DNA of 64,000 bases from Isoalcanivorax indicus (GTDB lineage Bacteria; Pseudomonadota; Gammaproteobacteria; Pseudomonadales; Alcanivoracaceae), in contig NZ_QGMP01000001.1 in NCBI RefSeq assembly GCF_003259185.1, forward strand, positions 1,302,001 through 1,366,000, written 5' to 3'. The notes beneath the pieces were generated by a model that ran no database searches, was not told the DNA's origin, and worked only from the letters and a program-made list of their open reading frames with translations. The position numbers and the translations under genes are program-made. This document shows, piece by piece, positions 1 through 64,000 of this stretch (position 1 is the first letter of the stretch; each line of letters starts with the position of its first letter).

Positions 1-110
1 GTTCAAATAATGACACGCTGGTCGTGCACGAGCATGAGGTGTCCGACACTTTGGCACACTAACTGCTACCTCTGTGTGGTTCAGGCCTTATGAGTGAGGA
101 GAAGATGCGC

Positions 111-1181
111 ATGGCACAGGGTCCGTCCATCGACAAGCGTTTGCTGCAAACCTTTGTGCCCGTCAACGCGCTCAGCGGAGATCCGCTGGATCGCCTTCTG
201 GATCAACAGGAAGTGCGCCAGTACCAGGCCGGTGAGTTGCTGTTCGATATCGGTGATCGGGATAACACAACGGTCTACCTGCTCAGTGGTGATGTGGAAC
301 TGGAAGCGGCGGATGGCCAGGTCCAGCGGATCAGCGCTGGCGGCATGGCGTCCTGGCACCCGCTGGATCATGCCCAGCCGCGCCGCAGTCGTGCGCGGGC
401 GCTCAATGCGGTGTCTGTGGTCCGCTTTGACAGCTTCCGCCTGGACACCCTGCTGGCGTGGGACCAGTCGGTCGGTTATGTGGTGCTGGATATCAACGCC
501 AATGCGGCCTACGAGGGGGATCGCGAGTGGATGATCCGCTTGCTCAAGTCGCCGCTGTTCTATCAGGTGCCGCCGGGCAATATCTTCGAGATCTTCCGTC
601 GTCTGCGGCCGCGCAAGCTGAAATCGGGTGAAGCGATCATTCGTCAGGGTGAGGAGGCCGATTGCTGCTTCATCATCAAGGAAGGCATGTGTGAGGTGTC
701 GGTGCTGGCGGCCGGTGCCGCAGAGCCGACCCCGGTGGCCATGCTTGAGGCCGGCCAGTGGTTCGGTGAAGAGGCACTGTTGTCCGGAGCGCCGCGTAAC
801 GCCACCATCACCATGGCCACCGACGGTGTGGTCATGCGTCTGGATCGGGCTGATTTCGACGAACTGCTGCGTGAGCCGGTGGTCGAGAGCATCCATGGCG
901 GCGAGGCGCTGGAGCGGGTGGCCGCCGGAGCGCGCTGGCTGGATGTGCGCACGCCTGACGAGTATGAGCAGGGTCATCTGCCCGGGGCGCTGAACATGCC
1001 GCTCAATGTCCTGCGGCTCAAGAGCCGGCTGCTCGATCCGTCGCGCACCTACGTGGTGTGCTGCGACACGGGTCGACGGAGTGCGTCGGCGGCCTTTCTG
1101 CTGAAGAATGCGGGCATTCGCGTGCAGCTTGTGGAAGGCGGCATCAATGCCTGGCCCGATACGCTGCATCTGGAGGCATGA
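111..1181 (+). CDS. Tandem cyclic-nucleotide-binding domains fused to a rhodanese domain
   Basis: About 356 residues. Residues ~25-120 form a degenerate Crp-like cNMP-binding barrel. Residues ~140-255 form a second one with a recognisable phosphate-binding cassette (FGEEALLSGAPRNATI, whose Arg would contact the cyclic phosphate). Residues ~260-356 are a rhodanese domain with active-site loop CDTGRRS, catalytic Cys near residue 318. There is no helix-turn-helix, signal peptide or membrane segment, so this is probably a cytosolic sensor that couples a bound nucleotide to sulfur transfer or to a partner; that role is inference. I chose the ATG at 111 because GAGGAG at 96-101 lies 9 bases upstream; ATGs at 90 and 105 are alternatives. 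It stands alone, 98 bp before nadK. The domain architecture is certain; the ligand is unknown. Confidence 0.85.
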   Translation: MAQGPSIDKRLLQTFVPVNALSGDPLDRLLDQQEVRQYQAGELLFDIGDRDNTTVYLLSGDVELEAADGQVQRISAGGMASWHPLDHAQPRRSRARALNAVSVVRFDSFRLDTLLAWDQSVGYVVLDINANAAYEGDREWMIRLLKSPLFYQVPPGNIFEIFRRLRPRKLKSGEAIIRQGEEADCCFIIKEGMCEVSVLAAGAAEPTPVAMLEAGQWFGEEALLSGAPRNATITMATDGVVMRLDRADFDELLREPVVESIHGGEALERVAAGARWLDVRTPDEYEQGHLPGALNMPLNVLRLKSRLLDPSRTYVVCCDTGRRSASAAFLLKNAGIRVQLVEGGINAWPDTLHLEA

Positions 1182-1279
1182 TCGAGGGTCACGCTGACCG
1201 GCGAGTCTGCACGACGTAACTGGCGCCACCGCCCGGTGGTGCCTTATCCTGTGGCCTGTTCTGGTCAGAGGCTGTACCT

Positions 1280-2167
1280 GTGCCCCGCGAGACATTTCGT
1301 AATATCGGCCTGGTTGCCCGTTCGGGCAGCGAGCAGGCGCTCTACTCCCTGCGCCAGCTGGTGCACTTTCTGCAGCAACGCGGTTGCAACGTGATTATCG
1401 AGAAGTCCCTCGATGACGAACTGGGTGATCTGGGTCTGCAGGCCGGCAGCCGCAAGCAGTTGGGGGAATCCTGTGATCTGGTGGTGGTGGTCGGCGGAGA
1501 CGGCTGCCTGTTGGGCGCCGCCCGTACCTTTGCCGGCCATGACGTACCGGTGCTCGGCATCAACCGGGGGCGGCTCGGGTTTCTCACCGATGTCTTGCCC
1601 TCCGAGCTGGAGCACAGGGTAGGGCAGGTGCTTGATGGCGACTATCGCCTGGAGTCCCGCTTCCTGCTGGATATGGAACTGAATCGGGGCAAGCGTGTGG
1701 TGGGTCATGGCGCTGCGCTGAACGACGTGGTGCTGCTGTCCGGTGACAGTGTGCACATGATCGAGTTCGAGTTGCTCATCAATGGTGTGTTCGTCTATCA
1801 CCAGCGCTCCGATGGCCTGATCATCAGTACGCCAACCGGCTCGACAGCCTACGCCCTGTCTGGCGGCGGGCCCATCATGCATCCGGCCATTGATGCCATA
1901 GCGCTGGTGCCCCTGAATCCTCATACCCTGACCAGCCGCCCACTGGTGGTGGATGGCAACAGCGAGATCAAGCTGCGTGTGACCAGCTTCCGCCAGGAGC
2001 CGCTGGTCAGCTGTGACGGGCAGGATGGTCTGCGCGTGCAGCATGACGACATCATTGCCATTCGCAAGAAGCCGCAGCGGCTGCAGTTGCTGCATCCGCC
2101 CGGGCACGATTTCTATGAGGCCTGTCGTTCCAAGCTGGGCTGGAGCAGCCGTCTTGGTGATGGTTGA
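1280..2167 (+). CDS. nadK: NAD kinase
   Basis: ATP-dependent NAD+ 2'-phosphorylation, the source of NADP in the cytosol. The 295 residues match the usual bacterial length. The GGDG diphosphate-binding motif lies in VVVVGGDGCLLG, followed by GINRGRLGFLTD. The family loop TPTGSTAYALSGGGPI is intact. Translation starts at a GTG (MPRETFRNIGL), where homologous kinases begin. A YeaC-like gene follows after 24 bp and may be cotranscribed. The identification is secure. Confidence 0.97.
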   Translation: MPRETFRNIGLVARSGSEQALYSLRQLVHFLQQRGCNVIIEKSLDDELGDLGLQAGSRKQLGESCDLVVVVGGDGCLLGAARTFAGHDVPVLGINRGRLGFLTDVLPSELEHRVGQVLDGDYRLESRFLLDMELNRGKRVVGHGAALNDVVLLSGDSVHMIEFELLINGVFVYHQRSDGLIISTPTGSTAYALSGGGPIMHPAIDAIALVPLNPHTLTSRPLVVDGNSEIKLRVTSFRQEPLVSCDGQDGLRVQHDDIIAIRKKPQRLQLLHPPGHDFYEACRSKLGWSSRLGDG

Positions 2168-2191
2168 GGCGCTTTCCATAAGGAACTTCCC

Positions 2192-2482
2192 ATGAGTGCA
2201 CAGAGTTTTGAAGAACTGGTCGATGGCATGAGCCAGGAAGTCTGGTACAGCATGCGCCGGGCAGTGGAAACCGGTCGCTGGCCGGATGGGCGCGTGCTGA
2301 CCCGCGAGCAGCGGGAGTTGAGTCTGCAGGCCGTGCTGGCCTGGGAAATCCGTCATCAGGTGCCGGAACATGAGCGCACTGGCTATGTGGCGCCGGCGGC
2401 CTGCGACAGCCATGACCACGATGCCGAGCAGCCCGTGACGCTGCGCGAACCGACACCTCAGGGGAGTCATGATGATGCGTGA
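2192..2482 (+). CDS. YeaC-like DUF1315 family protein
   Basis: A 96-residue cytosolic protein whose first ~65 residues (SFEELVDGMSQEVWYSM, then DGRVLTREQRELSLQAVLAWE) match the conserved core of the DUF1315/YeaC family. That family has no established biochemical function. The tail is His/Asp-rich (CDSHDHDAEQ), a plausible but untested metal-binding stretch. It lies 24 bp after nadK and overlaps the pepN start by 14 bases, so nadK, this gene and pepN look like one transcription unit. Confidence 0.8.
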   Translation: MSAQSFEELVDGMSQEVWYSMRRAVETGRWPDGRVLTREQRELSLQAVLAWEIRHQVPEHERTGYVAPAACDSHDHDAEQPVTLREPTPQGSHDDA

Positions 2483-5093
2483 TGGACAGGCGGCGACCAT
2501 CCGCTTGCAGGATTATCAGGTGCCCGCTTTTCTGGTGGACGATGTGGCGCTGGATGTGGATCTGCGGGACAGCGGAACCCGGGTGAGTGCCAGCCTGCAG
2601 CTGCGCCGCAACCCGGCCAGCAAGACGGCCAGCGGAGACTGCGTGCTCAACGGTGTGGGGCTGACGCTGGTGTCCATCGTGGTGGACGGTGAGACGTTGC
2701 CCGCATCGCGTTACGAGCAGGGCGGTGAAACGCTGGTGATTCGCGACCTGCCGCAGGCCTGTCGCCTGGATACGGTGGTCACCATCGAGCCGCAGGAGAA
2801 TACGGCGCTGGAGGGGTTGTACGTGTCAAAAGGCATGTTCTGCACCCAGTGCGAGGCGGAAGGCTTCCGCCGCATTACCTTCTTTCCTGATCGGCCGGAT
2901 GTGCTCAGCCGCTTTGTGACCACGGTGCGTGCCGACAAGGCGCGGTATCCGGTGCTGCTGTCCAATGGCAATCCCGTGGCGCAGGGTGAAGAGGGCGCGC
3001 GGCACTGGGTGCGCTGGGAAGATCCGTTCCCGAAGCCCTGTTATCTGTTTGCGCTGGTGGCTGGCGACCTGGCCTGCCTGGAGGACAGTTATCGCACGGG
3101 CAGTGGTCGTGATGTCAGCCTGCGGATTTACGCGGAGCCGCGTGATCTGGACAAGCTCGACCATGCCATGGCATCGCTCAAGGCCTCCATGGCCTGGGAC
3201 GAGAAGACCTATGGTCTGGAATACGACCTCGATATCTACATGATCGTTGCTGTCAGTCATTTCAATATGGGGGCCATGGAAAACAAGGGCCTGAACATCT
3301 TCAATACCGCCTGTGTGCTGGCGCATCCGCGCACCACCACCGACGCCGGGTTCCAGCGTGTGGAAGCGGTGGTGGCGCATGAGTATTTCCACAACTGGTC
3401 CGGCAACCGGGTGACCTGCCGTGACTGGTTCCAGCTGAGCCTGAAGGAAGGCTTCACGGTATTTCGTGACCAGAGTTTTTCTGCCGACATGAATTCTGCG
3501 GCGGTCAAACGGGTGGAAGACGTGGACATGCTGCGCACAGTGCAGTTTGCCGAAGATCGCGGCCCGATGGCGCACCCGGTGCGTCCGGCCGAATACCAGA
3601 AGATCGATAATTTCTACACCGTGACCATCTACGAGAAAGGCGCGGAGCTGGTGCGCATGCAATACAACCTGCTGGGCCCCGAGGCGTTCCGGCGTGGCAG
3701 CGACCTGTATTTCAGCCGCTTCGATGGTCAGGCGGTGACCACTGATGATTTTGTTGCCTGTATGGAAGAGGCCGGAGGCGTGGACCTGAGCCAGTTCCGG
3801 CGCTGGTACAGTCAGGCCGGCACGCCGCAACTGACGGCCCGCGATCACTGGGAAGATGGCCTCTACACCCTGACCCTGAGCCAGCAGACACCGCCTACAC
3901 CGGGACAGCCGGACAAGGCGCCGCTGCTGGTGCCTGTCGCGCTGGCCCTGCTGGGGCCGGACGGGCAGCGTTTGCCGATCAATGAGGCTGGCGACACCGC
4001 TACGGTGCTGGCGTTGTCCGGGAGCGAGCAGCAGTGGCAGTTTGCGCTGCCGCAGAGGCCGGTGCCATCGCTGCTGCGCGGTTTCTCCGCCCCTGTGGAG
4101 CTGGATTACCCCTATACCCCGGAGCAGCTGCATTTTCTGCTGGCCCATGATGATGACGGCTATTGCCGCTGGGATGCGGCGCAGCGTCTGTATCACGGCG
4201 CGATTCGCCGCCTGATCAAGGCGCCGGGCCTGGCGGAACAGGAGGCCGCTGCACTGGCGCCTGTGCTGGGTGAGGTGCTGGCGCGGGCTGCCGATGATCC
4301 GGCGGAGGCTGCGCTATTGCTGGCGGTGCCAGGGGAGGTCGCCGTGGGGGACCAGTTGCCACAGATGGACGTTGAAGGCGTACACCGCGCGCGATCCGCG
4401 CTGGCCTCGGCGCTCGGGCGAGCCATGGCAGCGCGATGGTGGGAGCAGGTCGAGGCTTGCGCATTGCCGGGCCCTTATCGCCCCGAGGCGCGGGATATCG
4501 GCATCCGCAGCCTGCGTCACAGAGCGCTGGCCTTTCTGGCGGCCGCCGGGGATGCCCGGGTGGCAGATTTCCTGGTGAGGCTGTGCGATACGGCCGACAA
4601 CATGACGGATGAGCTGGGTGCCCTGCGCCTGTTGTGCCATTTCCGCCTGCCGGGTGCGGAAGCCGCCCTGGCGGGGTTTGCCGCGCGCTGGCACGACGAG
4701 GATCTGGTGATGGACCAGTGGTTTGCGGCGCAGGCGAGTGTGCCGGGTGCCGACACGGTGCACCGTGTGGAGGCATTGCTGGCACACCCGGCTTTCGATT
4801 ACCGCGTGCCGAACCGTGTGCGGGCCCTGCTGGGCACCTTTGCCGGGGCCAACCTGACAGCCTTCCACGCCGCGGACGGGCAGGGTTATCGGCTGTATAC
4901 GCGCTGTCTGGCACAGCTGGACCAGGTGAATCCCCAGGTTGCAGCGCGCATGGGCAATGCCTGCGCGCGCCTGCCGCGCTTGCCGGCAGAACCGGCTGGT
5001 CAGCTTTCGCAGGCCTTGCAGGGCTTGCTGGCAGGGACGGTTTCAGCCAATCTTCGGGAGGTACTGGAGCGTATTCTGGCGGCGCGGCACTGA
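2469..5093 (+). CDS. pepN: Aminopeptidase N (M1 metallopeptidase)
   Basis: Zinc aminopeptidase that removes N-terminal residues from peptides in the cytosol. At 874 residues it is the size of E. coli PepN. The exopeptidase motif GAMENKGLN precedes the zinc motif HEYFH (His304, Glu305, His308), and the third zinc ligand is in LKEGFTVF. The N-terminal M1 beta domain and the long helical C-terminal domain are both complete. Three consecutive ATGs (2469, 2472, 2475) follow GGGGAG at 2461-2466; spacing favours 2472 or 2475. The start overlaps the upstream DUF1315 gene. Confidence 0.97.
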   Translation: MMMRDGQAATIRLQDYQVPAFLVDDVALDVDLRDSGTRVSASLQLRRNPASKTASGDCVLNGVGLTLVSIVVDGETLPASRYEQGGETLVIRDLPQACRLDTVVTIEPQENTALEGLYVSKGMFCTQCEAEGFRRITFFPDRPDVLSRFVTTVRADKARYPVLLSNGNPVAQGEEGARHWVRWEDPFPKPCYLFALVAGDLACLEDSYRTGSGRDVSLRIYAEPRDLDKLDHAMASLKASMAWDEKTYGLEYDLDIYMIVAVSHFNMGAMENKGLNIFNTACVLAHPRTTTDAGFQRVEAVVAHEYFHNWSGNRVTCRDWFQLSLKEGFTVFRDQSFSADMNSAAVKRVEDVDMLRTVQFAEDRGPMAHPVRPAEYQKIDNFYTVTIYEKGAELVRMQYNLLGPEAFRRGSDLYFSRFDGQAVTTDDFVACMEEAGGVDLSQFRRWYSQAGTPQLTARDHWEDGLYTLTLSQQTPPTPGQPDKAPLLVPVALALLGPDGQRLPINEAGDTATVLALSGSEQQWQFALPQRPVPSLLRGFSAPVELDYPYTPEQLHFLLAHDDDGYCRWDAAQRLYHGAIRRLIKAPGLAEQEAAALAPVLGEVLARAADDPAEAALLLAVPGEVAVGDQLPQMDVEGVHRARSALASALGRAMAARWWEQVEACALPGPYRPEARDIGIRSLRHRALAFLAAAGDARVADFLVRLCDTADNMTDELGALRLLCHFRLPGAEAALAGFAARWHDEDLVMDQWFAAQASVPGADTVHRVEALLAHPAFDYRVPNRVRALLGTFAGANLTAFHAADGQGYRLYTRCLAQLDQVNPQVAARMGNACARLPRLPAEPAGQLSQALQGLLAGTVSANLREVLERILAARH

Positions 5094-5360
5094 GCCGACA
5101 GGCGTAGCATCCCGGGTCGGGCAGGAGGCCGGACAAGCGACTCGGGTCGGGTTTCGATTAAAAAAACGCCGAAATGTCATCATAAGGTGTGGCCATCGAA
5201 CCCTATTTGGTTTTGAATATACGAAAATAAACCTAGACACCCCCCTCGGGGCGTCTGGTACAAAGGGAGAGCGGTCCGACCGAACTCTGGCCGGATTGTC
5301 AAAATAACAAGGCTACATAAAGGCGTAGCGCTACACGCCTCGCAATCACGGAGTTGCGTA
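5094..5360. other. Intergenic region upstream of the first DUF1302 gene
   Basis: Noncoding, with an AT-rich core at about 5155-5240 that contrasts with the GC-rich flanks and probably carries the promoter, although I cannot assign clear -35/-10 boxes. Near the 3' end ATAACAA (5304-5310) precedes a short inverted repeat, GGCGT (5322-5326) with ACGCC (5335-5339). A good ribosome-binding site GGAG (5350-5353) lies 7 bases before the ATG. A similar leader precedes the second DUF1302 gene. Confidence 0.5.
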
Positions 5361-7451
5361 ATGAAGAACAAGACCATGCTGAAGACACGTCTGGCGGTGT
5401 CCATCGCCAGTGCGTCGATATTTGGTGCCGTGGCAATTCCCGCCCAGGCAATTCAACTGCAGTTCGACAACCCGAACATTTCCGGACGTCTCGACACCAC
5501 ACTTTCGGCGGGGGCGCTGTGGCGGACACAGAGTCAGAACCGGGAACTGGCGGCGATCGAGGATCCGCTGCTGATGGCGCAGCGGGGTTACGCGACCCAG
5601 CTGAACAAGAACGACGGCAACAACAATTTCGATACCGGCCTGGCCTCTATGGTCGGGCGGATCACGTCCGAGCTGGCGCTGGATTTCGGTTCCAACTACG
5701 GCGTCTTTGTTCGTGGCACCTCGTTTTACGATGCGGTGATCATGGAGGGCGGGCATGATGGCGGAATAATCAATCCTGCAGCGCCCTCACCCCAGTTCGG
5801 GGTTAACCGCTACGCGGATTTCTCGCAGCACCCGAACAACGGCATGGGTGACCGCTTCAACCGTGCCACCAAGGACTGGGCCGGGCAGCGTAACCAGCTC
5901 CTTGACGCTTACGTCTGGGGCGAGTTCATGGTTGCAGATCGCCCGCTCACCGTGCGTGCTGGCCGTCAGGTGATCAACTGGGGTGAAGCGCTGTTCATGC
6001 AGAACGGTATCAACACCGCCAACTACATCGATCTGGCGGCACTGCGCCAGCCGGGTGCCGAGATTCGTGAAGCGTTGCTGCCGCTGACCTCCCTGTATTT
6101 TTCCTACGGTCTGACCATGAATCTGACGGCCGAGGCGTTCTATCAGTTTGACTGGAAGAATACCGAGGACGCTCCGGTCGGCAGTTTCTATTCCACCAAT
6201 GATGCCTTCCCGGGTCGCGGGGCCAACAATGTGGTCGTGGACGGGCGCTTGCTGGCGGCTGCTTCCAACAACCCGGCTCTGGCTGATGCTGCAGCGGCTT
6301 ATACGCTGGCCAATTACGGGCCGACGGGCATGAACGGTTATCAATATGAGCAGACGCAGCTTACGGTTAACCGTACCCGTGATGCGGATGCCAAGAACAG
6401 CGGACAGTTCGGCCTGGCATTCCGTTACTTTGCGGATCGTCTCAATGGCACCGAGTTCGGTTTTTACTACACGCGTACGCATGCGAAATTGCCGGTTGTC
6501 GGCTCTCGCTTTGGTGAACTGGATTCTGCTCGCTGTGACGCTGCTGCCGCAGTAGCAACCGGTGGAGCCTTCACGGATTGTGCCTCCTGGGGCGCGGTGA
6601 ATCCGACGGGTGTTGTCGGCATGAACGTATTGCAGCAGATTGATTCCACCGAGTATTTCATGGAGTACGCTGAAGAGATCGACATGTTCGGTGTCAGCTT
6701 CAGTTCCAATATCGGTAATATGGCACTGTCCGGTGAAATCGCTCACCGCCCGAAACAGCCCATCGTTAACGAAGTGGGCGATAACCTGATCCAGGCGCTG
6801 GCGCAGAATGCCCAGGGCGTGGTGCTGGGCACCGCCACCGTGGGTGATCTGACGCCCCATTGCGTGCGCTCCAGCGTGGGGGGCGGCTGTCTTGACCGCA
6901 ATCTGGCCATTGATCGTGACACCATCTATTACGCCTACGATGAAGCGAAGATGACCAATGCGTCGCTGGTCAGCATCTTCAATCTGGGGGCACATGCTGG
7001 TGCCAGCAATGTGGTGTTCCTGCTGGAACTGGGTGCGGAGCATGCGGGCGGTCTGGACAGCCGTAACGCAGATGGCGACCGTCTCTATTACAACTCCACT
7101 GCAGCGATTCAGCTGGGTGAAGCACAGCTGCGTTCTCCTGATGATGTTTATCGCACTTATCTGGATGAGTTCTCCTGGGGCTACCGTGCTGTGATGCGTG
7201 CCACCTACAGCGATATCTTCGCGGGTGTCTCTGCAGCCCCGTTCGTCAACTTTGCGCATGATGTCGAGGGCAACTCCGTACTGGGCGGCAACTTCATGGA
7301 GAACCGTAAAGCGGGGACCCTGGGTGTGAACTTTGCTTACCAGAACAATCTGGAGTTTGGTATCGCCGGTACGGCCTTCTGGGGTGCGGGTTACAGCAAC
7401 AAGCTGCGTGACCGCAACAACGCCTCCTTATCCGTACGCTACTCATTCTGA
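5361..7451 (+). CDS. DUF1302 outer-membrane beta-barrel protein, copy 1
   Basis: A 696-residue exported protein. A signal peptide of about 30 residues ends in AQA. The mature part is rich in alternating aromatic strands and ends in Phe (LSVRYSF*), the usual outer-membrane barrel signature. The N-terminal LDTTLSAGALWRTQS and the GRQVINWGEALFMQNGIN segment are typical of the DUF1302 family, which commonly sits beside DUF1329 and RND genes. The family is often linked to hydrophobic substrate use or envelope lipid traffic; the substrate is not established. It is clearly paralogous to the protein at 12865-14958. The DUF1329 gene follows 28 bp downstream. Confidence 0.9.
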   Translation: MKNKTMLKTRLAVSIASASIFGAVAIPAQAIQLQFDNPNISGRLDTTLSAGALWRTQSQNRELAAIEDPLLMAQRGYATQLNKNDGNNNFDTGLASMVGRITSELALDFGSNYGVFVRGTSFYDAVIMEGGHDGGIINPAAPSPQFGVNRYADFSQHPNNGMGDRFNRATKDWAGQRNQLLDAYVWGEFMVADRPLTVRAGRQVINWGEALFMQNGINTANYIDLAALRQPGAEIREALLPLTSLYFSYGLTMNLTAEAFYQFDWKNTEDAPVGSFYSTNDAFPGRGANNVVVDGRLLAAASNNPALADAAAAYTLANYGPTGMNGYQYEQTQLTVNRTRDADAKNSGQFGLAFRYFADRLNGTEFGFYYTRTHAKLPVVGSRFGELDSARCDAAAAVATGGAFTDCASWGAVNPTGVVGMNVLQQIDSTEYFMEYAEEIDMFGVSFSSNIGNMALSGEIAHRPKQPIVNEVGDNLIQALAQNAQGVVLGTATVGDLTPHCVRSSVGGGCLDRNLAIDRDTIYYAYDEAKMTNASLVSIFNLGAHAGASNVVFLLELGAEHAGGLDSRNADGDRLYYNSTAAIQLGEAQLRSPDDVYRTYLDEFSWGYRAVMRATYSDIFAGVSAAPFVNFAHDVEGNSVLGGNFMENRKAGTLGVNFAYQNNLEFGIAGTAFWGAGYSNKLRDRNNASLSVRYSF

Positions 7452-7479
7452 TAACAAAAGAATTCTGACGGAGAGTGAC

Positions 7480-8883
7480 ATGCTGAAGAAAATAACCCTG
7501 ATTGGAAGTGCGCTGGCGCTGTCGCTGGCGGTCGCTTCCGGTGTGCAGGCGGGGGTCTCCGCACAGGAGGCTGCGCGCCTGGGCAATGACCTGACCCCGC
7601 TGGGTGGTCTCAAGCGCGGCAACGGCCGCGATGTGAACACGGCGGACGGTATCCCCGAGTGGACCGGCTTTGATCGCAGTATGATTCCGTCCAGCTATAC
7701 GCAGCCTGGGCAGCATCATCCGGACCCGTTCCCGAATGACCGGGTATTGCTGACCATCGACAACCAGAACAAGGCGCAACACGCCAATCGTCTGCCGGAA
7801 GGCGTCAAGGCGATGATGGAAACCTACCCTGATACCTTCAAGATCAATGTCTATCGCAGTCGTCGTACTACCTCTGCGCCGGACTGGGTCTATGAAAACA
7901 CCAAGCGTAACGCGCAGACTGCCTCACTGACGCCCACCGGTATCGAAGGTGCTTTCGGTGGTACGCCGTTCCCGATTCCCCATGGCTCCAATGAGGAGCG
8001 GGCGCGGCAGGTGATCTGGAACCACATCATGCGCTGGCGCGGTGTCTACATCGTGCGTCGTGCGTCTGAGGTGGCCGTACAGCGGAACGGTTCCTACTCG
8101 CTGGTGACTTCACAGCAGGAAGTGTATTTCCGCTATTACGACCAGAACCTGTCAGAGGAGAAGCTGGACAACATCATCTTCTACTATCTGTCCTTCACCC
8201 TGGCGCCGGCACGTCTGGCGGGTGGTGCGGTACTGGTGCATGAAACCCTTGACCAGCGCAAGTTGCCGCGTCAGGCCTGGGGTTACAATGCGGGGACCCG
8301 TCGCGTACAGCGTTCACCGAACCTGTCCTTCGATACGCCGATTGCGGCATCCGATGGCCTGCGTACTGCCGACGATACGGACATGTATAACGGCTCCCCG
8401 GAGCGTTACAACTGGCGTCTGCTGCATGACCAGCCGGTGGAAATGTACATTCCGTATAACAACTACCGCATTGATGATCCGAAGCTGAAGTACAGCGATC
8501 TGCTGATGCAGGGCCATATCAACCCGGAACATGCCCGCTGGGAACTGCACCGGGTCTGGGTAGTGGAAGCCACGCTGAAGCCGGGTGAGCGTCATATCTA
8601 CGAGCGTCGCGTGTTCTACATCGATGAAGATTCCTGGCAGATCGGTGTGATCGACCAGTATGACCGTCGTGGCGACCTGTGGCGCGTGAGCATCGCCTAT
8701 GTGAAGAACTACTACGAGGTGCCGACCCAGTGGACCGCGCTGGATACATTCCATGATCTGCGTGCCCGTCGTTACCATGTTCAGTTCCTGTCCAATGAGG
8801 AGCCGTCCAACCTGGACTTCACTCAGCCTGCACCAGGGGATCAGTATTTCCACCCTGCAGCGCTGCGGCGTCGTGGTCGGTAA
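7480..8883 (+). CDS. DUF1329 periplasmic protein (LolA-like), copy 1
   Basis: A 467-residue secreted protein with a signal peptide ending VQA near residue 24. The body matches DUF1329, a family related in fold to LolA/LolB lipid carriers; blocks such as HPDPFPNDRVLLTID, YRSRRTTSAPDWVY and HIYERRVFYIDEDSWQI are shared with the second copy. A periplasmic shuttle between the RND pump and the DUF1302 barrel is a reasonable inference. I chose the ATG at 7480 for its upstream ACGGAGAG and signal peptide; an upstream in-frame extension into the barrel gene has no support. A strong hairpin terminator follows at 8929. Confidence 0.9.
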   Translation: MLKKITLIGSALALSLAVASGVQAGVSAQEAARLGNDLTPLGGLKRGNGRDVNTADGIPEWTGFDRSMIPSSYTQPGQHHPDPFPNDRVLLTIDNQNKAQHANRLPEGVKAMMETYPDTFKINVYRSRRTTSAPDWVYENTKRNAQTASLTPTGIEGAFGGTPFPIPHGSNEERARQVIWNHIMRWRGVYIVRRASEVAVQRNGSYSLVTSQQEVYFRYYDQNLSEEKLDNIIFYYLSFTLAPARLAGGAVLVHETLDQRKLPRQAWGYNAGTRRVQRSPNLSFDTPIAASDGLRTADDTDMYNGSPERYNWRLLHDQPVEMYIPYNNYRIDDPKLKYSDLLMQGHINPEHARWELHRVWVVEATLKPGERHIYERRVFYIDEDSWQIGVIDQYDRRGDLWRVSIAYVKNYYEVPTQWTALDTFHDLRARRYHVQFLSNEEPSNLDFTQPAPGDQYFHPAALRRRGR

Positions 8884-8928
8884 CATCTGATACACGATGA
8901 TAACGGACACACTCTTGTAGTTTTTCAT

Positions 8929-8960
8929 GCCGGGCACGCACACTGCGTGCCCGGCTTTTT
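8929..8960 (+). terminator. Intrinsic terminator after the first DUF1302-DUF1329 pair
   Basis: A perfect 12-bp stem (8929-8940 with 8944-8955), a 3-base loop and a run of five T. It lies inside the presumed operon, 17 bases before the YCF48-like start. It would therefore limit read-through and keep the YCF48 and RND genes at a lower level than the barrel and carrier. Confidence 0.85.
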
Positions 8961-8977
8961 CAGGATTGGATCAGTTC

Positions 8978-10036
8978 ATGAGATATCTTGTTGCACTTGG
9001 CCTGATGGCCTTTTTTGGTGTGGCGCAGGCGGAGACGGTGTCGGCCGATGATCCGCTTCTGCGCGGGACTATTTATATTGATCTTGCTCGGGCAGGGGAC
9101 CGTGTTGTGGCGGTCGGCGATCGCGGTCATATCATCTTCAGCGATGACGATGGGCGCACCTGGAGGCAGGGTGAAACACCCTCGGGCGTGCTGCTGACGG
9201 CAGTGTGCTTTGCCGATGCACAGCATGGCTGGGCGGTGGGCCACGATGCGGTGGTACTGGGTACCCGTGATGGCGGACAGACCTGGGCCCTGCAGTACAG
9301 CGACGAGCTGGGTGAGGCCGTTGAAGACGTCATCGATGATGAAGAGTATTACGACGATGACGACCTGTACGCCTACTATGATGACGATGATTTCTATGAC
9401 GACGACGTGGGTGGCGGCGCAGTGGATACCTCCGGTGCCCCCCTTCTTGACGTCTGGTGTGACTCTGCGGATCGCGCGATAGCGGTCGGCGGCTACGGCT
9501 ACATGGTGGAAACCACCGACGGGGGTGACACCTGGACGTTGCGGGCCGGTGATCTGCCGGACGACGAGGGCTGGCATCTTTATGCCATCGCCCAGCTGGA
9601 CGGCGAGGCAGATACGCTGTTCATCGCTGGCGAGCGTGGCACTCTGTATCGATCGCGTGATCGTGGTCGTACCTGGCAGCGGCTGGAAAGCCCCTACCAT
9701 GGCACTTTCTTTGGCATTACCAGTTCCGATACCCGCACCCTGCTGGTTCATGGCCTGCAGGGGAACGTCTGGCTCAGTCGGGATCGTGGTGACAGCTGGC
9801 GTCGTGTCGCCAGCGGTGTGCGCACGGGCGTCAACAGTGGCACCGTGCTTGCCGACGGCACCATTGTGCTGGTGGGCAACGCCGGTGCCATCATGACCAG
9901 TCGTGACCAGGGCAGCATGCTGTCACTGCGTTTCCTGCCGGGCCGGCAGACGATTTCCTCGGTGCTCGCCCGCAGAGAGGGTGGAGTGATCACAGCCGGC
10001 GCGGGCGGTGTGCGCGTGCTTGAAGACGTACGATAA
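8978..10036 (+). CDS. Secreted YCF48/BNR-repeat beta-propeller protein
   Basis: About 352 residues with a signal peptide ending AQA at residue 18. At least five Asp-box/BNR repeats are visible (SDDDGRTW, TRDGGQTW, TTDGGDTW, SRDRGRTW, SRDRGDSW), giving a YCF48-like propeller. The name comes from a photosystem II assembly factor, but in non-photosynthetic bacteria such proteins sit next to RND transporters and their role is unknown. Residues ~112-143 are an unusual acidic, Tyr-rich insertion of Asp and Tyr clusters between blades. The ATG at 8978 gives a proper signal peptide; the upstream in-frame codons run through the terminator. The RND gene follows 17 bp later, so it is probably a periplasmic partner of that transporter. 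Confidence 0.85.
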   Translation: MRYLVALGLMAFFGVAQAETVSADDPLLRGTIYIDLARAGDRVVAVGDRGHIIFSDDDGRTWRQGETPSGVLLTAVCFADAQHGWAVGHDAVVLGTRDGGQTWALQYSDELGEAVEDVIDDEEYYDDDDLYAYYDDDDFYDDDVGGGAVDTSGAPLLDVWCDSADRAIAVGGYGYMVETTDGGDTWTLRAGDLPDDEGWHLYAIAQLDGEADTLFIAGERGTLYRSRDRGRTWQRLESPYHGTFFGITSSDTRTLLVHGLQGNVWLSRDRGDSWRRVASGVRTGVNSGTVLADGTIVLVGNAGAIMTSRDQGSMLSLRFLPGRQTISSVLARREGGVITAGAGGVRVLEDVR

Positions 10037-10053
10037 CGGCGGGGATCAGCATA

Positions 10054-12438
10054 ATGACGGGTAATTTTTCATCCGCAATGGCCCGGGGGCTGTTTTCCAT
10101 TCGTCCCCTGGTCCTGTTTGTATTCGCGGCGGTGACCGTGTTTCTGGGCATGCAAGCGCTGAACATCAAGGTGAATACCGATGTTCGCAAGATGGTGCCC
10201 ATCAATCATCCTTACATCCAGAACTTCCTTGAGCATCGTAATGATGTCGAGCTGGGCAATGATGTCCGCGTGATCGTGGCGGATGTCAGCAACGAGGACA
10301 TCTTCAACGAACAATACATGACGGCGCTGCGCGAGATTACCGACGAGGTATTCTCTCTGGATGGCGTGGACCCATCGCGCATCAGTTCCTTGTGGACACC
10401 GGATACGCGCTGGGCGGAAGTGACCGAGGACGGTTTCGAAGGGGGCGAGATCATCCCGCCGACCTATGACGGCTCCGAGGAAAGCCTTGAGCAATTGCGC
10501 ACCAACGTGCTGCGTTCGCGTCACGTCGGTCGCCTGGTCGCTGATGATTTCCGTTCCAGCATTGTGCACGCCAGCCTGCTGGATGCGTTGGCAGCGGATT
10601 CGAACGTGGATATTCCGCAGTTGTCCGCCGCGCTGGACGATATTCGCGAGCGTTATCAGGCGGAGTATCCGGACATCCGTATCCATATCGTCGGCGCCGC
10701 CAAGATGGCCGGTGATGTGATGGCTGCGGCGGCCGAAGTAGCGATGTTCTTCTTCGTTACCATGGCCCTGACCGCGCTGCTGCTGTTGATCGACACACGC
10801 AGCCTGCGTGCCTCGGTGGTGGTGACCGCCTGCTCCTTCCTGGCCGTTATCTGGCAGCTGGGTATCGTGTCGTTGCTGGGCTTCACCATCGACCCGTACT
10901 CGATGCTGGTGCCATTCCTGGTTTTCGCGATTGCGGTGAGTCATGGCGTCCAGGTGGTCAATGCCTTGTCCAACTTTGCTGCTGACGGGCAGGACAAGCT
11001 GTCGTCAGCCATGTCCACCTTTGCCGCCCTGGCAGTGCCCGGCATTGTCGCGCTGGTCAGTGACGGTATCGGCTTCCTGACGCTGTATATCATCGAGATC
11101 GGCGTGATCCGTGAGCTGGCCATTGCTGCCAGTGTCGGTGTGGCGGTGATTATTCTCAGCAATCTGGTGATTGTGCCGATCCTGCTGTCCTACATCGGTG
11201 TGGGCGATCGTGCCATTACCAAGATCCAGGTCAAGCGCGACGGTGCCCATCCGCTGTCGAATTTCTTTACCCGCTTCACCCGCACGCGCTGGGCGGCTGC
11301 CTCCATCCTGCTGGCGGCTGTCGGTTATGCCGGCGGCATGTGGGTGGCGAAGGATATCCAGATCGGTGACCTGGACAAGGGTGCACCGGAACTGTGGCCT
11401 GATCCGTGTGAAACGCGTGATTGTCCCCGGGGCTATGTTCCTGAGCGCCGTTATCAGTACAACCACGATGTGAACATACTGGTCTCCAATTACAGTGTCA
11501 GCGCCGATGTGCTGGTGGTGATCGGCAAGACGCCGCTGGAGGGCTGTAACAGCTATGAGGCCATGCAGCAGATCGACGATCTGAGCTGGGAGCTGCATCA
11601 GTTGCCGGGCGTACAGGACGTGACGAGCATCGCCTCGACGGCGAAGATGATCAGCGCCAATACCAACGAGGGCAACCTGAAATGGGCGACGATCTCGCGT
11701 GATCAGTTTGCGCTCAATAACGCCATGATCTTCATGCCCGATTCGCTCTACAACCTGGATTGCAGCGTGACGCCGGTATACGTGTTCCTGGATGACCACC
11801 GTGCCGAGACACTGGACCGGGTGACGGATCGGGTGGCGCGGTATGCCGAGCAGCACAATGATCCTGACGTGATCGAGTTCAAGCTGGCTTCCGGCAATGC
11901 CGGTGTTGAAGCGGCCACCAACCAGACCATCGCGGAGAGTCAGTACCGCATGCTGGCGCTGGTTTACCTGGTGGTTTCGATACTCTGTCTGATTGCCTTC
12001 CGGTCGATTCGGGCCGTGCTGTGTATCATTATCCCGCTGGGGCTGACGTCGATCCTGTGCCAGGCACTGATGACCTGGATGGGTATCGGTGTGAAGGTGG
12101 CGACGTTGCCGGTGATCGCACTGGGTGTGGGCATCGGGGTCGACTACGGTATCTATATCTATAACCGTCTGTCGCTCTACCTCAAGCAGGGCCTGTCACT
12201 TGAGGAGGCGTACGCCGAAACCCTCAAGACCACGGGCAAGGCGGTTGCCTTTACCGGCCTGGCACTGGCGGTGGGTGTCATCTTCTGGGTGTTCTCGTCC
12301 ATCAAGTTCCAGGCGGATATGGGCATCCTGCTGACCTTCATGTTCCTCTGGAACATGATCGGGGCCCTCTGGCTGTTGCCAGCGCTGGCGCGCTTCCTGC
12401 TCAAGCCTGAGGACAGGAACGTGGGCAAGGCAGGCTGA
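10054..12438 (+). CDS. RND superfamily transporter, MMPL type
   Basis: A 794-residue inner-membrane protein with the two-fold RND layout: a transmembrane helix near residue 25, a periplasmic loop, a helix bundle at ~220-390, a second periplasmic loop with several Cys, and a second bundle at ~630-785 (VIALGVGIGVDYGIYIYN is the conserved region of helix 10). No membrane-fusion protein is nearby, as is usual for MMPL/HpnN-type exporters that move lipids or hydrophobic molecules. The neighbouring DUF1329 (LolA-like) and DUF1302 (barrel) genes suggest a trans-envelope lipid pathway. Direction and cargo are unknown. A terminator lies about 55 bp downstream. Confidence 0.9.
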   Translation: MTGNFSSAMARGLFSIRPLVLFVFAAVTVFLGMQALNIKVNTDVRKMVPINHPYIQNFLEHRNDVELGNDVRVIVADVSNEDIFNEQYMTALREITDEVFSLDGVDPSRISSLWTPDTRWAEVTEDGFEGGEIIPPTYDGSEESLEQLRTNVLRSRHVGRLVADDFRSSIVHASLLDALAADSNVDIPQLSAALDDIRERYQAEYPDIRIHIVGAAKMAGDVMAAAAEVAMFFFVTMALTALLLLIDTRSLRASVVVTACSFLAVIWQLGIVSLLGFTIDPYSMLVPFLVFAIAVSHGVQVVNALSNFAADGQDKLSSAMSTFAALAVPGIVALVSDGIGFLTLYIIEIGVIRELAIAASVGVAVIILSNLVIVPILLSYIGVGDRAITKIQVKRDGAHPLSNFFTRFTRTRWAAASILLAAVGYAGGMWVAKDIQIGDLDKGAPELWPDPCETRDCPRGYVPERRYQYNHDVNILVSNYSVSADVLVVIGKTPLEGCNSYEAMQQIDDLSWELHQLPGVQDVTSIASTAKMISANTNEGNLKWATISRDQFALNNAMIFMPDSLYNLDCSVTPVYVFLDDHRAETLDRVTDRVARYAEQHNDPDVIEFKLASGNAGVEAATNQTIAESQYRMLALVYLVVSILCLIAFRSIRAVLCIIIPLGLTSILCQALMTWMGIGVKVATLPVIALGVGIGVDYGIYIYNRLSLYLKQGLSLEEAYAETLKTTGKAVAFTGLALAVGVIFWVFSSIKFQADMGILLTFMFLWNMIGALWLLPALARFLLKPEDRNVGKAG

Positions 12439-12493
12439 CACCTGTGTGACCAACGAGTCGCGCCCGTCAGGGCGCGGCGACGTGGATATCAGA

Positions 12494-12522
12494 AAGCCGA
12501 CCCTTCCGGGTCGGCTTTTTTT
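12494..12522 (+). terminator. Intrinsic terminator after the RND gene
   Basis: A 10-bp perfect stem (12494-12503 with 12508-12517), loop TTCC and a long T run through 12522. It ends the YCF48-RND unit and separates it from the second DUF1302-DUF1329 pair. Confidence 0.92.
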
Positions 12523-12864
12523 ATTCGTTGACATCGCCCGATGTCATCCAGCGTCCCGCATGTATCTGCATCTGTAGCGCATGTAACGAATTGAATCCCG
12601 CCTTCTTTCCGGTGCGGCGCAGGAAACCGCATTTTCACCGACTTGTTCGCCGCATCTTCCTGAAAAACACCGCTTTTTCGCACAAACAAAAGACAACAAA
12701 ACGTCACTCTTCGCTGTGGTTCGGCGCATCACTTTGCTTTTGAATTGGCGGTGTGAGGTCCCTTGTTGCGGCAAAGAGTCAAGGTAAAGAATCACAAAAG
12801 CCGAAGCAGGCAGGGCCGATAACAACAAGCGTAAAACGCTACAACGTTGACGGAGGCTTGCATC
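12523..12864. other. Intergenic region upstream of the second DUF1302 gene
   Basis: About 340 bp with no convincing gene; short open frames here lack ribosome-binding sites and family features. Composition is more AT-rich than the flanking genes from about 12650 to 12840, so the promoter is probably here. Near its end ATAACAA (12819-12825) precedes a small inverted repeat (12828-12832 with 12836-12840), echoing the leader of the first DUF1302 gene. Confidence 0.5.
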
Positions 12865-14958
12865 ATGGCATGTCCGGTTTTCAAACCAACTCGGCTGGCT
12901 GCCGCTGTGGCATTGCTGTCATTTGGCCTGGCCCCAATACAGTCCGCGCAGGGGTTCGAGTTTGATTTTCAGAATCCTGACTGGAGTGGCAGCCTGAATA
13001 CCACGCTGTCGGTGGGTGCCCTCTGGCGGACGCAAAGCGGCAATCGCGAGTTGTTGGCCAACGAGGAAGTGCTGCTGATGGCCGAGCGCGGTTACAGCAC
13101 CCAGCTGAACAAGAACGACGCCAACAACAACTTTGACACGGGGCTGGCGTCGCTGGTGGGCAAGATCACGCCCGAGCTTTCGCTCAGTTATCGTGATTAC
13201 GGTGTCTTCGTGCGGGGCACCAGTTTCTACGATACGGTCATCATGGACCGTGGTCACGATGGCGGCACGCTGATCGCTTCTGCGCCCTTCGAGGTCAATG
13301 GTATCAACCGTTATGCCATTCAGTCGGACTATGCCAATAACGGCGCAGGCAGTCGCTTCACGCGTGAGGCGCGTTCTGATGCGGGTCGCCGGACCCGGTT
13401 GCTTGATGCTTATGCGTTCGGCAACTTCGATCTGTTTGACCGCCCATTGCAGATTCGTGCAGGCCGCCAGGTCATCAACTGGGGCGAGGCACTGTTTATT
13501 CAGAACGGCATCAATACGGCGAACTACATTGAGCTGGCCACACTTCGGCTGCCTGGTGCCGAGATCAAGGAGGCCCTGTTGCCGCTGGCCTCGGTATTCG
13601 CCTCATACGGTGTGACCCTGAACCTGACCGCCGAAGCTTTCTATCAGTTCGAGTGGAAAAACACGGAAGATGCGCCGGTGGGCACATTCTTCTCCACGCA
13701 TGATGCGTTCCCGGGCCGCGGCGCCAACAATGTTGTGGTCGATGGTCGTCTGGTGGGTCGAGTGGTGGAAGAACAGCTCGCAGAGCTGGTGCCGCTGCCG
13801 TTACCTGGCGTTTTGCCGACGGGTTCGGACATCGCGGATGGCTTTGCCAACTATACCAATGCGACCTACGGCCCCTCCGGACCCGTCTACCAGTACGAGC
13901 AGACCCAGGTGACGGTCAATCGCGGTGCGGATCAGCAGGCCAGTGACGATGGCCAGTTCGGCCTGGCGTTTCGCTATTTCGCTGACCAGCTGGGGGGGAC
14001 GGAGTTCGGTTTCTACTACACCCGTACCCATACCAAATTGCCGGTGGTCGGTGCGCGCTTCAATCGCATCAATCAGGACGGCAATCTCGCCAACACGCTG
14101 CTTAACCCGCAGGGCGCTGCACGGGATGTCGCCGAAACCATCGACAACACCGAATACGCCATGGTCTATCTGGACGACATCGACATGTTCGGTATCAGCT
14201 TCAGTTCCAATATTGGCACCATGGCGTTGTCCGGTGAGCTGGCCTATCGGCCCAAACAGCCGATCATCAATGAGGTTGGTGATAACCTGATCCAGAATCT
14301 GGCGGTGGTCGCCGCTCAGGCCGGTTTGCAGGGAACGACGCCGGTGGTGGGCGATCTGACCAATCACTGTGTGCGCGAGAGCATCGGCGGCAGCTGCCTG
14401 GATGCCGGCACGGAAGTCGTGGAAGGGCAGTTCTACTATGCCTACGACGAAGTGGAGACATTTAATGCCTCGCTGGTGAACATCTTCAACTTCGGGCCGC
14501 GCCTTGGCACGGATGACCTGCTGATGCTGGTGGAGTTGGGTGCCGAGTATATCAGCGGCCTGGACAACCGGGCAGCGGATGGCAGCCCTCTGCACTACAA
14601 CTCGACGGCGGCCATCTCGTTGGCCGAGTCGCAGATCCGGACGCCCGATGATCCCTTCAAGACCTACCTGGATGACTTTTCCTGGGGCTATCGTGCCGCT
14701 GTGCGGGCCACCTATAACGACATTTTTGCCGGTGTGACCATGCAGCCAGTGCTGTTCTTTGCCCATGACGTCCAGGGGAACTCGCCACTTGGTGGAAATT
14801 TCATGGAGAATCGCCGCGCCGGTACCGTGGCACTGAACTTTATCTACCGGTCCAACTTCGAAGTAGGACTATCCGGCACGGCCTTCTGGGGCGCCGGTTA
14901 CAGCAACAAATTGCGTGATCGCAATAACGCCTCCCTGACGGCCAAGTACTCATTCTGA
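12865..14958 (+). CDS. DUF1302 outer-membrane beta-barrel protein, copy 2
   Basis: A 697-residue paralogue of the protein at 5361-7451. The N-terminal signal peptide ends near AQG. It shares NTTLSVGALWRTQS, QLNKNDANNNFDTGLAS and GRQVINWGEALFIQNGIN, and the same C-terminal block ending in Phe (LTAKYSF*). The best start is the ATG at 12865, with CGGAGG at 12851-12856; an upstream TTG is less likely. Differences concentrate in the segment around residues 290-330, which probably correspond to loops. The paired DUF1329 gene follows after 31 bp. Probable role: outer-membrane channel or binding protein for a hydrophobic compound (inference). Confidence 0.9.
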   Translation: MACPVFKPTRLAAAVALLSFGLAPIQSAQGFEFDFQNPDWSGSLNTTLSVGALWRTQSGNRELLANEEVLLMAERGYSTQLNKNDANNNFDTGLASLVGKITPELSLSYRDYGVFVRGTSFYDTVIMDRGHDGGTLIASAPFEVNGINRYAIQSDYANNGAGSRFTREARSDAGRRTRLLDAYAFGNFDLFDRPLQIRAGRQVINWGEALFIQNGINTANYIELATLRLPGAEIKEALLPLASVFASYGVTLNLTAEAFYQFEWKNTEDAPVGTFFSTHDAFPGRGANNVVVDGRLVGRVVEEQLAELVPLPLPGVLPTGSDIADGFANYTNATYGPSGPVYQYEQTQVTVNRGADQQASDDGQFGLAFRYFADQLGGTEFGFYYTRTHTKLPVVGARFNRINQDGNLANTLLNPQGAARDVAETIDNTEYAMVYLDDIDMFGISFSSNIGTMALSGELAYRPKQPIINEVGDNLIQNLAVVAAQAGLQGTTPVVGDLTNHCVRESIGGSCLDAGTEVVEGQFYYAYDEVETFNASLVNIFNFGPRLGTDDLLMLVELGAEYISGLDNRAADGSPLHYNSTAAISLAESQIRTPDDPFKTYLDDFSWGYRAAVRATYNDIFAGVTMQPVLFFAHDVQGNSPLGGNFMENRRAGTVALNFIYRSNFEVGLSGTAFWGAGYSNKLRDRNNASLTAKYSF

Positions 14959-14989
14959 GCGTCAGGGTAACAAGAAACGGAGAGCGACA

Positions 14990-16393
14990 ATGCTTAACAA
15001 GACGATGATGATGGGTGGCGCACTGGCATTCGCCCTGTCCCTGGCGGGACAGGCGCAGGCGGCGGTGTCGTCACAGGAAGCGGCAAAACTGGGCGATTCC
15101 CTCACGCCCTTTGGCGCCGTAAAGGCCGGTAACGGCGGTGAAGCAGGCTCGCCCCTGACGATTCCCGAGTGGACCGGTTTCCCTGATTCCCTGAAACCCT
15201 CTTCCTATACGCGCGCGGGTCAGCATCATCCCGATCCCTTTCCCGGGGATAAGATACTGTTGACCATCGATCAGAACAATGTCTCCGACTATGCAGACCG
15301 CGTGCCGTTGGGTGTGAAGGGACTGCTCGAGACCTATCCGGATACCTTCCGGCTCAATGTGTACCAGAGTCGCCGGACCACCTCGGCACCGCAGTGGGTG
15401 TATAACAACACCAAATCCAACGCCAGCTCCGCGCAGCTCGGCAACAGCGGTGTTTCCGGTGCCTTCGGCGGTATTCCGTTCCCGATCCTGCACGGCAGTA
15501 ACGAAGAAAAAGCACGTCAGGCCATCTGGAACCATATTCTGCGCTGGCGTGGCCAGTACGTCGTGCGCCGTGCTTCAGAAGTAGCCGTGCAGCGTAATGG
15601 CCGCTACACGCTGGTGACATCGCAACAGGAAGTGTATTTCCGTTACTACAACCCGGAACTGTCCGAAGCCCAGCTGGATAATGTCATCTTCTACTTTATC
15701 TCCGAGACGCTGGCGCCGGCACGTCTGGCCGGTGGCGCAACGCTGGTGCATGAATACCTCGACCAGGAGAAGCAGGCTCGCCAGGCCTGGGGCTATAACG
15801 AAGGGACCCGCCGTGTGCAGCGTTCGCCCAATGTGGCTTACGATCAGCCGATTTCTGCGGCCGATGGTCTGCGTACCGCCGATGATACAGACATGTACAA
15901 CGGCGCGATGGATCGTTACGACTGGCGTCTGGTGCATGACCAGCCGGTAGAGATGTTCATTCCCTATAACAACTATCGTCTGGACAGCCCGGATCTCAAG
16001 TACGAAGACATCCTGATGCCTGGCCATATCAATCCGGACCACGTGCGTTGGGAGAATCATCGTGTCTGGGTTGTCGAAGCGACCCTGAAACCGGGCCAGC
16101 GCCATATCTACGAGCGCCGCACCTTCTACATCGACGCGGACTCCTGGCAGATTGCCGTGATTGATCAGTATGACCGTCGTGATGAGTTGTGGCGGGTCAG
16201 CATCGCGCACATCAAGAACTTCTATGAAGTGCCGACCCAGTGGACCGCCATGGACGTGTTCCACGACCTGCGTTCGCGCCGCTACCATGTGCAGCAGTTG
16301 ACCAACGAGGCCTCGAACAACCTGATCTTTGATCGTGCCTACCCGGGTGACTCGCACTTCAGCCCGGCCGGTCTGCGCCGTCGCGGTAACTGA
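14990..16393 (+). CDS. DUF1329 periplasmic protein (LolA-like), copy 2
   Basis: 467 residues, the same length as copy 1 and alignable over the whole length (shared YQSRRTTSAPQWVYNNTKSN, YDRRDELWRVSIAHIKNFYE). The signal peptide ends QAQA near residue 24. The ribosome-binding region ACGGAGAGCGACA is nearly the same as that of copy 1 (ACGGAGAGTGACA), showing that the intergenic spacer was duplicated with the genes. It probably acts in the periplasm with the copy-2 barrel, and shares or competes for the single RND transporter between the two pairs. Confidence 0.9.
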   Translation: MLNKTMMMGGALAFALSLAGQAQAAVSSQEAAKLGDSLTPFGAVKAGNGGEAGSPLTIPEWTGFPDSLKPSSYTRAGQHHPDPFPGDKILLTIDQNNVSDYADRVPLGVKGLLETYPDTFRLNVYQSRRTTSAPQWVYNNTKSNASSAQLGNSGVSGAFGGIPFPILHGSNEEKARQAIWNHILRWRGQYVVRRASEVAVQRNGRYTLVTSQQEVYFRYYNPELSEAQLDNVIFYFISETLAPARLAGGATLVHEYLDQEKQARQAWGYNEGTRRVQRSPNVAYDQPISAADGLRTADDTDMYNGAMDRYDWRLVHDQPVEMFIPYNNYRLDSPDLKYEDILMPGHINPDHVRWENHRVWVVEATLKPGQRHIYERRTFYIDADSWQIAVIDQYDRRDELWRVSIAHIKNFYEVPTQWTAMDVFHDLRSRRYHVQQLTNEASNNLIFDRAYPGDSHFSPAGLRRRGN

Positions 16394-16418
16394 TATCGCA
16401 CCGTGCCTTCGGGCACGC

Positions 16419-16447
16419 TGGCTGGCGCCCTCCGGGGCGCCTATAAT
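16419..16447 (+). promoter_or_regulatory. Probable pyrD promoter
   Basis: A perfect -10 box TATAAT (16442-16447) with a weak -35 (TGGCTG, 16419-16424) at 17-bp spacing. It is the only good promoter between the second DUF1329 gene and pyrD, and places transcription start around 16453-16455, inside the following hairpin. Confidence 0.6.
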
Positions 16448-16450
16448 GCG

Positions 16451-16478
16451 CCGGGTCATTCTGACCCGGTGTTTTTTT
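16451..16478 (+). terminator. Hairpin and T7 run between DUF1329 copy 2 and pyrD
   Basis: An 8-bp perfect stem (16451-16458 with 16462-16469), loop TTC, then TG and seven T immediately before the pyrD ATG. Read from upstream it is an intrinsic terminator for the DUF1302-DUF1329 unit. Because it begins just after the TATAAT box it is also at the very 5' end of the pyrD transcript, where it could act on start-site choice or translation. Confidence 0.65.
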
Positions 16479-17498
16479 ATGCTTTACGAGCTCGCCCGTC
16501 CGCTTCTGTTCTCCCTGTCCGGGGAGCGCGCCCATGATATGACGCTTGCGGCCCTGCGCCGTGGACTGGGGCATCTGTACCCCACGCGCGTGCCCGCACG
16601 ACCGACGCGGGTGATGGGGCTGGATTTCGCCAACCCGGTGGGTCTGGCCGCAGGTCTGGACAAGAATGGCGACTGTATCGACGGACTGGCCAGCCTCGGT
16701 TTCGGCTTTATCGAAGTGGGCACCGTGACCCCCAAGGGGCAACCGGGCAATCCGAAGCCGCGCATGTTCCGGTTACCGCAGGCCGATGCGCTGATCAACC
16801 GCATGGGCTTCAACAACCACGGCCTGGACTACTTCATGGCGGCGGTGCGCAAGCGCCGCTTCGACGGCATCCTCGGCATCAATATCGGCAAGAACGTCTT
16901 CACCCCGGTGGAGCAGGCGGTGGACGACTACCTGCTGTGCCTGGACCGGGTGCACGAGCAGGCCTCTTATGTGGTCGTCAATGTGTCTTCGCCCAATACC
17001 CCGGGGTTGCGCAGCCTGCAGCACGGTGATGCCCTGGCTCGCCTGCTGGAGACCCTGCGTGAGCGCCAGACGGCGCTGGATCAGCGTGCCGGTCGCCGTG
17101 TGCCGCTGGTCATCAAGATCGCCCCCGACAATGACGCTGAGAGCCTGGCCGCCATGGCCGAGGCGTTTGTCGCCCACGGCATGGATGGTGTGACGGTGGG
17201 TAACACCACGGTCACCCGGCCCGGCGTGGCGCACCTGCCTCACGGTGACGAGCAGGGCGGCCTCAGTGGCGCGCCTCTGAAGCCGCTGTCTGACATGGCG
17301 CTGTCGCATATGGCAGACGCCCTGAATGGCCGCATTCCGGTGATTGGCGTGGGCGGCATCCTCAGTGCGGCGGACGCGCTGGACAAGCAGCGCCTGGGCG
17401 CAGATCTGGTACAGGTGTACACCGGGCTGATCTACCGTGGCCCGGGGCTGGTGGGCGACATAGTGCGGGCCTGGCCAAAGGATCAGCGGCCTGAATAA
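16479..17498 (+). CDS. pyrD: Dihydroorotate dehydrogenase (quinone), class 2
   Basis: Oxidises dihydroorotate to orotate in pyrimidine synthesis, passing electrons to the quinone pool at the inner membrane. 339 residues, the class 2 length. The N-terminal amphipathic helices (MLYELARPLLFSL) dock on the membrane. FMN-site and catalytic-Ser motif NVSSPNTPGLRSLQ is present, as are GVGGI and the phosphate-binding C-terminal region (VQVYTGLIYRGPGL). The ATG at 16479 directly follows a T7 tract and has no clear Shine-Dalgarno, so translation may depend on the short leader. It converges on rmf. Confidence 0.97.
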   Translation: MLYELARPLLFSLSGERAHDMTLAALRRGLGHLYPTRVPARPTRVMGLDFANPVGLAAGLDKNGDCIDGLASLGFGFIEVGTVTPKGQPGNPKPRMFRLPQADALINRMGFNNHGLDYFMAAVRKRRFDGILGINIGKNVFTPVEQAVDDYLLCLDRVHEQASYVVVNVSSPNTPGLRSLQHGDALARLLETLRERQTALDQRAGRRVPLVIKIAPDNDAESLAAMAEAFVAHGMDGVTVGNTTVTRPGVAHLPHGDEQGGLSGAPLKPLSDMALSHMADALNGRIPVIGVGGILSAADALDKQRLGADLVQVYTGLIYRGPGLVGDIVRAWPKDQRPE

Positions 17499-17574
17499 GG
17501 AAAGGGCCCTGGAGGGGCCCTGAGTAGCGCTTGCGCGCGTTGGTGAAGGGGTGCTGTATGTCTGTGCTGAGTAG

Positions 17575-17781
17575 TCAGCCGATATTCTTCAGATTCTGTA
17601 CACTGGCGACGCCGGTGAAGCCGTGGATGTGGTCGGTCCGGCCTTCGCGCCAGCCGTTGATCCAGCTTGAGCGGGGACTCAGGGCGTCAAACGGGCAGAG
17701 GTCCTGGGATTTGCCATTCAGGCCTGCGTTATAGCCCTTGGAGTAAGCACGGCTGAAGCGGTCACGTTTCTGTCTTTTCAT
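17575..17781 (-). CDS. rmf: Ribosome modulation factor
   Basis: A 68-residue basic protein beginning MKRQKRDR, with the family core GYNAGLNGKSQDLCPF and SWINGWREGR. RMF dimerises 70S ribosomes into inactive 100S particles in stationary phase. The extra C-terminal residues compared with the 55-residue E. coli protein are, from memory, also present in the Pseudomonas form. The ATG at 17781 is chosen by homology; an upstream in-frame extension is not conserved. It is transcribed alone, convergent with pyrD and divergent from rlmKL. Confidence 0.95.
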   Translation of the reverse strand: MKRQKRDRFSRAYSKGYNAGLNGKSQDLCPFDALSPRSSWINGWREGRTDHIHGFTGVASVQNLKNIG

Positions 17782-17978
17782 CGACTGTACCTCATACGTT
17801 TTGGACGTTTGCGTTGTACACGTTTCTGGCGAGTCAGTTGAAGCGCGGGGCACCACATCACGGCACCGCGTGAATTTCAGTATGGATAACACACCGGGGT
17901 GGGTCTAATACCCATTGGCAATAGCCACCAGCGTTGTTAGACATAGGCCTTATAAGTGATGTACACCGAGACGCTGTT

Positions 17979-20162
17979 ATGGATTTTGTGATTACCTGCC
18001 TGCCGGGCGTGGCGCCGCTGCTGGTGCGGGAACTGACCAGTCTGGGGCTTGACGCGGTGGAGCAGGGCGGCGCCGCGGCACGGCTCGGCGGCGGCCCGGA
18101 GGCGGCCATGCAGGCGTGCCTGCGCAGTCGTCTGGCCGAGCGGGTGTTGCTGCCGGTGGCGCGCTATGAAGGCGATCCGCTGGAGGCTGCGCCAGCCCTG
18201 GCCGAGGCCTTTGACTGGGCACAGCACACGGCGGGCGCGCCGGGCCTGCACTTGCGGGTAGACCACGAACGTGGCGTACGCGGCGACAGCCGGGTGACCG
18301 CCAGCCGCTTTCTGCGGGCTGCTCCGGCGTTGGCGCCGGCCCGCCGGGACAGCGCCGAGGGCGCCCTGTGCCTGCGTATGCAGGTGGGCGAGGCGGCCAG
18401 CGAACTGTTTGTCGATTTCAGTGGCGAATCCCTGCAACGGCGTGGCTATCGCCTGGCCGGCGGGCAGGCGCCCCTGCGCGAGACGCTGGCGGCGGCCATG
18501 CTGCTGGCCGCAGGGTGGCTGCAGGGCGAAGCGGCTGAAGCGGAACGTGAACACGCGGAGGCGGCGTCACGCAGCAAGCTGGTCGACCCCTTCTGCGGCA
18601 GTGGCACCTTGCTGATCGAGGCGGCCCTGATAGCGACCGGGCGGGCGCCCGGACTATTGCGCAGCGAGTTCGGCCTGCTGTACTGGCCGCAGATCGACCG
18701 TGCCGCCTGGCAACGGTTGCGCGAGGCCGCCCATGCCGAGATCCGTGAGGCGCCCGCGGGCGTGTCCCTGAAGGGGTTTGATGCCGACCCGGCGGTGCTG
18801 CGCCAGGCCCGTGCCAATGCTGAGCGCGCGGGCGTGCTGGGCCTGATTCACTTCGAGCGACGTGAACTGGGCAGCTTGCGCCAGCGCGACCTCGGCGTGG
18901 CGGGCGGTGATGGCAGCGACCTGCTCGTGGTCACCAACCCGCCCTGGGGCGAGCGGCTGGAAGACCAGGAGCAGGCGGGGTGGCTTTACCATGCGTTGGG
19001 CCAGACCCTGGCCCGGCATGCCCCTCAGGCCCGCGCGCTGGTGGTGGGGCACAAGGTCGAGATTCTGGACCGCACCGGGATGACGCTGACGGCCCAGTGG
19101 CGCGTGCGCAACGGCCCCTTGCAGGTCTGGCTGCGCGCCATGTCGCCGCAACGCCGGGCGCCAGCGCCGCCGTTGCGTGTCAGCGGCGAGGCCGCCTTCG
19201 ATGTGCCGGAGCAGGCTCAGGCCCTGGTCAACCGGCTGCGCAAGAACAGCCGCCAGTTGCGTCGCTGGCTGGATCAGTCGGGCGTGCAGGCTTACCGGCT
19301 GTACGACCGTGACTTGCCGGAATTCAATGTCTCCATCGACATCTATGGTGAACGGGTGCTGGTGCACGAGTATGCACCGCCGAAAACCATCGACCCGAGC
19401 GCCGCCGAGCAGCGCCGGGTATGGGCGGTCAGCGCCGTGCGTGCTGCTCTGGGGGTGCACCGGGAGCAGGTATTCCTGCGGACCCGCAGCCAGCAACGGG
19501 GCAGCCGCCAGTACCAGAAGCTCGATCAGGCCGGTGAATATCTGGTGGTGGAAGAGGGCGCTGCGCGCTTGCTGGTGAATCTCAGAGACTATCTGGACAG
19601 CGGCCTGTTTCTGGATCATCGCCCGATGCGTTTGCGGCTGGCGGAAGAAGCCAGGGGCAAGCGTTTCCTCAATCTGTTCGGATACACCGGTGCGGCCACG
19701 GTGCATGCGGCGCTGGGCGGTGCCAGTCGCACCGTGACGGTGGATGCCTCCCGGCGTTACCTGGACTGGGCGGCCTGCAACATGGCGGCGAATGGTTTCA
19801 GCAGTGTTCAGCACGAGCGCGTGCGTGCCGACGTCATGAAATGGGTCACCGAGACGCAGGAACAGTTCGATCTGGTGTTCTGCGATCCGCCGACCTTCTC
19901 CAACAACAAGAGTCGTGATGACTTCGTGGTACAGCGTGATCATGCCGAACTGATTCGCCAGATCATGCGCCGCATGGAGCCGGGCGGGGTGCTCTACTTC
20001 TCCTGTAACTTCCGCGGTTTCCAGCTGGACGATCAGATCCGCCGCTGGTTTGTGGTGGAGGACATCAGTCGCTGGAGTATTCCCGAGGATTTCCGCCGCA
20101 ACATGAAGATTCACTATTGCTTTGCGATTCGCCACGGCCATGGAGATGAGGATGCAGGTTGA
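17979..20162 (+). CDS. rlmKL: 23S rRNA m2G2445/m7G2069 methyltransferase
   Basis: A fusion protein of about 727 residues that modifies two guanines of 23S rRNA (G2445 N2 and G2069 N7 in E. coli numbering). A THUMP domain occupies the first ~150 residues. The RlmL methyltransferase has the AdoMet motif DPFCGSGTLLIEAA and the N2-guanine motif TNPPWGERL. The C-terminal RlmK domain has NLFGYTGAATVHAALGG and CDPPTFSNNK. The ATG at 17979 (MDFVITCLPG) fits the family start better than 17934. Its stop overlaps the following glutaredoxin-like gene. Confidence 0.96.
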   Translation: MDFVITCLPGVAPLLVRELTSLGLDAVEQGGAAARLGGGPEAAMQACLRSRLAERVLLPVARYEGDPLEAAPALAEAFDWAQHTAGAPGLHLRVDHERGVRGDSRVTASRFLRAAPALAPARRDSAEGALCLRMQVGEAASELFVDFSGESLQRRGYRLAGGQAPLRETLAAAMLLAAGWLQGEAAEAEREHAEAASRSKLVDPFCGSGTLLIEAALIATGRAPGLLRSEFGLLYWPQIDRAAWQRLREAAHAEIREAPAGVSLKGFDADPAVLRQARANAERAGVLGLIHFERRELGSLRQRDLGVAGGDGSDLLVVTNPPWGERLEDQEQAGWLYHALGQTLARHAPQARALVVGHKVEILDRTGMTLTAQWRVRNGPLQVWLRAMSPQRRAPAPPLRVSGEAAFDVPEQAQALVNRLRKNSRQLRRWLDQSGVQAYRLYDRDLPEFNVSIDIYGERVLVHEYAPPKTIDPSAAEQRRVWAVSAVRAALGVHREQVFLRTRSQQRGSRQYQKLDQAGEYLVVEEGAARLLVNLRDYLDSGLFLDHRPMRLRLAEEARGKRFLNLFGYTGAATVHAALGGASRTVTVDASRRYLDWAACNMAANGFSSVQHERVRADVMKWVTETQEQFDLVFCDPPTFSNNKSRDDFVVQRDHAELIRQIMRRMEPGGVLYFSCNFRGFQLDDQIRRWFVVEDISRWSIPEDFRRNMKIHYCFAIRHGHGDEDAG

Positions 20163-20382
20163 GCTGCTGACGACCGCGGGATGTCATCTGTGCGATCAGG
20201 CCGAAGCGCTGCTGTGTCAGGCCCTGCCGGGCGTCGATATCATCAAGGTGGATATTGCTGAAGAGGACGCCCTGATCGAGCAATACGGCACCCTGATACC
20301 GGTGGTCCGGTATCAGGGGCGCGAACTGCGCTGGCCGTTCGGCTTGCTGGATGTTCGCGAACGGCTGCTCGCTTCGCGCTGA
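20152..20382 (+). CDS. Small glutaredoxin-like protein (DUF836 type)
   Basis: A 76-residue thioredoxin-fold protein with redox motif CHLC near residue 11 and a cis-Pro region LIPVVRYQG. It matches the short glutaredoxin-like (DUF836) proteins. Specific substrate unknown. The ATG at 20152 has GGAG at 20142-20145 with 6-base spacing and overlaps the end of rlmKL by 11 bases; ATGs at 20140 and 20146 are alternatives. It converges on the lipoprotein gene at 20390, with only 7 bp between. Confidence 0.85.
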   Translation: MQVELLTTAGCHLCDQAEALLCQALPGVDIIKVDIAEEDALIEQYGTLIPVVRYQGRELRWPFGLLDVRERLLASR

Positions 20383-20389
20383 CGTTTAT

Positions 20390-21034
20390 CTAGTGCGCGC
20401 AGATGGGCCAGAGCTGGTTGGCTTGCCCCTTGTCGAGGGATGACTGAAAACCGCCCCCCGGTGAGCTCATGCTCTGTGCCCAGGCGTGGCCAGCGCTGGC
20501 CTGTGTGGAGCTCCAGTAGAGGCCGCCGGGCATGGAGACCAGTGCGGGTTGTATGAGGTTGACATACATCAGGTTGAGTTCGTCCTTGGAAGGAAGAAAC
20601 CATTCGCAGCTACCCTGATCGTAATCCAGTGCGAGATGCACGGCGCGACCGTTCTGACCATCACTGGTCAGGCTGTTGGCAACGATATTCGTGTTTTGCT
20701 GGCCGGCGCCGATTCCGTCACTGGTGCCTGGAATGGAGTAGCCCGCCCCGCCAGCGGTGCTGGCCCACATGAACAGCACATTAAGGGATGGTCCGACCCG
20801 GAACGATATACGATTTGGAGCGGCTTCCAGATAGCTGAACGTATAGTCGTCATTGTTATCGACGAAGAAGATGGTGCCTCCATTGGGGCCAGTATCTCCG
20901 ATCACGAGCCCGCCTGAGTCGATGATGTCGCTGGTGCCCTCACCGCCACCGCTGCTGCCACCGCATGCCGTAGCCAGAAATGCCAGAACCAGTAACGCGC
21001 TACTGCAGGGCAACCTGCTGCGTGATGCGTTCAT
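20390..21034 (-). CDS. Lipoprotein with a DUF1566-like domain
   Basis: About 214 residues. The N-terminus ends in the lipobox LATAC (lipidated Cys ~24) followed by a Gly/Ser linker (GGSSGGGEG). The body has the hallmarks of DUF1566/Lcl-type surface domains: IGDTGPNGGTIFFVD near the start, WFLPSKDELNLMY in the middle and YWSSTQ towards the end. Position +2 is Gly, consistent with outer-membrane sorting. Such domains occur in surface and adhesion proteins; no enzymatic role is known. The ATG at 21034 has GAGGAA upstream; 21040 and 21052 are alternatives. Divergent from another lipoprotein with the same linker. Confidence 0.8.
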   Translation of the reverse strand: MNASRSRLPCSSALLVLAFLATACGGSSGGGEGTSDIIDSGGLVIGDTGPNGGTIFFVDNNDDYTFSYLEAAPNRISFRVGPSLNVLFMWASTAGGAGYSIPGTSDGIGAGQQNTNIVANSLTSDGQNGRAVHLALDYDQGSCEWFLPSKDELNLMYVNLIQPALVSMPGGLYWSSTQASAGHAWAQSMSSPGGGFQSSLDKGQANQLWPICAH

Positions 21035-21252
21035 ATCCATTTTCCTCGTCATATCGGTATCGGGAGCCCAGTCCCGCCCGCCTATTGGATATCGGAACTG
21101 CCGACCTGCCTATCACACAACCGGGGTAGCCGGGGGTACCCCGTGCGATCCAGCGCAGCGTGGGTGAGTGAAGGGTTAGCCCGATCCGGGCATTGTTCGC
21201 GGCGCTGCGCTGACGTCTTATTTGTGGTTTCAAACACACAGAGAAAAACATC

Positions 21253-22545
21253 ATGGAAACGATGGAGAGACGGTCGTTGTCGACAGCACGATGGGCGGCG
21301 GGTTGGCTGTTGGTGGGCTTGCTGGGGGCAGGTGTTGGCTTGGCCGGCTGCGGGGGCTCCTCGGGGGGTGGCGGTACCCCGCCCGCAAACGGAGACCCCG
21401 GCCCGGGTGGCCCCGGTGACGATCCCGGTGATGACCCGGGCAATGACGATGAAGGGGACTGGGTTACCCTGGGCGCGCCCATTCCTGTGGGGGTTATCCA
21501 GACAAGCATCGGGTCGCGCCTGGTCGCTGATGGCAACGGGCGTATCTATTCGCTTTCTGCGTCAATGGCCTCGCCGCCGCGTCTGAACGCCTGGGTCTAC
21601 GAAAATGACGAGGATGGCTGGCAGGATCTGGAGCCGGGCAATATTCGTGTGGATGACAAGGCGTTCAATCCGGCCGTGGCGGCCGGGGATGATGGCTTCT
21701 CCATGATCTATCATCGGGGCTGGGAAAGCCGGGATATTGCTGTAGTGCATTATTCGACGGAAGACGGCTGGGGCACGCCTGCCGTGGTGGTGCCCAGTAA
21801 CGTCTCCCACGGCAAGGCGCGTGCGGCCTCAGTGGGTGATACACGGCATCTGGCCATGATGGACAGCGATGGCGCTCTGAAAATATGGTCGATGGAAGGC
21901 TCGGAAGCGCCGGGTACACCGATCAACGGCCCGGCCGGTATCGGCGGCGTCATGAACTGGGACCTGTCGGCGACCGGGAGCAGCGTCACGCTGGCATGGC
22001 GCGCCGGGTCACCGGCGCAGCTGAATGTGGGAGGCTGGTCCGGCAGCGAGTGGGTGACGTTGAACAGCGTGCCTGCGCCTGATTCCTTGTTGGCCGTGGC
22101 CCTGGCGAGTACGTCATCGTCGCAGTACCTGTTGCGCAGTACCGGCGCCTGGGCGCAAGGCTCAGCGCTGTCGGCCGATGTCACAGCGATCATCGCCGAT
22201 GGCGCCGGGAGCAGCCCGGTGGTGCCGCTCCCGCCGTTCACCGAGAACATCCATACCCTGCCGTACTACGACATTCACGTGGACAGTGCGCTTCTGCCCT
22301 GGGTGGTCTGGGTAGAGTATGAGGATGATCCCTTTGACGATGACCGAGCACGTCTGTATGTGGCCCGGGGTGTGTCCGGCACTGAAGAGGCGATTGAGTG
22401 GGAGTTGGTGGGTGACGGGAAAGTCGTTCCCTACGATGACAGCATCCCCGGCGCGGTTTCCAGTGCGCTGATCAATGACGTGCCCTACGTACAGTTCCGT
22501 GACGGTGGCTCGAATCTGCGCGTTATGTATTACCAGACGGACTGA
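21253..22545 (+). CDS. Hypothetical surface lipoprotein, possibly beta-propeller
   Basis: 430 residues. A hydrophobic N-terminus ends in lipobox LAGC (Cys33), followed by a low-complexity Gly/Pro/Asp linker to about residue 75. The remaining ~350 residues contain repeated WxY/D-type strand patterns ([35 protein letters not shown]) suggestive of a propeller, but I recognise no family. Divergent from the DUF1566 lipoprotein with 200 bp between. Its 3' end overlaps the convergent tatD gene by 23 bp. Confidence 0.7.
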
Positions 22546-23371
22546 ACAGGCGAAGGCTGTTTGCCCAGGTGCATCGGGCAACGTCAATGGCGCTCTCGTC
22601 GCGACAGCTGGCGAGGGCGCGCACGATCCAGGGGAGCAGTGCCGGCTCGTTGCGGCCGCGCACCGGGGGTTTCTCCGGCAGATCGCGCGGCAGCAGATAG
22701 GGGCAGTCGGTTTCCACCAGAAGGCGCGCTGCGGGGATATTGGGCACCAGAGCCCGCAGATCACCGCCGCGTCGTTCGTCACAGATCCAGCCGGTAATGC
22801 CGATATGGCAATCCATATCCAGATAATCGAACAATGCCCGACGGTTGTCGGTAAAACAGTGCACCACCACATTCGTCAGCCGGTCGCGATGGTCGCGCAG
22901 TATCGGCAGAAAACGGTCATGGGCATCGCGCTGATGCAGGAACACGGGTTTGCCCAGTTGGCACGCCAGCGCGAGTTGTTCGGCAAAGGCCTTCTCCTGC
23001 TGCGGACGGGGTGAGAAATCCCGATTGAAATCCAGTCCGGTTTCGCCGATGGCGCGCACCTGGGGATGTGTGGCCAGCTCTGCCAAGGCAGAGAGAGCAG
23101 GCTGGTCGCAGTCACTGGCATGATGCGGGTGGATGCCGACGGTGGCGGACAGGCCAGGGTGCGCTTGTGCCAGGGCCAGCGCAGCCTCGCTGGACACCAG
23201 ACTGGTTCCGGTCACCAGTTGCTGCTGTACGCCAGCAGCGTGGGCCCGCTCCAGCACGGCGTCCAGATCGCCGGCAAAACGTTTGTCCGTCAGGTTGACG
23301 CCGATGTCCATCAGGGGCATCGGCGTTGCATTGTCATCGAGGATCGGATCATGTGCGCGCATGGCGCGCAT
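22523..23371 (-). CDS. tatD: TatD family metal-dependent hydrolase/DNase
   Basis: An amidohydrolase-fold nuclease of the TatD family (3'-5' DNA/RNA exonuclease activity in E. coli TatD). Motifs: [11 protein letters not shown] at the start in place of the common HxH, GIHPHHA, the metal-bridging Glu in [27 protein letters not shown] and [12 protein letters not shown]. The DIGVNL start and DCPYL end favour TatD itself over YcfH/YjjV. 282 residues are read from the ATG at 23371, whose first bases overlap the upstream stop (TAATG); the conserved part begins at residues 18-21, so 23320 or 23311 may be the true start. Confidence 0.9.
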
Positions 23372-23874
23372 TATTCCGCAGCGTGCGGGGCAGTCTCAAG
23401 CGCTTCGCGCAGTTGTTCGACGCGGCGACGGTTGGCGCCCATGTCGTGGTAGCCGATACGTGACGAGGAGCGCACCTGAATCATGCCGTCTGGCTGAATC
23501 CAGAAGTTCACATCATCCCTGAAGCGCATCAGGCGAGTCCGGAACACGGCATGGATATGTATCGCGTCGCCGGTCACGATGCGAGTCCAGTCAACGCGGG
23601 GCAGCTCATCGAGCAGGGCCGTCAGGCGTGCTTCAGCACTGGCGAGGCTATCGCCGCCGCGCAGCGGGGCCACCTGCCGGTCTTCCCGGGTTTCCAGGCT
23701 GGATACGCAATGAGGGGCATCGGGGCAGGCGGGCAGGGCTTCATGCATGGCGTTGCCCCGGGCCTGTGGGGTGTCGGCCCGTGCGGGTGTCGACATCATC
23801 ATGAGCGTGGTCACCAGAGCCATCACCAGCATGGCGAATGGACGTGTATCGAATGACGAGCAGGTTGTCCGCAT
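23371..23874 (-). CDS. Secreted DUF1499 family protein
   Basis: About 167 residues. An N-terminal hydrophobic segment ending ARA is a signal peptide. The mature part has the DUF1499 hallmark [10 protein letters not shown], then the [10 protein letters not shown] and [20 protein letters not shown] blocks typical of the family's end. Function unknown; family members are periplasmic or membrane-attached. The ATG at 23874 gives a normal signal peptide. Its stop overlaps the tatD start, so the two are probably translated from one mRNA. It lies 50 bp after lexA on the same strand and could be transcribed by read-through from it. Confidence 0.82.
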
Positions 23875-23923
23875 ATCAGGTGCCCTCTCAGGTGCCCTTA
23901 TGACCGACAGCATGCGGCCATAT

Positions 23924-24532
23924 CTAGTGAACGTCGCGAATCAGGCCGACAAAGATGCCTTCGATCACCAACTGATCCTCGCCCACGATAATCGGCGAGT
24001 AATCCTCGTTGGCGGGCAGCAGGGCGGCCTTGCCATTGCTCAATTTGAGGGTCTTTACCGTGACGTCGTCGTCAATGCGTGCGACCACGATCTGGCCGTC
24101 GCGGGCGGTCTGGGACTTGCGCACGGCAATCAGGTCACCATCGAGGATGCCGACATCCTTCATGCTGTCGCCCTGGACTCGCAGCAGGTAGGTGGGGCGC
24201 TGGCGAAACAGGCCCTGGGGCACTGGCACGCTGCGTTCCACGTTCTCTATGGCTTCGATGGGCAGGCCTGCGGCGACCTTGCCGACGACAGGCAGTTCAT
24301 CATCGGGCCACAGGGCGGCGTCCAGCAACTGGATGCCCCGGGAGCGGTCATTATGCAGGCGGACATAGCCCTTGCGTTCCAGAGCGCGCAGGTGATCTGA
24401 GGCGGCATTCTTCGACTGGAAGCCCATTTCCGCCGCCAGCTCGGCCCGGGTCGGGGCCATGCCGGTATCAGAGAGAAACTGGCGAATACAGTCCAGCACC
24501 TGCTGCTGTCGAAATGTCAGTTTGTCGCTCAT
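23924..24532 (-). CDS. lexA: LexA repressor
   Basis: SOS-response repressor, 202 residues. The N-terminal winged helix (LTFRQQQVLDCIRQFL through GYVRLH) binds SOS boxes. The autoproteolysis site is Ala88-Gly89, with catalytic Ser123 (GDSMKD) and Lys160 (TVKTLK), exactly matching the E. coli spacing shifted by four. The ATG at 24532 (MSDKLTF) has AGAGGACAGG upstream. A canonical SOS box lies 45 bp upstream, so the gene is autoregulated. Unlike my recollection of P. aeruginosa, no sulA follows. Confidence 0.98.
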   Translation of the reverse strand: MSDKLTFRQQQVLDCIRQFLSDTGMAPTRAELAAEMGFQSKNAASDHLRALERKGYVRLHNDRSRGIQLLDAALWPDDELPVVGKVAAGLPIEAIENVERSVPVPQGLFRQRPTYLLRVQGDSMKDVGILDGDLIAVRKSQTARDGQIVVARIDDDVTVKTLKLSNGKAALLPANEDYSPIIVGEDQLVIEGIFVGLIRDVH

Positions 24533-24576
24533 AACCTGTCCTCTGGCACGTATCTGTCCTGATCCTAGCATGATGA

Positions 24577-24592
24577 CTGTCGAAAAGAACAG
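24577..24592 (-). promoter_or_regulatory. LexA binding site (SOS box)
   Basis: CTGT (24577-24580), 8 bases, ACAG (24589-24592): both half-sites match the gammaproteobacterial consensus perfectly. It lies in the 168-bp divergent gap, 45 bp from the lexA start and 109 bp from the cyclic-nucleotide-binding gene on the other strand. Confidence 0.92.
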
Positions 24593-24700
24593 TGTTTTTT
24601 GGACAGCTTGTCGTCAGGGGTGTACGCATGTCGGCTGAGCGTTGCCGTCGTTCCCGGTGGCGACTAGGATTGGCATCGATTTGCACGAGCTGGAGGGGGA

Positions 24701-25360
24701 ATGAAGCAGGCAGATAGCACGACCTGGCCGTTGCACCGCATCAAGGGGTTGCTGGCAGGGGTGCCTTTCTTCAATGAGGTGCTGCGTCAGGATGCGCAGC
24801 AGTTTGATGCGTTACTGGCCCATTGCGAGGTGCTGGTCGCGGGTCCGGGGGACACGGTCATTCGTCAGGGGGATGGCGACAACTGTCTGTATTTTCTGTT
24901 ACGCGGGCAGCTGGCGGTGATGGCGGAGCAGCCGCAGCAGCGTGAGCAGGTGCTCAACTACATCTCGCCGGGCGAGGTGTTCGGCACCCTGGCCATGCTC
25001 CGCGAAACACCGCGCAGCGCCACCATCCGGGTGGATGACGCGACTCGCGAGGCGGTGCTGGCGCGCATCGACTATGTCTTTTTCAGCAACATCCGTGACT
25101 TCAGTGTGTTTTCACTGGAAACCAAGCTGTCTTTCTATCACATGCTGGTGCACAACATCCGCTGGACCCTGGAAGTGAACCGCATGCAAGACCCGGATCA
25201 CGAGGTGGTCAGCCTGCTGCGCAAGGTGCCGATGTACACGGGGGAGCGGGGTACGGATGCGGAACTGGAAGCACTGCATGGCCAGGCGCACATGCTGGCA
25301 GAGTTGCTGTGCCGCTGGAATGAAACGCCCACACAGGGCGGGGCCATGCAACTGACCTGA
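24701..25360 (+). CDS. Cyclic-nucleotide-binding domain protein without DNA-binding domain
   Basis: 219 residues. Residues ~40-150 form a Crp-like sensor barrel (GDTVIRQGDGDNCLYFLLRGQLAVM, PGEVFGTLAMLRETPRSATIRV). The phosphate-binding cassette keeps the PRSAT Arg but has Gly-Thr where Gly-Glu normally binds the ribose, so it may bind a different ligand or none. After the barrel comes a helical tail with no helix-turn-helix. Strong ribosome-binding site GGAGGGGG precedes the ATG. Divergent from lexA with the SOS box between. Role unknown; perhaps it regulates a partner protein. Confidence 0.8.
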   Translation: MKQADSTTWPLHRIKGLLAGVPFFNEVLRQDAQQFDALLAHCEVLVAGPGDTVIRQGDGDNCLYFLLRGQLAVMAEQPQQREQVLNYISPGEVFGTLAMLRETPRSATIRVDDATREAVLARIDYVFFSNIRDFSVFSLETKLSFYHMLVHNIRWTLEVNRMQDPDHEVVSLLRKVPMYTGERGTDAELEALHGQAHMLAELLCRWNETPTQGGAMQLT

Positions 25361-25363
25361 GCC

Positions 25364-25804
25364 TTACTTGCGGGCGATCTTCACCGCCAGCACGTCGCAA
25401 TGGGCGCCGGGCACCACACCGCGTGCCGTCGAACCCAGCAGCAGGGCGAGTCCGGTGCGGGTGTGGCTGCCGACAACGATCAGGTCGGCGCCCAGGGCGT
25501 CGGCCTTGTCCTGGATGGTCTTCTCGATGGAGCCCAGCTCCACATGAACCTGGTTGGCTGGCACGGCGAATTCGGCGGCATAGGTGTCGATGTTCTCCCG
25601 GGCCTGCTGCATCAGGCTGGCCTGCAGGTCCGACACATCCATGGGGACATCGGCACCGTAGGCCAGGGCCAGCGGTTCGATCACATGCAGCAGGTGCAGG
25701 CGGCCACCACCGCCCTCGCAGATCGAGGCGGCGCGGGACAGGACGCAGCGTGATTCCTCGCTGCCATCAATGGCGACCAGCACTTCCCGATAGGTTCCGC
25801 CCAT
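25364..25804 (-). CDS. Universal stress protein, UspA family
   Basis: 146 residues, single Usp domain. It starts with YREVLVAIDGSEESRCVL and ends with the ATP-binding pattern G-2x-G-9x-G-S/T (GSHTRTGLALLLGSTARGV), so it belongs to the nucleotide-binding branch. Cytosolic stress protein; no direct enzymatic role. A strong Shine-Dalgarno (AAGGAGGG) precedes the ATG. It ends only 3 bp from the convergent cyclic-nucleotide-binding gene and is divergent from topA. Confidence 0.93.
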   Translation of the reverse strand: MGGTYREVLVAIDGSEESRCVLSRAASICEGGGGRLHLLHVIEPLALAYGADVPMDVSDLQASLMQQARENIDTYAAEFAVPANQVHVELGSIEKTIQDKADALGADLIVVGSHTRTGLALLLGSTARGVVPGAHCDVLAVKIARK

Positions 25805-25937
25805 GGCTCACACCCTCCTTTTCATACCTTATGGTTTAGCACAGCCGGGGGGGCCTGAAAACAGGTTCCTTGACCTTGACCGGCAACGCTTGCGTAAATA
25901 GGCGGCCTTTGTGGGCGCCGGACGAGTAAGAGATCTG

Positions 25938-28709
25938 ATGGGTAAATCGCTAGTCATTGTCGAGTCACCGGCCAAGGCCAAGACCATTAACCGCTACCTG
26001 GGCGACGGCTTCGTTGTGAAGTCCAGCGTCGGCCATGTGCGGGATCTGCCGGTGAGTGGCGGCTCGCGCAGCACGCCCGCTGACCGGGCAAAGGAAGCGG
26101 CCTATACCCGTTCCCTGCCACCGGAGGAGCGTGCTCGCTACAAGCAGAAAAAAGCACGGGATCAACTGGTCAATCGCATGGGCGTCGACCCGGACAAGGG
26201 CTGGGACGCGCGCTATGAGATATTGCCCGGCAAGGAAAAGGTGATCGACGAACTGAAACGGCTGGCGCAGAACGCCGACCGCATCTACCTCGCCACTGAC
26301 CTTGACCGCGAGGGGGAAGCCATTGCCTGGCACCTGCGGGAAGTGATTGGCGGCGATGACGAGCGCTTTGACCGGGTAGTGTTCAACGAGATCACCCGCA
26401 AGGCCATTCAGGAAGCCTTCAAGGAGCCCGGCAAGCTCGACATGCACCGTGTGGAAGCCCAGCAGGCGCGGCGTTTCCTCGACCGCGTGGTGGGTTTCAT
26501 GGTGTCGCCGCTGCTCTGGGACAAGATCGCCCGCGGCCTGTCCGCAGGCCGTGTCCAGTCGGTGGCGGTGGAGCTGGTGGTCGAGCGCGAGCGCGAAATC
26601 CGCGCCTTCCGCCCCGAAGAGTACTGGGAACTGCATACCGATACGGCCGCACCGCAAGGTGAGGCCGTGCGTCTGGCCCTGGCCCGTGTCGCGGGCCATA
26701 ATTTCCGTCCGGACAATGAAGCGGCAGCCCGGGCTGCGGAAACGGCCCTGCGTGAGGCCGGTGAACTGGAAGTCCGGGGTCGCGAAGATCGCCCGACACG
26801 GTCGAAGCCTTCGGCGCCGTTCATCACCTCGACCCTGCAACAGGCGGCCAGCACCCGCCTGGGCTACAGCGTCAAGAAGACCATGACCCTGGCCCAGCGC
26901 CTGTATGAAGCCGGGCACATTACCTATATGCGTACCGACTCCACCAACCTCAGCGCGGACGCCGTGGCGGCCTGCCGCAACTGGATTGGTGCCGAACTGG
27001 GCGAGCGCTACCTGCCCGAGAAGCCGATCAACTACTCCAGCCGTGATGGCGCCCAGGAAGCGCACGAAGCCATTCGTCCGTCGGATGTGCAGCGCACCGC
27101 AGAATCCCTCAGCGACATGGAGCGCGATGCCAAGCGCCTCTATGAACTGATTCGTAACCAGTTCATTGCCTGCCAGATGCCACCGGCTGAGTACCTGAGC
27201 ACCACGGTGACGGCCGTCAGCGGCGACCATGAACTGAAGGCCAAGGGCCGCATCCTCAAGTTTGATGGCTGGACCCGCATCCTGCCGCCGATGTCCCGGA
27301 CCAAGGGTCAGGAAGATGTGGTGCTGCCGCCGCTGGAGGCGGGCGACCGGCTGCGCATCACCCATATCGACACCACCCAGCATTTCACCAAGCCGCCGGC
27401 GCGCTACACCGAAGCCAGCCTGGTGAAGGAACTGGAGAAGCGCGGTATCGGCCGACCGTCCACCTACGCAGCGATTATCTCCACCATTCAGGATCGCGGT
27501 TATGTGCGCCAGGACAACCGGCGTTTCTATGCCGAGAAGATGGGCGACATCGTCACCGACCGTCTGGCGGAGTGCTTCCCCGACCTGATGGACTACGGCT
27601 TTACGGCGAGCATGGAAGAAACCCTCGACCGCATCGCCTCCGGCGAACTGAAGTGGCGCGATGTGCTGGATGACTTCTACCGCGATTTCGTTCGCAAGCT
27701 GGAGGCAGCGCAGGGGGAAACGGCGGGCAAGCAGGCCCAGGGCGGTATGCGGGCCAATGTACCCACGGACACCGATATTGCCTGCCCGAAGTGTGGCCGC
27801 CACATGCAGATTCGCACCGGGTCCACCGGCGTGTTTCTGGGTTGCTCCGGCTACAGCCTGCCGCCGAAGGAGCGTTGCACGGCGACCCTGAACCTGCTGC
27901 CCGGTGAAGAGGCGGTCAGTGCCGACGATGAAGAAGCTGAAGCGCTGGCCCAGCGCCGCAAGCATCGCTGTGGCCTGTGTGGCACGGCCATGGACAGCTA
28001 CCTGCTGGATGAAAAGCGCAAGCTGCATATCTGCGGGAACAATCCGGACTGCCCCGGCTACGAAGTAGAGCAGGGCGAGTTCCGTATCAAGGGCTATGAC
28101 GGCCCGACGCTGGAATGCGAGAAGTGCGGCAGCGAAATGCAGCTGCGCACCGGGCGTTTCGGCAAGTTCTTCAAGTGCACCAACGAGGAATGTGGCAACA
28201 CCCGCAAGCTGCTGCGCAACGGCGAACCGGCGCCGCCGCGCGCTGATCCGGTGCCGATGCCGCATCTGAAGTGCGAGAAGGTGGAGGATTATTACCTGCT
28301 GCGCGACGGGGCGTCGGGCCTGTTCCTGGCGGCCAGCCAGTTTCCGAAGAACCGGGAAACCCGTGCGCCGCTGGTGGAGGAAGTGCAGAGCGTCGCGGAC
28401 AAGCTGGACCCGAAGCATCGCTATCTGGCCGAGGCGCCAGCGCAGGACCCGGACGGCAACAAGGCCGTGCTGCGCTACAGCCGCAAGACCCGCGAGCAGT
28501 ACGTGATGACCGAAGTCGAAGGCAAGGCCACCGGCTGGGCGGCGTTTTACACGGATGACGGCTGGAAGGTCGATGACAAGCGCGGCGACAAGAAACCGGC
28601 CCGCAAGAAAGCAGCAGTGAAGAAAAAGGCGGCAGCGCGCAAGAAGGCGCCGGCCAGCAAGAAGGCCGCCGCAAAAAAAGCAGCGGCCCCGAAAGCGGAT
28701 GAGGGCTGA
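25938..28709 (+). CDS. topA: DNA topoisomerase I
   Basis: Type IA topoisomerase that relaxes negative supercoils. 923 residues. TOPRIM domain first ([27 protein letters not shown] holds the DxD metal site). The active-site Tyr330 is in [11 protein letters not shown]. Three C-terminal Cys4 zinc ribbons follow ([24 protein letters not shown]), and the last ~40 residues are a Lys/Ala-rich tail that probably binds DNA nonspecifically. I prefer the ATG at 25938 (MGKSLVIV) to the one at 25911 by homology. A small conserved gene follows at once. Confidence 0.97.
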
Positions 28710-28712
28710 AGC

Positions 28713-29249
28713 ATGTCGCGAATGGTGCGTGAGAGCGAGACCAGCGGCCTGCGCGAGCGGTTGTTCCTGGCCCGCGACAGTCTGGCGCTGTTGCGTCGAT
28801 TGCGTGATGAGCAGGCGCCGCACGGCCGCCTGCTGGCGTTACGCGGTGCGGTCATCTTTCATGCCTACAGTGCCCTGGTTGGCCTGGTACGTCAGGCCGC
28901 CCGCAGCTATCACGTGGCGGGTCATGAATCGCTGCTGAGTCTGGCGGCGCTGGAGCAGGCGTTCGCGGCGGCCCGTATCGAGGCGCCGGAACAGACACTG
29001 GTGGCCCGTGCGCGCCGTGCCCCGGGCGATCCGGTAGCGTGGCTGGATCAGGAAATGATGACGGCTTTTGGTGCGGCAGGTCTGTCGCGCCGTCCGCAGC
29101 CGCGCAACGATGACGAGCGCGTGCTGGCGGTGGCGGCGGAAGATCCCTACGCGCTGCTGGAGCACGGGGATATGGAGCGTCTGGAGGCGGCCCTGGATCG
29201 GGTGGCGGCATTGCTGGCGGACTGTGCGCCCTATGCCGAGGAGTGGTGA
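28713..29249 (+). CDS. Conserved hypothetical protein downstream of topA (DUF6586-like)
   Basis: 178 residues, largely helical and Leu/Arg/Ala-rich, with no signal peptide or catalytic motif. From memory, proteins of this size and N-terminal pattern (LRERLFLARDSLALLRRL) occur directly beside topA in Pseudomonas (DUF6586-like); I am only moderately sure of the family name. It begins 3 bp after the topA stop and 15 bp before the LOG-family gene, so the three are probably cotranscribed. Function unknown. Confidence 0.7.
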   Translation: MSRMVRESETSGLRERLFLARDSLALLRRLRDEQAPHGRLLALRGAVIFHAYSALVGLVRQAARSYHVAGHESLLSLAALEQAFAAARIEAPEQTLVARARRAPGDPVAWLDQEMMTAFGAAGLSRRPQPRNDDERVLAVAAEDPYALLEHGDMERLEAALDRVAALLADCAPYAEEW

Positions 29250-29264
29250 TGAGAAGGAGTGGCA

Positions 29265-29933
29265 ATGGAAGAAATACGGGTACGTGAGGCCTGGCGCGTA
29301 TTGCGCATCCAGTCCGAACTGGTAGACGGTATCGACAAGCTGGCCGGCATCGGCCCCTCTGTCACCATCTTCGGCAGTGCACGGCTGGGCGAGACATCGC
29401 GCTACTATGCCGACGCCGAAGCACTGGCTGCGCGCTTCTCCGATGCCGGGCTGAATGTGTTGACCGGCGGTGGGCCGGGTATCATGGAAGGCGCCAATCG
29501 TGGCGCGTTCGGCAAGGCGTCCTGTTCCATTGGCCTGAATATCTCCCTGCCCCATGAGCAGAGCGCCAACCTGTATCAGGATCTGGGCATCAACTTCCGT
29601 TACTTCTTTGTCCGCAAGCTGATGTTCGTCAAGCACGCGGTGGGCTTTGTCGTCTTTCCCGGCGGCTTCGGCACCATGGACGAGCTGTTCGAGGCCTTGA
29701 CGCTGGTGCAAACGGGCAAGACCGCCCCGTTTCCGATCATTCTGTTCGGCTCCGATTTCTGGGCCGGGCTGGTGGACTGGTTGCGCACCCGGATGCTGGA
29801 GGAGGGCTGCATCAGTGACACCGACATGGCGCTGTTCAGCGTGACGGATTCGGTAGACGAGGCCTTCCGTATCGTCGAGAAGTCGTACCGCAAGACCCCC
29901 GAACGGGCCGATAACCTGCCTGCCAGCATGTGA
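29265..29933 (+). CDS. LOG family protein (TIGR00730-type nucleotide hydrolase)
   Basis: About 222 residues with a Rossmann-like fold. Signature motifs: GGGPGIMEGANRGAF and FPGGFGTMDELFEAL, matching the PGGxGTxxE motif of LOG/YgdH-type enzymes. Homologues cleave N6-modified or plain nucleoside 5'-monophosphates to base and ribose phosphate (cytokinin activation in plants; PpnN in E. coli). The in vivo substrate here is unknown. AAGGAG at 29254-29259 selects the ATG at 29265 over a GTG two codons upstream. Last gene of the topA unit, just before the psrA promoter. Confidence 0.9.
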   Translation: MEEIRVREAWRVLRIQSELVDGIDKLAGIGPSVTIFGSARLGETSRYYADAEALAARFSDAGLNVLTGGGPGIMEGANRGAFGKASCSIGLNISLPHEQSANLYQDLGINFRYFFVRKLMFVKHAVGFVVFPGGFGTMDELFEALTLVQTGKTAPFPIILFGSDFWAGLVDWLRTRMLEEGCISDTDMALFSVTDSVDEAFRIVEKSYRKTPERADNLPASM

Positions 29934-29940
29934 AGTCGCC

Positions 29941-29968
29941 TTGACACTGTGCCCGCACAAACATATGT
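29941..29968 (+). promoter_or_regulatory. Probable psrA promoter
   Basis: A perfect -35 TTGACA (29941-29946) and a -10 of TATGTT (29963-29968, 4 of 6) with 16-bp spacing. The -10 lies inside the palindromic operator, so a bound repressor would block RNA polymerase. Confidence 0.65.
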
Positions 29969-29991
29969 TTCAAACGTATGTTTGTGCGGGC
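29951..29991. promoter_or_regulatory. PsrA operator: 41-bp near-perfect palindrome
   Basis: Two 20-base arms (29951-29970 and 29972-29991) around a central C, with 19 of 20 positions complementary. It contains two adjoining copies of the PsrA-type pattern CAAAC-N4-GTTTG/C: 29958-29971 and 29971-29984. PsrA of Pseudomonas is known to repress its own gene through such a site; here it overlaps the -10 of the psrA promoter. Confidence 0.85.
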
Positions 29992-30020
29992 GTATGAGTG
30001 GGCAGGATGGTGGGCAGGCG

Positions 30021-30647
30021 ATGACAGCGCAATCGGGCACAGTGGAACGGATTCTGGATACAGCCGAGGTGCTGTTCGCACAGAAGGGCTTCGCCGAGAC
30101 CAGTCTGCGCGCCATTACCAGCAAGGCCGGGGTCAACCTGGCCGCCGTCAACTACCACTTCGGTTCCAAGGAAGCTCTGATCCAGGCGATCTTCGAGCGC
30201 TTTCTGGCGCCGTTCTGCACCGAACTGGGTGAGCGCATCACGCAACTGGTCGAGGACGACGAGCCGGTGGATCTGGAACGTCTGCTGCGTCTGATCTCGC
30301 GTACGGCCCTGGGGGCCCACGGCAGCGATCCGCAGCGGCTGGCGCTGTTCTTCCGCCTCTTGGGCCTGGCCTACACGCAGGCCCAGGGACACCTGCGCCG
30401 TTTCATTCGTGAGCGCTACGGTGACGTGTTCAACCGCTTTCTGGCGCTGCTGGCCAGTGCCGCCCCGGATGTCCCCCCGCTGGAGCTGTTCTGGCGCGTG
30501 CACTTCGGCCTGGGCGCCACCGTATTCGCCATGTCGAGCATGGATTCCCTGCGCGCCATCTGCAAAAGCGATTTCGGCGCTGACCTGTCCGCCGCTGATG
30601 TGACGCAGCGGCTGTTACCCTTTATCGTAGGTGGCATTCGCGCGTAA
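30021..30647 (+). CDS. psrA: TetR family regulator PsrA
   Basis: 208 residues. The N-terminal TetR helix-turn-helix (residues ~8-55) is very close, from memory, to P. aeruginosa PsrA: AQSGTVERILDTAEVLFA, GFAETSLRAITSKAGVNLAA, VNYHFGSKEALIQAIF. PsrA senses long-chain fatty acids and controls its own gene, fatty-acid beta-oxidation genes and rpoS in Pseudomonas; the same role here is inference. The ATG at 30021 matches the known PsrA start; an ATG at 29994 is in frame. A CAAAC/GTTTG palindromic operator precedes it. Followed 22 bp later by an L,D-transpeptidase gene. Confidence 0.87.
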   Translation: MTAQSGTVERILDTAEVLFAQKGFAETSLRAITSKAGVNLAAVNYHFGSKEALIQAIFERFLAPFCTELGERITQLVEDDEPVDLERLLRLISRTALGAHGSDPQRLALFFRLLGLAYTQAQGHLRRFIRERYGDVFNRFLALLASAAPDVPPLELFWRVHFGLGATVFAMSSMDSLRAICKSDFGADLSAADVTQRLLPFIVGGIRA

Positions 30648-30669
30648 TCGTTTCAGCTGCGGGAGCCCC

Positions 30670-31140
30670 ATGCACATCGATATCAGTCTTGCCGACCAGA
30701 CGCTGACCCTGACCACCGACGAGGGCAGTCTTTGCTGGCCGGTGTCCACCGCCCTGAACGGCCCCGGTGAGCAAGAGGGCAGTGGCTGCACTCCCCGAGG
30801 CCTGCATGTGATCCGTGCCCGTATCGGCGACGGTGCCCCGCTGGGCACGGTGTTTGTCGGGCGCCGCCCCACCGGTGAAATCTGGTCCGAGGACCAGGCC
30901 GCCGCCTCACCGCAGCGGGACTGGATTCTCACCCGCATTCTCTGGCTCAGTGGTTGCGAGCCCGGTATCAACCGGTTGGGTCGCGTGGATTCCATGCGGC
31001 GCTTCATTTATATTCACGGCACGCCGGATACCGAGCCCATGGGCGTGCCGCGTTCCCACGGCTGCGTGCGCATGCGCAATACGGATATCGTGGCCCTGTT
31101 CGAGCGGGTGCCCGCAGGGTGCCCCGTCCGCATCGCCTGA
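30670..31140 (+). CDS. L,D-transpeptidase (YkuD domain), no signal peptide
   Basis: 156 residues, almost entirely one YkuD domain. Catalytic motif HGTPDTEP-x7-SHGCVRMRN with the nucleophilic Cys in SHGCVR. Family members form 3-3 or lipoprotein crosslinks or exchange D-amino acids on tetrapeptide stems in the periplasm. Here the protein starts directly with the domain strands (MHIDISLADQTLTLT), with no signal peptide, lipobox or membrane helix, and no upstream in-frame start restores one. The next gene, nagZ, encodes a cytosolic recycling enzyme, so a cytosolic role on muropeptides is possible (inference). Confidence 0.9.
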   Translation: MHIDISLADQTLTLTTDEGSLCWPVSTALNGPGEQEGSGCTPRGLHVIRARIGDGAPLGTVFVGRRPTGEIWSEDQAAASPQRDWILTRILWLSGCEPGINRLGRVDSMRRFIYIHGTPDTEPMGVPRSHGCVRMRNTDIVALFERVPAGCPVRIA

Positions 31141-31163
31141 TGCCAACCCGGTCGGAAACAAGC

Positions 31164-32234
31164 ATGTCTGAACACGTTCCACATTCTCCGGCTGGCCTGT
31201 GCGCCGGTCTTGTCATGGTGGATATTGCGGGCACGGTGCTGGACGACAGCGACCGCGCCTTGCTCAATGATCCGCATGTCGGGGGCCTGATCCTGTTTGG
31301 CCGCAATGTCCGCGACGCGGCCCAGGTCAGTGCCCTGACCGCCGAGATCCGTGCGTTGCGTCCGGATCTGCTGATTGCAGTGGACCAGGAGGGCGGTCGG
31401 GTACAGCGCCTGCGTGACGGCTTTGTCCGTTTGCCGCCGATGGCGGCCCTGGGGCGCCGCTACGAAGAAGATACCGAGCAGGCGATTTCCGACAGCCACC
31501 TGCTGGGGCAACTGATGGCCGAGCAGGTGCTGGACTGCGGCATCGACATCAGTTTTGCGCCGGTGCTGGATCTGGACCATGGCCGCAGCGAGGTCATGGG
31601 CGACCGTTGCTTCCACGCCAGCGCCGAAGGGGTCATCGCGCTTGCCGGTGCCTTTGCGGCGGGCATGCAGCAGGCCGGGATGGCTGCCACGGGCAAACAT
31701 TTCCCCGGTCACGGTTACGCCGAGGCGGATTCCCATCTGGCCTTGCCGGAAGATCCCCGGTCGCTGGAGGTGCTGCGCCGCGCTGACATGCAGCCGTTCG
31801 CGCGCCTGGCGGCGCAGCTGGACGGCATCATGCCGGCCCATATCCTTTACACCGCCGTTGATGCGCACATGCCCGCCGGGTTTTCACGGACCTGGCTGCA
31901 GCAGGTGTTGCGCGCCGAACTGGGATTCGCCGGTGTCATCTTCAGCGATGATCTGGCCATGGCCGGTGCCGCCATGGCAGGCAGCTACGCCGAGCGTGCG
32001 CGGGCCGCCCTGCTGGCCGGTTGTGACATGGTGCTGGTGTGCAATGATCGGGTCGGGGCGCTGGAAGTGGTGCGCTATCTGGCCCGCGAAGGGGAGTCGC
32101 TGGCGCTGCCCGCTGCCCCGGTGCCCGCGAGCACACTGCGCGCCCGTGCGGGACATCGCCTGAACAGCACCGAATTTGATGACGCCTGCGCGCTCGCCGA
32201 GGCCCTGTGCGACGAGGCGGAGCGTGCCGAATGA
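31164..32234 (+). CDS. nagZ: Beta-N-acetylhexosaminidase NagZ
   Basis: A cytosolic GH3 glycosidase that removes GlcNAc from GlcNAc-anhydroMurNAc peptides during peptidoglycan recycling; its products can induce AmpC-type beta-lactamases in some relatives. 356 residues. MVDIAGTVLDDSDRALL starts the barrel, DQEGGRVQRL is conserved, and KHFPGHGYAEADSH is the NagZ Asp-His catalytic loop; the nucleophile region is IFSDDLAMAGA. The ATG at 31164 has CGGAA 6 bases upstream; an ATG at 31140 overlapping the previous stop is the alternative. Its end overlaps the MscS gene by 4 bases. Confidence 0.96.
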   Translation: MSEHVPHSPAGLCAGLVMVDIAGTVLDDSDRALLNDPHVGGLILFGRNVRDAAQVSALTAEIRALRPDLLIAVDQEGGRVQRLRDGFVRLPPMAALGRRYEEDTEQAISDSHLLGQLMAEQVLDCGIDISFAPVLDLDHGRSEVMGDRCFHASAEGVIALAGAFAAGMQQAGMAATGKHFPGHGYAEADSHLALPEDPRSLEVLRRADMQPFARLAAQLDGIMPAHILYTAVDAHMPAGFSRTWLQQVLRAELGFAGVIFSDDLAMAGAAMAGSYAERARAALLAGCDMVLVCNDRVGALEVVRYLAREGESLALPAAPVPASTLRARAGHRLNSTEFDDACALAEALCDEAERAE

Positions 32235-33334
32235 ACGGTGAAGACCTGGCCATACTGCTGGCCCCGTCCGACGAGCCGCGCATCTGGCTGTTACAGGTGT
32301 TCATGGTGGTGCTGGTCACGGTCACGGTGAATTTCATCCTGATGCGCCTGATCGATCTGGCAGAGAAGCTGGTCGGGCGTACCGACACGCTGTGGGACGA
32401 TGCCCTGCTGGAGGCGGCGCGCTTGCCACTGAAGCTGGTGACCTGGGTGATCGGCTTGTCGGTGGCCATCAATATCATGCAAACGGCGGCTCCGGCGGCG
32501 TTGTTCGAGGTCTTGCCCGAGGTGCGCCGCCTCTCGTTCATCGTCATTCTGGCGCTGTTCCTGACTCGCCTGATTCGTAACGCCGAGGCGCTGCTGGCCG
32601 ATCCGGCCAAGGTCGACAAGCCCATGGACACCACCACCGCCAGAGCAGTGGGCAAGCTGCTGCGCCTGTCGGTCATGATCACTGCCGGCCTGGTGATGTT
32701 GCAGAATCTGGGCTACAGCATCTCCGGCGTGCTCGCCTTCGGCGGTATCGGCGGTATTGCCATCGGTTTTGCGGCCAAGGACCTGCTGGCCAATTTCTTT
32801 GGCGGCATGATGATCTATCTGGACAAGCCCTTCCGGGTGGGCGACTGGGTACGTTCACCAGACCGTGAAATCGAGGGTACAGTGGAAGATATCGGCTGGC
32901 GCCTGACGCGCATTCGTACCTTCGACCAGCGGCCGCTGTATATCCCCAATGCCACCTTTTCCACCATTGCCGTGGAAAATCCGTCACGCATGCGGCATCG
33001 CCGTATCTTCGAAACCATTGGCGTGCGTTACCAGGATGGCCCGGCGTTGCAGGCGATCTGTGACGATGTCGAAGCCATGTTGCGCAGCCATGACGATATT
33101 GCCAGCGATGAAACCCTGATGGTGAATTTCAATACCTATGGCCAGTCGTCGCTGGAGTTCTTCGTGTATGCCTTCACGAAAACCACCAGCTGGGTTCGCT
33201 TCCATGAAGTGAAGCAGGATGTGCTGTTCCGTATCATGCAGATTGTCGAGGGGCATGGCGCATCGTTTGCCTTCCCGACCCGCACATTGCATATCCATTC
33301 CGACGTGCCCCGGCAACAGGAGCAACAGGCATGA
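32231..33334 (+). CDS. MscS family mechanosensitive channel
   Basis: A 367-residue inner-membrane protein with four to five predicted helices. The pore-lining and beta-domain signature is GYSISGVLAFGGIGGIAIGFAAKDLLANFFGG, followed by DKPFRVGDWV. Size and the extra N-terminal helices resemble the E. coli YnaI/YbdG group rather than the 286-residue MscS. It would open under membrane tension. The start overlaps the nagZ stop (ATGA), and its stop overlaps the next start, placing it in the nagZ-MTI phosphorylase operon. Confidence 0.92.
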   Translation: MNGEDLAILLAPSDEPRIWLLQVFMVVLVTVTVNFILMRLIDLAEKLVGRTDTLWDDALLEAARLPLKLVTWVIGLSVAINIMQTAAPAALFEVLPEVRRLSFIVILALFLTRLIRNAEALLADPAKVDKPMDTTTARAVGKLLRLSVMITAGLVMLQNLGYSISGVLAFGGIGGIAIGFAAKDLLANFFGGMMIYLDKPFRVGDWVRSPDREIEGTVEDIGWRLTRIRTFDQRPLYIPNATFSTIAVENPSRMRHRRIFETIGVRYQDGPALQAICDDVEAMLRSHDDIASDETLMVNFNTYGQSSLEFFVYAFTKTTSWVRFHEVKQDVLFRIMQIVEGHGASFAFPTRTLHIHSDVPRQQEQQA

Positions 33335-33897
33335 CAGCATTGACCCGCGATCGGCTGCAGCGCGTGCGCGCTGAGGCGCGCGAACTGCATTCCATGGACG
33401 AGGTGAACGCCGGTATTCGCGCGGTGGCCGCAGCGTTGACCCGGGATTATGCCGAGCGTAACCCGCTGCTGCTGACGGTGATGAACGGCGGTGTGGTGTT
33501 TGCCGGGCGGCTGCTGACGGAGCTCGATTTCCCGCTGGAGATCGATTACCTGCACGCCACCCGTTATACCGGTGAAACCGCAGGGGGGGATATCCAGTGG
33601 ATCGTGACGCCGGGCATCAATCTGGCCGGTCGCCATGTGATTATCATGGACGACATTCTGGACGTCGGCTCGACGCTGCTGGCTATCGTCGAAGCGTGCG
33701 AGGCCCAGGGGGCCGCGTCGGTGGCCACCGCCGTGCTGGTGGACAAGCAGCATGATCGCAAGGCCCGGCCCGGTCTGGTGGCGGATTACACCGCCCTGTA
33801 CACGGAAGACGCTTACCTGTTCGGGTGTGGCATGGACTACAAGGGCTACTGGCGCAACGCGCCGGGTATTTACGCCGTCAGTGAGGTGACAGCATGA
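33331..33897 (+). CDS. Hypoxanthine(-guanine) phosphoribosyltransferase
   Basis: 188 residues, type I PRTase fold. The PRPP-binding loop is VIIMDDILDVGSTL, the PPi loop NGGVVFAG, and the flexible loop carries YTGETAGG. It converts hypoxanthine (and probably guanine) plus PRPP to IMP (GMP). AGGAG at 33318-33322 lies before the ATG, which overlaps the MscS stop. The stop overlaps the MTI phosphorylase start by 4 bases; that enzyme's product hypoxanthine is the natural substrate here. Confidence 0.9.
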   Translation: MTALTRDRLQRVRAEARELHSMDEVNAGIRAVAAALTRDYAERNPLLLTVMNGGVVFAGRLLTELDFPLEIDYLHATRYTGETAGGDIQWIVTPGINLAGRHVIIMDDILDVGSTLLAIVEACEAQGAASVATAVLVDKQHDRKARPGLVADYTALYTEDAYLFGCGMDYKGYWRNAPGIYAVSEVTA

Positions 33898-34637
33898 CAC
33901 TGGCATTGATCGGTGGCACCGGCCTCAGCCGCATGCCCAACCTGGACGTCATCGAAAGCCGTACCGTCAAGACCCGTTTCGGCAACCCGGCGGCGGCGTT
34001 GCTGCGTGGCCGCCTGGGCAACGAAGATGTCCTGTTCCTGGCGCGTCATGGCAATCCCCATCGGTTGCTGCCCCACGAGGTGCCATACCGCGCCAATATT
34101 GCGGCACTGAAGCAGGCCGGGGCGACGGCCATCGTGGCGGTAAACGCCGTGGGCGGTATCAGCGATGCGGCGGCCGCCGGGACCATTGTGCTGCCCGATC
34201 AGATTATCGATTACACCTGGGGCCGCGACATGACCTATTTCGACAAGGGGCATGTGCCGATCACCCACGTGGATTTTTCCTGGCCGTTCGACAGTGCGCT
34301 GCGCCGGCGTCTGGGCGAGGCACTGGAGCAGGTGGGGGCGCCCTGGGTTGATGGCGGCTGCTATGGCGCCACCCAGGGGCCACGTCTGGAAACGGCGGCA
34401 GAAATTCGCCGCATGGCACAGGACGGCTGCGATATCGTCGGCATGACCGGGATGCCGGAAGCCGTGCTGGCCCGTGAACTGGAGATGCCTTACGCCATGC
34501 TGTCGCTGGTGGTCAATCCGGCGGCGGGCAAGAGCGAGCAGGAAATCACCATGGCCGAGATCGAAGCGGTGCTGCATGACGGCATGGAGCATGTCTGTGC
34601 CGCGCTGGCGGCCTTCTGCGGCGCCGCGGGAGCATGA
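33894..34637 (+). CDS. S-methyl-5'-thioinosine phosphorylase
   Basis: 247 residues of the purine nucleoside phosphorylase/MTAP family: IGGTGLS at the start (phosphate site), RHGNPHRLLPHEVPYRANI, VNAVGGI, TQGPRLET and GMTGMPEA. From memory it closely tracks P. aeruginosa PA3004, which prefers methylthioinosine over methylthioadenosine; the NAVGGI and MTGMPEA blocks agree. Reaction: methylthioinosine + Pi to hypoxanthine + methylthioribose-1-phosphate. It overlaps the hypoxanthine phosphoribosyltransferase by 4 bases and the next gene by 4 bases. MTAP activity on methylthioadenosine cannot be excluded. Confidence 0.85.
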   Translation: MTLALIGGTGLSRMPNLDVIESRTVKTRFGNPAAALLRGRLGNEDVLFLARHGNPHRLLPHEVPYRANIAALKQAGATAIVAVNAVGGISDAAAAGTIVLPDQIIDYTWGRDMTYFDKGHVPITHVDFSWPFDSALRRRLGEALEQVGAPWVDGGCYGATQGPRLETAAEIRRMAQDGCDIVGMTGMPEAVLARELEMPYAMLSLVVNPAAGKSEQEITMAEIEAVLHDGMEHVCAALAAFCGAAGA

Positions 34638-35089
34638 CCGGCATGCTGATGCAGGTGCTGATCGGTGTGGTGGTGTTCATGCTGCTGGTGCTGGCCGCTT
34701 TGCCGTTCTGGCTGCGTCGTCCAGCGACCCGCGTGCCCGGTGATTATTACCTGCGTCAGACGTTTCGTGATCAGGTGGTGGACGCCTGGCGCGATTACCG
34801 CATTACCCTGGAGGACTATCGCCAGCAGCGCGATGATCCCGCCTGGCTGGGCAGGCAGGTGGCCCGGTTTGCCCCGGTGCTGGCCAGCACCTTGCGTGAG
34901 GATTACCGCAACGAAATGCGTGTCTGGCTGGACGACCTGCTGGAACATGAAGGCGAAGACGGGCTGCTGCGAGCCATCATCATTGCGGTGCTGGACTTTC
35001 AATGCGGCAGCCAGAGCGCCGAACATCGCAGCCTGCAGGCGCAGTCGCTGGTGGTGGCGCTGCACAGTGCAGGTCTGGCGGAGATCTGA
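34634..35089 (+). CDS. Small single-pass membrane protein, unknown
   Basis: 151 residues. One N-terminal transmembrane helix (MLMQVLIGVVVFMLLVLAAL), then a hydrophilic, Arg/Asp/Glu-rich, probably helical domain (DYYLRQTFRDQVVDAWRDYR). I recognise no family. It overlaps the MTI phosphorylase stop (ATGA) and the following flavoprotein start (TGATG), so it is translated as part of the same operon. Likely faces the cytosol or periplasm from the inner membrane. Confidence 0.7.
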   Translation: MTGMLMQVLIGVVVFMLLVLAALPFWLRRPATRVPGDYYLRQTFRDQVVDAWRDYRITLEDYRQQRDDPAWLGRQVARFAPVLASTLREDYRNEMRVWLDDLLEHEGEDGLLRAIIIAVLDFQCGSQSAEHRSLQAQSLVVALHSAGLAEI

Positions 35090-36276
35090 TGGCCGTTGCC
35101 GAATGTGATGTTGTCATCATCGGTGCGGGTGCGGCCGGGTTGATGTGCGCGGCTACGGCAGGTTATCGCGGTCGCCGGGTGCGGGTGATCGACCATGCGC
35201 CCCAGGCGGGTCGCAAGATCCTGATGTCTGGTGGGGGTCGCTGCAACTTTACCCATCTGAATACCTCGCCGGCGCATTTCCTTTCTGATAATCCCGGCTT
35301 CTGCATCTCGGCGTTGAAGCGTTACACGGCGCAGGATTTTTTCGACCTGGTGGAGCGCCATGGCATCGATTGGGTGGAAAAAAGCCCCGGCCAGTTGTTC
35401 TGCACCGACAGCAGCCGACCGATCCTGGACATGCTGTTGACCGAATGTGACTGGGCCGGGGTGGACATCAGCCTGAAGACCTCGGTGACCGCCATCGACC
35501 GTCAGGGCGACGGTTTTCGTTTGCAGACCAGCAGCGGTGCGCTGCACTGCGCCTCGCTGGTGGTGGCCAGCGGTGGCCTGTCGATTCCGACCATGGGCGC
35601 CACTGGCTTCGGGTACGACGTGGCCCGCCAGTTCGGGCTGCCGGTGCTGCCGACCCGTGCGGCGCTGGTGCCCTTTACCTTGCAGCCCGCTTTGAAAGAG
35701 GCCCTGTCGTCATTGTCGGGTGTGAGCCTGCCAGTGAGCGTGACCTGTGGCGGCCAGCGTTTCAGCGAACCCATGCTGATTACCCATCGTGGTCTGAGCG
35801 GCCCGGCGATGTTGCAGATTTCCAGCTACTGGCAGCCTGGCGACACCCTGCTTATCGACCTGTTGCCGGACATGGCGGATGTGGCGGCGCAGCTGGCGGC
35901 ACAACGCCAGGCGAATCCGGCGGCGCGGCTGGAAAGCTTTTTCAATGGTGTCTGGCCACGCCGCTTCGCGCAGTGGTTCTGCGAGGCCCGGGGCTGGACT
36001 CATGACTGGCAGCAATGCAGTCAGGACATGCTGGCGACGATGGCCGACACGCTGACCGGGTGGGCGGTCAAGCCAGGGGGGACCGAAGGCTATCGTACGG
36101 CGGAGGTCACTCTGGGTGGGGTCGATACCCGCGCCATCTCATCGCGGACCTTCGAGGCCCGCGAGGTGCCGGGCCTCTATTTCATTGGTGAGGTGCTGGA
36201 TGTGACCGGCCAGCTCGGCGGCCACAACTTCCAGTGGGCCTGGTCGTCGGGCTGGTGCGCGGGCCAGTTTGTCTAG
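35089..36276 (+). CDS. YhiN/BaiN-like NAD(P)/FAD-dependent oxidoreductase
   Basis: 395 residues. The N-terminal FAD-binding Rossmann motif is VVIIGAGAAGLMCA, followed by GRKILMSGGGRCNFTHLN, which is diagnostic of the YhiN (HI0933-like) flavoprotein family. The C-terminal block GLYFIGEVLDVTGQLGGHNFQWAW closes the FAD site. Relatives include bile-acid reductase BaiN, but the physiological substrate of the gammaproteobacterial proteins is unknown. The ATG at 35089 overlaps the preceding stop by one base; it ends the nagZ-MTI phosphorylase transcription unit. Confidence 0.88.
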   Translation: MAVAECDVVIIGAGAAGLMCAATAGYRGRRVRVIDHAPQAGRKILMSGGGRCNFTHLNTSPAHFLSDNPGFCISALKRYTAQDFFDLVERHGIDWVEKSPGQLFCTDSSRPILDMLLTECDWAGVDISLKTSVTAIDRQGDGFRLQTSSGALHCASLVVASGGLSIPTMGATGFGYDVARQFGLPVLPTRAALVPFTLQPALKEALSSLSGVSLPVSVTCGGQRFSEPMLITHRGLSGPAMLQISSYWQPGDTLLIDLLPDMADVAAQLAAQRQANPAARLESFFNGVWPRRFAQWFCEARGWTHDWQQCSQDMLATMADTLTGWAVKPGGTEGYRTAEVTLGGVDTRAISSRTFEAREVPGLYFIGEVLDVTGQLGGHNFQWAWSSGWCAGQFV

Positions 36277-36338
36277 GGCACCTCTGGATAACCCCTTGCG
36301 CCCTCGGCGTGACCTGAAGCGTGCAGAGCCCAGCCCTG

Positions 36339-37037
36339 TTAGCGGGTGACCTTGATCACCATGCCAAACAGGGGATGGTCGATATAGTGCAGTTCACCGC
36401 TGCGCATGCGTCGGCTCTGGCGCATGTCCACGTAGTAGCGCTGCCCGCTACGGTCATCCCGCGCCAGCCACAGGTTCGGGTCCACGTGCAGGAAGCGTGA
36501 CACGCTCAGCAGCAAGGTGCCTTGCAGTTCGTACTGGGGGCGGCCATCAAAGGCGGGCAGGGCGGCCTGCTCCGCATCGCCGTCGGCGGCCAGGGCATCG
36601 CTGGCCCGGTACAGGCTCGGGTCCGGCGGCAGTTCGCGGCCGCCCTGGATCATGATCGGCAGGGACTGGTTCCGCTCGCGCATCGGCTGACGCCAGGCGC
36701 TGTGGAACAGGCTGCGGTATTCGCCGCTGGCTTCCATTTGCCGACGCATGGCGCTGAGGCTCAGATTGCCTTCGGAGAGCGCCTGCCAGGCGCCATTGCG
36801 CAGCGCGTTGCGGTGCGGGGCGTCGGCGTTGTCCGGCAGTGAGGCACCACTGTCGCGATAGGTGATGGCCTGGTCGCGTGGATAATCCGGGCGCACATCA
36901 AGACGCCAGTGCTCACCACCGGGGTTCTGGTTACGTGCGAACACCAGCACTTCCACCTGGTACCAGCGCTCGTCGGCGGCCACAGGGCTGGTCAGTGGCA
37001 GCAGCGCCAGGCTGGCGAGCAGGATCCAGTATTTCAT
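36339..37037 (-). CDS. csiV: CsiV family secreted protein
   Basis: About 232 residues. A cleavable signal peptide ending VAA precedes RWYQVEVLVFARN, the opening motif of the CsiV family (first described in E. coli/Vibrio as an inducer of envelope growth through DacA or LD-carboxypeptidase sensing; bound to peptidoglycan). The C-terminal HYIDHPLFGMVIKVT is also conserved. The ATG at 37037 has GAGAGAG upstream. It lies just downstream of mfd on the same strand (24 bp), an arrangement I recall in Pseudomonas. Confidence 0.82.
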   Translation of the reverse strand: MKYWILLASLALLPLTSPVAADERWYQVEVLVFARNQNPGGEHWRLDVRPDYPRDQAITYRDSGASLPDNADAPHRNALRNGAWQALSEGNLSLSAMRRQMEASGEYRSLFHSAWRQPMRERNQSLPIMIQGGRELPPDPSLYRASDALAADGDAEQAALPAFDGRPQYELQGTLLLSVSRFLHVDPNLWLARDDRSGQRYYVDMRQSRRMRSGELHYIDHPLFGMVIKVTR

Positions 37038-37060
37038 CAGGCTCTCTCTCCGGGTGAGCA

Positions 37061-40000
37061 TCAGGTCAGTTGCGCCAGCAGGGCTTCCACCTCGCTGAAG
37101 CGTTCCTCTTCGGTGTCGGCATCCAGCACGAATTTCAGGGCGCTGGCCCCTTGCAGGGTATAGCGCCCGGGGGCCGACTGTACCAGTTTGACCAGCCGCA
37201 GCGGATCAATGGCGGTGCGCTCGGAAAACTCCAGGCGTCCGTTCTCGCGGCCGGCGTCGATGCGGGCGATGCCCAGAGCCTGGGCGCGCTGGCGCAGTGC
37301 GGTGACGCGAAACAGATTCTTCACCTGCCGGGGCAGCATACCAAAGCGGTCGATCATTTCGACCCTCAGTTCGTCCAGTTGTTCGCTATCGCGGCAACTG
37401 GCAATGCGTTTGTACAGGCCGAGACGGGTCAGGACATCCGGCAGATAGTCGTCCGGAATCAGTGCCGGGACGCGCAGATTGACCTCCGGCCCGCCGGACA
37501 GCGGCTTTTCGGTGTCCGGCTGCTCACCCCGGCGCAGGGCCGCCACGGCCTGCTCCAGCATGTCCATGTAGAGGGAGAAGCCGATGGATTCGATATGCCC
37601 GTGCTGTTCCTCACCCAGCAGCTCCCCGGCGCCGCGGATCTCCAGATCATGGCTGGCCAGGGTAAAGCCGGCGCCCAGGTCCGAGGCCTGCTCGATGGCC
37701 TCCAGACGCTTCAGGGCGTCTTTGGTCATGGCCTTGGGATGCGGTGTCAGCAGGAACGCGTAGGCCTGGTGGTGGGAGCGCCCGACCCGGCCGCGCAACT
37801 GATGCAGCTGCGCCAGGCCGAACTTGTCCGCTCGCTCGATGATGATGGTATTGGCCGAGGGCACATCGATACCCGTCTCGATGATGGTGGTCGACAGCAG
37901 CACGTTGAAGCGCCGGTGGTAGAAATCCGACATCACCTGTTCCAGCTCGCGCTCGCGCATCTGTCCGTGGGCGATGCCGATGCGGGCATCCGGCACCAGC
38001 TCACGCAGTTCCTCTGCCGCCCGGGCCATGGTGTCGATATCGTTGTGCAGGAAGTAGACCTGGCCGCCGCGCAACAACTCACGCAGCAGGGCCTCCTTGA
38101 TGACCACCGGATTCTTCTGTTGCACGAAGGTCTTCACCGACAGGCGCTTGCTGGGCGGGGTGGCGATAATCGAGATATCGCGCATGCCCGACATCGCCAT
38201 GTTCAGCGTGCGCGGGATCGGGGTCGCGGTCAGGGTCAGGATGTCGGCCTCGGCCCGCAGGGCTTTCAGGCGTTCCTTGTGGCGTACCCCGAAGCGGTGC
38301 TCTTCATCGACAATCACCAGGCCGATATCGCGGAAGGCCACCGATTCCTGCAACAGCTGATGGGTGCCGACCACGATATCCACCTTGCCCTCGGCGAGAC
38401 GCGCCAGCACGTCGGTGCGCTCCTTCTGGCTGCGGAACCGGCTCAGCACTTCGATGCTGATGGGCCAGTCGGCAAAGCGGTCGCTGAAGGATTCGTAATG
38501 CTGCTGGGCGAGCAGGGTGGTGGGCACCAGGATCGCCACCTGCGTGTTGTTCTGCACGGCGACAAAGGCGGCGCGCATGGCCACCTCGGTTTTGCCGAAG
38601 CCCACGTCGCCGCACACCAGCCGGTCCATCGGGCGGTCGGCCTGCAGATCACGCAGCACGGCGTCGATGGCCGCCTGCTGGTCGGCGGTCTCCTCGAACG
38701 GGAAGCCGCTGGCGAAGCGGGTGTAGTCGTCTTCGGGCAGGGTAAAGGCGCGGCCCTTGCGGGCCTCGCGGCGGGCATAGGTATTCAGCAACTCAGCCGC
38801 CACGTCGTGAATCTTCTCGGCCGCTTTCTGGCGCGCCTTGCTCCACTGGTCGGACCCCAATCGTGTCAGCGGGGCATGGTCGGGATCACCGGCGCCATAG
38901 CGGCTGATCAGATGCAGGCTGGATACCGGCAGATAGATCTTGTCGCCGCCCGCATATTCCAGCAGCAGGAATTCGTGCGCCTGGCCTTCCACGGTCATGT
39001 GGGTCAGGCCCTGATAGCGGCCGACACCATGATCGATATGCACCACGGGCGTACCAGGCACCAGCTCGCCCAGGGACCGGAACGCCTGGTCGGCAGAGGT
39101 TTCCTGGCCACTGCGCCGGCGTCGGCGCTGCATGATGCGTTCGCCATACAGCTGGCTTTCGGCAATCACCAGCGCATGGGCCTGCGGCGCCCAGAAGCCC
39201 TTGTCCAGCTCGCCCACGGTCAGGCTCCAGCTGGCCGCTGTGGGCTGCCAGTGGTTCCAGCCGTCGATCACCGCCGGTTGTATGCCCTGTTTCTGCATCA
39301 GTTCCAGCAGCGCTTCACGGCGCCCGGGGGTTTCCGCGCAGACGAGAATGCGCAGGCCCGGGTGTTCCTCTGGCAGTGCCGCCAGGCTGGCGAAGGGGTT
39401 GGCGTTGCGGTCCGTGACCACCGGCGGCGGGGTGAAGTCGAAGGTGATGGCCTTGTCGTCGGGCGTGGCGTCGGGGGGCAGTTGCCGTGCCCGGGGATGC
39501 ACACGCAATTGCTGGTTCAGTTCATTGACCGGCAAAAACAGTTCGGCGGGCGACAGGATCGGTCGGCGGATATCGTGGCGGCGGTCTTCATGCCGCGCAG
39601 TGACTTCATCCCAGAAATGCGCAGCGGCTTGTTCGCAGCCCGCCAGTTCGACCAGCCGCACATCGCCGGGCAGGTAATCGAACAGCGTCGCCATCTGTTC
39701 AAAGAACAGCGGCAGGTAGTATTCCAGGCCCGGGCTGGCAATGCCCTCGGACACATCCCGGTAAAGACTGCACTGGCGATGATCCACATCAAAGCGTTCG
39801 CGGAAGCGATTGCGAAAACGGGCGATGCCCTCGCTGCTCAACGGGTATTCCGCTGCGGGCAGCAGAGTGATGGCCTGCACCTGGTCCACAGAACGCTGCG
39901 TTTCCGGATCGAACAGCCGCAGTGACTCGATATCGTCGTCGAACAGCTCGATACGGAACGGCTGATCGGCGCCCATGGGGAAGATGTCCATGATGGCGCC

Positions 40001-40516
40001 GCGCACGGCAAACTCGCCGTGATCGAAGACGCTGTCCCGCTGCCGGTAGCCACAGGCCGCCAACCGGGAGCGGGTGGCTTCCATGTCGAAGCGCTCGCCG
40101 ACCTTGAGCAGAAAACTGTTGCCGCTGATCTGCACGCGGGGGGCCAGCCGTTGCATCACGGTGCTGACCGGTGCAATCAGCACTCCCTGGTGGCTATCGG
40201 GGAGCTTGTGCAGCACCTGAACCCGTTCGCTGATGATGTCCTGGTGCGGTGAGAACAGGTCGTAGGGCAGGGTTTCCCAGTCGGGGAACAGCAATACCGG
40301 CGTGTCACTGCCCGCCAGGTAAAAGGTCAGGCTGTCATGCAACTGCTGGGCGGTGCTGCTGTCGGGCGTCATCACCAGCAGCAGGTGCCCGGCGTCGCGT
40401 GCCAGTTCGGCCAGGGTCACGGCCAGGCTGCCGCTGTCCAGGCCCTGCCAGAGGCGGAAGTGGTCGTTGCCGGTGGGGAAGACGGGCGTGCCCGGGAGTA
40501 ACGTCATCGGGGTCAT
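37061..40516 (-). CDS. mfd: Transcription-repair coupling factor Mfd
   Basis: A DNA translocase that displaces stalled RNA polymerase and recruits UvrA. About 1151 residues, matching E. coli (1148). The UvrB-homology region is N-terminal. The RNA-polymerase-interacting domain follows near residues 470-550 (PGTPVVHIDHGVGRYQGL). The RecG-like helicase motor has Walker A GDVGFGKTEVAMRAAF, DEEH box VDEEHRFGV, and motif VI-type QLRGRVGRS. The C-terminal TRCF domain ends the protein. Start chosen at 40516; ATGs at 40507 and 40561 are in frame. Divergent from the ATP-grasp gene. Confidence 0.96.
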   Translation of the reverse strand: MTPMTLLPGTPVFPTGNDHFRLWQGLDSGSLAVTLAELARDAGHLLLVMTPDSSTAQQLHDSLTFYLAGSDTPVLLFPDWETLPYDLFSPHQDIISERVQVLHKLPDSHQGVLIAPVSTVMQRLAPRVQISGNSFLLKVGERFDMEATRSRLAACGYRQRDSVFDHGEFAVRGAIMDIFPMGADQPFRIELFDDDIESLRLFDPETQRSVDQVQAITLLPAAEYPLSSEGIARFRNRFRERFDVDHRQCSLYRDVSEGIASPGLEYYLPLFFEQMATLFDYLPGDVRLVELAGCEQAAAHFWDEVTARHEDRRHDIRRPILSPAELFLPVNELNQQLRVHPRARQLPPDATPDDKAITFDFTPPPVVTDRNANPFASLAALPEEHPGLRILVCAETPGRREALLELMQKQGIQPAVIDGWNHWQPTAASWSLTVGELDKGFWAPQAHALVIAESQLYGERIMQRRRRRSGQETSADQAFRSLGELVPGTPVVHIDHGVGRYQGLTHMTVEGQAHEFLLLEYAGGDKIYLPVSSLHLISRYGAGDPDHAPLTRLGSDQWSKARQKAAEKIHDVAAELLNTYARREARKGRAFTLPEDDYTRFASGFPFEETADQQAAIDAVLRDLQADRPMDRLVCGDVGFGKTEVAMRAAFVAVQNNTQVAILVPTTLLAQQHYESFSDRFADWPISIEVLSRFRSQKERTDVLARLAEGKVDIVVGTHQLLQESVAFRDIGLVIVDEEHRFGVRHKERLKALRAEADILTLTATPIPRTLNMAMSGMRDISIIATPPSKRLSVKTFVQQKNPVVIKEALLRELLRGGQVYFLHNDIDTMARAAEELRELVPDARIGIAHGQMRERELEQVMSDFYHRRFNVLLSTTIIETGIDVPSANTIIIERADKFGLAQLHQLRGRVGRSHHQAYAFLLTPHPKAMTKDALKRLEAIEQASDLGAGFTLASHDLEIRGAGELLGEEQHGHIESIGFSLYMDMLEQAVAALRRGEQPDTEKPLSGGPEVNLRVPALIPDDYLPDVLTRLGLYKRIASCRDSEQLDELRVEMIDRFGMLPRQVKNLFRVTALRQRAQALGIARIDAGRENGRLEFSERTAIDPLRLVKLVQSAPGRYTLQGASALKFVLDADTEEERFSEVEALLAQLT

Positions 40517-40701
40517 CGTTGCTGGTCTGACGGGGCGCGCATTGTAACGGATATTCATCATGAAATCGCCAGTGACCGGCGCACCGGCGCGGGCTGAACG
40601 TGTGATGGCCGGCGGATTCGTGTAGGGTATTCAGGCTCTTGACGGCCTCGCCGGTCCTTCACGCTGGCGAGTCACGCACTGCCAACGAAAGGAGGCAGCC
40701 A

Positions 40702-41925
40702 ATGACGAAGAATCCGGACAAGGGCTATGTCGCACTACTGGGCTGGAGCCTGAACGCGGTAGAAGCTGCCGCATCGTTTGACCGCCGTTATGTGGTCGTC
40801 GCCCCCGACTGGGCCGAGGACTACTGCCGCGAGCACGATATCCCCTACGTTCCCTGGAATTTCGAACGGCTCAATGACCGTTCCATGGAAATCGCCCAGA
40901 CGCTGGCGGACATGGGCGTGGATGTGGCCATCCCGCTGTTCGAGGAAACGGTGGAATGGGCCGGTGCGATCAATTCCGTGCTGCTGGACAATCCACGTCT
41001 GTTGGGCCAGGCCATGCTGATGCGCGACAAGTCGCTGATGAAGCGCCGCGCCCAACTGGGTGGCATCCGCGTGGGCATCTTTGAAGAAGCCCATGATCGC
41101 GATGATGTGATGCGTTTTCTCAAGCGCGTCAACCAGACCCTGCTGAAGCTGGATGGTGATCCCAACGATCCGATTCATTTCAAGGCATTCGACAAGGCCG
41201 GTTGTCTGGGTCACCGGGTCATCCGCACGCCCGACGACGTGGACGCCATTCCCGACGAGGAATTTCCATCACTGATGGAGTCCCACCTGGATGGCTGGGA
41301 GTTCGCCGTTGAAGCCTGGATTCACGATGGCAAGATCCGCTTCCTGAATATTTCCGAGTATGTATCGCTCGGCTATTCGGTATTCGTACCGGCGTCGCCG
41401 GAACTGGAGCGTTATCGACCGCAGATTACCGAGCAGATCGAGAAGCTGGTGAAAACCTTCGATATCGAATTCGGTTTCATTCATCCGGAGTATTTTGTCA
41501 CCAGCGACAGCGAGATGTATTTCGGTGAAGTGGCCTACCGGCCGCCGGGCTTCAAGGTGTTCGAGTTGCTGGAACGGGTGTATGGCTTCAATGCCTATCA
41601 GGCGTTGATCCTGTCTTTCGATCCGAAAACCACGGAAGAGGAAATCAAGGCGTTTTTCCCGAAAGAAGTCGAGGACGCCAAGGGCTATGCGGGCTGTTTC
41701 GGTGTCTATCCCCGGCGCCGCGTTGTCAGTCGCCTGGAGATCCCGGAAGAAACCGAGGAGCATCCGTACTTCGAGTCGCATGAGCTGACGGCGCCGTTGC
41801 AGGAAACGGTTACCAAGCGCACCGCATTCGGCACCCACTGGGGTCTGATCTATTTTCGCGGTGATGAGGCCGACACGCTCAAGGCGTTGCTGGCTCATCA
41901 GGAGACCCTTGATTTCTATATGTGA
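40702..41925 (+). CDS. ATP-grasp domain protein (putative amide/peptide ligase)
   Basis: 407 residues. An N-terminal pre-ATP-grasp segment (YVALLGWSLNAVEAAASF) precedes the ATP-grasp core: Lys residues in LMRDKSLMKRRAQL and LLKLDGDPNDPIHFKAF, and the metal/ATP end block FGEVAYRPPG. In the usual E-x-N metal motif the Asn position is Ala, as I recall in several other ATP-grasp ligases. Members join a carboxylate to an amine or thiol using ATP through an acyl phosphate. Substrate unknown. Strong ribosome-binding site AAAGGAGG precedes the ATG. The next gene starts at its stop, so both should act together. Not found at this position in Pseudomonas as I remember it. Confidence 0.85.
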   Translation: MTKNPDKGYVALLGWSLNAVEAAASFDRRYVVVAPDWAEDYCREHDIPYVPWNFERLNDRSMEIAQTLADMGVDVAIPLFEETVEWAGAINSVLLDNPRLLGQAMLMRDKSLMKRRAQLGGIRVGIFEEAHDRDDVMRFLKRVNQTLLKLDGDPNDPIHFKAFDKAGCLGHRVIRTPDDVDAIPDEEFPSLMESHLDGWEFAVEAWIHDGKIRFLNISEYVSLGYSVFVPASPELERYRPQITEQIEKLVKTFDIEFGFIHPEYFVTSDSEMYFGEVAYRPPGFKVFELLERVYGFNAYQALILSFDPKTTEEEIKAFFPKEVEDAKGYAGCFGVYPRRRVVSRLEIPEETEEHPYFESHELTAPLQETVTKRTAFGTHWGLIYFRGDEADTLKALLAHQETLDFYM

Positions 41926-41948
41926 CGCCGCCTGTTAAGGTGAATTCT

Positions 41949-43961
41949 GTGACTGATCCGGATGATATCGCCGTGACAGAGAAGTTGGCTTTGCGTGTTG
42001 CGCGTTTTGATGAGGCGCTTGCCGCCATGGCGCGGGCCCCCGCCTTCGCCCGACCGGCCAAGGTGCCGCTGCTGCTGGATGCCGCCCGCCTTGTGCTGCA
42101 GGAAGAGGGTGGTTGTGCTGCGATTGCATCGCGGGCGCAGGCCTTCGAAGAGGCCGGTATATTTGCCGGTTCCGACTGGGCGACACCGCAGATACTGGTG
42201 CCGTCGCTCAGCCGTGGTGCCTTGCGCAGCGCCGATGCCGGGCTGGTGGTGATCGAATCACTCAGCCAGTTGCGGCTGCTGGCCGTGGCTCAGGGCTGGT
42301 TCCTGCATCCGCTGATGTCTTCCGAGCAGGCCCATCATTACCTGACCCAGGTGCTGGCACTGAATCTGGAGCTGCTGTTTTCCGCTCCCGGTGAAGCCGA
42401 GCGTGCCCAGCAGGGGCGTCTGGCCAGGGTGCCGCGCAACCTGTTCCGTTATCTCGCTGAAACCATCGGCTATGAGCACGTCATTGATCAACTGATTGAT
42501 GAGATCTGGCGTATTCTCAAGCAGCGCCCGATTCAGGTGGACAGCGTCAAGGACATGATCACCCAGATTGCGGTGTGCCGCGCGCGGCGAGATATTCACT
42601 GGGGCAGTGCCGGGCAGGGCGCCGACCGGCTGGTGAGCAGTCTGTACGGGCCGACACAGGCCACCCGCGAGGACCCGGGTCTGGATGAGTATCAGCGCCG
42701 TCTGGACAGGATGGACGCCCCTGCGCTGCAGTATGAAGCGTCCGGTTTTGCCCGCGCCATGCACGATACCGGGTTGGTGTCGCCCTACCATGCGGTCATA
42801 TTGCGTCACCTGCTGGGGCAGGGCGATCATCTGCTGGTCGAGTGTCTGGGTCTGTCCTCCACGGGGCGCGACTGCTTGCTGTGTTACAGCGAACTGGTGC
42901 ACGCACTGATCCGGTCTGCGGTGTTCCCGGGCACGGCGCAGGCGGTATATGGCCTGGCGCTGATGCTGGAGCGCGGCATTCTCTACCAGCCCCCCATCGC
43001 GCCAGCACTGTGGCGGCAGCTCGGATTGCCATTGTGCGAGTCGGCCGCAGACCGCCTGCGTCACCGTACCGACGTGACCATTACCCCTGCCGCCCGACTG
43101 CTTGAGGGCGTGCTGTGCACGATGGGGTTGCCGCTGGGGATCGGCCAGGGCAACAACCCGACCTGCCAGTCGGCACGTGCCTTGTCCATGTGGGCGTTCA
43201 ATGATCCGGACTATCTGTTGCAGATGGTGGCCTGGGCGGCTCGCGACGATGAGATCGTCATGCATTTCGAAGGGCAGGCCATTTCTTCTCGCGACAGTGT
43301 CGGCGGCGTTGCCGCCGAGGCGCCGGTGGATCTGGACCCGGTGTCGCTGCTCGTTGTGCCGCACCTGGACCGGATCTATGCGGAAATGGGGCGCCGCTGT
43401 GCGGGTCGCGAAGGCGATCCGCACCGTTGGGTCAATCCCGAGTTTCACGGCTGGTGGTCCGGGCGCGGCTTCCGCATCAATGTGGATGTGGCCAGTGGCC
43501 TGCTGCACGAGCTGGAAGACTTCCTGCGGCACTTCTATGCCGCCTATCACCCGATGTACAACGGCAATCAGCCGTTGATTCATCCTCAGCCTGCGGGCAT
43601 TGCGGTGACCGACAGCGCCGCGCGATTCATCGGTTGGCATGCCATTACCCTGCTGCGGGTATCGCTGGACCCCTCGGGGGTCATGCGGGTGTATTTCTAT
43701 AACCCCAACAACGACAGTGGCCAGGACTGGGGGGATGGCCTGGTGGTCAGCACCTCGGGTTGTGGCGAGCAGTTCGGGGAGGCGTCCTTGCCCTTCGAGC
43801 AGTTCGCGTCGCGCCTGTACATCTTTCACTACGATCTGCTTGAGTATGGCGAACCCGCCCAGGTGTCCCAGGAAGAACTGGACCGGGTGATGGGCTATGT
43901 CCATCGCAGTTGGGGGCGCGAGCGTCTGGCCCAAAGGTGCTATGATGCGCGGCCTGTGTAG
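41949..43961 (+). CDS. Unrecognised protein with a papain-like Cys-His-Asn pattern
   Basis: About 670 residues; I know no named family. There is no signal peptide or membrane helix. The N-terminal ~380 residues are Leu/Ala/Arg-rich and probably helical. The C-terminal part holds GQGNNPTCQSARALSMW (Cys at 43164), then FIGWHAITLLRV (His at 43638) and FYNPNNDSGQDWGDG (Asn at 43701), in the order and style of papain-like (clan CA) cysteine hydrolases, where HA-V-x-L is followed by N-x-x-G..WG. An oxyanion Gln is not obvious. Start: GTG at 41949 with AAGGTG six bases upstream; a GTG at 41922 overlapping the ATP-grasp stop (679 residues) is the alternative. Enzyme activity is inference. Confidence 0.75.
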   Translation: MTDPDDIAVTEKLALRVARFDEALAAMARAPAFARPAKVPLLLDAARLVLQEEGGCAAIASRAQAFEEAGIFAGSDWATPQILVPSLSRGALRSADAGLVVIESLSQLRLLAVAQGWFLHPLMSSEQAHHYLTQVLALNLELLFSAPGEAERAQQGRLARVPRNLFRYLAETIGYEHVIDQLIDEIWRILKQRPIQVDSVKDMITQIAVCRARRDIHWGSAGQGADRLVSSLYGPTQATREDPGLDEYQRRLDRMDAPALQYEASGFARAMHDTGLVSPYHAVILRHLLGQGDHLLVECLGLSSTGRDCLLCYSELVHALIRSAVFPGTAQAVYGLALMLERGILYQPPIAPALWRQLGLPLCESAADRLRHRTDVTITPAARLLEGVLCTMGLPLGIGQGNNPTCQSARALSMWAFNDPDYLLQMVAWAARDDEIVMHFEGQAISSRDSVGGVAAEAPVDLDPVSLLVVPHLDRIYAEMGRRCAGREGDPHRWVNPEFHGWWSGRGFRINVDVASGLLHELEDFLRHFYAAYHPMYNGNQPLIHPQPAGIAVTDSAARFIGWHAITLLRVSLDPSGVMRVYFYNPNNDSGQDWGDGLVVSTSGCGEQFGEASLPFEQFASRLYIFHYDLLEYGEPAQVSQEELDRVMGYVHRSWGRERLAQRCYDARPV

Positions 43962-43976
43962 TCGCGCGAGAGCATT

Positions 43977-44852
43977 ATGAAAGACGTCGTCCGTGATCTG
44001 CTGGACGTCATCCGGCTGGAACAGCTGGAGACCAATCTGTTTCGTGGCCAGAGCCGCGATACCGGCCAGAAAAGCATCTTTGGCGGCCTGGTGGCGGGCC
44101 AGGCACTGATGGCCGCCAGTCGTACCGTGGACGCCGAGCGGCCGGTGCATTCCCTGCATGCCTACTTCATCCGCCCCGGTGATTTCTCCATCCCCATTGT
44201 TTACGACGTCGAGCGGGTGCGCGACGGCAAGAGCTTTACCACCCGTCGTGTCACCGCGATCCAGCATGGTCGCCCGATCTTCACTCTGGAAGCCTCGTTT
44301 CAGGTGGAGGAGGGCGGCGTGGAGCACCAGGCCGATATGCCGGCGGTGCCCGCCCCGGAGACCCTGCCGTCGGACCAGAGTCTGCGCGAGCAGTTTGCGC
44401 ACCGGATTCCGGAGCGCATGCGCGAGGCCTTTCTTGCCGAGCGCCCGGTGGAGTTCAGACCGATCAAGCCCGCCAACGGTTTCGAGGCTGAACCGCAGGA
44501 CCCGACACGCGAGACCTGGTTCCGGATTGCCGAACCGCTGGAGGTGGACACGGCCACGCACCGGGCGTTGCTGGCCTTCTGTTCGGATTTCGGCTTGCTG
44601 GGCACGGCCATGCTGCCGCACGGCATGAACTTCTTTCAGCCACACGTGCAGTCAGCCAGTATCGACCACGCCATGTGGTTCCATCGCCCCTTCCGGGTGG
44701 ACGAATGGCTGCTCTACAGCACCCAGAGCCCGTCGGCCTCCGGCGCCCGGGGGATGAATTTCGGCTATATCTATCGGCAGGACGGGGTGCTGGTGGCCAG
44801 CGTGGCCCAGGAAGGTCTGATGCGCCTGCGGCCGCAGGAACCGCGCAGCTGA
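43977..44852 (+). CDS. tesB: Acyl-CoA thioesterase II
   Basis: Hydrolyses medium- and long-chain acyl-CoA to free fatty acid and CoA. 291 residues, double hotdog fold. The first hotdog has IFGGLVAGQALMAASRTV and HSLHAYFIRPGD; the second has SIDHAMWFHRPFRVDEWLLY. The Asp-Thr/Ser-Gln network of E. coli TesB is compatible. 15 bp after the papain-like gene and 4 bp before the glycosylase gene, suggesting one operon, though the functions are not obviously linked. Confidence 0.95.
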   Translation: MKDVVRDLLDVIRLEQLETNLFRGQSRDTGQKSIFGGLVAGQALMAASRTVDAERPVHSLHAYFIRPGDFSIPIVYDVERVRDGKSFTTRRVTAIQHGRPIFTLEASFQVEEGGVEHQADMPAVPAPETLPSDQSLREQFAHRIPERMREAFLAERPVEFRPIKPANGFEAEPQDPTRETWFRIAEPLEVDTATHRALLAFCSDFGLLGTAMLPHGMNFFQPHVQSASIDHAMWFHRPFRVDEWLLYSTQSPSASGARGMNFGYIYRQDGVLVASVAQEGLMRLRPQEPRS

Positions 44853-44856
44853 TCTG

Positions 44857-45441
44857 ATGGCCGATGCACTGATTCCGCTGCTGGAGGAGGTGCGTGGCTG
44901 CCGCCACTGCGAGGCGGTCTTGCCGCTGGGTCCGCGTCCTGTGGTGCGGGCCAGCAGCACGGCGCGGCTGCTGGTGATCGGTCAGGCCCCGGGCACGCGG
45001 GTGCACGCCTCCGGTATCCCCTGGGATGATCCCTCCGGCGTGCGTCTGCGGGCGTGGCTGGGGATGACGCCGGAGACCTTCTACGACGTTAGTCGCATCG
45101 CCATCATGCCCATGGGCTTCTGTTACCCGGGGCGAGGGCGGGGCGGTGACCTGCCGCCACGGCCCGAATGCGCACCCCTGTGGCACCCCTCGCTGCTGGC
45201 GGGTATGCCGGATATCCGGCTGATACTGCTGATTGGGAGGTATGCCCAACAGCGCTATCTGCCTGCCTGGCGCGGCAGTTTGTCGGACACGGTGGCGCGC
45301 TTTGCCGAGGTCCCGGCACCGTACTTCCCGTTGCCACACCCGAGCCCCCGCAATACCCGCTGGTTGCGCCAGCGGCCCTGGTTCGAGGCCGAGGTGGTGC
45401 CAGCTTTGCGGGCACGTGTGGCGGCCTTGATGGGCGAATAA
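44857..45441 (+). CDS. Uracil-DNA glycosylase superfamily protein
   Basis: 194 residues. Motif A (VIGQAPGTRVHASGIPWDDPSG) and motif B (LPHPSPRN) fit the UDG superfamily; the Gln-Ala-Pro-Gly motif resembles the family 4/5 and the uracil-DNA glycosylase-like group without iron-sulfur Cys ligands (CRHC near the N-terminus provides only two). The catalytic side chain is not certain, so repair activity should be treated as inferred. It follows tesB closely and precedes the gap promoter. Confidence 0.85.
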   Translation: MADALIPLLEEVRGCRHCEAVLPLGPRPVVRASSTARLLVIGQAPGTRVHASGIPWDDPSGVRLRAWLGMTPETFYDVSRIAIMPMGFCYPGRGRGGDLPPRPECAPLWHPSLLAGMPDIRLILLIGRYAQQRYLPAWRGSLSDTVARFAEVPAPYFPLPHPSPRNTRWLRQRPWFEAEVVPALRARVAALMGE

Positions 45442-45455
45442 CCCTCCACTCCCGG

Positions 45456-45484
45456 TGGATAAGCGGGCACCAAAGCGCTAGAAT
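45456..45484 (+). promoter_or_regulatory. Probable gap promoter
   Basis: -35 TGGATA (45456-45461, 4 of 6) and -10 TAGAAT (45479-45484, 5 of 6) with 17-bp spacing, placed 39 bp before the GTG start of gap. No terminator is visible between the glycosylase gene and this promoter. Confidence 0.6.
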
Positions 45485-45523
45485 GCGCGCCCCGAAACTC
45501 CTGCCATGTGAGGGCCCGATCTC

Positions 45524-46963
45524 GTGAATAAACTGGAAGACCACTTCGGACGCTGGAAGAACCGGGAAGAAATCGCCGAGTCGATGATTCCGATGATTGG
45601 CAAGTTGTACCGTGAGCAGAATGTCACCACCACGGTATACAGCCGCTCCATTGTCAACAAGTCCGTTATCCAGATTCTCAAGGCGCATCGCTTTGTGAAG
45701 CAGATCGAGGACGCTGAGCTGTCGGTCGTGGATACCTTCCCGATCCTGCAGGAGGTCAGCAAGCTGGACCTCGGGCCCTGCCGCATCGATATCGGCAAGC
45801 TGGCAGTCAACTGGAAGCAGGACAACCAGGGCAAGTCCCTGGAAGCGTACGTGCGCGCGGAACTGGCCGAGGCCACCGACAACAAGGTGGTGCACCCGGA
45901 GCCGACCGACGTGGTGCTGTACGGTTTCGGCCGTATCGGCCGGATCCTGGCGCGCCTGCTGATCGAGAAGGCCGGCAGTGGCGACGGCCTGCGCCTGAAG
46001 GCCATTGTGGTGCGTGAATCCGGCAAGGGCGACCTGCAGAAGCGGGCCAGCCTGCTGCGCCGTGACTCCGTGCACGGTCCCTTCTCCGGCACCATCGCGG
46101 TGGACGAAGAAGATAGCGCCATCATTGCCAATGGCAACTACGTCAAGGTGATCTACTCCAACGATCCGAAGGAAGTGGATTACACCCGGTACGGCATCAA
46201 CAATGCCGTGGTCATCGACAACACCGGCAAGTGGCGCGACCGTGAAGGTCTGAGCCAGCACCTGGGCTGCCCGGGTGTGAAGCGCGTGATTCTGACGGCG
46301 CCGGGCAAGGGTGACCTGAAGAACATCGTGCACGGGGTCAATAATCACCTGATCGGCGACGATGACACCATTATCTCTGCCGCCAGCTGCACCACCAACG
46401 CCATCGTGCCGCCGCTGAAGGCCCTGAACGACAAGTTCGGCATCGCCGTGGGCCATGTGGAGACGGTGCACTCCTACACCAACGATCAGAACCTGCTGGA
46501 CAACTTCCACAAGGGGCCGCGCCGTGGTCGCGCTGCGCCGCTGAACATGGTCATCACCGAGACCGGTGCGGCCACCGCAGCGGCCAAGGCGCTGCCTGAG
46601 CTGGCCGGCAAGCTGACGGGCAACTCGATCCGCGTGCCTACCCCGAATGTGTCGCTGGCGATCCTGAACCTGACGCTGGAGAAGGAAACCAGCCTGGCAG
46701 AGCTCAACGAGTACCTGCGCTGGGTGTCTCTGCACTCGCCGCTGCAGCGTCAGATCGACTTCATCAGTTCCCCGGATGCCGTGTCCACGGACTTCGTGGG
46801 CGCGCGACATGCATCAGTGATTGATGCCGAGGCGACCATCGTCAACGGCAATCACTGTGTGCTCTATGTCTGGTACGACAACGAGTTCGGTTACAGCTGT
46901 CAGGTGGTCCGTATCCTGCAGCAGATTTCCGGGGTCGAGTTCCCGTCGTACCCGAAGGATTGA
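45524..46963 (+). CDS. gap: Glyceraldehyde-3-phosphate dehydrogenase, long form
   Basis: 479 residues, longer than the ~330-residue E. coli enzyme because of an N-terminal helical extension of about 120 residues; the same long form sits beside mfd and nqr in Pseudomonas. The NAD-binding domain begins VVLYGFGRIGRIL, and the catalytic block is SAASCTTNAIVPPL. The C-terminal region YDNEFGYSCQVVRI is standard. Converts G3P to 1,3-bisphosphoglycerate or the reverse in gluconeogenesis. Starts at GTG (45524) with GAGGG upstream. A terminator follows. Confidence 0.95.
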   Translation: MNKLEDHFGRWKNREEIAESMIPMIGKLYREQNVTTTVYSRSIVNKSVIQILKAHRFVKQIEDAELSVVDTFPILQEVSKLDLGPCRIDIGKLAVNWKQDNQGKSLEAYVRAELAEATDNKVVHPEPTDVVLYGFGRIGRILARLLIEKAGSGDGLRLKAIVVRESGKGDLQKRASLLRRDSVHGPFSGTIAVDEEDSAIIANGNYVKVIYSNDPKEVDYTRYGINNAVVIDNTGKWRDREGLSQHLGCPGVKRVILTAPGKGDLKNIVHGVNNHLIGDDDTIISAASCTTNAIVPPLKALNDKFGIAVGHVETVHSYTNDQNLLDNFHKGPRRGRAAPLNMVITETGAATAAAKALPELAGKLTGNSIRVPTPNVSLAILNLTLEKETSLAELNEYLRWVSLHSPLQRQIDFISSPDAVSTDFVGARHASVIDAEATIVNGNHCVLYVWYDNEFGYSCQVVRILQQISGVEFPSYPKD

Positions 46964-46974
46964 ACCAACTGAAT

Positions 46975-46999
46975 AAAGGCCTGCTTCCGCAGGCCTTTT
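46975..46999 (+). terminator. Intrinsic terminator after gap
   Basis: A 10-bp perfect stem (46975-46984 with 46989-46998), loop TTCC and a short T4 tail, 12 bases after the gap stop. It separates gap from the nqr operon. Confidence 0.85.
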
Positions 47000-47053
47000 G
47001 GTGTCAACGTGAAGGCCGCTTGCGGCTGGCTGGCGCTGACGCGGCCTGATCCT

Positions 47054-47059
47054 TATAAT
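47054..47059 (+). promoter_or_regulatory. Probable nqr operon -10 box
   Basis: A perfect TATAAT about 100 bp before nqrA in a 200-bp gap that starts with the gap terminator. The -35 region is weak (around 47030-47036), so an activator or another sigma contact may be needed. It should drive nqrA-nqrM. Confidence 0.55.
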
Positions 47060-47161
47060 GGCGCGCGCCAGTGATCTGCCCGGCAAATATCGCGCAAGTG
47101 CCGGTTTTCAAAAGCGTTTGCTGCACCTATCTCCAGAGTTTCAGAACGTGGGCGAGAGGCT

Positions 47162-48505
47162 ATGATCAAAATCAAACGGGGGCTTGACCTGCCGATTACG
47201 GGTGCACCGCGCCAGGTGATCGAGGAAGGGCCGCGCGTACGCACCGTCGCCGTGCTCGGGGGCGATTACATGGGCATGAAGCCCACCATGGAAGTCAAGG
47301 AAGGTGACCGGGTCGGGCTGGGCCAGGTGATCTTCACCGACAAGAAGACTGACGGCGTCAAGTACACGGCGCCCGCCGCCGGTACGGTCGTGGCCATCAA
47401 CCGGGGCCACAAGCGGGTCCTGCAATCCGTGGTAATCGAGGTTGAGGGCGATGCCGCCGAGACCTTCCCGGCCCATAACCAGGGCGCGCTGTCCAGCCTG
47501 AGCCGTGAGGCAGTGCAGGAACAGCTGATCGAGTCCGGACAGTGGACCACGCTGCGCACCCGCCCGTTCGGCAAGGTGCCGGCACCGGGCACGGCCCCCA
47601 GCGCCATCTTCGTGCCGGTGCTGGATACCAATCCTCTCGCCGCTGAGCCGGCTGTCATCATCAATGAACAGCTGGACGCCTTCCGCAACGGCCTGACCGT
47701 GCTGTCGCGCCTCACCGACGGCCCGGTCTGGGTCTGCCGCGGGCCGAAGACCGAGTTGCCGTCGTTCGCCGGTGGCCAGATCCGTGAAGAAAGCTTTGCC
47801 GGGCCGCACCCGGCCGGCAATGTCGGCACGCACATCCACTTCCTGCACCCGGTGGGCATGAAGAAGACCGCCTGGAGCGTGGGGTATCAGGACGTGATTG
47901 CCATCGGCAAGCTGTTCACCACTGGCCGTTTGTATACGGATCGTGTGGTGGCGCTGGCGGGTCCGCAGGTCGAGAACCCGCGTCTGCTGCGCACCCGCGT
48001 CGGCGCCAGCCTGGACGATCTGACTGACGGCCAGCTCAAGCGTGGCGAGAACCGTGTCATTTCCGGGTCCGTGTTCAATGGCCACAATGCCCGTGGGCCG
48101 CTGGCCTATCTCGGGCGCGTGGCCAATCAGGTCAGCGTGCTGCTGGAAGGTCGTGAACGCGAGCTGTTCGGTTATATTTCACCCGGCCTCAACAAGCACT
48201 CTGTTATGAACATCTACTTGTCCAGGCTGATTCCGGGCAAGCGCTTCGATTTCACCACCACGACCAACGGCAGCGAGCGTGCCATGGTGCCGATCGGCAA
48301 CTATGAGACGGTCATGCCGCTGGACATCCTGCCCACTCAGCTGCTGCGTGCCCTGATTGTCGGTGATACCGACGCGGCTCAGGAACTCGGCGCGCTGGAA
48401 CTGGTGGAAGAGGACCTGGCGCTGTGCACCTACGTGTGTGTCGGCAAGTACGAATACGGTCCGATTCTTCGTGACAACCTCACTCGCATCGAGCTGGAGG
48501 GCTGA
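47162..48505 (+). CDS. nqrA: Na+-translocating NADH:quinone reductase subunit A
   Basis: 447 residues, the peripheral cytosolic subunit of the six-subunit Na+-pumping complex; contributes to the quinone-site region. Starts [16 protein letters not shown], the standard NqrA opening, and keeps [15 protein letters not shown] (biotinyl-lipoyl-like fold). Preceded by GAGAGG. First gene of nqrABCDEF-apbE-nqrM; 2 bp separate it from nqrB. Confidence 0.97.
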
Positions 48506-48507
48506 CC

Positions 48508-49755
48508 ATGGGCTTGAGAGCAACCATAGATAGCAAGATTGCACCCCACTTCCATGAGGGGGGCAAACTGCAGAAGTATTACGTCTTCTACGAAATGTTC
48601 GACACCATGCTGTACAGCCCCTCCAGCACCACGCGGGCGGCATCGCATGTGCGTGACGGCATCGATCTGAAGCGGGTCATGATGACCGTGTTCTTCGCGA
48701 CCTTCCCGGCGATCCTGTTTGGTATCTACAACACCGGCTATCAGGCCAACCTGCAGATCTCCGAGTTCGGCTACAGCGCTATCGAAGGCTGGCGTACCGC
48801 GCTGGTGATGGGGCTGACCGGCTTCGATCACACCAGTTTCCTGGCCAACTTCCTGCATGGTCTGGTGTACTACATACCGATCGTGATCACGGTCTACCTG
48901 ACCGGCTTCCTGTGGGAAGGCCTGTTTGCCTGGAAACGGGGCCACGAAGTGAACGAAGGCTTCTTCGTGACCGGTATCCTGTTCACCCTGATCCTGCCGC
49001 CGGCCATTCCGCTGTGGCAGGTATTCCTGGGCGTCTCTTTCGGTATCGTGATCGGCAAGGAAGTCTTTGGCGGTACCGGCAAGAACTTCCTCAACCCGGC
49101 GCTGGTCGGCCGGGCGTTCCTGTTCTTTGCCTACCCGGCGCAGATGTCCGGTGATGCGGTCTGGACCGCTGTGGACAACTTCAGTGGTGCGACGCCGCTG
49201 TCGCTGGCGGCGTCTGGCGACCTGAACTTCGCCGCGGGCCTGACGGAAAATGCTGCCGTCGGTCACGTCGTCGACATTACCTGGATGCAGACCTTCCTCG
49301 GTGGCATCCAGGGCTCGATCGGTGAGACATCCACCCTGGCCATCATGCTGGGCGCCGCAGTGCTGCTGTTCACCCGCATCGCCTCCTGGCGCATCATGGC
49401 CGGTGTGCTCGTCGGCACCGTGGCGCTCGCCAGCCTGTTCAATGTCATCGGCAGCGATACCAACCCGATGTTCGCCATGCCCTGGTACTGGCACCTGACT
49501 ATCGGTTCCGTGGCCTTCGGTCTGGTGTTCATGGCGACGGACCCTGTGTCGGCGGCCATGACCAATACCGGCAAGTGGGTCTTCGGGATACTCATCGGTC
49601 TGATGGTGGTGATGATCCGGGTGGTCAACCCGGCGTTCCCCGAGGGTGTGATGCTGGCGATCCTGTTCGGTAACCTGTGTGCGCCCCTGATCGATTACTT
49701 TGTGGTTCAGGCGAATATCAAACGTCGCCAGCGACGCACGGCAGAGGTGGTGTAA
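48508..49755 (+). CDS. nqrB: Na+-translocating NADH:quinone reductase subunit B
   Basis: 415 residues, a multi-pass inner-membrane subunit with about ten helices. Carries the covalent-FMN site SGAT at Thr229 (V. cholerae Thr236 by memory) and binds riboflavin plus ubiquinone in characterised complexes. KEVFGGTGKNFLNPALVGRAF is a family block. The stop overlaps nqrC by one base (TAATG). The FMN is attached by the ApbE flavin transferase encoded downstream. Confidence 0.97.
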   Translation: MGLRATIDSKIAPHFHEGGKLQKYYVFYEMFDTMLYSPSSTTRAASHVRDGIDLKRVMMTVFFATFPAILFGIYNTGYQANLQISEFGYSAIEGWRTALVMGLTGFDHTSFLANFLHGLVYYIPIVITVYLTGFLWEGLFAWKRGHEVNEGFFVTGILFTLILPPAIPLWQVFLGVSFGIVIGKEVFGGTGKNFLNPALVGRAFLFFAYPAQMSGDAVWTAVDNFSGATPLSLAASGDLNFAAGLTENAAVGHVVDITWMQTFLGGIQGSIGETSTLAIMLGAAVLLFTRIASWRIMAGVLVGTVALASLFNVIGSDTNPMFAMPWYWHLTIGSVAFGLVFMATDPVSAAMTNTGKWVFGILIGLMVVMIRVVNPAFPEGVMLAILFGNLCAPLIDYFVVQANIKRRQRRTAEVV

Positions 49756-50537
49756 TGGCTTTTAACAAAGACAGTGTTGGCGGGACCCTCCTCGTTGCCT
49801 TCATGGTGTGTCTGGTGTGTGCTGTGGTGGTGTCCACTGCAGCGGTCACCCTGCGCCCGACCCAGGAAGCCAACCGGATCCTCGACCGCCAGGTCAATAT
49901 TCTTCGCGCTGCGGGCCGTTATGAGCCGGGTGTGAATGTGCAGGAAGAGTTCGACAAGATCGCCCGCCGCTTCGTGGATATCGAAACCGGCGAGTATGTC
50001 GATATGCCGGATGATTACGATCAGCGCCGTGCAGCCCGTGACGATCAGATGGGGCGCCGGTTGTCCGGTGACCAGGACATTGCGTCCATCCGTCGTCAGG
50101 CCAGAGTGGCCGAAGTCTACATCGTGCGTAATGAGGCCGGTGAGGCTGAACGCCTGATCCTGCCGATGCATGGCTATGGTCTCTGGTCCACGATGTACGG
50201 TTTCCTGTCGCTCGAAACGGACATCAACACCATCGCGGGTATCGTGTTCTACGAGCATGGCGAAACCCCGGGTCTTGGTGGCGAAATCGAGAATCCGCGC
50301 TGGCGTTCGCTGTGGGAAGGCAAAAAGCTGTTCGACGAGGATGGCGATGTGGCTTTCCAGGTGATCAAGGGCAGTGTCGACAGTGGCACACCTGATGCCG
50401 AGCACAAGGTTGATGGTCTTTCCGGTGCTACCCTGACCGCCAATGGTGTCACCAACATGGTGCGGTTCTGGGTCGGCGCGAACGGTTTCGGCCCTTATCT
50501 TGAGCGTCTGAAAAACGACAGCTCGCTGCTGAATTAA
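49755..50537 (+). CDS. nqrC: Na+-translocating NADH:quinone reductase subunit C
   Basis: 260 residues with one N-terminal transmembrane helix (residues ~12-36) and a periplasmic FMN domain. Covalent FMN attaches to Thr226 in [11 protein letters not shown] (V. cholerae Thr225). The ATG at 49755 ([11 protein letters not shown]) overlaps the nqrB stop; an upstream in-frame extension is spurious. Accepts electrons from NqrF/iron centre and passes them to NqrB. Confidence 0.97.
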
Positions 50538-50547
50538 GGAGACAGTC

Positions 50548-51213
50548 ATGGCCGAGAAAAAGAAGGACATCCTGTTCCAGCCCATTTTCGACAACAACCC
50601 GATTGCGTTGCAGATTCTGGGCATCTGTTCTGCGTTGGCGGTCACCACTCAGCTGAGCACCACGCTCACCATGTGTGTGGCGCTGACCTTCGTGCTGGTG
50701 TTTTCCAACCTGTTCGTGAGTGTGATCCGCACCACTATCCCGTCGAGCATCCGGATCATCGTGCAGATGACCATCATTGCCTCGCTGGTGATCGTGGTGG
50801 ATCAGTTCCTGCGCGCCTACGCCTATGACATCAGTCGGCAGCTGTCGGTGTTCGTTGGTCTGATTATCACCAACTGTATCGTCATGGGCCGCGCCGAAGC
50901 GTTCGCCATGAAGAACCCCCCGGGCGTGTCTTTCCTGGACGGCCTGGGCAATGCGTTCGGCTACTCCGTGGTGCTGATTGCGGTGGGCTTCGCGCGTGAG
51001 TTGTTCGGCTCCGGCTCCCTGTTCGGCTTCGAGGTCATGCCGCTGGTCACCGAGGGCGGCTGGTACTACAGCAACGGTCTGATGCTGTTGCCGCCGAGTG
51101 CGTTCTTCCTGATCGGTCTGTTCATCTGGGCCCTGCGGGCCTGGAAACCGGAACAGGTCGAAGAAGAGCAGTTCAAGATGGCACCGAACTCGCGTACCAG
51201 CGACGTTTACTGA
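50548..51213 (+). CDS. nqrD: Na+-translocating NADH:quinone reductase subunit D
   Basis: 221 residues, six transmembrane helices. Together with NqrE it forms the membrane site of an Fe (or 2Fe-2S) centre ligated by Cys in half-helices; [13 protein letters not shown] supplies one conserved Cys region. Homologous to RnfE. Ribosome-binding site AAGGAGA precedes the ATG. 11 bp before nqrE. Confidence 0.97.
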
Positions 51214-51224
51214 GGGGATGAGAC

Positions 51225-51845
51225 GTGTTTGAACATTATCTGAGCCTGTTTATCCGCGCCATCTTCGTTGAAAACATGGCGTTGGCGTTTTTCCTGGGCA
51301 TGTGTACCTTCCTGGCCGTGTCCAAGAAAGTACAGACCGCACTTGGCCTGGGTATTGCGGTGATCGTGGTCCTGGCTATCACGGTGCCGGTGAACAATCT
51401 GATCCTGAGCTACCTGCTGACCGAAAACGCGCTGGAGTGGACCGGGATCGAAGCACTGAGCAGTCTGGATCTGCGTTTCCTTGGTCTGCTCAGCTACATT
51501 GGCGTGATTGCCGCGCTGGTGCAGATCCTCGAAATGACGCTGGATAAATATGTGCCTGCGCTCTACAACGCGCTGGGGATCTTTCTCCCTCTGATCACGG
51601 TGAACTGTGCCATTCTGGGCGCCAGTCTGTTCATGGTCGAACGGGACTACACCTTCAATGAAAGTGTCGTCTTCGGTTTCGGTGCAGGCGTGGGCTGGGC
51701 CCTGGCGATCGTGCTGCTGGCCGCGATCCGCGAAAAGCTGAAGTACAGTGATGTACCGGATGGCCTCAAGGGTCTGGGCATTACCTTTATTGTGGTGGGC
51801 CTGATGTCGCTTGGCTTCATGTCCTTCTCCGGCGTACAGCTGTAA
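51225..51845 (+). CDS. nqrE: Na+-translocating NADH:quinone reductase subunit E
   Basis: 206 residues, six transmembrane helices, an inverted-topology partner of NqrD and homologue of RnfA. Opens [26 protein letters not shown] (Cys region 1) and has [15 protein letters not shown] (Cys region 2), which supply the metal ligands. Starts at GTG after GAGGGGATGAGAC. Confidence 0.97.
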
Positions 51846-51865
51846 CCGCGGGGTAGAGGAGAGCG

Positions 51866-53098
51866 ATGATGAATCTGGAAATCGTGTTCGGCGTGGTGAT
51901 GTTCACCACGGTCGTACTGCTGCTGGTGATGGTGATTCTGGGGGCCCGTTCGCGCCTGGTCAGCACCGGTGATGTGCGCATCAATATCAACGACGATGAG
52001 TCGATCAGTATCAATGCCCCGGCGGGCAGCAAGCTGCTCAATACCCTGGCCGACAAGGGGATTTTCCTGTCCTCGGCGTGTGGCGGCGGCGGCACCTGCG
52101 CGCAGTGCAAGTGCAAGGTGCTTGATGGCGGCGGTGATATCCTGCCGACCGAGGAAGGCCATTTCACCAAGAAGGAAATCCGTGAGGGTTATCGTCTGTC
52201 CTGCCAGGTAACGGTGAAGCAGGACATGAAGGTGGAAGTGCCGGAAGAGTTCTTCGGCGTCAAGAAGTGGGAATGCGAAGTCATTTCCAACAACAACGTG
52301 GCCACCTTTATCAAGGAGCTGGTGCTCAAGCTGCCGGAAGGCGAGGAAGTTGACTTCCGCGCTGGTGGTTATGTGCAGCTGGAATGCCCGCCCTACGACA
52401 TCAAGTTCTCGGATTTCGATATCCCGGAGAAATTCCGTGGTGACTGGGAGCGTTTCAAGTTCTTTGACCTGCGGGCCAGGAACAACGAAGACGTGGTGCG
52501 TGCCTATTCCATGGCGAACTACCCGGACGAGCGGGGCATGCTCAAGTTCAATATCCGTATCGCCACGCCGCCCCCGGGCGCGAAGGATATTCCGCCGGGT
52601 ATCATGTCGACCTTTGTCTTCAATCTGAAGCCAGGCGACAAGATCACCGTGTTCGGGCCCTTCGGTGAGTTCTTTGCCAAGGAAACCGACGCCGAGATGG
52701 TCTTTGTGGGTGGCGGTGCTGGCATGGCACCGATGCGTTCGCACATCTTCGATCAGCTCAAGCGCCTCAACTCGAAGCGCAAGATCAGCTTCTGGTACGG
52801 CGCACGCTCCATGCGTGAAGCCTTCTACGTGGATGAGTACGACAAGCTGGCCGAGGAAAACGACAACTTCAAGTGGCATCTGGCGTTGTCCGACCCGCAA
52901 CCGGAAGACAACTGGACCGGCCTGACCGGCTTCATTCACCAGGTGTTGTTTGATGAGTACCTCAAGGATCACCCGGCGCCGGAAGACTGCGAGTTCTACA
53001 TGTGCGGTCCGCCGATGATGAACGCTGCCGTGATCAAGATGCTCGAAGATCTGGGTGTCGAGAAAGAAAACATCCTGCTGGATGATTTCGGTGGCTGA
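51866..53098 (+). CDS. nqrF: Na+-translocating NADH:quinone reductase subunit F
   Basis: 410 residues, the NADH-oxidising subunit. One N-terminal transmembrane helix, then a 2Fe-2S ferredoxin domain with Cys72, Cys78, Cys81 and a fourth Cys in RLSCQV. An FAD domain (RAYSMANYP) and NADH domain ([14 protein letters not shown]; ends [15 protein letters not shown]) follow. Two ATGs (51866 and 51869) are possible starts. Electron entry point of the pump. Confidence 0.97.
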
Positions 53099-53102
53099 TG
53101 GC

Positions 53103-54143
53103 ATGCCGATGATGCATCGTTCCATCGCAACGCAGGGCCTTCGGGCCCTGCTGTTGTTTGCTCTCCTGCTGATACTGCAGGGCTGCGACCGGGCGGAACG
53201 CATTGAGCGGATTGGCGGCCCGACCATGGGCACGGTCTGGCAGGTGCAGATGGCCGGTCTGCCGGCCGGTTCATCGGTCGAACAGATTCAGGACGATCTG
53301 GAGGCGCTGCTGGCGCTGGTCAACCGGCAGATGAGCACCTATATCGAGGACTCCGATCTGTCGCGTTTCAATCAGGCAGAGGCGGATACCTGGCAGCGGA
53401 TTCCGCCGGATTTCGCGCGGGTACTGGCTTCGGCCCTGCGCATGGCCGACATCAGTGACGGCGCCTTCGACCCGACCGTTGGACCGCTGGTGAACCTGTG
53501 GGGCTTTGGCCCGGACGGTCGCCGTCGTGAGCCGCCTGCGGCCGACGTCCTGGCAGAAACCCGCGCCCGGGTCGGCTGGCAGCAGCTGGAAACCCGCGAT
53601 GACGGGCGGGAAATCCGGCAGCCGGGTGGGCTCTATCTGGACTTGTCCGCCATTGCCAAGGGCTATGCCGTTGACCGGCTGGGCGAGTATCTGGACGCTC
53701 GCGGCGTGCAGGCCTGGCTGGTGGATATCGGTGGCGACATGCGCGCCCGGGGCGTCAAGCCCGACGGCAGCGCATGGCGGGTAGGGGTGGAGCGGCCGAG
53801 CAGTGGCGCGCGCCAGATCCACAGTGTGGTCGAACCTGGCGACATGGCGATGGCGACCTCCGGCGACTATCGCAACTACTTCCGCGACGGCGGGCGCCAG
53901 TTCTCGCACACCATCGACCCGCGTACCGCCGAGCCGGTGGACCACCAACTGGCCTCGGTCACCGTGATCCACCCGTCCTGCATGGAGGCGGACGGCTACG
54001 CCACGCTGATTACCGTGCTGGGGCATGAGGAGGGGCTGGCCTTTGCCCGTGAGCGTGACCTCGCCGTATTGCTGATCTCCCGGGACGGGGATGGCTTCCG
54101 TGAAGACATGACTGAAGCCTTCAGCGCCTATCTGGTACAATGA
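53103..54143 (+). CDS. apbE: FAD:protein FMN transferase
   Basis: About 346 residues, exported and lipid-anchored: hydrophobic N-terminus ending in lipobox LQGC. Uses FAD to attach FMN to Thr in SGAT motifs of NqrB and NqrC, encoded in the same operon. Conserved GGPTMGTVWQV, DLSAIAKGYAVDRL, VDIGGDMRARG and HTIDPRTAEPV. The ATG at 53103 lies 4 bp after the nqrF stop; 53112 is an alternative. Confidence 0.95.
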   Translation: MPMMHRSIATQGLRALLLFALLLILQGCDRAERIERIGGPTMGTVWQVQMAGLPAGSSVEQIQDDLEALLALVNRQMSTYIEDSDLSRFNQAEADTWQRIPPDFARVLASALRMADISDGAFDPTVGPLVNLWGFGPDGRRREPPAADVLAETRARVGWQQLETRDDGREIRQPGGLYLDLSAIAKGYAVDRLGEYLDARGVQAWLVDIGGDMRARGVKPDGSAWRVGVERPSSGARQIHSVVEPGDMAMATSGDYRNYFRDGGRQFSHTIDPRTAEPVDHQLASVTVIHPSCMEADGYATLITVLGHEEGLAFARERDLAVLLISRDGDGFREDMTEAFSAYLVQ

Positions 54144-54170
54144 CACCGTAGCGACCGGGAGCCGTTTGAC

Positions 54171-54401
54171 ATGATGACCTTTATTGCCGCCCTCGTGATT
54201 GTGGGCATCCTGTTTGCCGGTATGGCCATTGGCGTGATCGTGGCGAACAAGCCGGTCAAGGGCTCATGCGGTGGCCTCAGCGCTGTGGGCCTGGACGGCA
54301 GCTGCGATATCTGTGGCCGTAACCCCTCGGAATGCGAGACCCCGGAGGGCCGCGAGGCCGCCCAGCGTGCCCGCGACCTGTCACGTAACGCCCTTGACTG
54401 A
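54171..54401 (+). CDS. nqrM: Na+-NQR maturation protein NqrM
   Basis: 76 residues (DUF539). One transmembrane helix (residues ~4-25) followed by a Cys motif (GSCGGL, GSCDICGRNPSEC) with four Cys. NqrM is required to insert the iron centre between NqrD and NqrE. Follows apbE by 27 bp, the standard position. Confidence 0.93.
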   Translation: MMTFIAALVIVGILFAGMAIGVIVANKPVKGSCGGLSAVGLDGSCDICGRNPSECETPEGREAAQRARDLSRNALD

Positions 54402-54412
54402 CTGCAGCGACC

Positions 54413-55615
54413 TTGGCCTTTGACGGGTGGCGCACGCGGCCGCCGCAAGTGCCGCAACACCGCGCATTGATACTCTCCGGCGGCGGCGCGCGTGCCGCTT
54501 ACCAGGTGGGTGTGCTGCGCGCGGTGGCTGAACTGCTGCCGCGCGGCACGCCGAATCCCTTCCCGATTATCTGCGGTACCTCCGCCGGCGCCATCAACGC
54601 CGCGGGTCTGGCCGCCAATACCGGCAATTACCGCCTCGCCGTGCGTGGTCTGGAGCGCATCTGGGCCAATCTGACGGCGGAGCAGATCTACCGCACGGAT
54701 CTGATGGCGTTCATCCGGTCCCTGCTGCGCTGGGCGCTGCCTACCTGGCTGACCGGCAACACCCCGGTCAACAGCGCCTTGCTGGACAGCCGCCCCCTGC
54801 GCCGTCTGTTATCCCTGGTCATCAACTTCCGGCATATCGAACAGGCCATCGCCCGCGGTGAACTGCACGCCCTGTCGATCACCGCCTCGTCCTATGCCAC
54901 CGGCGAATCGGTGGCCTTCTTTCAGGCTGCCGCAGAGGTGGAGGAGTGGGCCCGCGCCCGGCGCAAGGGGCGTCGTACCCGGATCGATCTGGAGCATCTG
55001 CTGGCCTCGTCCGCCATTCCCCTGCTGTTCCCGGCCCAGTCCGTTTCGGGCAGCTATTATGGCGACGGTGCCGTGCGGCAGCTGGCGCCACTCAGCCCGG
55101 CGCTGCATCTTGGCGCCAGCAAGCTGCTGGTGATCGGGGTCTCCGGTAACGTGAGCGCCGATCACCAGCGTCACCTGAACGCCTACCCGTCGATGGCACA
55201 GGTGCTGGGCCACGTCCTCAACAGTGTCTTCGTGGATACTCTGGAAGGCGACGTGGAGCGGCTGGAGCGCATCAACAGCACCGTGGCCGCCCTGCCACGC
55301 GGTGTGCGCGACAAGCACGATATCGCCCTGCGGGAGGTCGAGGTGCTGAAGATCTACCCGTCACAGCCCATCGACGAGATCGCCGCCGCTCATATCGGTG
55401 AACTGCCACGTACGCTGCGCTTTTTCTTGCGCGGTTCCGGCGGTACCCGCTCGGCGGGCGCCGCAGCGGTCAGCTACCTGCTGTTCGAACCCGGCTTCTG
55501 CCGCGAGCTGATGGCCCTGGGGCACCGCGATGCCCTGGCCCGGGCGGACGAAATCCGGGCCTTCTTCGAGATCAGCGGCAGCGTGGCCTCAGAGCCCCTC
55601 GATCAGCGGGGGTGA
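54413..55615 (+). CDS. Patatin-like phospholipase
   Basis: About 400 residues. The patatin Ser-Asp dyad: oxyanion SGGGARAAYQVG, nucleophile elbow GTSAG, and Asp in YYGDGAVRQLAP. Hydrolyses acyl esters of phospholipids or related lipids. No signal peptide; probably cytosolic or membrane-associated. Start is uncertain: TTG at 54413 (used here) or GTG at 54449, 12 codons before the oxyanion motif; the alternative gives 388 residues. 11 bp after nqrM; 3' end overlaps the convergent GDPD gene by 27 bp. Confidence 0.88.
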   Translation: MAFDGWRTRPPQVPQHRALILSGGGARAAYQVGVLRAVAELLPRGTPNPFPIICGTSAGAINAAGLAANTGNYRLAVRGLERIWANLTAEQIYRTDLMAFIRSLLRWALPTWLTGNTPVNSALLDSRPLRRLLSLVINFRHIEQAIARGELHALSITASSYATGESVAFFQAAAEVEEWARARRKGRRTRIDLEHLLASSAIPLLFPAQSVSGSYYGDGAVRQLAPLSPALHLGASKLLVIGVSGNVSADHQRHLNAYPSMAQVLGHVLNSVFVDTLEGDVERLERINSTVAALPRGVRDKHDIALREVEVLKIYPSQPIDEIAAAHIGELPRTLRFFLRGSGGTRSAGAAAVSYLLFEPGFCRELMALGHRDALARADEIRAFFEISGSVASEPLDQRG

Positions 55616-56392
55616 GGGCTGCGGAAGCGGCCCCTTGCGGCGGCGTTCCTGGCTGGTGAAGTGGGTAATGAAGCTGGTGGGGTAGTCGGTAATGATGCTG
55701 TCCACCCCCAACGCCACCAACCGCTCGGCTTCACGCAAGTCATTGACGGTCCACACCGACACACGCAGCCCACGCTTGCGCGCCCGTTGCATCATGCGTG
55801 GCGTGACCAGGCTGTAATGGGCGATCAGCCAGCGGCAGCCCAGCGCTGCTGTACGCCGCGTCGGCTGCAGATAGCGGTACTCGCAGACGTAGCCGCGCAT
55901 TACATTGGGCGCCTGCACGGCCATCATGCGCAGGAAGCCGGTATGGCTGGACGTCACCACCACGCGATCATGCATCCGCTTGTCGACGATCAGCACACGC
56001 AGATTGTGGGCCAGGCGCGTCAGGTAGCCACGATCGTCGCCGCCCTTGACCTCGAACTGGAAGCCCATGTCGGGCGGGCACAGGTCCACAACCTCCGCCA
56101 GGGTGGGGATGCCGATGGGGCTGTGCCAGCCGGGGGTATTGCGGCGTGCGTCCAGCAGGCCCAGCTCGGCCTGGGTGAACTGCCGTACAGGCCCTGTGTG
56201 CCAGGTAGTGCGGTCTACCTTGGGATCGTGGACGACAATCAACTGGCCATCGGCGGACATGCGGACATCCAGCTCGATCGCCTTGACGCCAGCGTCTACG
56301 GCAACCTGAAAGCTGGCCAGGGTATTCTCGGGGGCTTCACCACGGGCGCCGCGGTGGCCGACGATGGCGGGAAAATAGGGGATGTCTGACAT
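55589..56392 (-). CDS. Glycerophosphodiester phosphodiesterase
   Basis: 267 residues, cytosolic GDPD/UgpQ type. Catalytic motifs: GHRGARGEAPENTLASF (His), ELDVRMSADGQLIVVHDPKVDRTT (Glu, Asp, His). Hydrolyses glycerophosphodiesters to glycerol-3-phosphate and alcohol, a plausible partner of the neighbouring phospholipase (deacylation then headgroup removal). The ATG at 56392 has AGGG upstream; 56404 is an alternative. From memory, Pseudomonas has a GDPD gene at this position too. Confidence 0.93.
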   Translation of the reverse strand: MSDIPYFPAIVGHRGARGEAPENTLASFQVAVDAGVKAIELDVRMSADGQLIVVHDPKVDRTTWHTGPVRQFTQAELGLLDARRNTPGWHSPIGIPTLAEVVDLCPPDMGFQFEVKGGDDRGYLTRLAHNLRVLIVDKRMHDRVVVTSSHTGFLRMMAVQAPNVMRGYVCEYRYLQPTRRTAALGCRWLIAHYSLVTPRMMQRARKRGLRVSVWTVNDLREAERLVALGVDSIITDYPTSFITHFTSQERRRKGPLPQPSPPLIEGL

Positions 56393-56464
56393 AAGGCCCT
56401 GCATGCCTCAATAGTTTCTCGACACTATGACGGGGCGGTGACATTCCGGCAATAAAGAGCAGGC

Positions 56465-56489
56465 AAAAAAAGCCCGCCGGGGGGCGGGT
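56465..56489 (-). terminator. Intrinsic terminator on the minus strand
   Basis: Read on the minus strand: a 6-bp GC stem (56483-56488 with 56473-56478), loop of four C, and seven T (56465-56471). It lies about 140 bp after the LysR gene and about 75 bp before GDPD on the same strand, so it ends the LysR message. Confidence 0.75.
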
Positions 56490-56631
56490 CTGATGCAATA
56501 ACTCATCAAATATCAGGAACAGTTGAGATCGCTTTATGCGACAGGTATCGGAATACCCTCACACGCGGCTCAGATTACAGAATGACTAATGCCTTGAAAA
56601 CAGAACAAAAAGAAAAGCTGCTTTTCATAAA

Positions 56632-57567
56632 CTACCAGTCATCGTCATCCGTCGCTGAAAAGCGCAGCGCGTTCAGCCCGGCATCCTGAGCATGTTCTTC
56701 AAGGAAGTCGATGAAATACTTGGTTTTTGCCGGCAGATTCTTGCGCGCCGCATAGACGATATAGAAGTCCAGATTCGGCACCGTATAGCCATCCAGTACC
56801 TTGACCAGCTTGCCAGTCTGTAACTCCTCCTGGACATCCCATTCGCTTTTCAGAGCGATACCCTGGCCATCCAGCAGCCAGCCGCGCAGCGTTTCTGCGC
56901 TATCGGTAATCAGGTTGCCGGTGACGCGGACCATCTCGCGGTTGTCCGGGCCGCTCAGCGGCCAGAGGTCGCGGAAGGAGCCATAGCAATCCAGCACCAG
57001 GCAGCGGTGGCGTTTCAGGTCAGAGGGGCGGCGCAATGGCGGCGACTGGGCCAGGTACTCCGGAGTGGCGCAGATGTAGCAACGATTACGCATCAGACGC
57101 TTCGCGATCAGGGTGGAATCGCCCGGCTGACCAATGGTAATGGCGATGTCATAGCCCTCACGGATGAAATCCACATGCTTGTCGGAAAGGTGCAGCTGGA
57201 CAGCGGTTTCCGGGTATTCACTGGTGAATTGCGAGACCAGCGGAGCAATGCGGTTACGGCCCAGGCCCGAGGTGGAGACAACGCGCAGTACGCCCTTGGC
57301 GTTGTCGCCGCTGCGGGCGATGGCCGAGATACTGTCATCGAGGTCATCCAGGATCACCACCAGACGGTGGTAAAGCTCGGTGCCTTCCTCGGTAAGGCTC
57401 ATGGAGCGGGAGCTGCGATTGAGCAGGCGAACGCCCAGCTCTTCCTCCAGGCGCGTCATGCGCTTGCTGATGGAGGCCGCCGACAAGCCGAGTCTGCGTG
57501 CTGCTTCGGTCAGTGTCCCGGCCCGGACGACCAGGACAAAAGTGGTGAGATCGGCTATTGAATTCAT
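56632..57567 (-). CDS. LysR family transcriptional regulator
   Basis: 311 residues. Winged helix at the N-terminus (LTEAARRLGLSAASISKRMTRLEEELGVRLLNRSSR) and a substrate-binding domain starting ~residue 90. Ends with an acidic tail (ATDDDDW). The ATG at 57567 (MNSIADLTTF) has CAGGG upstream; 57633 is an in-frame alternative. It is 380 bp downstream of aguB on the same strand and may or may not regulate it. Ligand unknown. Confidence 0.93.
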   Translation of the reverse strand: MNSIADLTTFVLVVRAGTLTEAARRLGLSAASISKRMTRLEEELGVRLLNRSSRSMSLTEEGTELYHRLVVILDDLDDSISAIARSGDNAKGVLRVVSTSGLGRNRIAPLVSQFTSEYPETAVQLHLSDKHVDFIREGYDIAITIGQPGDSTLIAKRLMRNRCYICATPEYLAQSPPLRRPSDLKRHRCLVLDCYGSFRDLWPLSGPDNREMVRVTGNLITDSAETLRGWLLDGQGIALKSEWDVQEELQTGKLVKVLDGYTVPNLDFYIVYAARKNLPAKTKYFIDFLEEHAQDAGLNALRFSATDDDDW

Positions 57568-57889
57568 CGAAACCCTGCCTTTTTGAAAAGTAGCTTTAAC
57601 CCAGTTTGTGTTTTCGCGCTGTGTGCGAGTCATTAGGCTTACGCGTGACTCGGATGACAGGCCGGGCGGCTGGGGTTCGACATTTCCGTGGCAGGGACAC
57701 GTCGAGACGAGCAGTCGATATTTCGAAAAGCAGATTTAATTATATAAGCAGATTCACGAGGGGTTGTATAGCGTAGATAATTCATTGGTATGCACTGTCG
57801 GTCTTGTTATACGACAGTAGTACCGGATGCGATGGCGCCTGCCAATGAAGGCATATTGCCACTATTGTGTGGCGGCTGAAGTGTGCGTG
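57568..57889. other. Intergenic region between aguB and the LysR gene
   Basis: No gene seen. Contains an AT-rich stretch at about 57720-57800, the likely lysR promoter region on the minus strand, but no clear -35/-10 pair that I can defend. Downstream of aguB the gap begins with the triple 13-mer repeat listed separately. Confidence 0.4.
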
Positions 57890-57934
57890 GCGTGCGGTAA
57901 CAGGCGTGCGGTAACAGAAAGTGTTACCGCACGC
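57890..57934. repeat. Three copies of a 13-mer: two direct, one inverted
   Basis: GCGTGCGGTAACA occurs at 57890-57902 and 57904-57916 in tandem and again inverted at 57922-57934. The second and third copies form a perfect 13-bp hairpin with loop GAAAG, 15 bp after the aguB stop (minus strand). No T run follows on the minus strand, so it is not a classical terminator; it may be one of two alternate structures. Confidence 0.7.
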
Positions 57935-57949
57935 TGTTATTCAAGGATA

Positions 57950-58846
57950 TCAGTCGCGAAAACGGCAGGTCAGGTCTTCATAGGCGTCAATGCGACGGTC
58001 GCGCAGATAAGGCCATATACGGCGTACCGTCTCGCTGCGCTGCAGGTCAATGTCATGCAGCAGCACGGTCTCGCTGTCGGCGTCGGCCTGCGCGAGAAAT
58101 TCGCCTTGAGGGCCAGAAATAAAACTGTTTCCCCAAAATTGTATACCGTCGCCGCCATCCGGCGGGGCTGCTTCGAAGCCGGTGCGGTTGGCCACCAGCA
58201 CCGGCAGGCCGTTGGCAATCCCGTGGGCGCGCTGAATGGTGATCCAGGCGTTCAGCTGACGCTGTTTTTCCGCGTCATCGTCGGCCGGTGCCCAGCCGAT
58301 GGCCGTGGGGTAAAGCAGCATGTCGGCGCCAGCCAGGGCCATCAGGCGGGCCGCTTCCGGGTACCACTGGTCCCAGCACACCAGCAGGCCCAGTTTGCCC
58401 ACCGAGGTCTGGATCGGGGTGAAGCCGCTGGCGCCGCTGTTGAAGCGAGCGTCGCCCGGGGTGAAATAGAATTTCTCGTAGAAGCCGGGATCATCGGGAA
58501 TATGCATCTTGCGGTAGATGCCCGCCAGGCTGCCGTCGCGTTCCAGTACTACCGCAGTATTGTGATACAGGCCCGTGGCACGCTTCTCGAACAGGCTGCC
58601 CACCAGAACAATGTCCAACTCGCGGGCGAGTTGCCCCAGACGTTCGGTGGAGGGGCCGGGGATCGTCTCGGCCAGGTCGAAGCAGTCGGTATCTTCTGTC
58701 TGGCAGAAGTAGAGGCTGCGATGCAGTTCCTGAAGCATGACCAGTTCGGCCCCCTGGGCGGCGGCATCGCGAACCAGTGCTTCCGAGCGGTCCATATTGG
58801 CGGCCAGGTCGGCACTGTTGGCCTGTTGTATGACGGCAACACGCAT
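57950..58846 (-). CDS. aguB: N-carbamoylputrescine amidase
   Basis: 298 residues of the nitrilase superfamily. The Glu-Lys-Cys triad is visible: Glu in MLQELHRS, Lys in YRKMHIPDDP, Cys in LLVCWDQWYPE. Hydrolyses N-carbamoylputrescine to putrescine, CO2 and ammonia. The start ATG (58846) overlaps the aguA stop by one base and has GGAG upstream, so the pair is coupled. Completes the agmatine-to-putrescine route. Confidence 0.95.
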   Translation of the reverse strand: MRVAVIQQANSADLAANMDRSEALVRDAAAQGAELVMLQELHRSLYFCQTEDTDCFDLAETIPGPSTERLGQLARELDIVLVGSLFEKRATGLYHNTAVVLERDGSLAGIYRKMHIPDDPGFYEKFYFTPGDARFNSGASGFTPIQTSVGKLGLLVCWDQWYPEAARLMALAGADMLLYPTAIGWAPADDDAEKQRQLNAWITIQRAHGIANGLPVLVANRTGFEAAPPDGGDGIQFWGNSFISGPQGEFLAQADADSETVLLHDIDLQRSETVRRIWPYLRDRRIDAYEDLTCRFRD

Positions 58847-59868
58847 CAGCGGTCTCCTTCCACGGGGTAGACGCCTTCCGGCAATTGCATGGTGACGCAG
58901 TGCAGACTGCCATGCTGGGCAATCAGCGGGCGGCAATCAATGCCGATGACTTCGTGGGCCGGGAAGGCGCCTTGCAGGCGTTCCAGGGCCTCGGCATCGG
59001 TCTCGCAGGCGTAGGTCGGCATCAGCACGGCGCCGTTGATGATCAGGAAGTTGGCATAGGTGGCGGGCAGTCGCTCGCCATCTTCATATTGCGCCGTGGC
59101 CATGGGTAATGGCACCAGGGTCAGGCCGTGGCGCTCGGCCAGGGTTTCCAGTTCAGCCTGCATCGCCTGGAGGGCCGGGTAATGGCTGTCCTCGCTGTCA
59201 GTGCATTGCACGTAGGCGATGGTCCGGGGATTGCAGAAACGGGCGAGGGTGTCGACATGGGCGTCGGTGTCGTCGCCTTCCAGGTGCCCTTCGCTGAGCC
59301 ACCAGATGTCCTGCACGCCCAGCGCTTCCTTCAGGCGGGCGCTGAGGGTGGCGTCGTCCAGGCTCGGGTTGCGATTGGGGTTGAGCAGGCAGTGGCGGGT
59401 GGTCAGCAGTACGCCGTTGCCGTCGGTGTCGATGGAGCCGCCCTCCAGCACCAGATCCACAGCCTCGCGCGGCACTGACCAGTCCAGACGCCGGTTGACG
59501 GCGTCATCGTCGGCGGCGGCGAACTTGCCGCCCCAGCCGTTGAAGGTGAAATCGAGCAGGCGGGTGCTGCCGTCGCGGGTGACGGCAATGGGCCCGAAAT
59601 CCCGGGCCCAGGTGTCGTTGTAGGGCAGGGCGCGCAGATGCAGACGTGTCAGGTCGGCGCCGGCCTCGCTGAGGCGCTGGCGGATCTGTTCGCCATGGGC
59701 ATCGTCGTGGCACAGCACCAGCACGTGCTCGCGGGCCAGGATGGCCCGGGCGATCTCGGTATAGGTGGATTCAGCGGCTGTCAGCAGCCTGGCCCAGTCC
59801 GTGCTCGGGTGGGGCCAGGCCAGCATTACACCCCATTGGGGGTGCCATTCGGGAAGCAGGTGTGTCAT
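58846..59868 (-). CDS. aguA: Agmatine deiminase
   Basis: 340 residues, peptidylarginine-deiminase-type fold. N-terminal PEWHPQWGVMLAWPHPSTDW, ARDFGPIAV, LEGGSIDTDGNG, and catalytic Cys in GSLHCVTMQLPEGVYP. Hydrolyses agmatine to N-carbamoylputrescine and ammonia, with aguB as the next step. Upstream is a 63-bp gap to the secreted-protein gene on the same strand. Confidence 0.95.
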   Translation of the reverse strand: MTHLLPEWHPQWGVMLAWPHPSTDWARLLTAAESTYTEIARAILAREHVLVLCHDDAHGEQIRQRLSEAGADLTRLHLRALPYNDTWARDFGPIAVTRDGSTRLLDFTFNGWGGKFAAADDDAVNRRLDWSVPREAVDLVLEGGSIDTDGNGVLLTTRHCLLNPNRNPSLDDATLSARLKEALGVQDIWWLSEGHLEGDDTDAHVDTLARFCNPRTIAYVQCTDSEDSHYPALQAMQAELETLAERHGLTLVPLPMATAQYEDGERLPATYANFLIINGAVLMPTYACETDAEALERLQGAFPAHEVIGIDCRPLIAQHGSLHCVTMQLPEGVYPVEGDR

Positions 59869-59931
59869 GCGAGTCTCGCGCCGGGGTCAGGTCAATCGTC
59901 CGGCGCAAGGATAAAGCAAGGGCCGCCCCGT

Positions 59932-60675
59932 CTACCACTGAATGAAGAAGCCGCCGCCGTCACCGGCGCCCTGGTCATCGCGCTCGGCGGGTTCGGGTGC
60001 GTCTTGCGCTGCGGGTGGCTCAGGCTCGGGTTCGGGCTGCGGCGCGGGTTGCTGCGGCGCGGGCTCCGGTGCGGTCTGCGGTTGTGCCTGAGGCGTTGCC
60101 GCAGGGTCGTCCACGACGATGCGGCCGGTGTTCGGGTCGAAGCGGAATCGCGGCTCGTCGTCCTGCGGCGCTGCCGTGTCAGGTTCGGGAGCGGCCGGGG
60201 CGGGTTCGGTAGTCGCGGGTTCGGGCGCGCTCGCAGGGGCTTCCGCTGCGGGCGGGGGGCTGGCAGGTTCCTGCTTCACCTGGCCGTCGCCATCAAGCTC
60301 GCGCATCTGACCGGTGGCGGGATCAAACTGGAACTTCGGGCGCGCGGACGGAGTCTGCTGATCACGATCGATTTCTTCGATAGGGGGCAGTTCATCCACG
60401 GTCTGCGGGCCTGAGACCACCGCCGGCACGCGCGGGGCGTGATGCGAGACGGCATGCAGGGTGTAGTTGTTCTCGAAATACACCGTGAAATCGTCGTACA
60501 CCCAGCGACTGATGGGGGGCTGGCCGACAGCGGGCCGGCGAGTGTTGGGCGGCCCGAAGGCGCGCTCCACCTGTGTCTGGGTCATGCCACGCTCGGGCAT
60601 GGCCTGGGCCAGCGCGCTGCCCCAGGGCAGGCACAGAAGAAGTGCTGCCACGATACTGCCTGTTGTTGTTCGCAT
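59932..60675 (-). CDS. Secreted Pro/Ala-rich protein with an SmpA/OmlA-like N-terminus
   Basis: 247 residues with a signal peptide ending ALA or AQA. Residues ~28-80 (MTQTQVERAFGPPNTRRPAV, RWVYDDFTVYFENNYTLHAV) resemble the small domain that in many gammaproteobacterial proteins precedes low-complexity tails. The rest is Pro/Ala/Glu/Gln low complexity, containing two related blocks: PKFQFDPATGQMRE and PRFRFDPNTGRIVV. Function unknown; possibly an envelope-spanning or peptidoglycan-threading tail. Divergent from lolC. Confidence 0.7.
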   Translation of the reverse strand: MRTTTGSIVAALLLCLPWGSALAQAMPERGMTQTQVERAFGPPNTRRPAVGQPPISRWVYDDFTVYFENNYTLHAVSHHAPRVPAVVSGPQTVDELPPIEEIDRDQQTPSARPKFQFDPATGQMRELDGDGQVKQEPASPPPAAEAPASAPEPATTEPAPAAPEPDTAAPQDDEPRFRFDPNTGRIVVDDPAATPQAQPQTAPEPAPQQPAPQPEPEPEPPAAQDAPEPAERDDQGAGDGGGFFIQW

Positions 60676-60707
60676 CCCGGTTCCCCCGTCGGAGGTGCAA
60701 AAGCCTG

Positions 60708-60757
60708 TTATATTGGAATTGCTGTGATATTGGAATTGAAAGTCTTGTGATATTAGA
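60708..60757. repeat. AT-rich short direct repeats upstream of the Lol operon
   Basis: Three copies of a TATTGGAA/TATTAGAA-type word at about 60711, 60728 and 60751, the first two followed by TTG, in the 190-bp divergent gap between the secreted-protein gene and the Lol permease. Could be regulator sites or an AT-rich promoter region. Confidence 0.4.
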
Positions 60758-60864
60758 AAGTTAGATGTGCTTATTCAACCACTTTGGCGGAAGCACTCGC
60801 GTGCCGCCGTTCACAAAGCGGCAAACCCGTGACTCACCAGGGCAATGATGCTTAAATGCGCGCC

Positions 60865-62100
60865 ATGTTCAAACCCGTATCCCTGTTCGTAGGCCTGCGT
60901 TATACCGGTGCCCGGGCCCGCAACAGCTTCATCTCCGTGATCACCCTGATCTCCGCGCTGGGCCTGATGCTTGGCGTGGCGGTGCTGATTACCGTGCTGT
61001 CCGTCATGAACGGCTTCGAGCGCGAGCTGCAGACCCGCATTCTGGGGATGGTCACCCATGTGTCCCTCTATGGCCGTGAGCCGGTCCAGGATTGGCAAGC
61101 GCTGGCTGCCGAGGTCGAACGCCATCCCCTGGTGGAGGCCGCAGCGCCCTTCGTCGAGTTGCAGGGCATGCTCAGCCATGGTGGTCAGGTGGCCGGGCTG
61201 ATGGTCAATGGCATCGAGCCGGAGCCGGAGCGCAAGGTCTCCATCGTCGGCGAGCATATCTGGGCCGGTGATCTGGACAGCCTGGAAGCGGGCAGCTTCA
61301 ACATGGTGCTTGGCTATGGGCTGGCGCGCAAACTGGGCGTCGATATCGGCGATCGGGTGGTGCTGGTATTGCCCGAGGCCAGTCTTTCGCCGGCGGGTGT
61401 GACGCCGCGTTTCCGGCGCTTCGAGGTCACCGGCATCTTCCGGGTGCGGGCGGAAGTGGATTCCCTGCTGGCCTATGTCCACGTGGACGATGCGGCGCGT
61501 CTGGCGCGCCAGGGCGGCACGGTGGAGGGCGTCCGGCTGCGGATCAGGGACCTGTTTGCGGCCCAGCGTGTCGCCTGGGAACTGCAGCAAGGCATGGGCC
61601 GGGCCTACTACACCAGCGACTGGACGCGCAGCCACGGCAACCTGTTCCAGGCGATCCGCATGGAAAAGACCATGATGACGCTGCTGCTGTCCTTCATCGT
61701 CGCGGTGGCGGCTTTCAATATTGTCTCCAGTCAGGTGATGCTGGTGACCGAGAAACGCGCCAATATCGCCGTGCTGCGCACGCTCGGTGCCTCGCCTGGC
61801 ACCATCATGCGCATCTTCATGGTCCAGGGTACGCTGATCGGTTTTGCCGGGACCGCCGCCGGGGTGGGGCTGGGAGTGCTGATGTCCACCTATGTGCCGG
61901 ATGTCGGCGCCTGGATAGAGCGCACCTTCAATGCCACCATGTTCGACGCCTATTTCGTCAATTATCTGCCCTCTGAGCTGCAATGGGGGGATGTGGGTGT
62001 GATTGCGTCCATCGCCATGCTGATCAGCTTCTCGGCGACGCTTTATCCTTCCTGGCGCGCCAGCCGCGTCGAACCGGCGGAGGCCCTGCGTTATGAGTAA
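60865..62100 (+). CDS. Lipoprotein-releasing ABC transporter permease (LolC/E or LolF type)
   Basis: About 411 residues, four transmembrane helices: one near residue 25-45, then three at ~265-395 with a large periplasmic domain between. It begins FKPVSLFVGLRYTGARARN, as in LolC/LolE. Extracts outer-membrane-destined lipoproteins for LolA. Only one permease gene is present here, followed at once by lolD, so it could work as a homodimer (LolF type) or have its partner elsewhere. ATG at 60865 preferred to 60856. Overlaps lolD by 8 bases. Confidence 0.9.
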   Translation: MFKPVSLFVGLRYTGARARNSFISVITLISALGLMLGVAVLITVLSVMNGFERELQTRILGMVTHVSLYGREPVQDWQALAAEVERHPLVEAAAPFVELQGMLSHGGQVAGLMVNGIEPEPERKVSIVGEHIWAGDLDSLEAGSFNMVLGYGLARKLGVDIGDRVVLVLPEASLSPAGVTPRFRRFEVTGIFRVRAEVDSLLAYVHVDDAARLARQGGTVEGVRLRIRDLFAAQRVAWELQQGMGRAYYTSDWTRSHGNLFQAIRMEKTMMTLLLSFIVAVAAFNIVSSQVMLVTEKRANIAVLRTLGASPGTIMRIFMVQGTLIGFAGTAAGVGLGVLMSTYVPDVGAWIERTFNATMFDAYFVNYLPSELQWGDVGVIASIAMLISFSATLYPSWRASRVEPAEALRYE

Positions 62101-62785
62101 TCCCGCCGATATCGTGTTGGACGCCCAGGGTCTGGTGAAGCGCTACGTTGAGGGGCCGGTGACGCTGGAAGTGCTCAGCGGCATCAACTTGCGCATGCAT
62201 GCCGGGGAAACGCTCGCGGTGGTCGGTTCGTCCGGTTGCGGCAAGTCGACGCTGCTGAACCTGCTGGGTGGGCTCGACTCACCCAGTGAAGGCGAGGTCA
62301 GTGTGGCGGGCCAGCCGCTGGCCTCCATGACGGAAAAACAGCGCGGGCTGCTGCGCAACCGGCATATGGGTTTTATCTACCAGTTCCATCATTTGCTGCC
62401 AGAATTCACCGCGCTGGAAAACGTGGCCATGCCGCTGCTGATCAGTGACGCTTCCGCCGCACAGGCGCAGACGCGCGCGCAGGAAATGCTTGAGGCGGTG
62501 GGGCTGGGGGAGCGGCTGACGCACAAACCATCGATGCTGAGCGGCGGTGAACGCCAACGGGTTGCCATTGCCCGGGCGCTGGTGACCCGGCCGAGCATTG
62601 TGTTTGCAGACGAGCCGACCGGCAATCTGGACGAACGCACGGCAACCCAGGTGCAAGACCTGATGCTGGATCTGAACCGGCGTTATGGCGTTGCCCTGTT
62701 GATCGTGACCCATGATCCGGCGTTCGCCATACGCTGCGCGCAGCGCCGTGAACTCCACGACGGGCAGCTTGCCGCCCCCGCCTAA
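62093..62785 (+). CDS. lolD: Lipoprotein-releasing ABC transporter ATPase
   Basis: 230 residues. Walker A GSSGCGKST, signature LSGGERQRVAIARAL, Walker B SIVFADEPTGNLD, switch His in LIVTHDPAFA. The LolD-characteristic block after Walker B is present. Powers lipoprotein release with the overlapping permease. Its 3' end overlaps the convergent DUF2062 gene by 4 bases. Confidence 0.96.
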   Translation: MSNPADIVLDAQGLVKRYVEGPVTLEVLSGINLRMHAGETLAVVGSSGCGKSTLLNLLGGLDSPSEGEVSVAGQPLASMTEKQRGLLRNRHMGFIYQFHHLLPEFTALENVAMPLLISDASAAQAQTRAQEMLEAVGLGERLTHKPSMLSGGERQRVAIARALVTRPSIVFADEPTGNLDERTATQVQDLMLDLNRRYGVALLIVTHDPAFAIRCAQRRELHDGQLAAPA

Positions 62786-63303
62786 TGGTCCCCGTTTGCG
62801 TCCTGGGTCTTGGCCTGGCCGCGTCGCCGCCAGCTGCGCAGCACGGCCAGGCGCCACAACAGCCGTACCACGGCAAAGGCGATCGCGCCGAACACCAGAC
62901 CGCAGAGTAACGACCCCAGCCACAGTGGAATCAGCTGCTCCACGAACCAGGCCACGGTGACCTGTTCCGGCATGGTGCGCGGCATCCCCAGCATCCAGGC
63001 ACCCACCCGGTAGGTGAAATAGAACATCGGCACATAGGTCAGCGGATTGCTGATCCAGACGAGCACGATGGACATGGGCAGGTTGCATTTGAAGCGCAGC
63101 GCGAGGATCGCTGCCATCACCATCTGCAGCGGAATCGGCATGAAGGCGCAAAAGATGCCGATAAATGCCGCCCCCGACAGTGAACGACGGTTCAGATGCC
63201 ACAGGTTCGGGTCGGCGAACAGGTGCCCCATGCCACCCAGCGAGCGGATTTCACGCAGGCGTTCGGCGGTGGGCAGATATTTGCGAAACAGCTTTCTCGG
63301 CAT
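62782..63303 (-). CDS. DUF2062 family membrane protein
   Basis: 173 residues, three to four hydrophobic segments. N-terminal MPRKLFRKYLP is basic; conserved GIFCAFMPIPLQMVMAAILA and WISNPLTYVPMFYFTYRVG are family hallmarks. No known function. In Pseudomonas a DUF2062 gene lies between the lol genes and comEC, as here. Divergent from comEC with a 126-bp gap. Confidence 0.9.
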   Translation of the reverse strand: MPRKLFRKYLPTAERLREIRSLGGMGHLFADPNLWHLNRRSLSGAAFIGIFCAFMPIPLQMVMAAILALRFKCNLPMSIVLVWISNPLTYVPMFYFTYRVGAWMLGMPRTMPEQVTVAWFVEQLIPLWLGSLLCGLVFGAIAFAVVRLLWRLAVLRSWRRRGQAKTQDANGDH

Positions 63304-63429
63304 TGCACTCGCGCAGTTGGCGGCTCGGGCGCGCGTATTATGCCCGCTGTAATCCCTGACTGACAGTCATCTCCGCGATCACCCGTTACACTGGGCTCTC
63401 CTGTTAACCGATTGCATGGATGCAGCCGG

Positions 63430-64000
63430 ATGAATGCCTTTGTACTGGCCGCGTTTTTCGCGCTGTTTACGGGCTGGGGCCCGGGATGGGGCGCTGGGCC
63501 GAGCCTGTTCCTGCTTGGGCTGGCATGCTGTGCCGGGCGCTTTGCCCGGCCCCGGTTGAGCCTGCTGTGCGGCCTGCTGGCCGGACTCGGGTGGGGCGCC
63601 GCGGCCGTCGACAGTGGCCTGTCGGGCTGGCTGCCACCAGCGCTCGCCGGGATGCCTCTGCAGGTCAGTGGTGTGGTGGCGGATCTGCCCGAACATGACG
63701 GATACGGCTATGCCGGGCAGGGGCGTGTCCGGTTTCGTCTCAGCGAGGTGCGGCTGCTGGATGAGCAGGTCGAGCACTGGCCTGATCCCGGCGACCTGTT
63801 ACTGACGTGGCATGCCCCCGGTGCGCTCATGGCGGGCGATCGCCTGTGGCTGACCGTGCGCCTGCGGCCACCACGGGGGCAAGTGAATCAGGGCAGCCTG
63901 GATCGGGCGCGGCTGGACCTGGCCCGGGGCATCGGTGCGCGCGGCAGTGTGCAGGCGGTACATGCCCGGGTGTATCGACCACAGTCGCTGGCGGCCCGGC
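63430..64000 (+). CDS. comEC: ComEC/Rec2 DNA-uptake protein, 5' part only
   Basis: 190 codons are readable and the frame is still open at the window edge. Hydrophobic N-terminus, then a DUF4131-type region: LQVSGVVADLPEHDGYG, RVRFRLSEVRLL, ALMAGDRLWLTVRLRPPRG and NQGSLDRARLDLARGIGARG match the N-terminal domain of ComEC. The whole protein would be ~750 residues with a membrane channel and a metallo-beta-lactamase-like domain. Position next to lolCD-DUF2062 agrees with Pseudomonas. Start ATG at 63430. Confidence 0.85.
   Translation, partial: MNAFVLAAFFALFTGWGPGWGAGPSLFLLGLACCAGRFARPRLSLLCGLLAGLGWGAAAVDSGLSGWLPPALAGMPLQVSGVVADLPEHDGYGYAGQGRVRFRLSEVRLLDEQVEHWPDPGDLLLTWHAPGALMAGDRLWLTVRLRPPRGQVNQGSLDRARLDLARGIGARGSVQAVHARVYRPQSLAAR

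Follow-up and report, generated by a model that had tools for sequence, protein, structure and literature searches.

Two adjacent genes of Isoalcanivorax indicus, the first encoding a putative ATP-grasp ligase and the second a conserved protein of about 670 residues (hereafter the large partner), point to a two-part enzyme system, so far uncharacterised, in which a bond on a shared target is made and broken. The pair lies in a window of 64,000 nucleotides, by which we mean the whole stretch of DNA that was analysed. The two genes co-occur strictly in the genomes sampled, at one site they are either both present or both absent, their products diverge in parallel, and the candidate active-site residues of both are invariant. 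The large partner is a protein family missing from the family libraries searched (Pfam, NCBIfam and PADLOC). As regards the two-gene system of the original prediction, an ATP-grasp protein coupled to a papain-like one, the pair itself was borne out, while the papain-like part is supported by residue order and weak fold matches and is unproven.

Gene borders and start sites

Both genes are long open reading frames (ORFs) running in the same direction (Table 1), with gaps to the neighbouring genes of about 140 nt on the 5' side of the pair and 15 nt on the 3' side. The ORF list begins the ligase ORF at TTG 40639, upstream of ATG 40702, and it is the latter start that follows the Shine-Dalgarno sequence AAAGGAGG. 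The pair had been thought to follow this one strong ribosome-binding site; the site was confirmed before the ligase gene, but the large gene has a likely site of its own. Its start had been placed at a single ATGTGA junction (41920-41925). However, GTG 41922 in that junction lacks a Shine-Dalgarno sequence, whereas AAGG precedes GTG 41949, which is therefore the likelier start; the surrounding sequence AAGGTGAATnnTGTGACnGAT is kept in one close relative (L025) and nearly kept in another (L026). If GTG 41922 were taken as the start, the protein would comprise 679 aa, and all residue numbers of the large partner (Q409, C415 and so on) are counted from that codon. Nor did the proposed translational link at ATGTGA hold up in relatives, in which a spacer usually separates the two genes and some loci are divergent or convergent. 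Some coupling over the 23 nt may occur in this strain, and is no general property of the system. Promoter and terminator scans were near shuffle level (0 versus 0.8 and 3 versus 2.7, respectively).

Table 1. Features of the gene pair and its borders (positions within the window)
Feature	Position	Strand	Basis or remark
mfd (TRCF), flank; left cassette border, outside the system	37061..40561	-	Annotation of neighbours; empty sites
Shine-Dalgarno of ATP-grasp gene, AAAGGAGG	40688..40695	+	Sequence; 6 nt before ATG 40702
ATP-grasp carboxylate-amine ligase-like gene	40702..41925	+	407 aa; ORF list, Pfam, PDB profiles, homologue rows
Likely Shine-Dalgarno of large partner gene, AAGG	41937..41940	+	Kept in L025; AGGG in L026
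Large partner gene	41949..43961	+	670 aa from GTG 41949; ORF list and sequence
N-terminal all-helical region, about residues 20-384, perhaps solenoid-like	41979..43073	+	Model; weak Foldseek matches
C-terminal region, about residues 385-668, with papain-like residue set	43074..43925	+	Alignment and model
Gln409 codon, putative oxyanion-hole Gln	43146..43148	+	123/123
Cys415 codon, putative nucleophile near start of helix 413-427	43164..43166	+	123/123; model, pLDDT <50 there
His573 codon, putative base, in strand 569-582	43638..43640	+	123/123; model
Asn594 codon, putative third residue directly after strand 588-593	43701..43703	+	123/123; N596 invariant too
Acyl-CoA thioesterase (tesB-like), flank; right cassette border, outside the system	43977..44852	+	Neighbours; empty sites

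Co-occurrence of the two genes and their genomic sites

In three genome samples, which overlap one another, the same genomes were positive for both genes (19/57, 13/369 and 11/398), rather than the large protein being widespread without the ATP-grasp gene, the case that the original prediction had named as speaking against it. At the mfd-tesB site the pair is present or absent as one unit: it fills the site in two genomes (G001 and G003), and the empty site, with mfd beside tesB, was found in all six pair-lacking relatives examined, a count that leaves out a seventh genome (G015) found by mfd search. The pairwise distances of ligase and partner were correlated across 48 dereplicated loci (r = 0.87), a value reached by none of 2000 permutations. 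All four gene orientations occur, adjacency being kept while orientation varies among lineages, and one genome (G343) carries both genes about 55 kb apart.

At least 579 loci were found; among the 80 closest in sequence, the adjacent ligase was absent from six, and each of those six genomes had a full-length member of the ligase family at another position. Remnants of the ligase were clear in three of these loci (L072, L070 and L065, the last being the locus of Halomonas sp. A40-4, with its decayed neighbour ligase). In these 6/80 loci, judging from the sequences, the standard neighbour ligase is apparently replaced, naturally, by the copy elsewhere. Extra copies of the large gene may lie distant from a ligase, one genome (G054) holding five full copies and one fragment against two ligases; as large-gene copies outnumber ligases in some genomes, additional roles of the large protein are possible. 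Two genomes of a single genus have extra copies beside genes for an AstE/AspA-like protein and a GCS2-like ligase.

We also considered a conflict module, either toxin-antitoxin-like or for anti-phage defence, in which one of the partners counteracts the other. The patchy distribution of the pair within genera and its clean presence or absence as a unit are what such a module would produce, yet PADLOC-DB returned 0 families for both proteins, no relatives of the large partner were present in 50,697 phage records, and neither its C-terminal region nor the ligase was confirmed in viral contigs. The sole record for the large partner in the plasmid collection is a 1.8 Mb replicon, the neighbours in the window are housekeeping genes, and the ligases in one alignment set share 75-92% identity with the window copy instead of showing the fast divergence that we would expect of a conflict system. 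We regard this reading as very improbable.

Conserved residues and predicted structures of the two proteins

An ATP-grasp core in the first gene product, as originally proposed, is suggested by a Pfam match to PF13535 (E 2.4e-4, 21.2 bits; below the curated cut-off of 27), and for one homologue the E-value was 6.5e-4. The assignment is strengthened by K161, E263, E276 and R280, which are identical in all 113 distinct homologous rows, each with at least 390 aligned residues; we take K161 to be the nucleotide-site lysine and the acidic residues to be metal ligands with an arginine after them. Profile matches in the PDB were 4dim, 4wd3 and 3vot (E 0.003-0.006), so that the closest profile relatives include L-amino acid ligases, with a weak link to ATP-grasp_4. 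The profile alignment with 4wd3 paired its C-terminal core around E263, E276 and R280, and the E-values of the two L-amino acid ligases of ATP-grasp_4 type (4wd3 and 3vot) to the ligase were 0.005-0.006. The AlphaFold2 model of the ligase stayed at a low pLDDT of 45.7 (input, the window copy and 42 ligase-holding loci), probably because the input alignment was too uniform.

This kinship bears on a biosynthetic reading of the pair, in which an amino-acid amide or dipeptide would be formed by the ligase, with the thiol enzyme serving as a transamidase or a maturation step. The product would be a small metabolite and, as the hosts are mostly marine or halophilic, might be a compatible solute. Phytochelatin synthase, with its papain fold, offers a parallel in that it carries out transpeptidation. 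Besides the L-amino acid ligases among the relatives, this reading draws on an mscK-like mechanosensitive channel gene found near the pair in 55/81 loci (one cluster member identified) and on the hosts of the best 80 loci, which are mostly Halomonadaceae, with Alcanivorax, Marinobacter, Ectothiorhodospiraceae, Guyparkeria and Methylonatrum among the others. However, the mscK neighbourhood is mainly synteny of a single lineage, and the habitat bias is partly kinship bias because the 80 loci are the most similar ones. No third gene is kept with the pair across families in the neighbourhood clusters (ORFs of at least 90 aa), whether biosynthetic, for transport or for amino acids, and a helical region of about 365 residues is, in our judgement, unusual for a small-molecule amidase. 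We consider the biosynthetic reading rather unlikely.

The large partner gave no significant family in Pfam, NCBIfam or PADLOC, in line with the original statement that no named family fits it. Its NCBIfam match (15.5 bits against a cut-off of 489) was taken as chance. A Pfam scan of 20 homologues produced scattered weak matches only (best E 0.011, in one member), and PDB sequence searches with the protein, its profile and both halves yielded nothing meaningful (best E 0.038). In-frame stops in the genome search had raised the suspicion that homologues were decayed, and re-reading of the ORFs ruled against it: among the ORFs of the first 104 loci there was one alignment with an internal stop (L016), running beyond the natural end.

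The papain-like Cys/His/Asn pattern seen initially was confirmed in homologues. The candidate catalytic residues Q409, C415, H573, N594 and N596 are identical in 123/123 distinct rows with identity down to 40% (drawn from 174 matched, after dropping duplicates and rows with fewer than 550 aligned residues), and the Gln - Cys - His - Asn order of papain-like (clan CA) peptidases is present and invariant, with the Cys helix in a region of low model confidence. Gln409 precedes Cys415 by 6 residues, as in papain. Structure prediction, which had been suggested as a check, agreed with the papain order, placing Cys near the start of a helix, His in a strand and Asn after the next strand, although with modest confidence (pLDDT 66 overall, and below 50 for residues 381-514, the part that holds Cys415). 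Foldseek placed staphopains at ranks 32 and 43 (E 0.81 and 0.97; best 50 of 456) in the first library and viral papain-type peptidases at ranks 8 and 43 (E 0.38 and 1.4; best 50 of 286) in the second. Helical-repeat proteins were among the weak matches in the best 50 of 456, and nothing had E <= 0.001 among the best 50 of either 456 or 286. Profile comparison, likewise suggested originally, linked the ligase weakly to ATP-grasp_4 and added nothing for the papain part: hhalign of the C-terminal region found no match to the transglutaminase core (18 sequences; 18/20 loci used) or to two single C1-type sequences, and a control with the helical half against transglutaminase likewise gave no match.

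A papain-like fold of the large partner is thus supported, though not proven, by the order of the residues, the spacing of 6 between Gln and Cys, the secondary structure predicted and the weak fold matches. Were the protein instead a scaffold, or an enzyme with a different fold, that works with the ligase, the Cys/His/Asn set would be coincidental or would bind a metal or ligand, an alternative consistent with the lack of any significant fold or profile match and with the many further invariant residues in the 123-row alignment (for example H543, N547, Q556, E616, E620 and H636). The exact spacing of Q409 and C415, the papain-like placement of three fully invariant residues and the recurrence of papain-type matches, weak as they are, in two Foldseek libraries speak against it, and we judge it improbable.

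Proposed function and comparison with known systems

Returning to the two-part system, we propose, at about even probability, a self-contained two-enzyme module acting on a shared target, on which an amide would be formed by the ligase and cleaved or transferred by the partner. The ATP-grasp protein would activate a carboxylate with ATP and join it to an amine, giving an amide on a substrate that all hosts contain. The helical region of the large partner may bind that substrate, and its papain-fold part, a putative thiol hydrolase or transferase judging from alignment and model, would use Cys415-His573-Asn594, with Gln409 in the oxyanion hole, to cleave or transfer the same kind of amide; the opposing actions would then set the level of one modification. 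Here, the papain fold, the amide chemistry and the opposing action on a shared target are inferred, and the pair is probably cytosolic. As no transporter, precursor peptide or biosynthetic gene was seen to track the pair across families, we lean towards a target that is macromolecular or otherwise housekeeping.

No published account of the pair was found among titles and abstract openings, although a 2009 comparative amidoligase survey may list it. Glutathionylspermidine synthetase/amidase (GspSA) combines an ATP-grasp type synthetase with a papain-like (CHAP) cysteine amidase. It is one fused protein, in which synthetase and amidase share the same amide, whereas here two separate genes are involved. 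CHAP and GSP_synth were absent from the Pfam matches of both proteins and of 20 large-partner homologues. Homology to GspSA is not supported and membership of that system was rejected, which leaves at most an analogy. Glutathionylspermidine synthetase has been placed with CHAP (PMC10318531).

A two-part logic is also seen in RimK/RimB and RloC/RloA, in which a cytosolic ATP-grasp protein is encoded next to a protease. In Pseudomonas, the glutamate ligase RimK is bound and regulated by RimB, the defects of an Rlo protease triple mutant are rescued by mutation of either rloB or the ATP-grasp gene rloC, RimB/RloA-type proteases are retropepsin-like aspartic proteases, RloA has a signal peptide and the rlo operon includes rloB as a third gene (PMC12239564). 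By analogy, the Rlo precedent suggests that an ATP-grasp gene and the proteases of one locus can oppose each other. The large partner here differs in having the Cys/His/Asn set and a long helical region instead of a retropepsin-like protease, and no match to a RimK-type ATP-grasp or a retropepsin-like protease was found in Pfam or NCBIfam for either protein.

We know of no large-protein partner of this kind for L-amino acid ligases. Graspetide (RiPP) loci hold an ATP-grasp enzyme, at times with a C39 cysteine peptidase/transporter (PMC8939145). In contrast, no precursor peptide or transporter was seen beside the pair, and in the window the gaps between the two genes and on either side of them leave no space for a precursor gene.

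A more specific version of the module, which we put forward tentatively and regard as fairly unlikely in this exact form, is a dedicated bacterial writer/eraser, in which one conserved cellular protein would receive an amino acid or peptide from the ligase and lose it again through the helical papain-type enzyme. In its logic this would resemble the eukaryotic pair of tubulin tyrosine ligase, an ATP-grasp enzyme, and vasohibin. That ligase adds and vasohibin removes the terminal tyrosine of alpha-tubulin. Vasohibin is termed a transglutaminase-like cysteine protease, with a Cys-His-Ser triad given for vasohibins, in titles cited by PMC10318531. The tubulin pair belongs to other families, and vasohibin works with SVBP.

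Without exception in the sampled genomes, the large partner, itself conserved, is tied to an unusually conserved ligase. Given the strict linkage and the presence or absence of the pair as a unit at a clean site, its function is directly testable, and its study could bring to light a modification of proteins or metabolites that has not been recorded before, as well as a new family of thiol enzymes.

Gene layout and start sites

The coordinates of the ATP-grasp-like protein gene (the ligase), its companion (the large protein) and their neighbours are listed in the table. The original prediction had placed the start of the large gene inside an ATGTGA overlap with the ligase gene (GTG 41922), where no Shine-Dalgarno sequence is present. 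A second GTG at 41949, 23 nt past the ligase stop, is preceded by AAGG, an arrangement that comparison of relatives showed to be conserved in locus L025 and slightly altered in L026, and is thus the likelier start of the large gene. The two genes may be translationally coupled across these 23 nt. Residue numbers of the large protein are counted from GTG 41922. The ligase gene has a GC content of 57%, with a third-position GC of 0.72 compared with 0.81–0.83 in flanking genes, a pattern that would fit either acquisition of the gene or strong constraint on its protein.

Features of the pair and its surroundings (window positions)
Feature	Position	Strand	Remark
mfd	37061-40561	-	left neighbour of the pair
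Shine-Dalgarno of the ligase gene, strong	40688-40695		AAAGGAGG
ATP-grasp-like protein gene, 407 aa	40702-41925	+	ORF list gives the same frame from TTG 40639
Candidate Shine-Dalgarno AAGG of the large gene	41937-41940		serves GTG 41949
Large protein gene, ~670 aa	likely start GTG 41949, end 43961	+	
Acyl-CoA thioesterase gene	43977-44852		right neighbour of the pair

Occurrence of the two genes as a unit

Whole-genome searches (E ≤ 1e-3 for the large protein, 1e-30 for the ligase) found both genes in identical sets of genomes among near relatives (19/57) and in the class (13/369) and phylum (11/398) samples. These overlapping samples list 38 distinct positive genomes, which are related and hence not independent events, and none carried one gene only, in line with the proposed two-gene system. 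Copy numbers from the class and phylum searches are lower bounds, the best 3 large-protein and best 4 or 5 ligase candidates being scored per genome. Presence is patchy within genera (for example, 4/7 genomes of the window's genus), with the two genes together each time; in genome G343 both are present, ~55 kb apart.

We searched for mfd in 12 genomes and compared its region in eight. In the six of these that are pair-less (G002, G004, G006, G007, G013 and G018), mfd and the thioesterase gene adjoin, with a GAPDH gene next and a UDG-like gene between in five; in the other two (G001 and G003), the pair separates mfd from the thioesterase gene, matching the window. The four genomes outside this comparison were G015 (pair-less), G005 (a piece of mfd just before the ligase on one contig) and G008 and G025 (pair and mfd on different contigs).

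At least 579 relatives of the large protein were confirmed in the genome collection, and the best 80 were retained for locus analysis. Their hosts are mainly what we take, from organism names, to be Halomonadaceae, together with Alcanivorax, Marinobacter, Ectothiorhodospiraceae, Guyparkeria and Methylonatrum. In 74 of these best 80 loci, the ligase gene precedes the large gene in the same orientation; the other 6 contain no ligase. Elsewhere, adjacent copies occur in the order large-ligase (L174, L189) as well as ligase-large, divergently (for example, L011-L016, L179, L183) or convergently (L018, L186, L188). Pairwise distances of the two proteins across 48 dereplicated loci were correlated (r = 0.87, reached in 0/2000 permutations), these being plain distances rather than trees, with shared descent accounting for part of the correlation; the mean distance of the ligase (0.150) was half that of its partner (0.303).

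Among the six loci without a neighbouring ligase (L035, L060, L065, L070, L072, L089), tblastn detected short remnants of the ligase end before the large gene. These were clear in L072, L065 and L070 and weak in L035 and L060, whereas L089 gave no convincing match. All six genomes keep a full-length family ligase of a more distant type elsewhere; thus, among the cases seen, the neighbouring ligase was lost only where another copy exists. According to the genome searches, G800-G803 each have a single large gene and, not adjoining it, a single full-length ligase of the distant type; in G799 and G804, the distant-type ligase adjoins a second large gene. Loci L172 and L173 carry a second-type ligase apart from any large gene, near an LrgB-like and an NYN-domain gene, respectively.

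Genome G054 has two ligases but five complete large genes plus a fragment of a sixth copy, and those of its paralogues that were aligned retain the Gln/Cys/His/Asn set. Extra large genes with no family ligase within ~8 kb (L181:10035-13841, L180:10347-12868; G054 and G578, one genus) stand beside genes for two further proteins. One is GCS2-like: the tested copy reached Pfam E 4.8e-5 and 23.3 bits (cut-off 21), but no single stretch passed by itself, and NCBIfam matches were far under cut-off in both genomes. The other is AstE/AspA-like (E 3.8e-5 in the tested copy, slightly under cut-off). These two may again be a ligase and a hydrolase. In L181, a gene for a metallo-beta-lactamase-fold protein lies in between.

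Beyond the pair, genes vary from family to family (window and 80 loci, ORFs ≥90 aa). Many Halomonadaceae loci among L028-L104 carry, downstream of the pair, genes for a TlyA-like rRNA methyltransferase and, convergently oriented, for an mscK-like mechanosensitive channel; of all 81 loci, 60 and 55, respectively, have them nearby, with one member of each identified. This neighbourhood reflects mainly the synteny of one lineage. Phage records contained no relative of the large protein, and viral contigs yielded no confirmed match to its C-terminal region or to the ligase; that the pair is a conflict module is the least likely reading.

Candidate active sites and predicted fold

The ligase matched PF13535 (ATP-grasp_4) weakly (E 2.4e-4, under the curated cut-off), and a profile of 14 homologues matched 4dim, 4wd3 and 3vot in the PDB at E 0.003–0.006, 4wd3 and 3vot being L-amino acid ligases; a small-molecule pathway is a rival reading of the pair. 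K161, E263, E276 and R280 are identical in 113/113 distinct rows, and 173/407 positions never vary.

The large protein gave no Pfam match at E ≤ 10 for the window copy, scattered weak Pfam matches for 20 homologues, and no meaningful match in NCBIfam, PADLOC or PDB sequences. Its alignment (123 rows of 174 matched, after removal of duplicates and rows with <550 aligned residues) has Q409, C415, H573, N594 and N596 identical in 123/123 distinct rows, down to 40% identity. Q409 precedes C415 by exactly 6 residues, and in papain Gln19 precedes Cys25 by the same spacing. In an AlphaFold2 model (81 sequences, mean pLDDT 66), helix 413-427 has C415 close to its N-terminal end, H573 falls within strand 569-582, and N594 follows strand 588-593 directly. 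This is the papain order of elements, and it comes after a long all-helical region. The meeting of C415 and H573 stays putative because pLDDT is <50 over residues 381-514, which hold C415.

The predicted papain-like Cys/His/Asn pattern is supported by residue order, invariance, modelled elements and weak fold matches, but not by profile comparison. Foldseek returned nothing at E ≤ 0.001 among the best 50 of 456 PDB and best 50 of 286 viral matches. Within these, the top PDB matches were mostly helical-repeat proteins, with papain-type staphopains at ranks 32 and 43 (E 0.8–1); the viral matches included papain-type peptidases at ranks 8 and 43 and, at rank 2, a phage 'peptidoglycan binding-like' protein (probability 0.94, E 0.11). 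A profile of the large protein's C-terminal region matched neither the transglutaminase core (18 sequences) nor two single C1-type sequences. A non-papain partner is a rival reading, and a papain fold is likely rather than proven.

A putative ligase and hydrolase on a shared target

In the best-supported reading, the ATP-grasp ligase would form an amide on a target shared with the large protein, which, as a thiol enzyme, would cleave or transfer it. Gene linkage and conservation of both candidate active sites back this mechanism, in which we infer the large-protein fold, the chemistry, the opposing action, the location and the target. PMC12239564 describes Rlo proteases and the ATP-grasp RloC of Pseudomonas as encoded in one operon and genetically opposed, mutations in rloB or rloC rescuing a protease mutant, and RimB as binding and regulating the glutamate ligase RimK.

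Among the open papers listed by our searches, none describes the pair in its title or the opening of its abstract; the 2009 amidoligase survey by Iyer and colleagues may list it. In section 13 and further passages of a papain-like family survey (PMC10318531), we saw no family that could be matched to the large protein. The pairing of ligase and hydrolase as a kind is already known; what sets this case apart are its protein families, the strict linkage of the two genes and a helical partner predicted to be papain-like.
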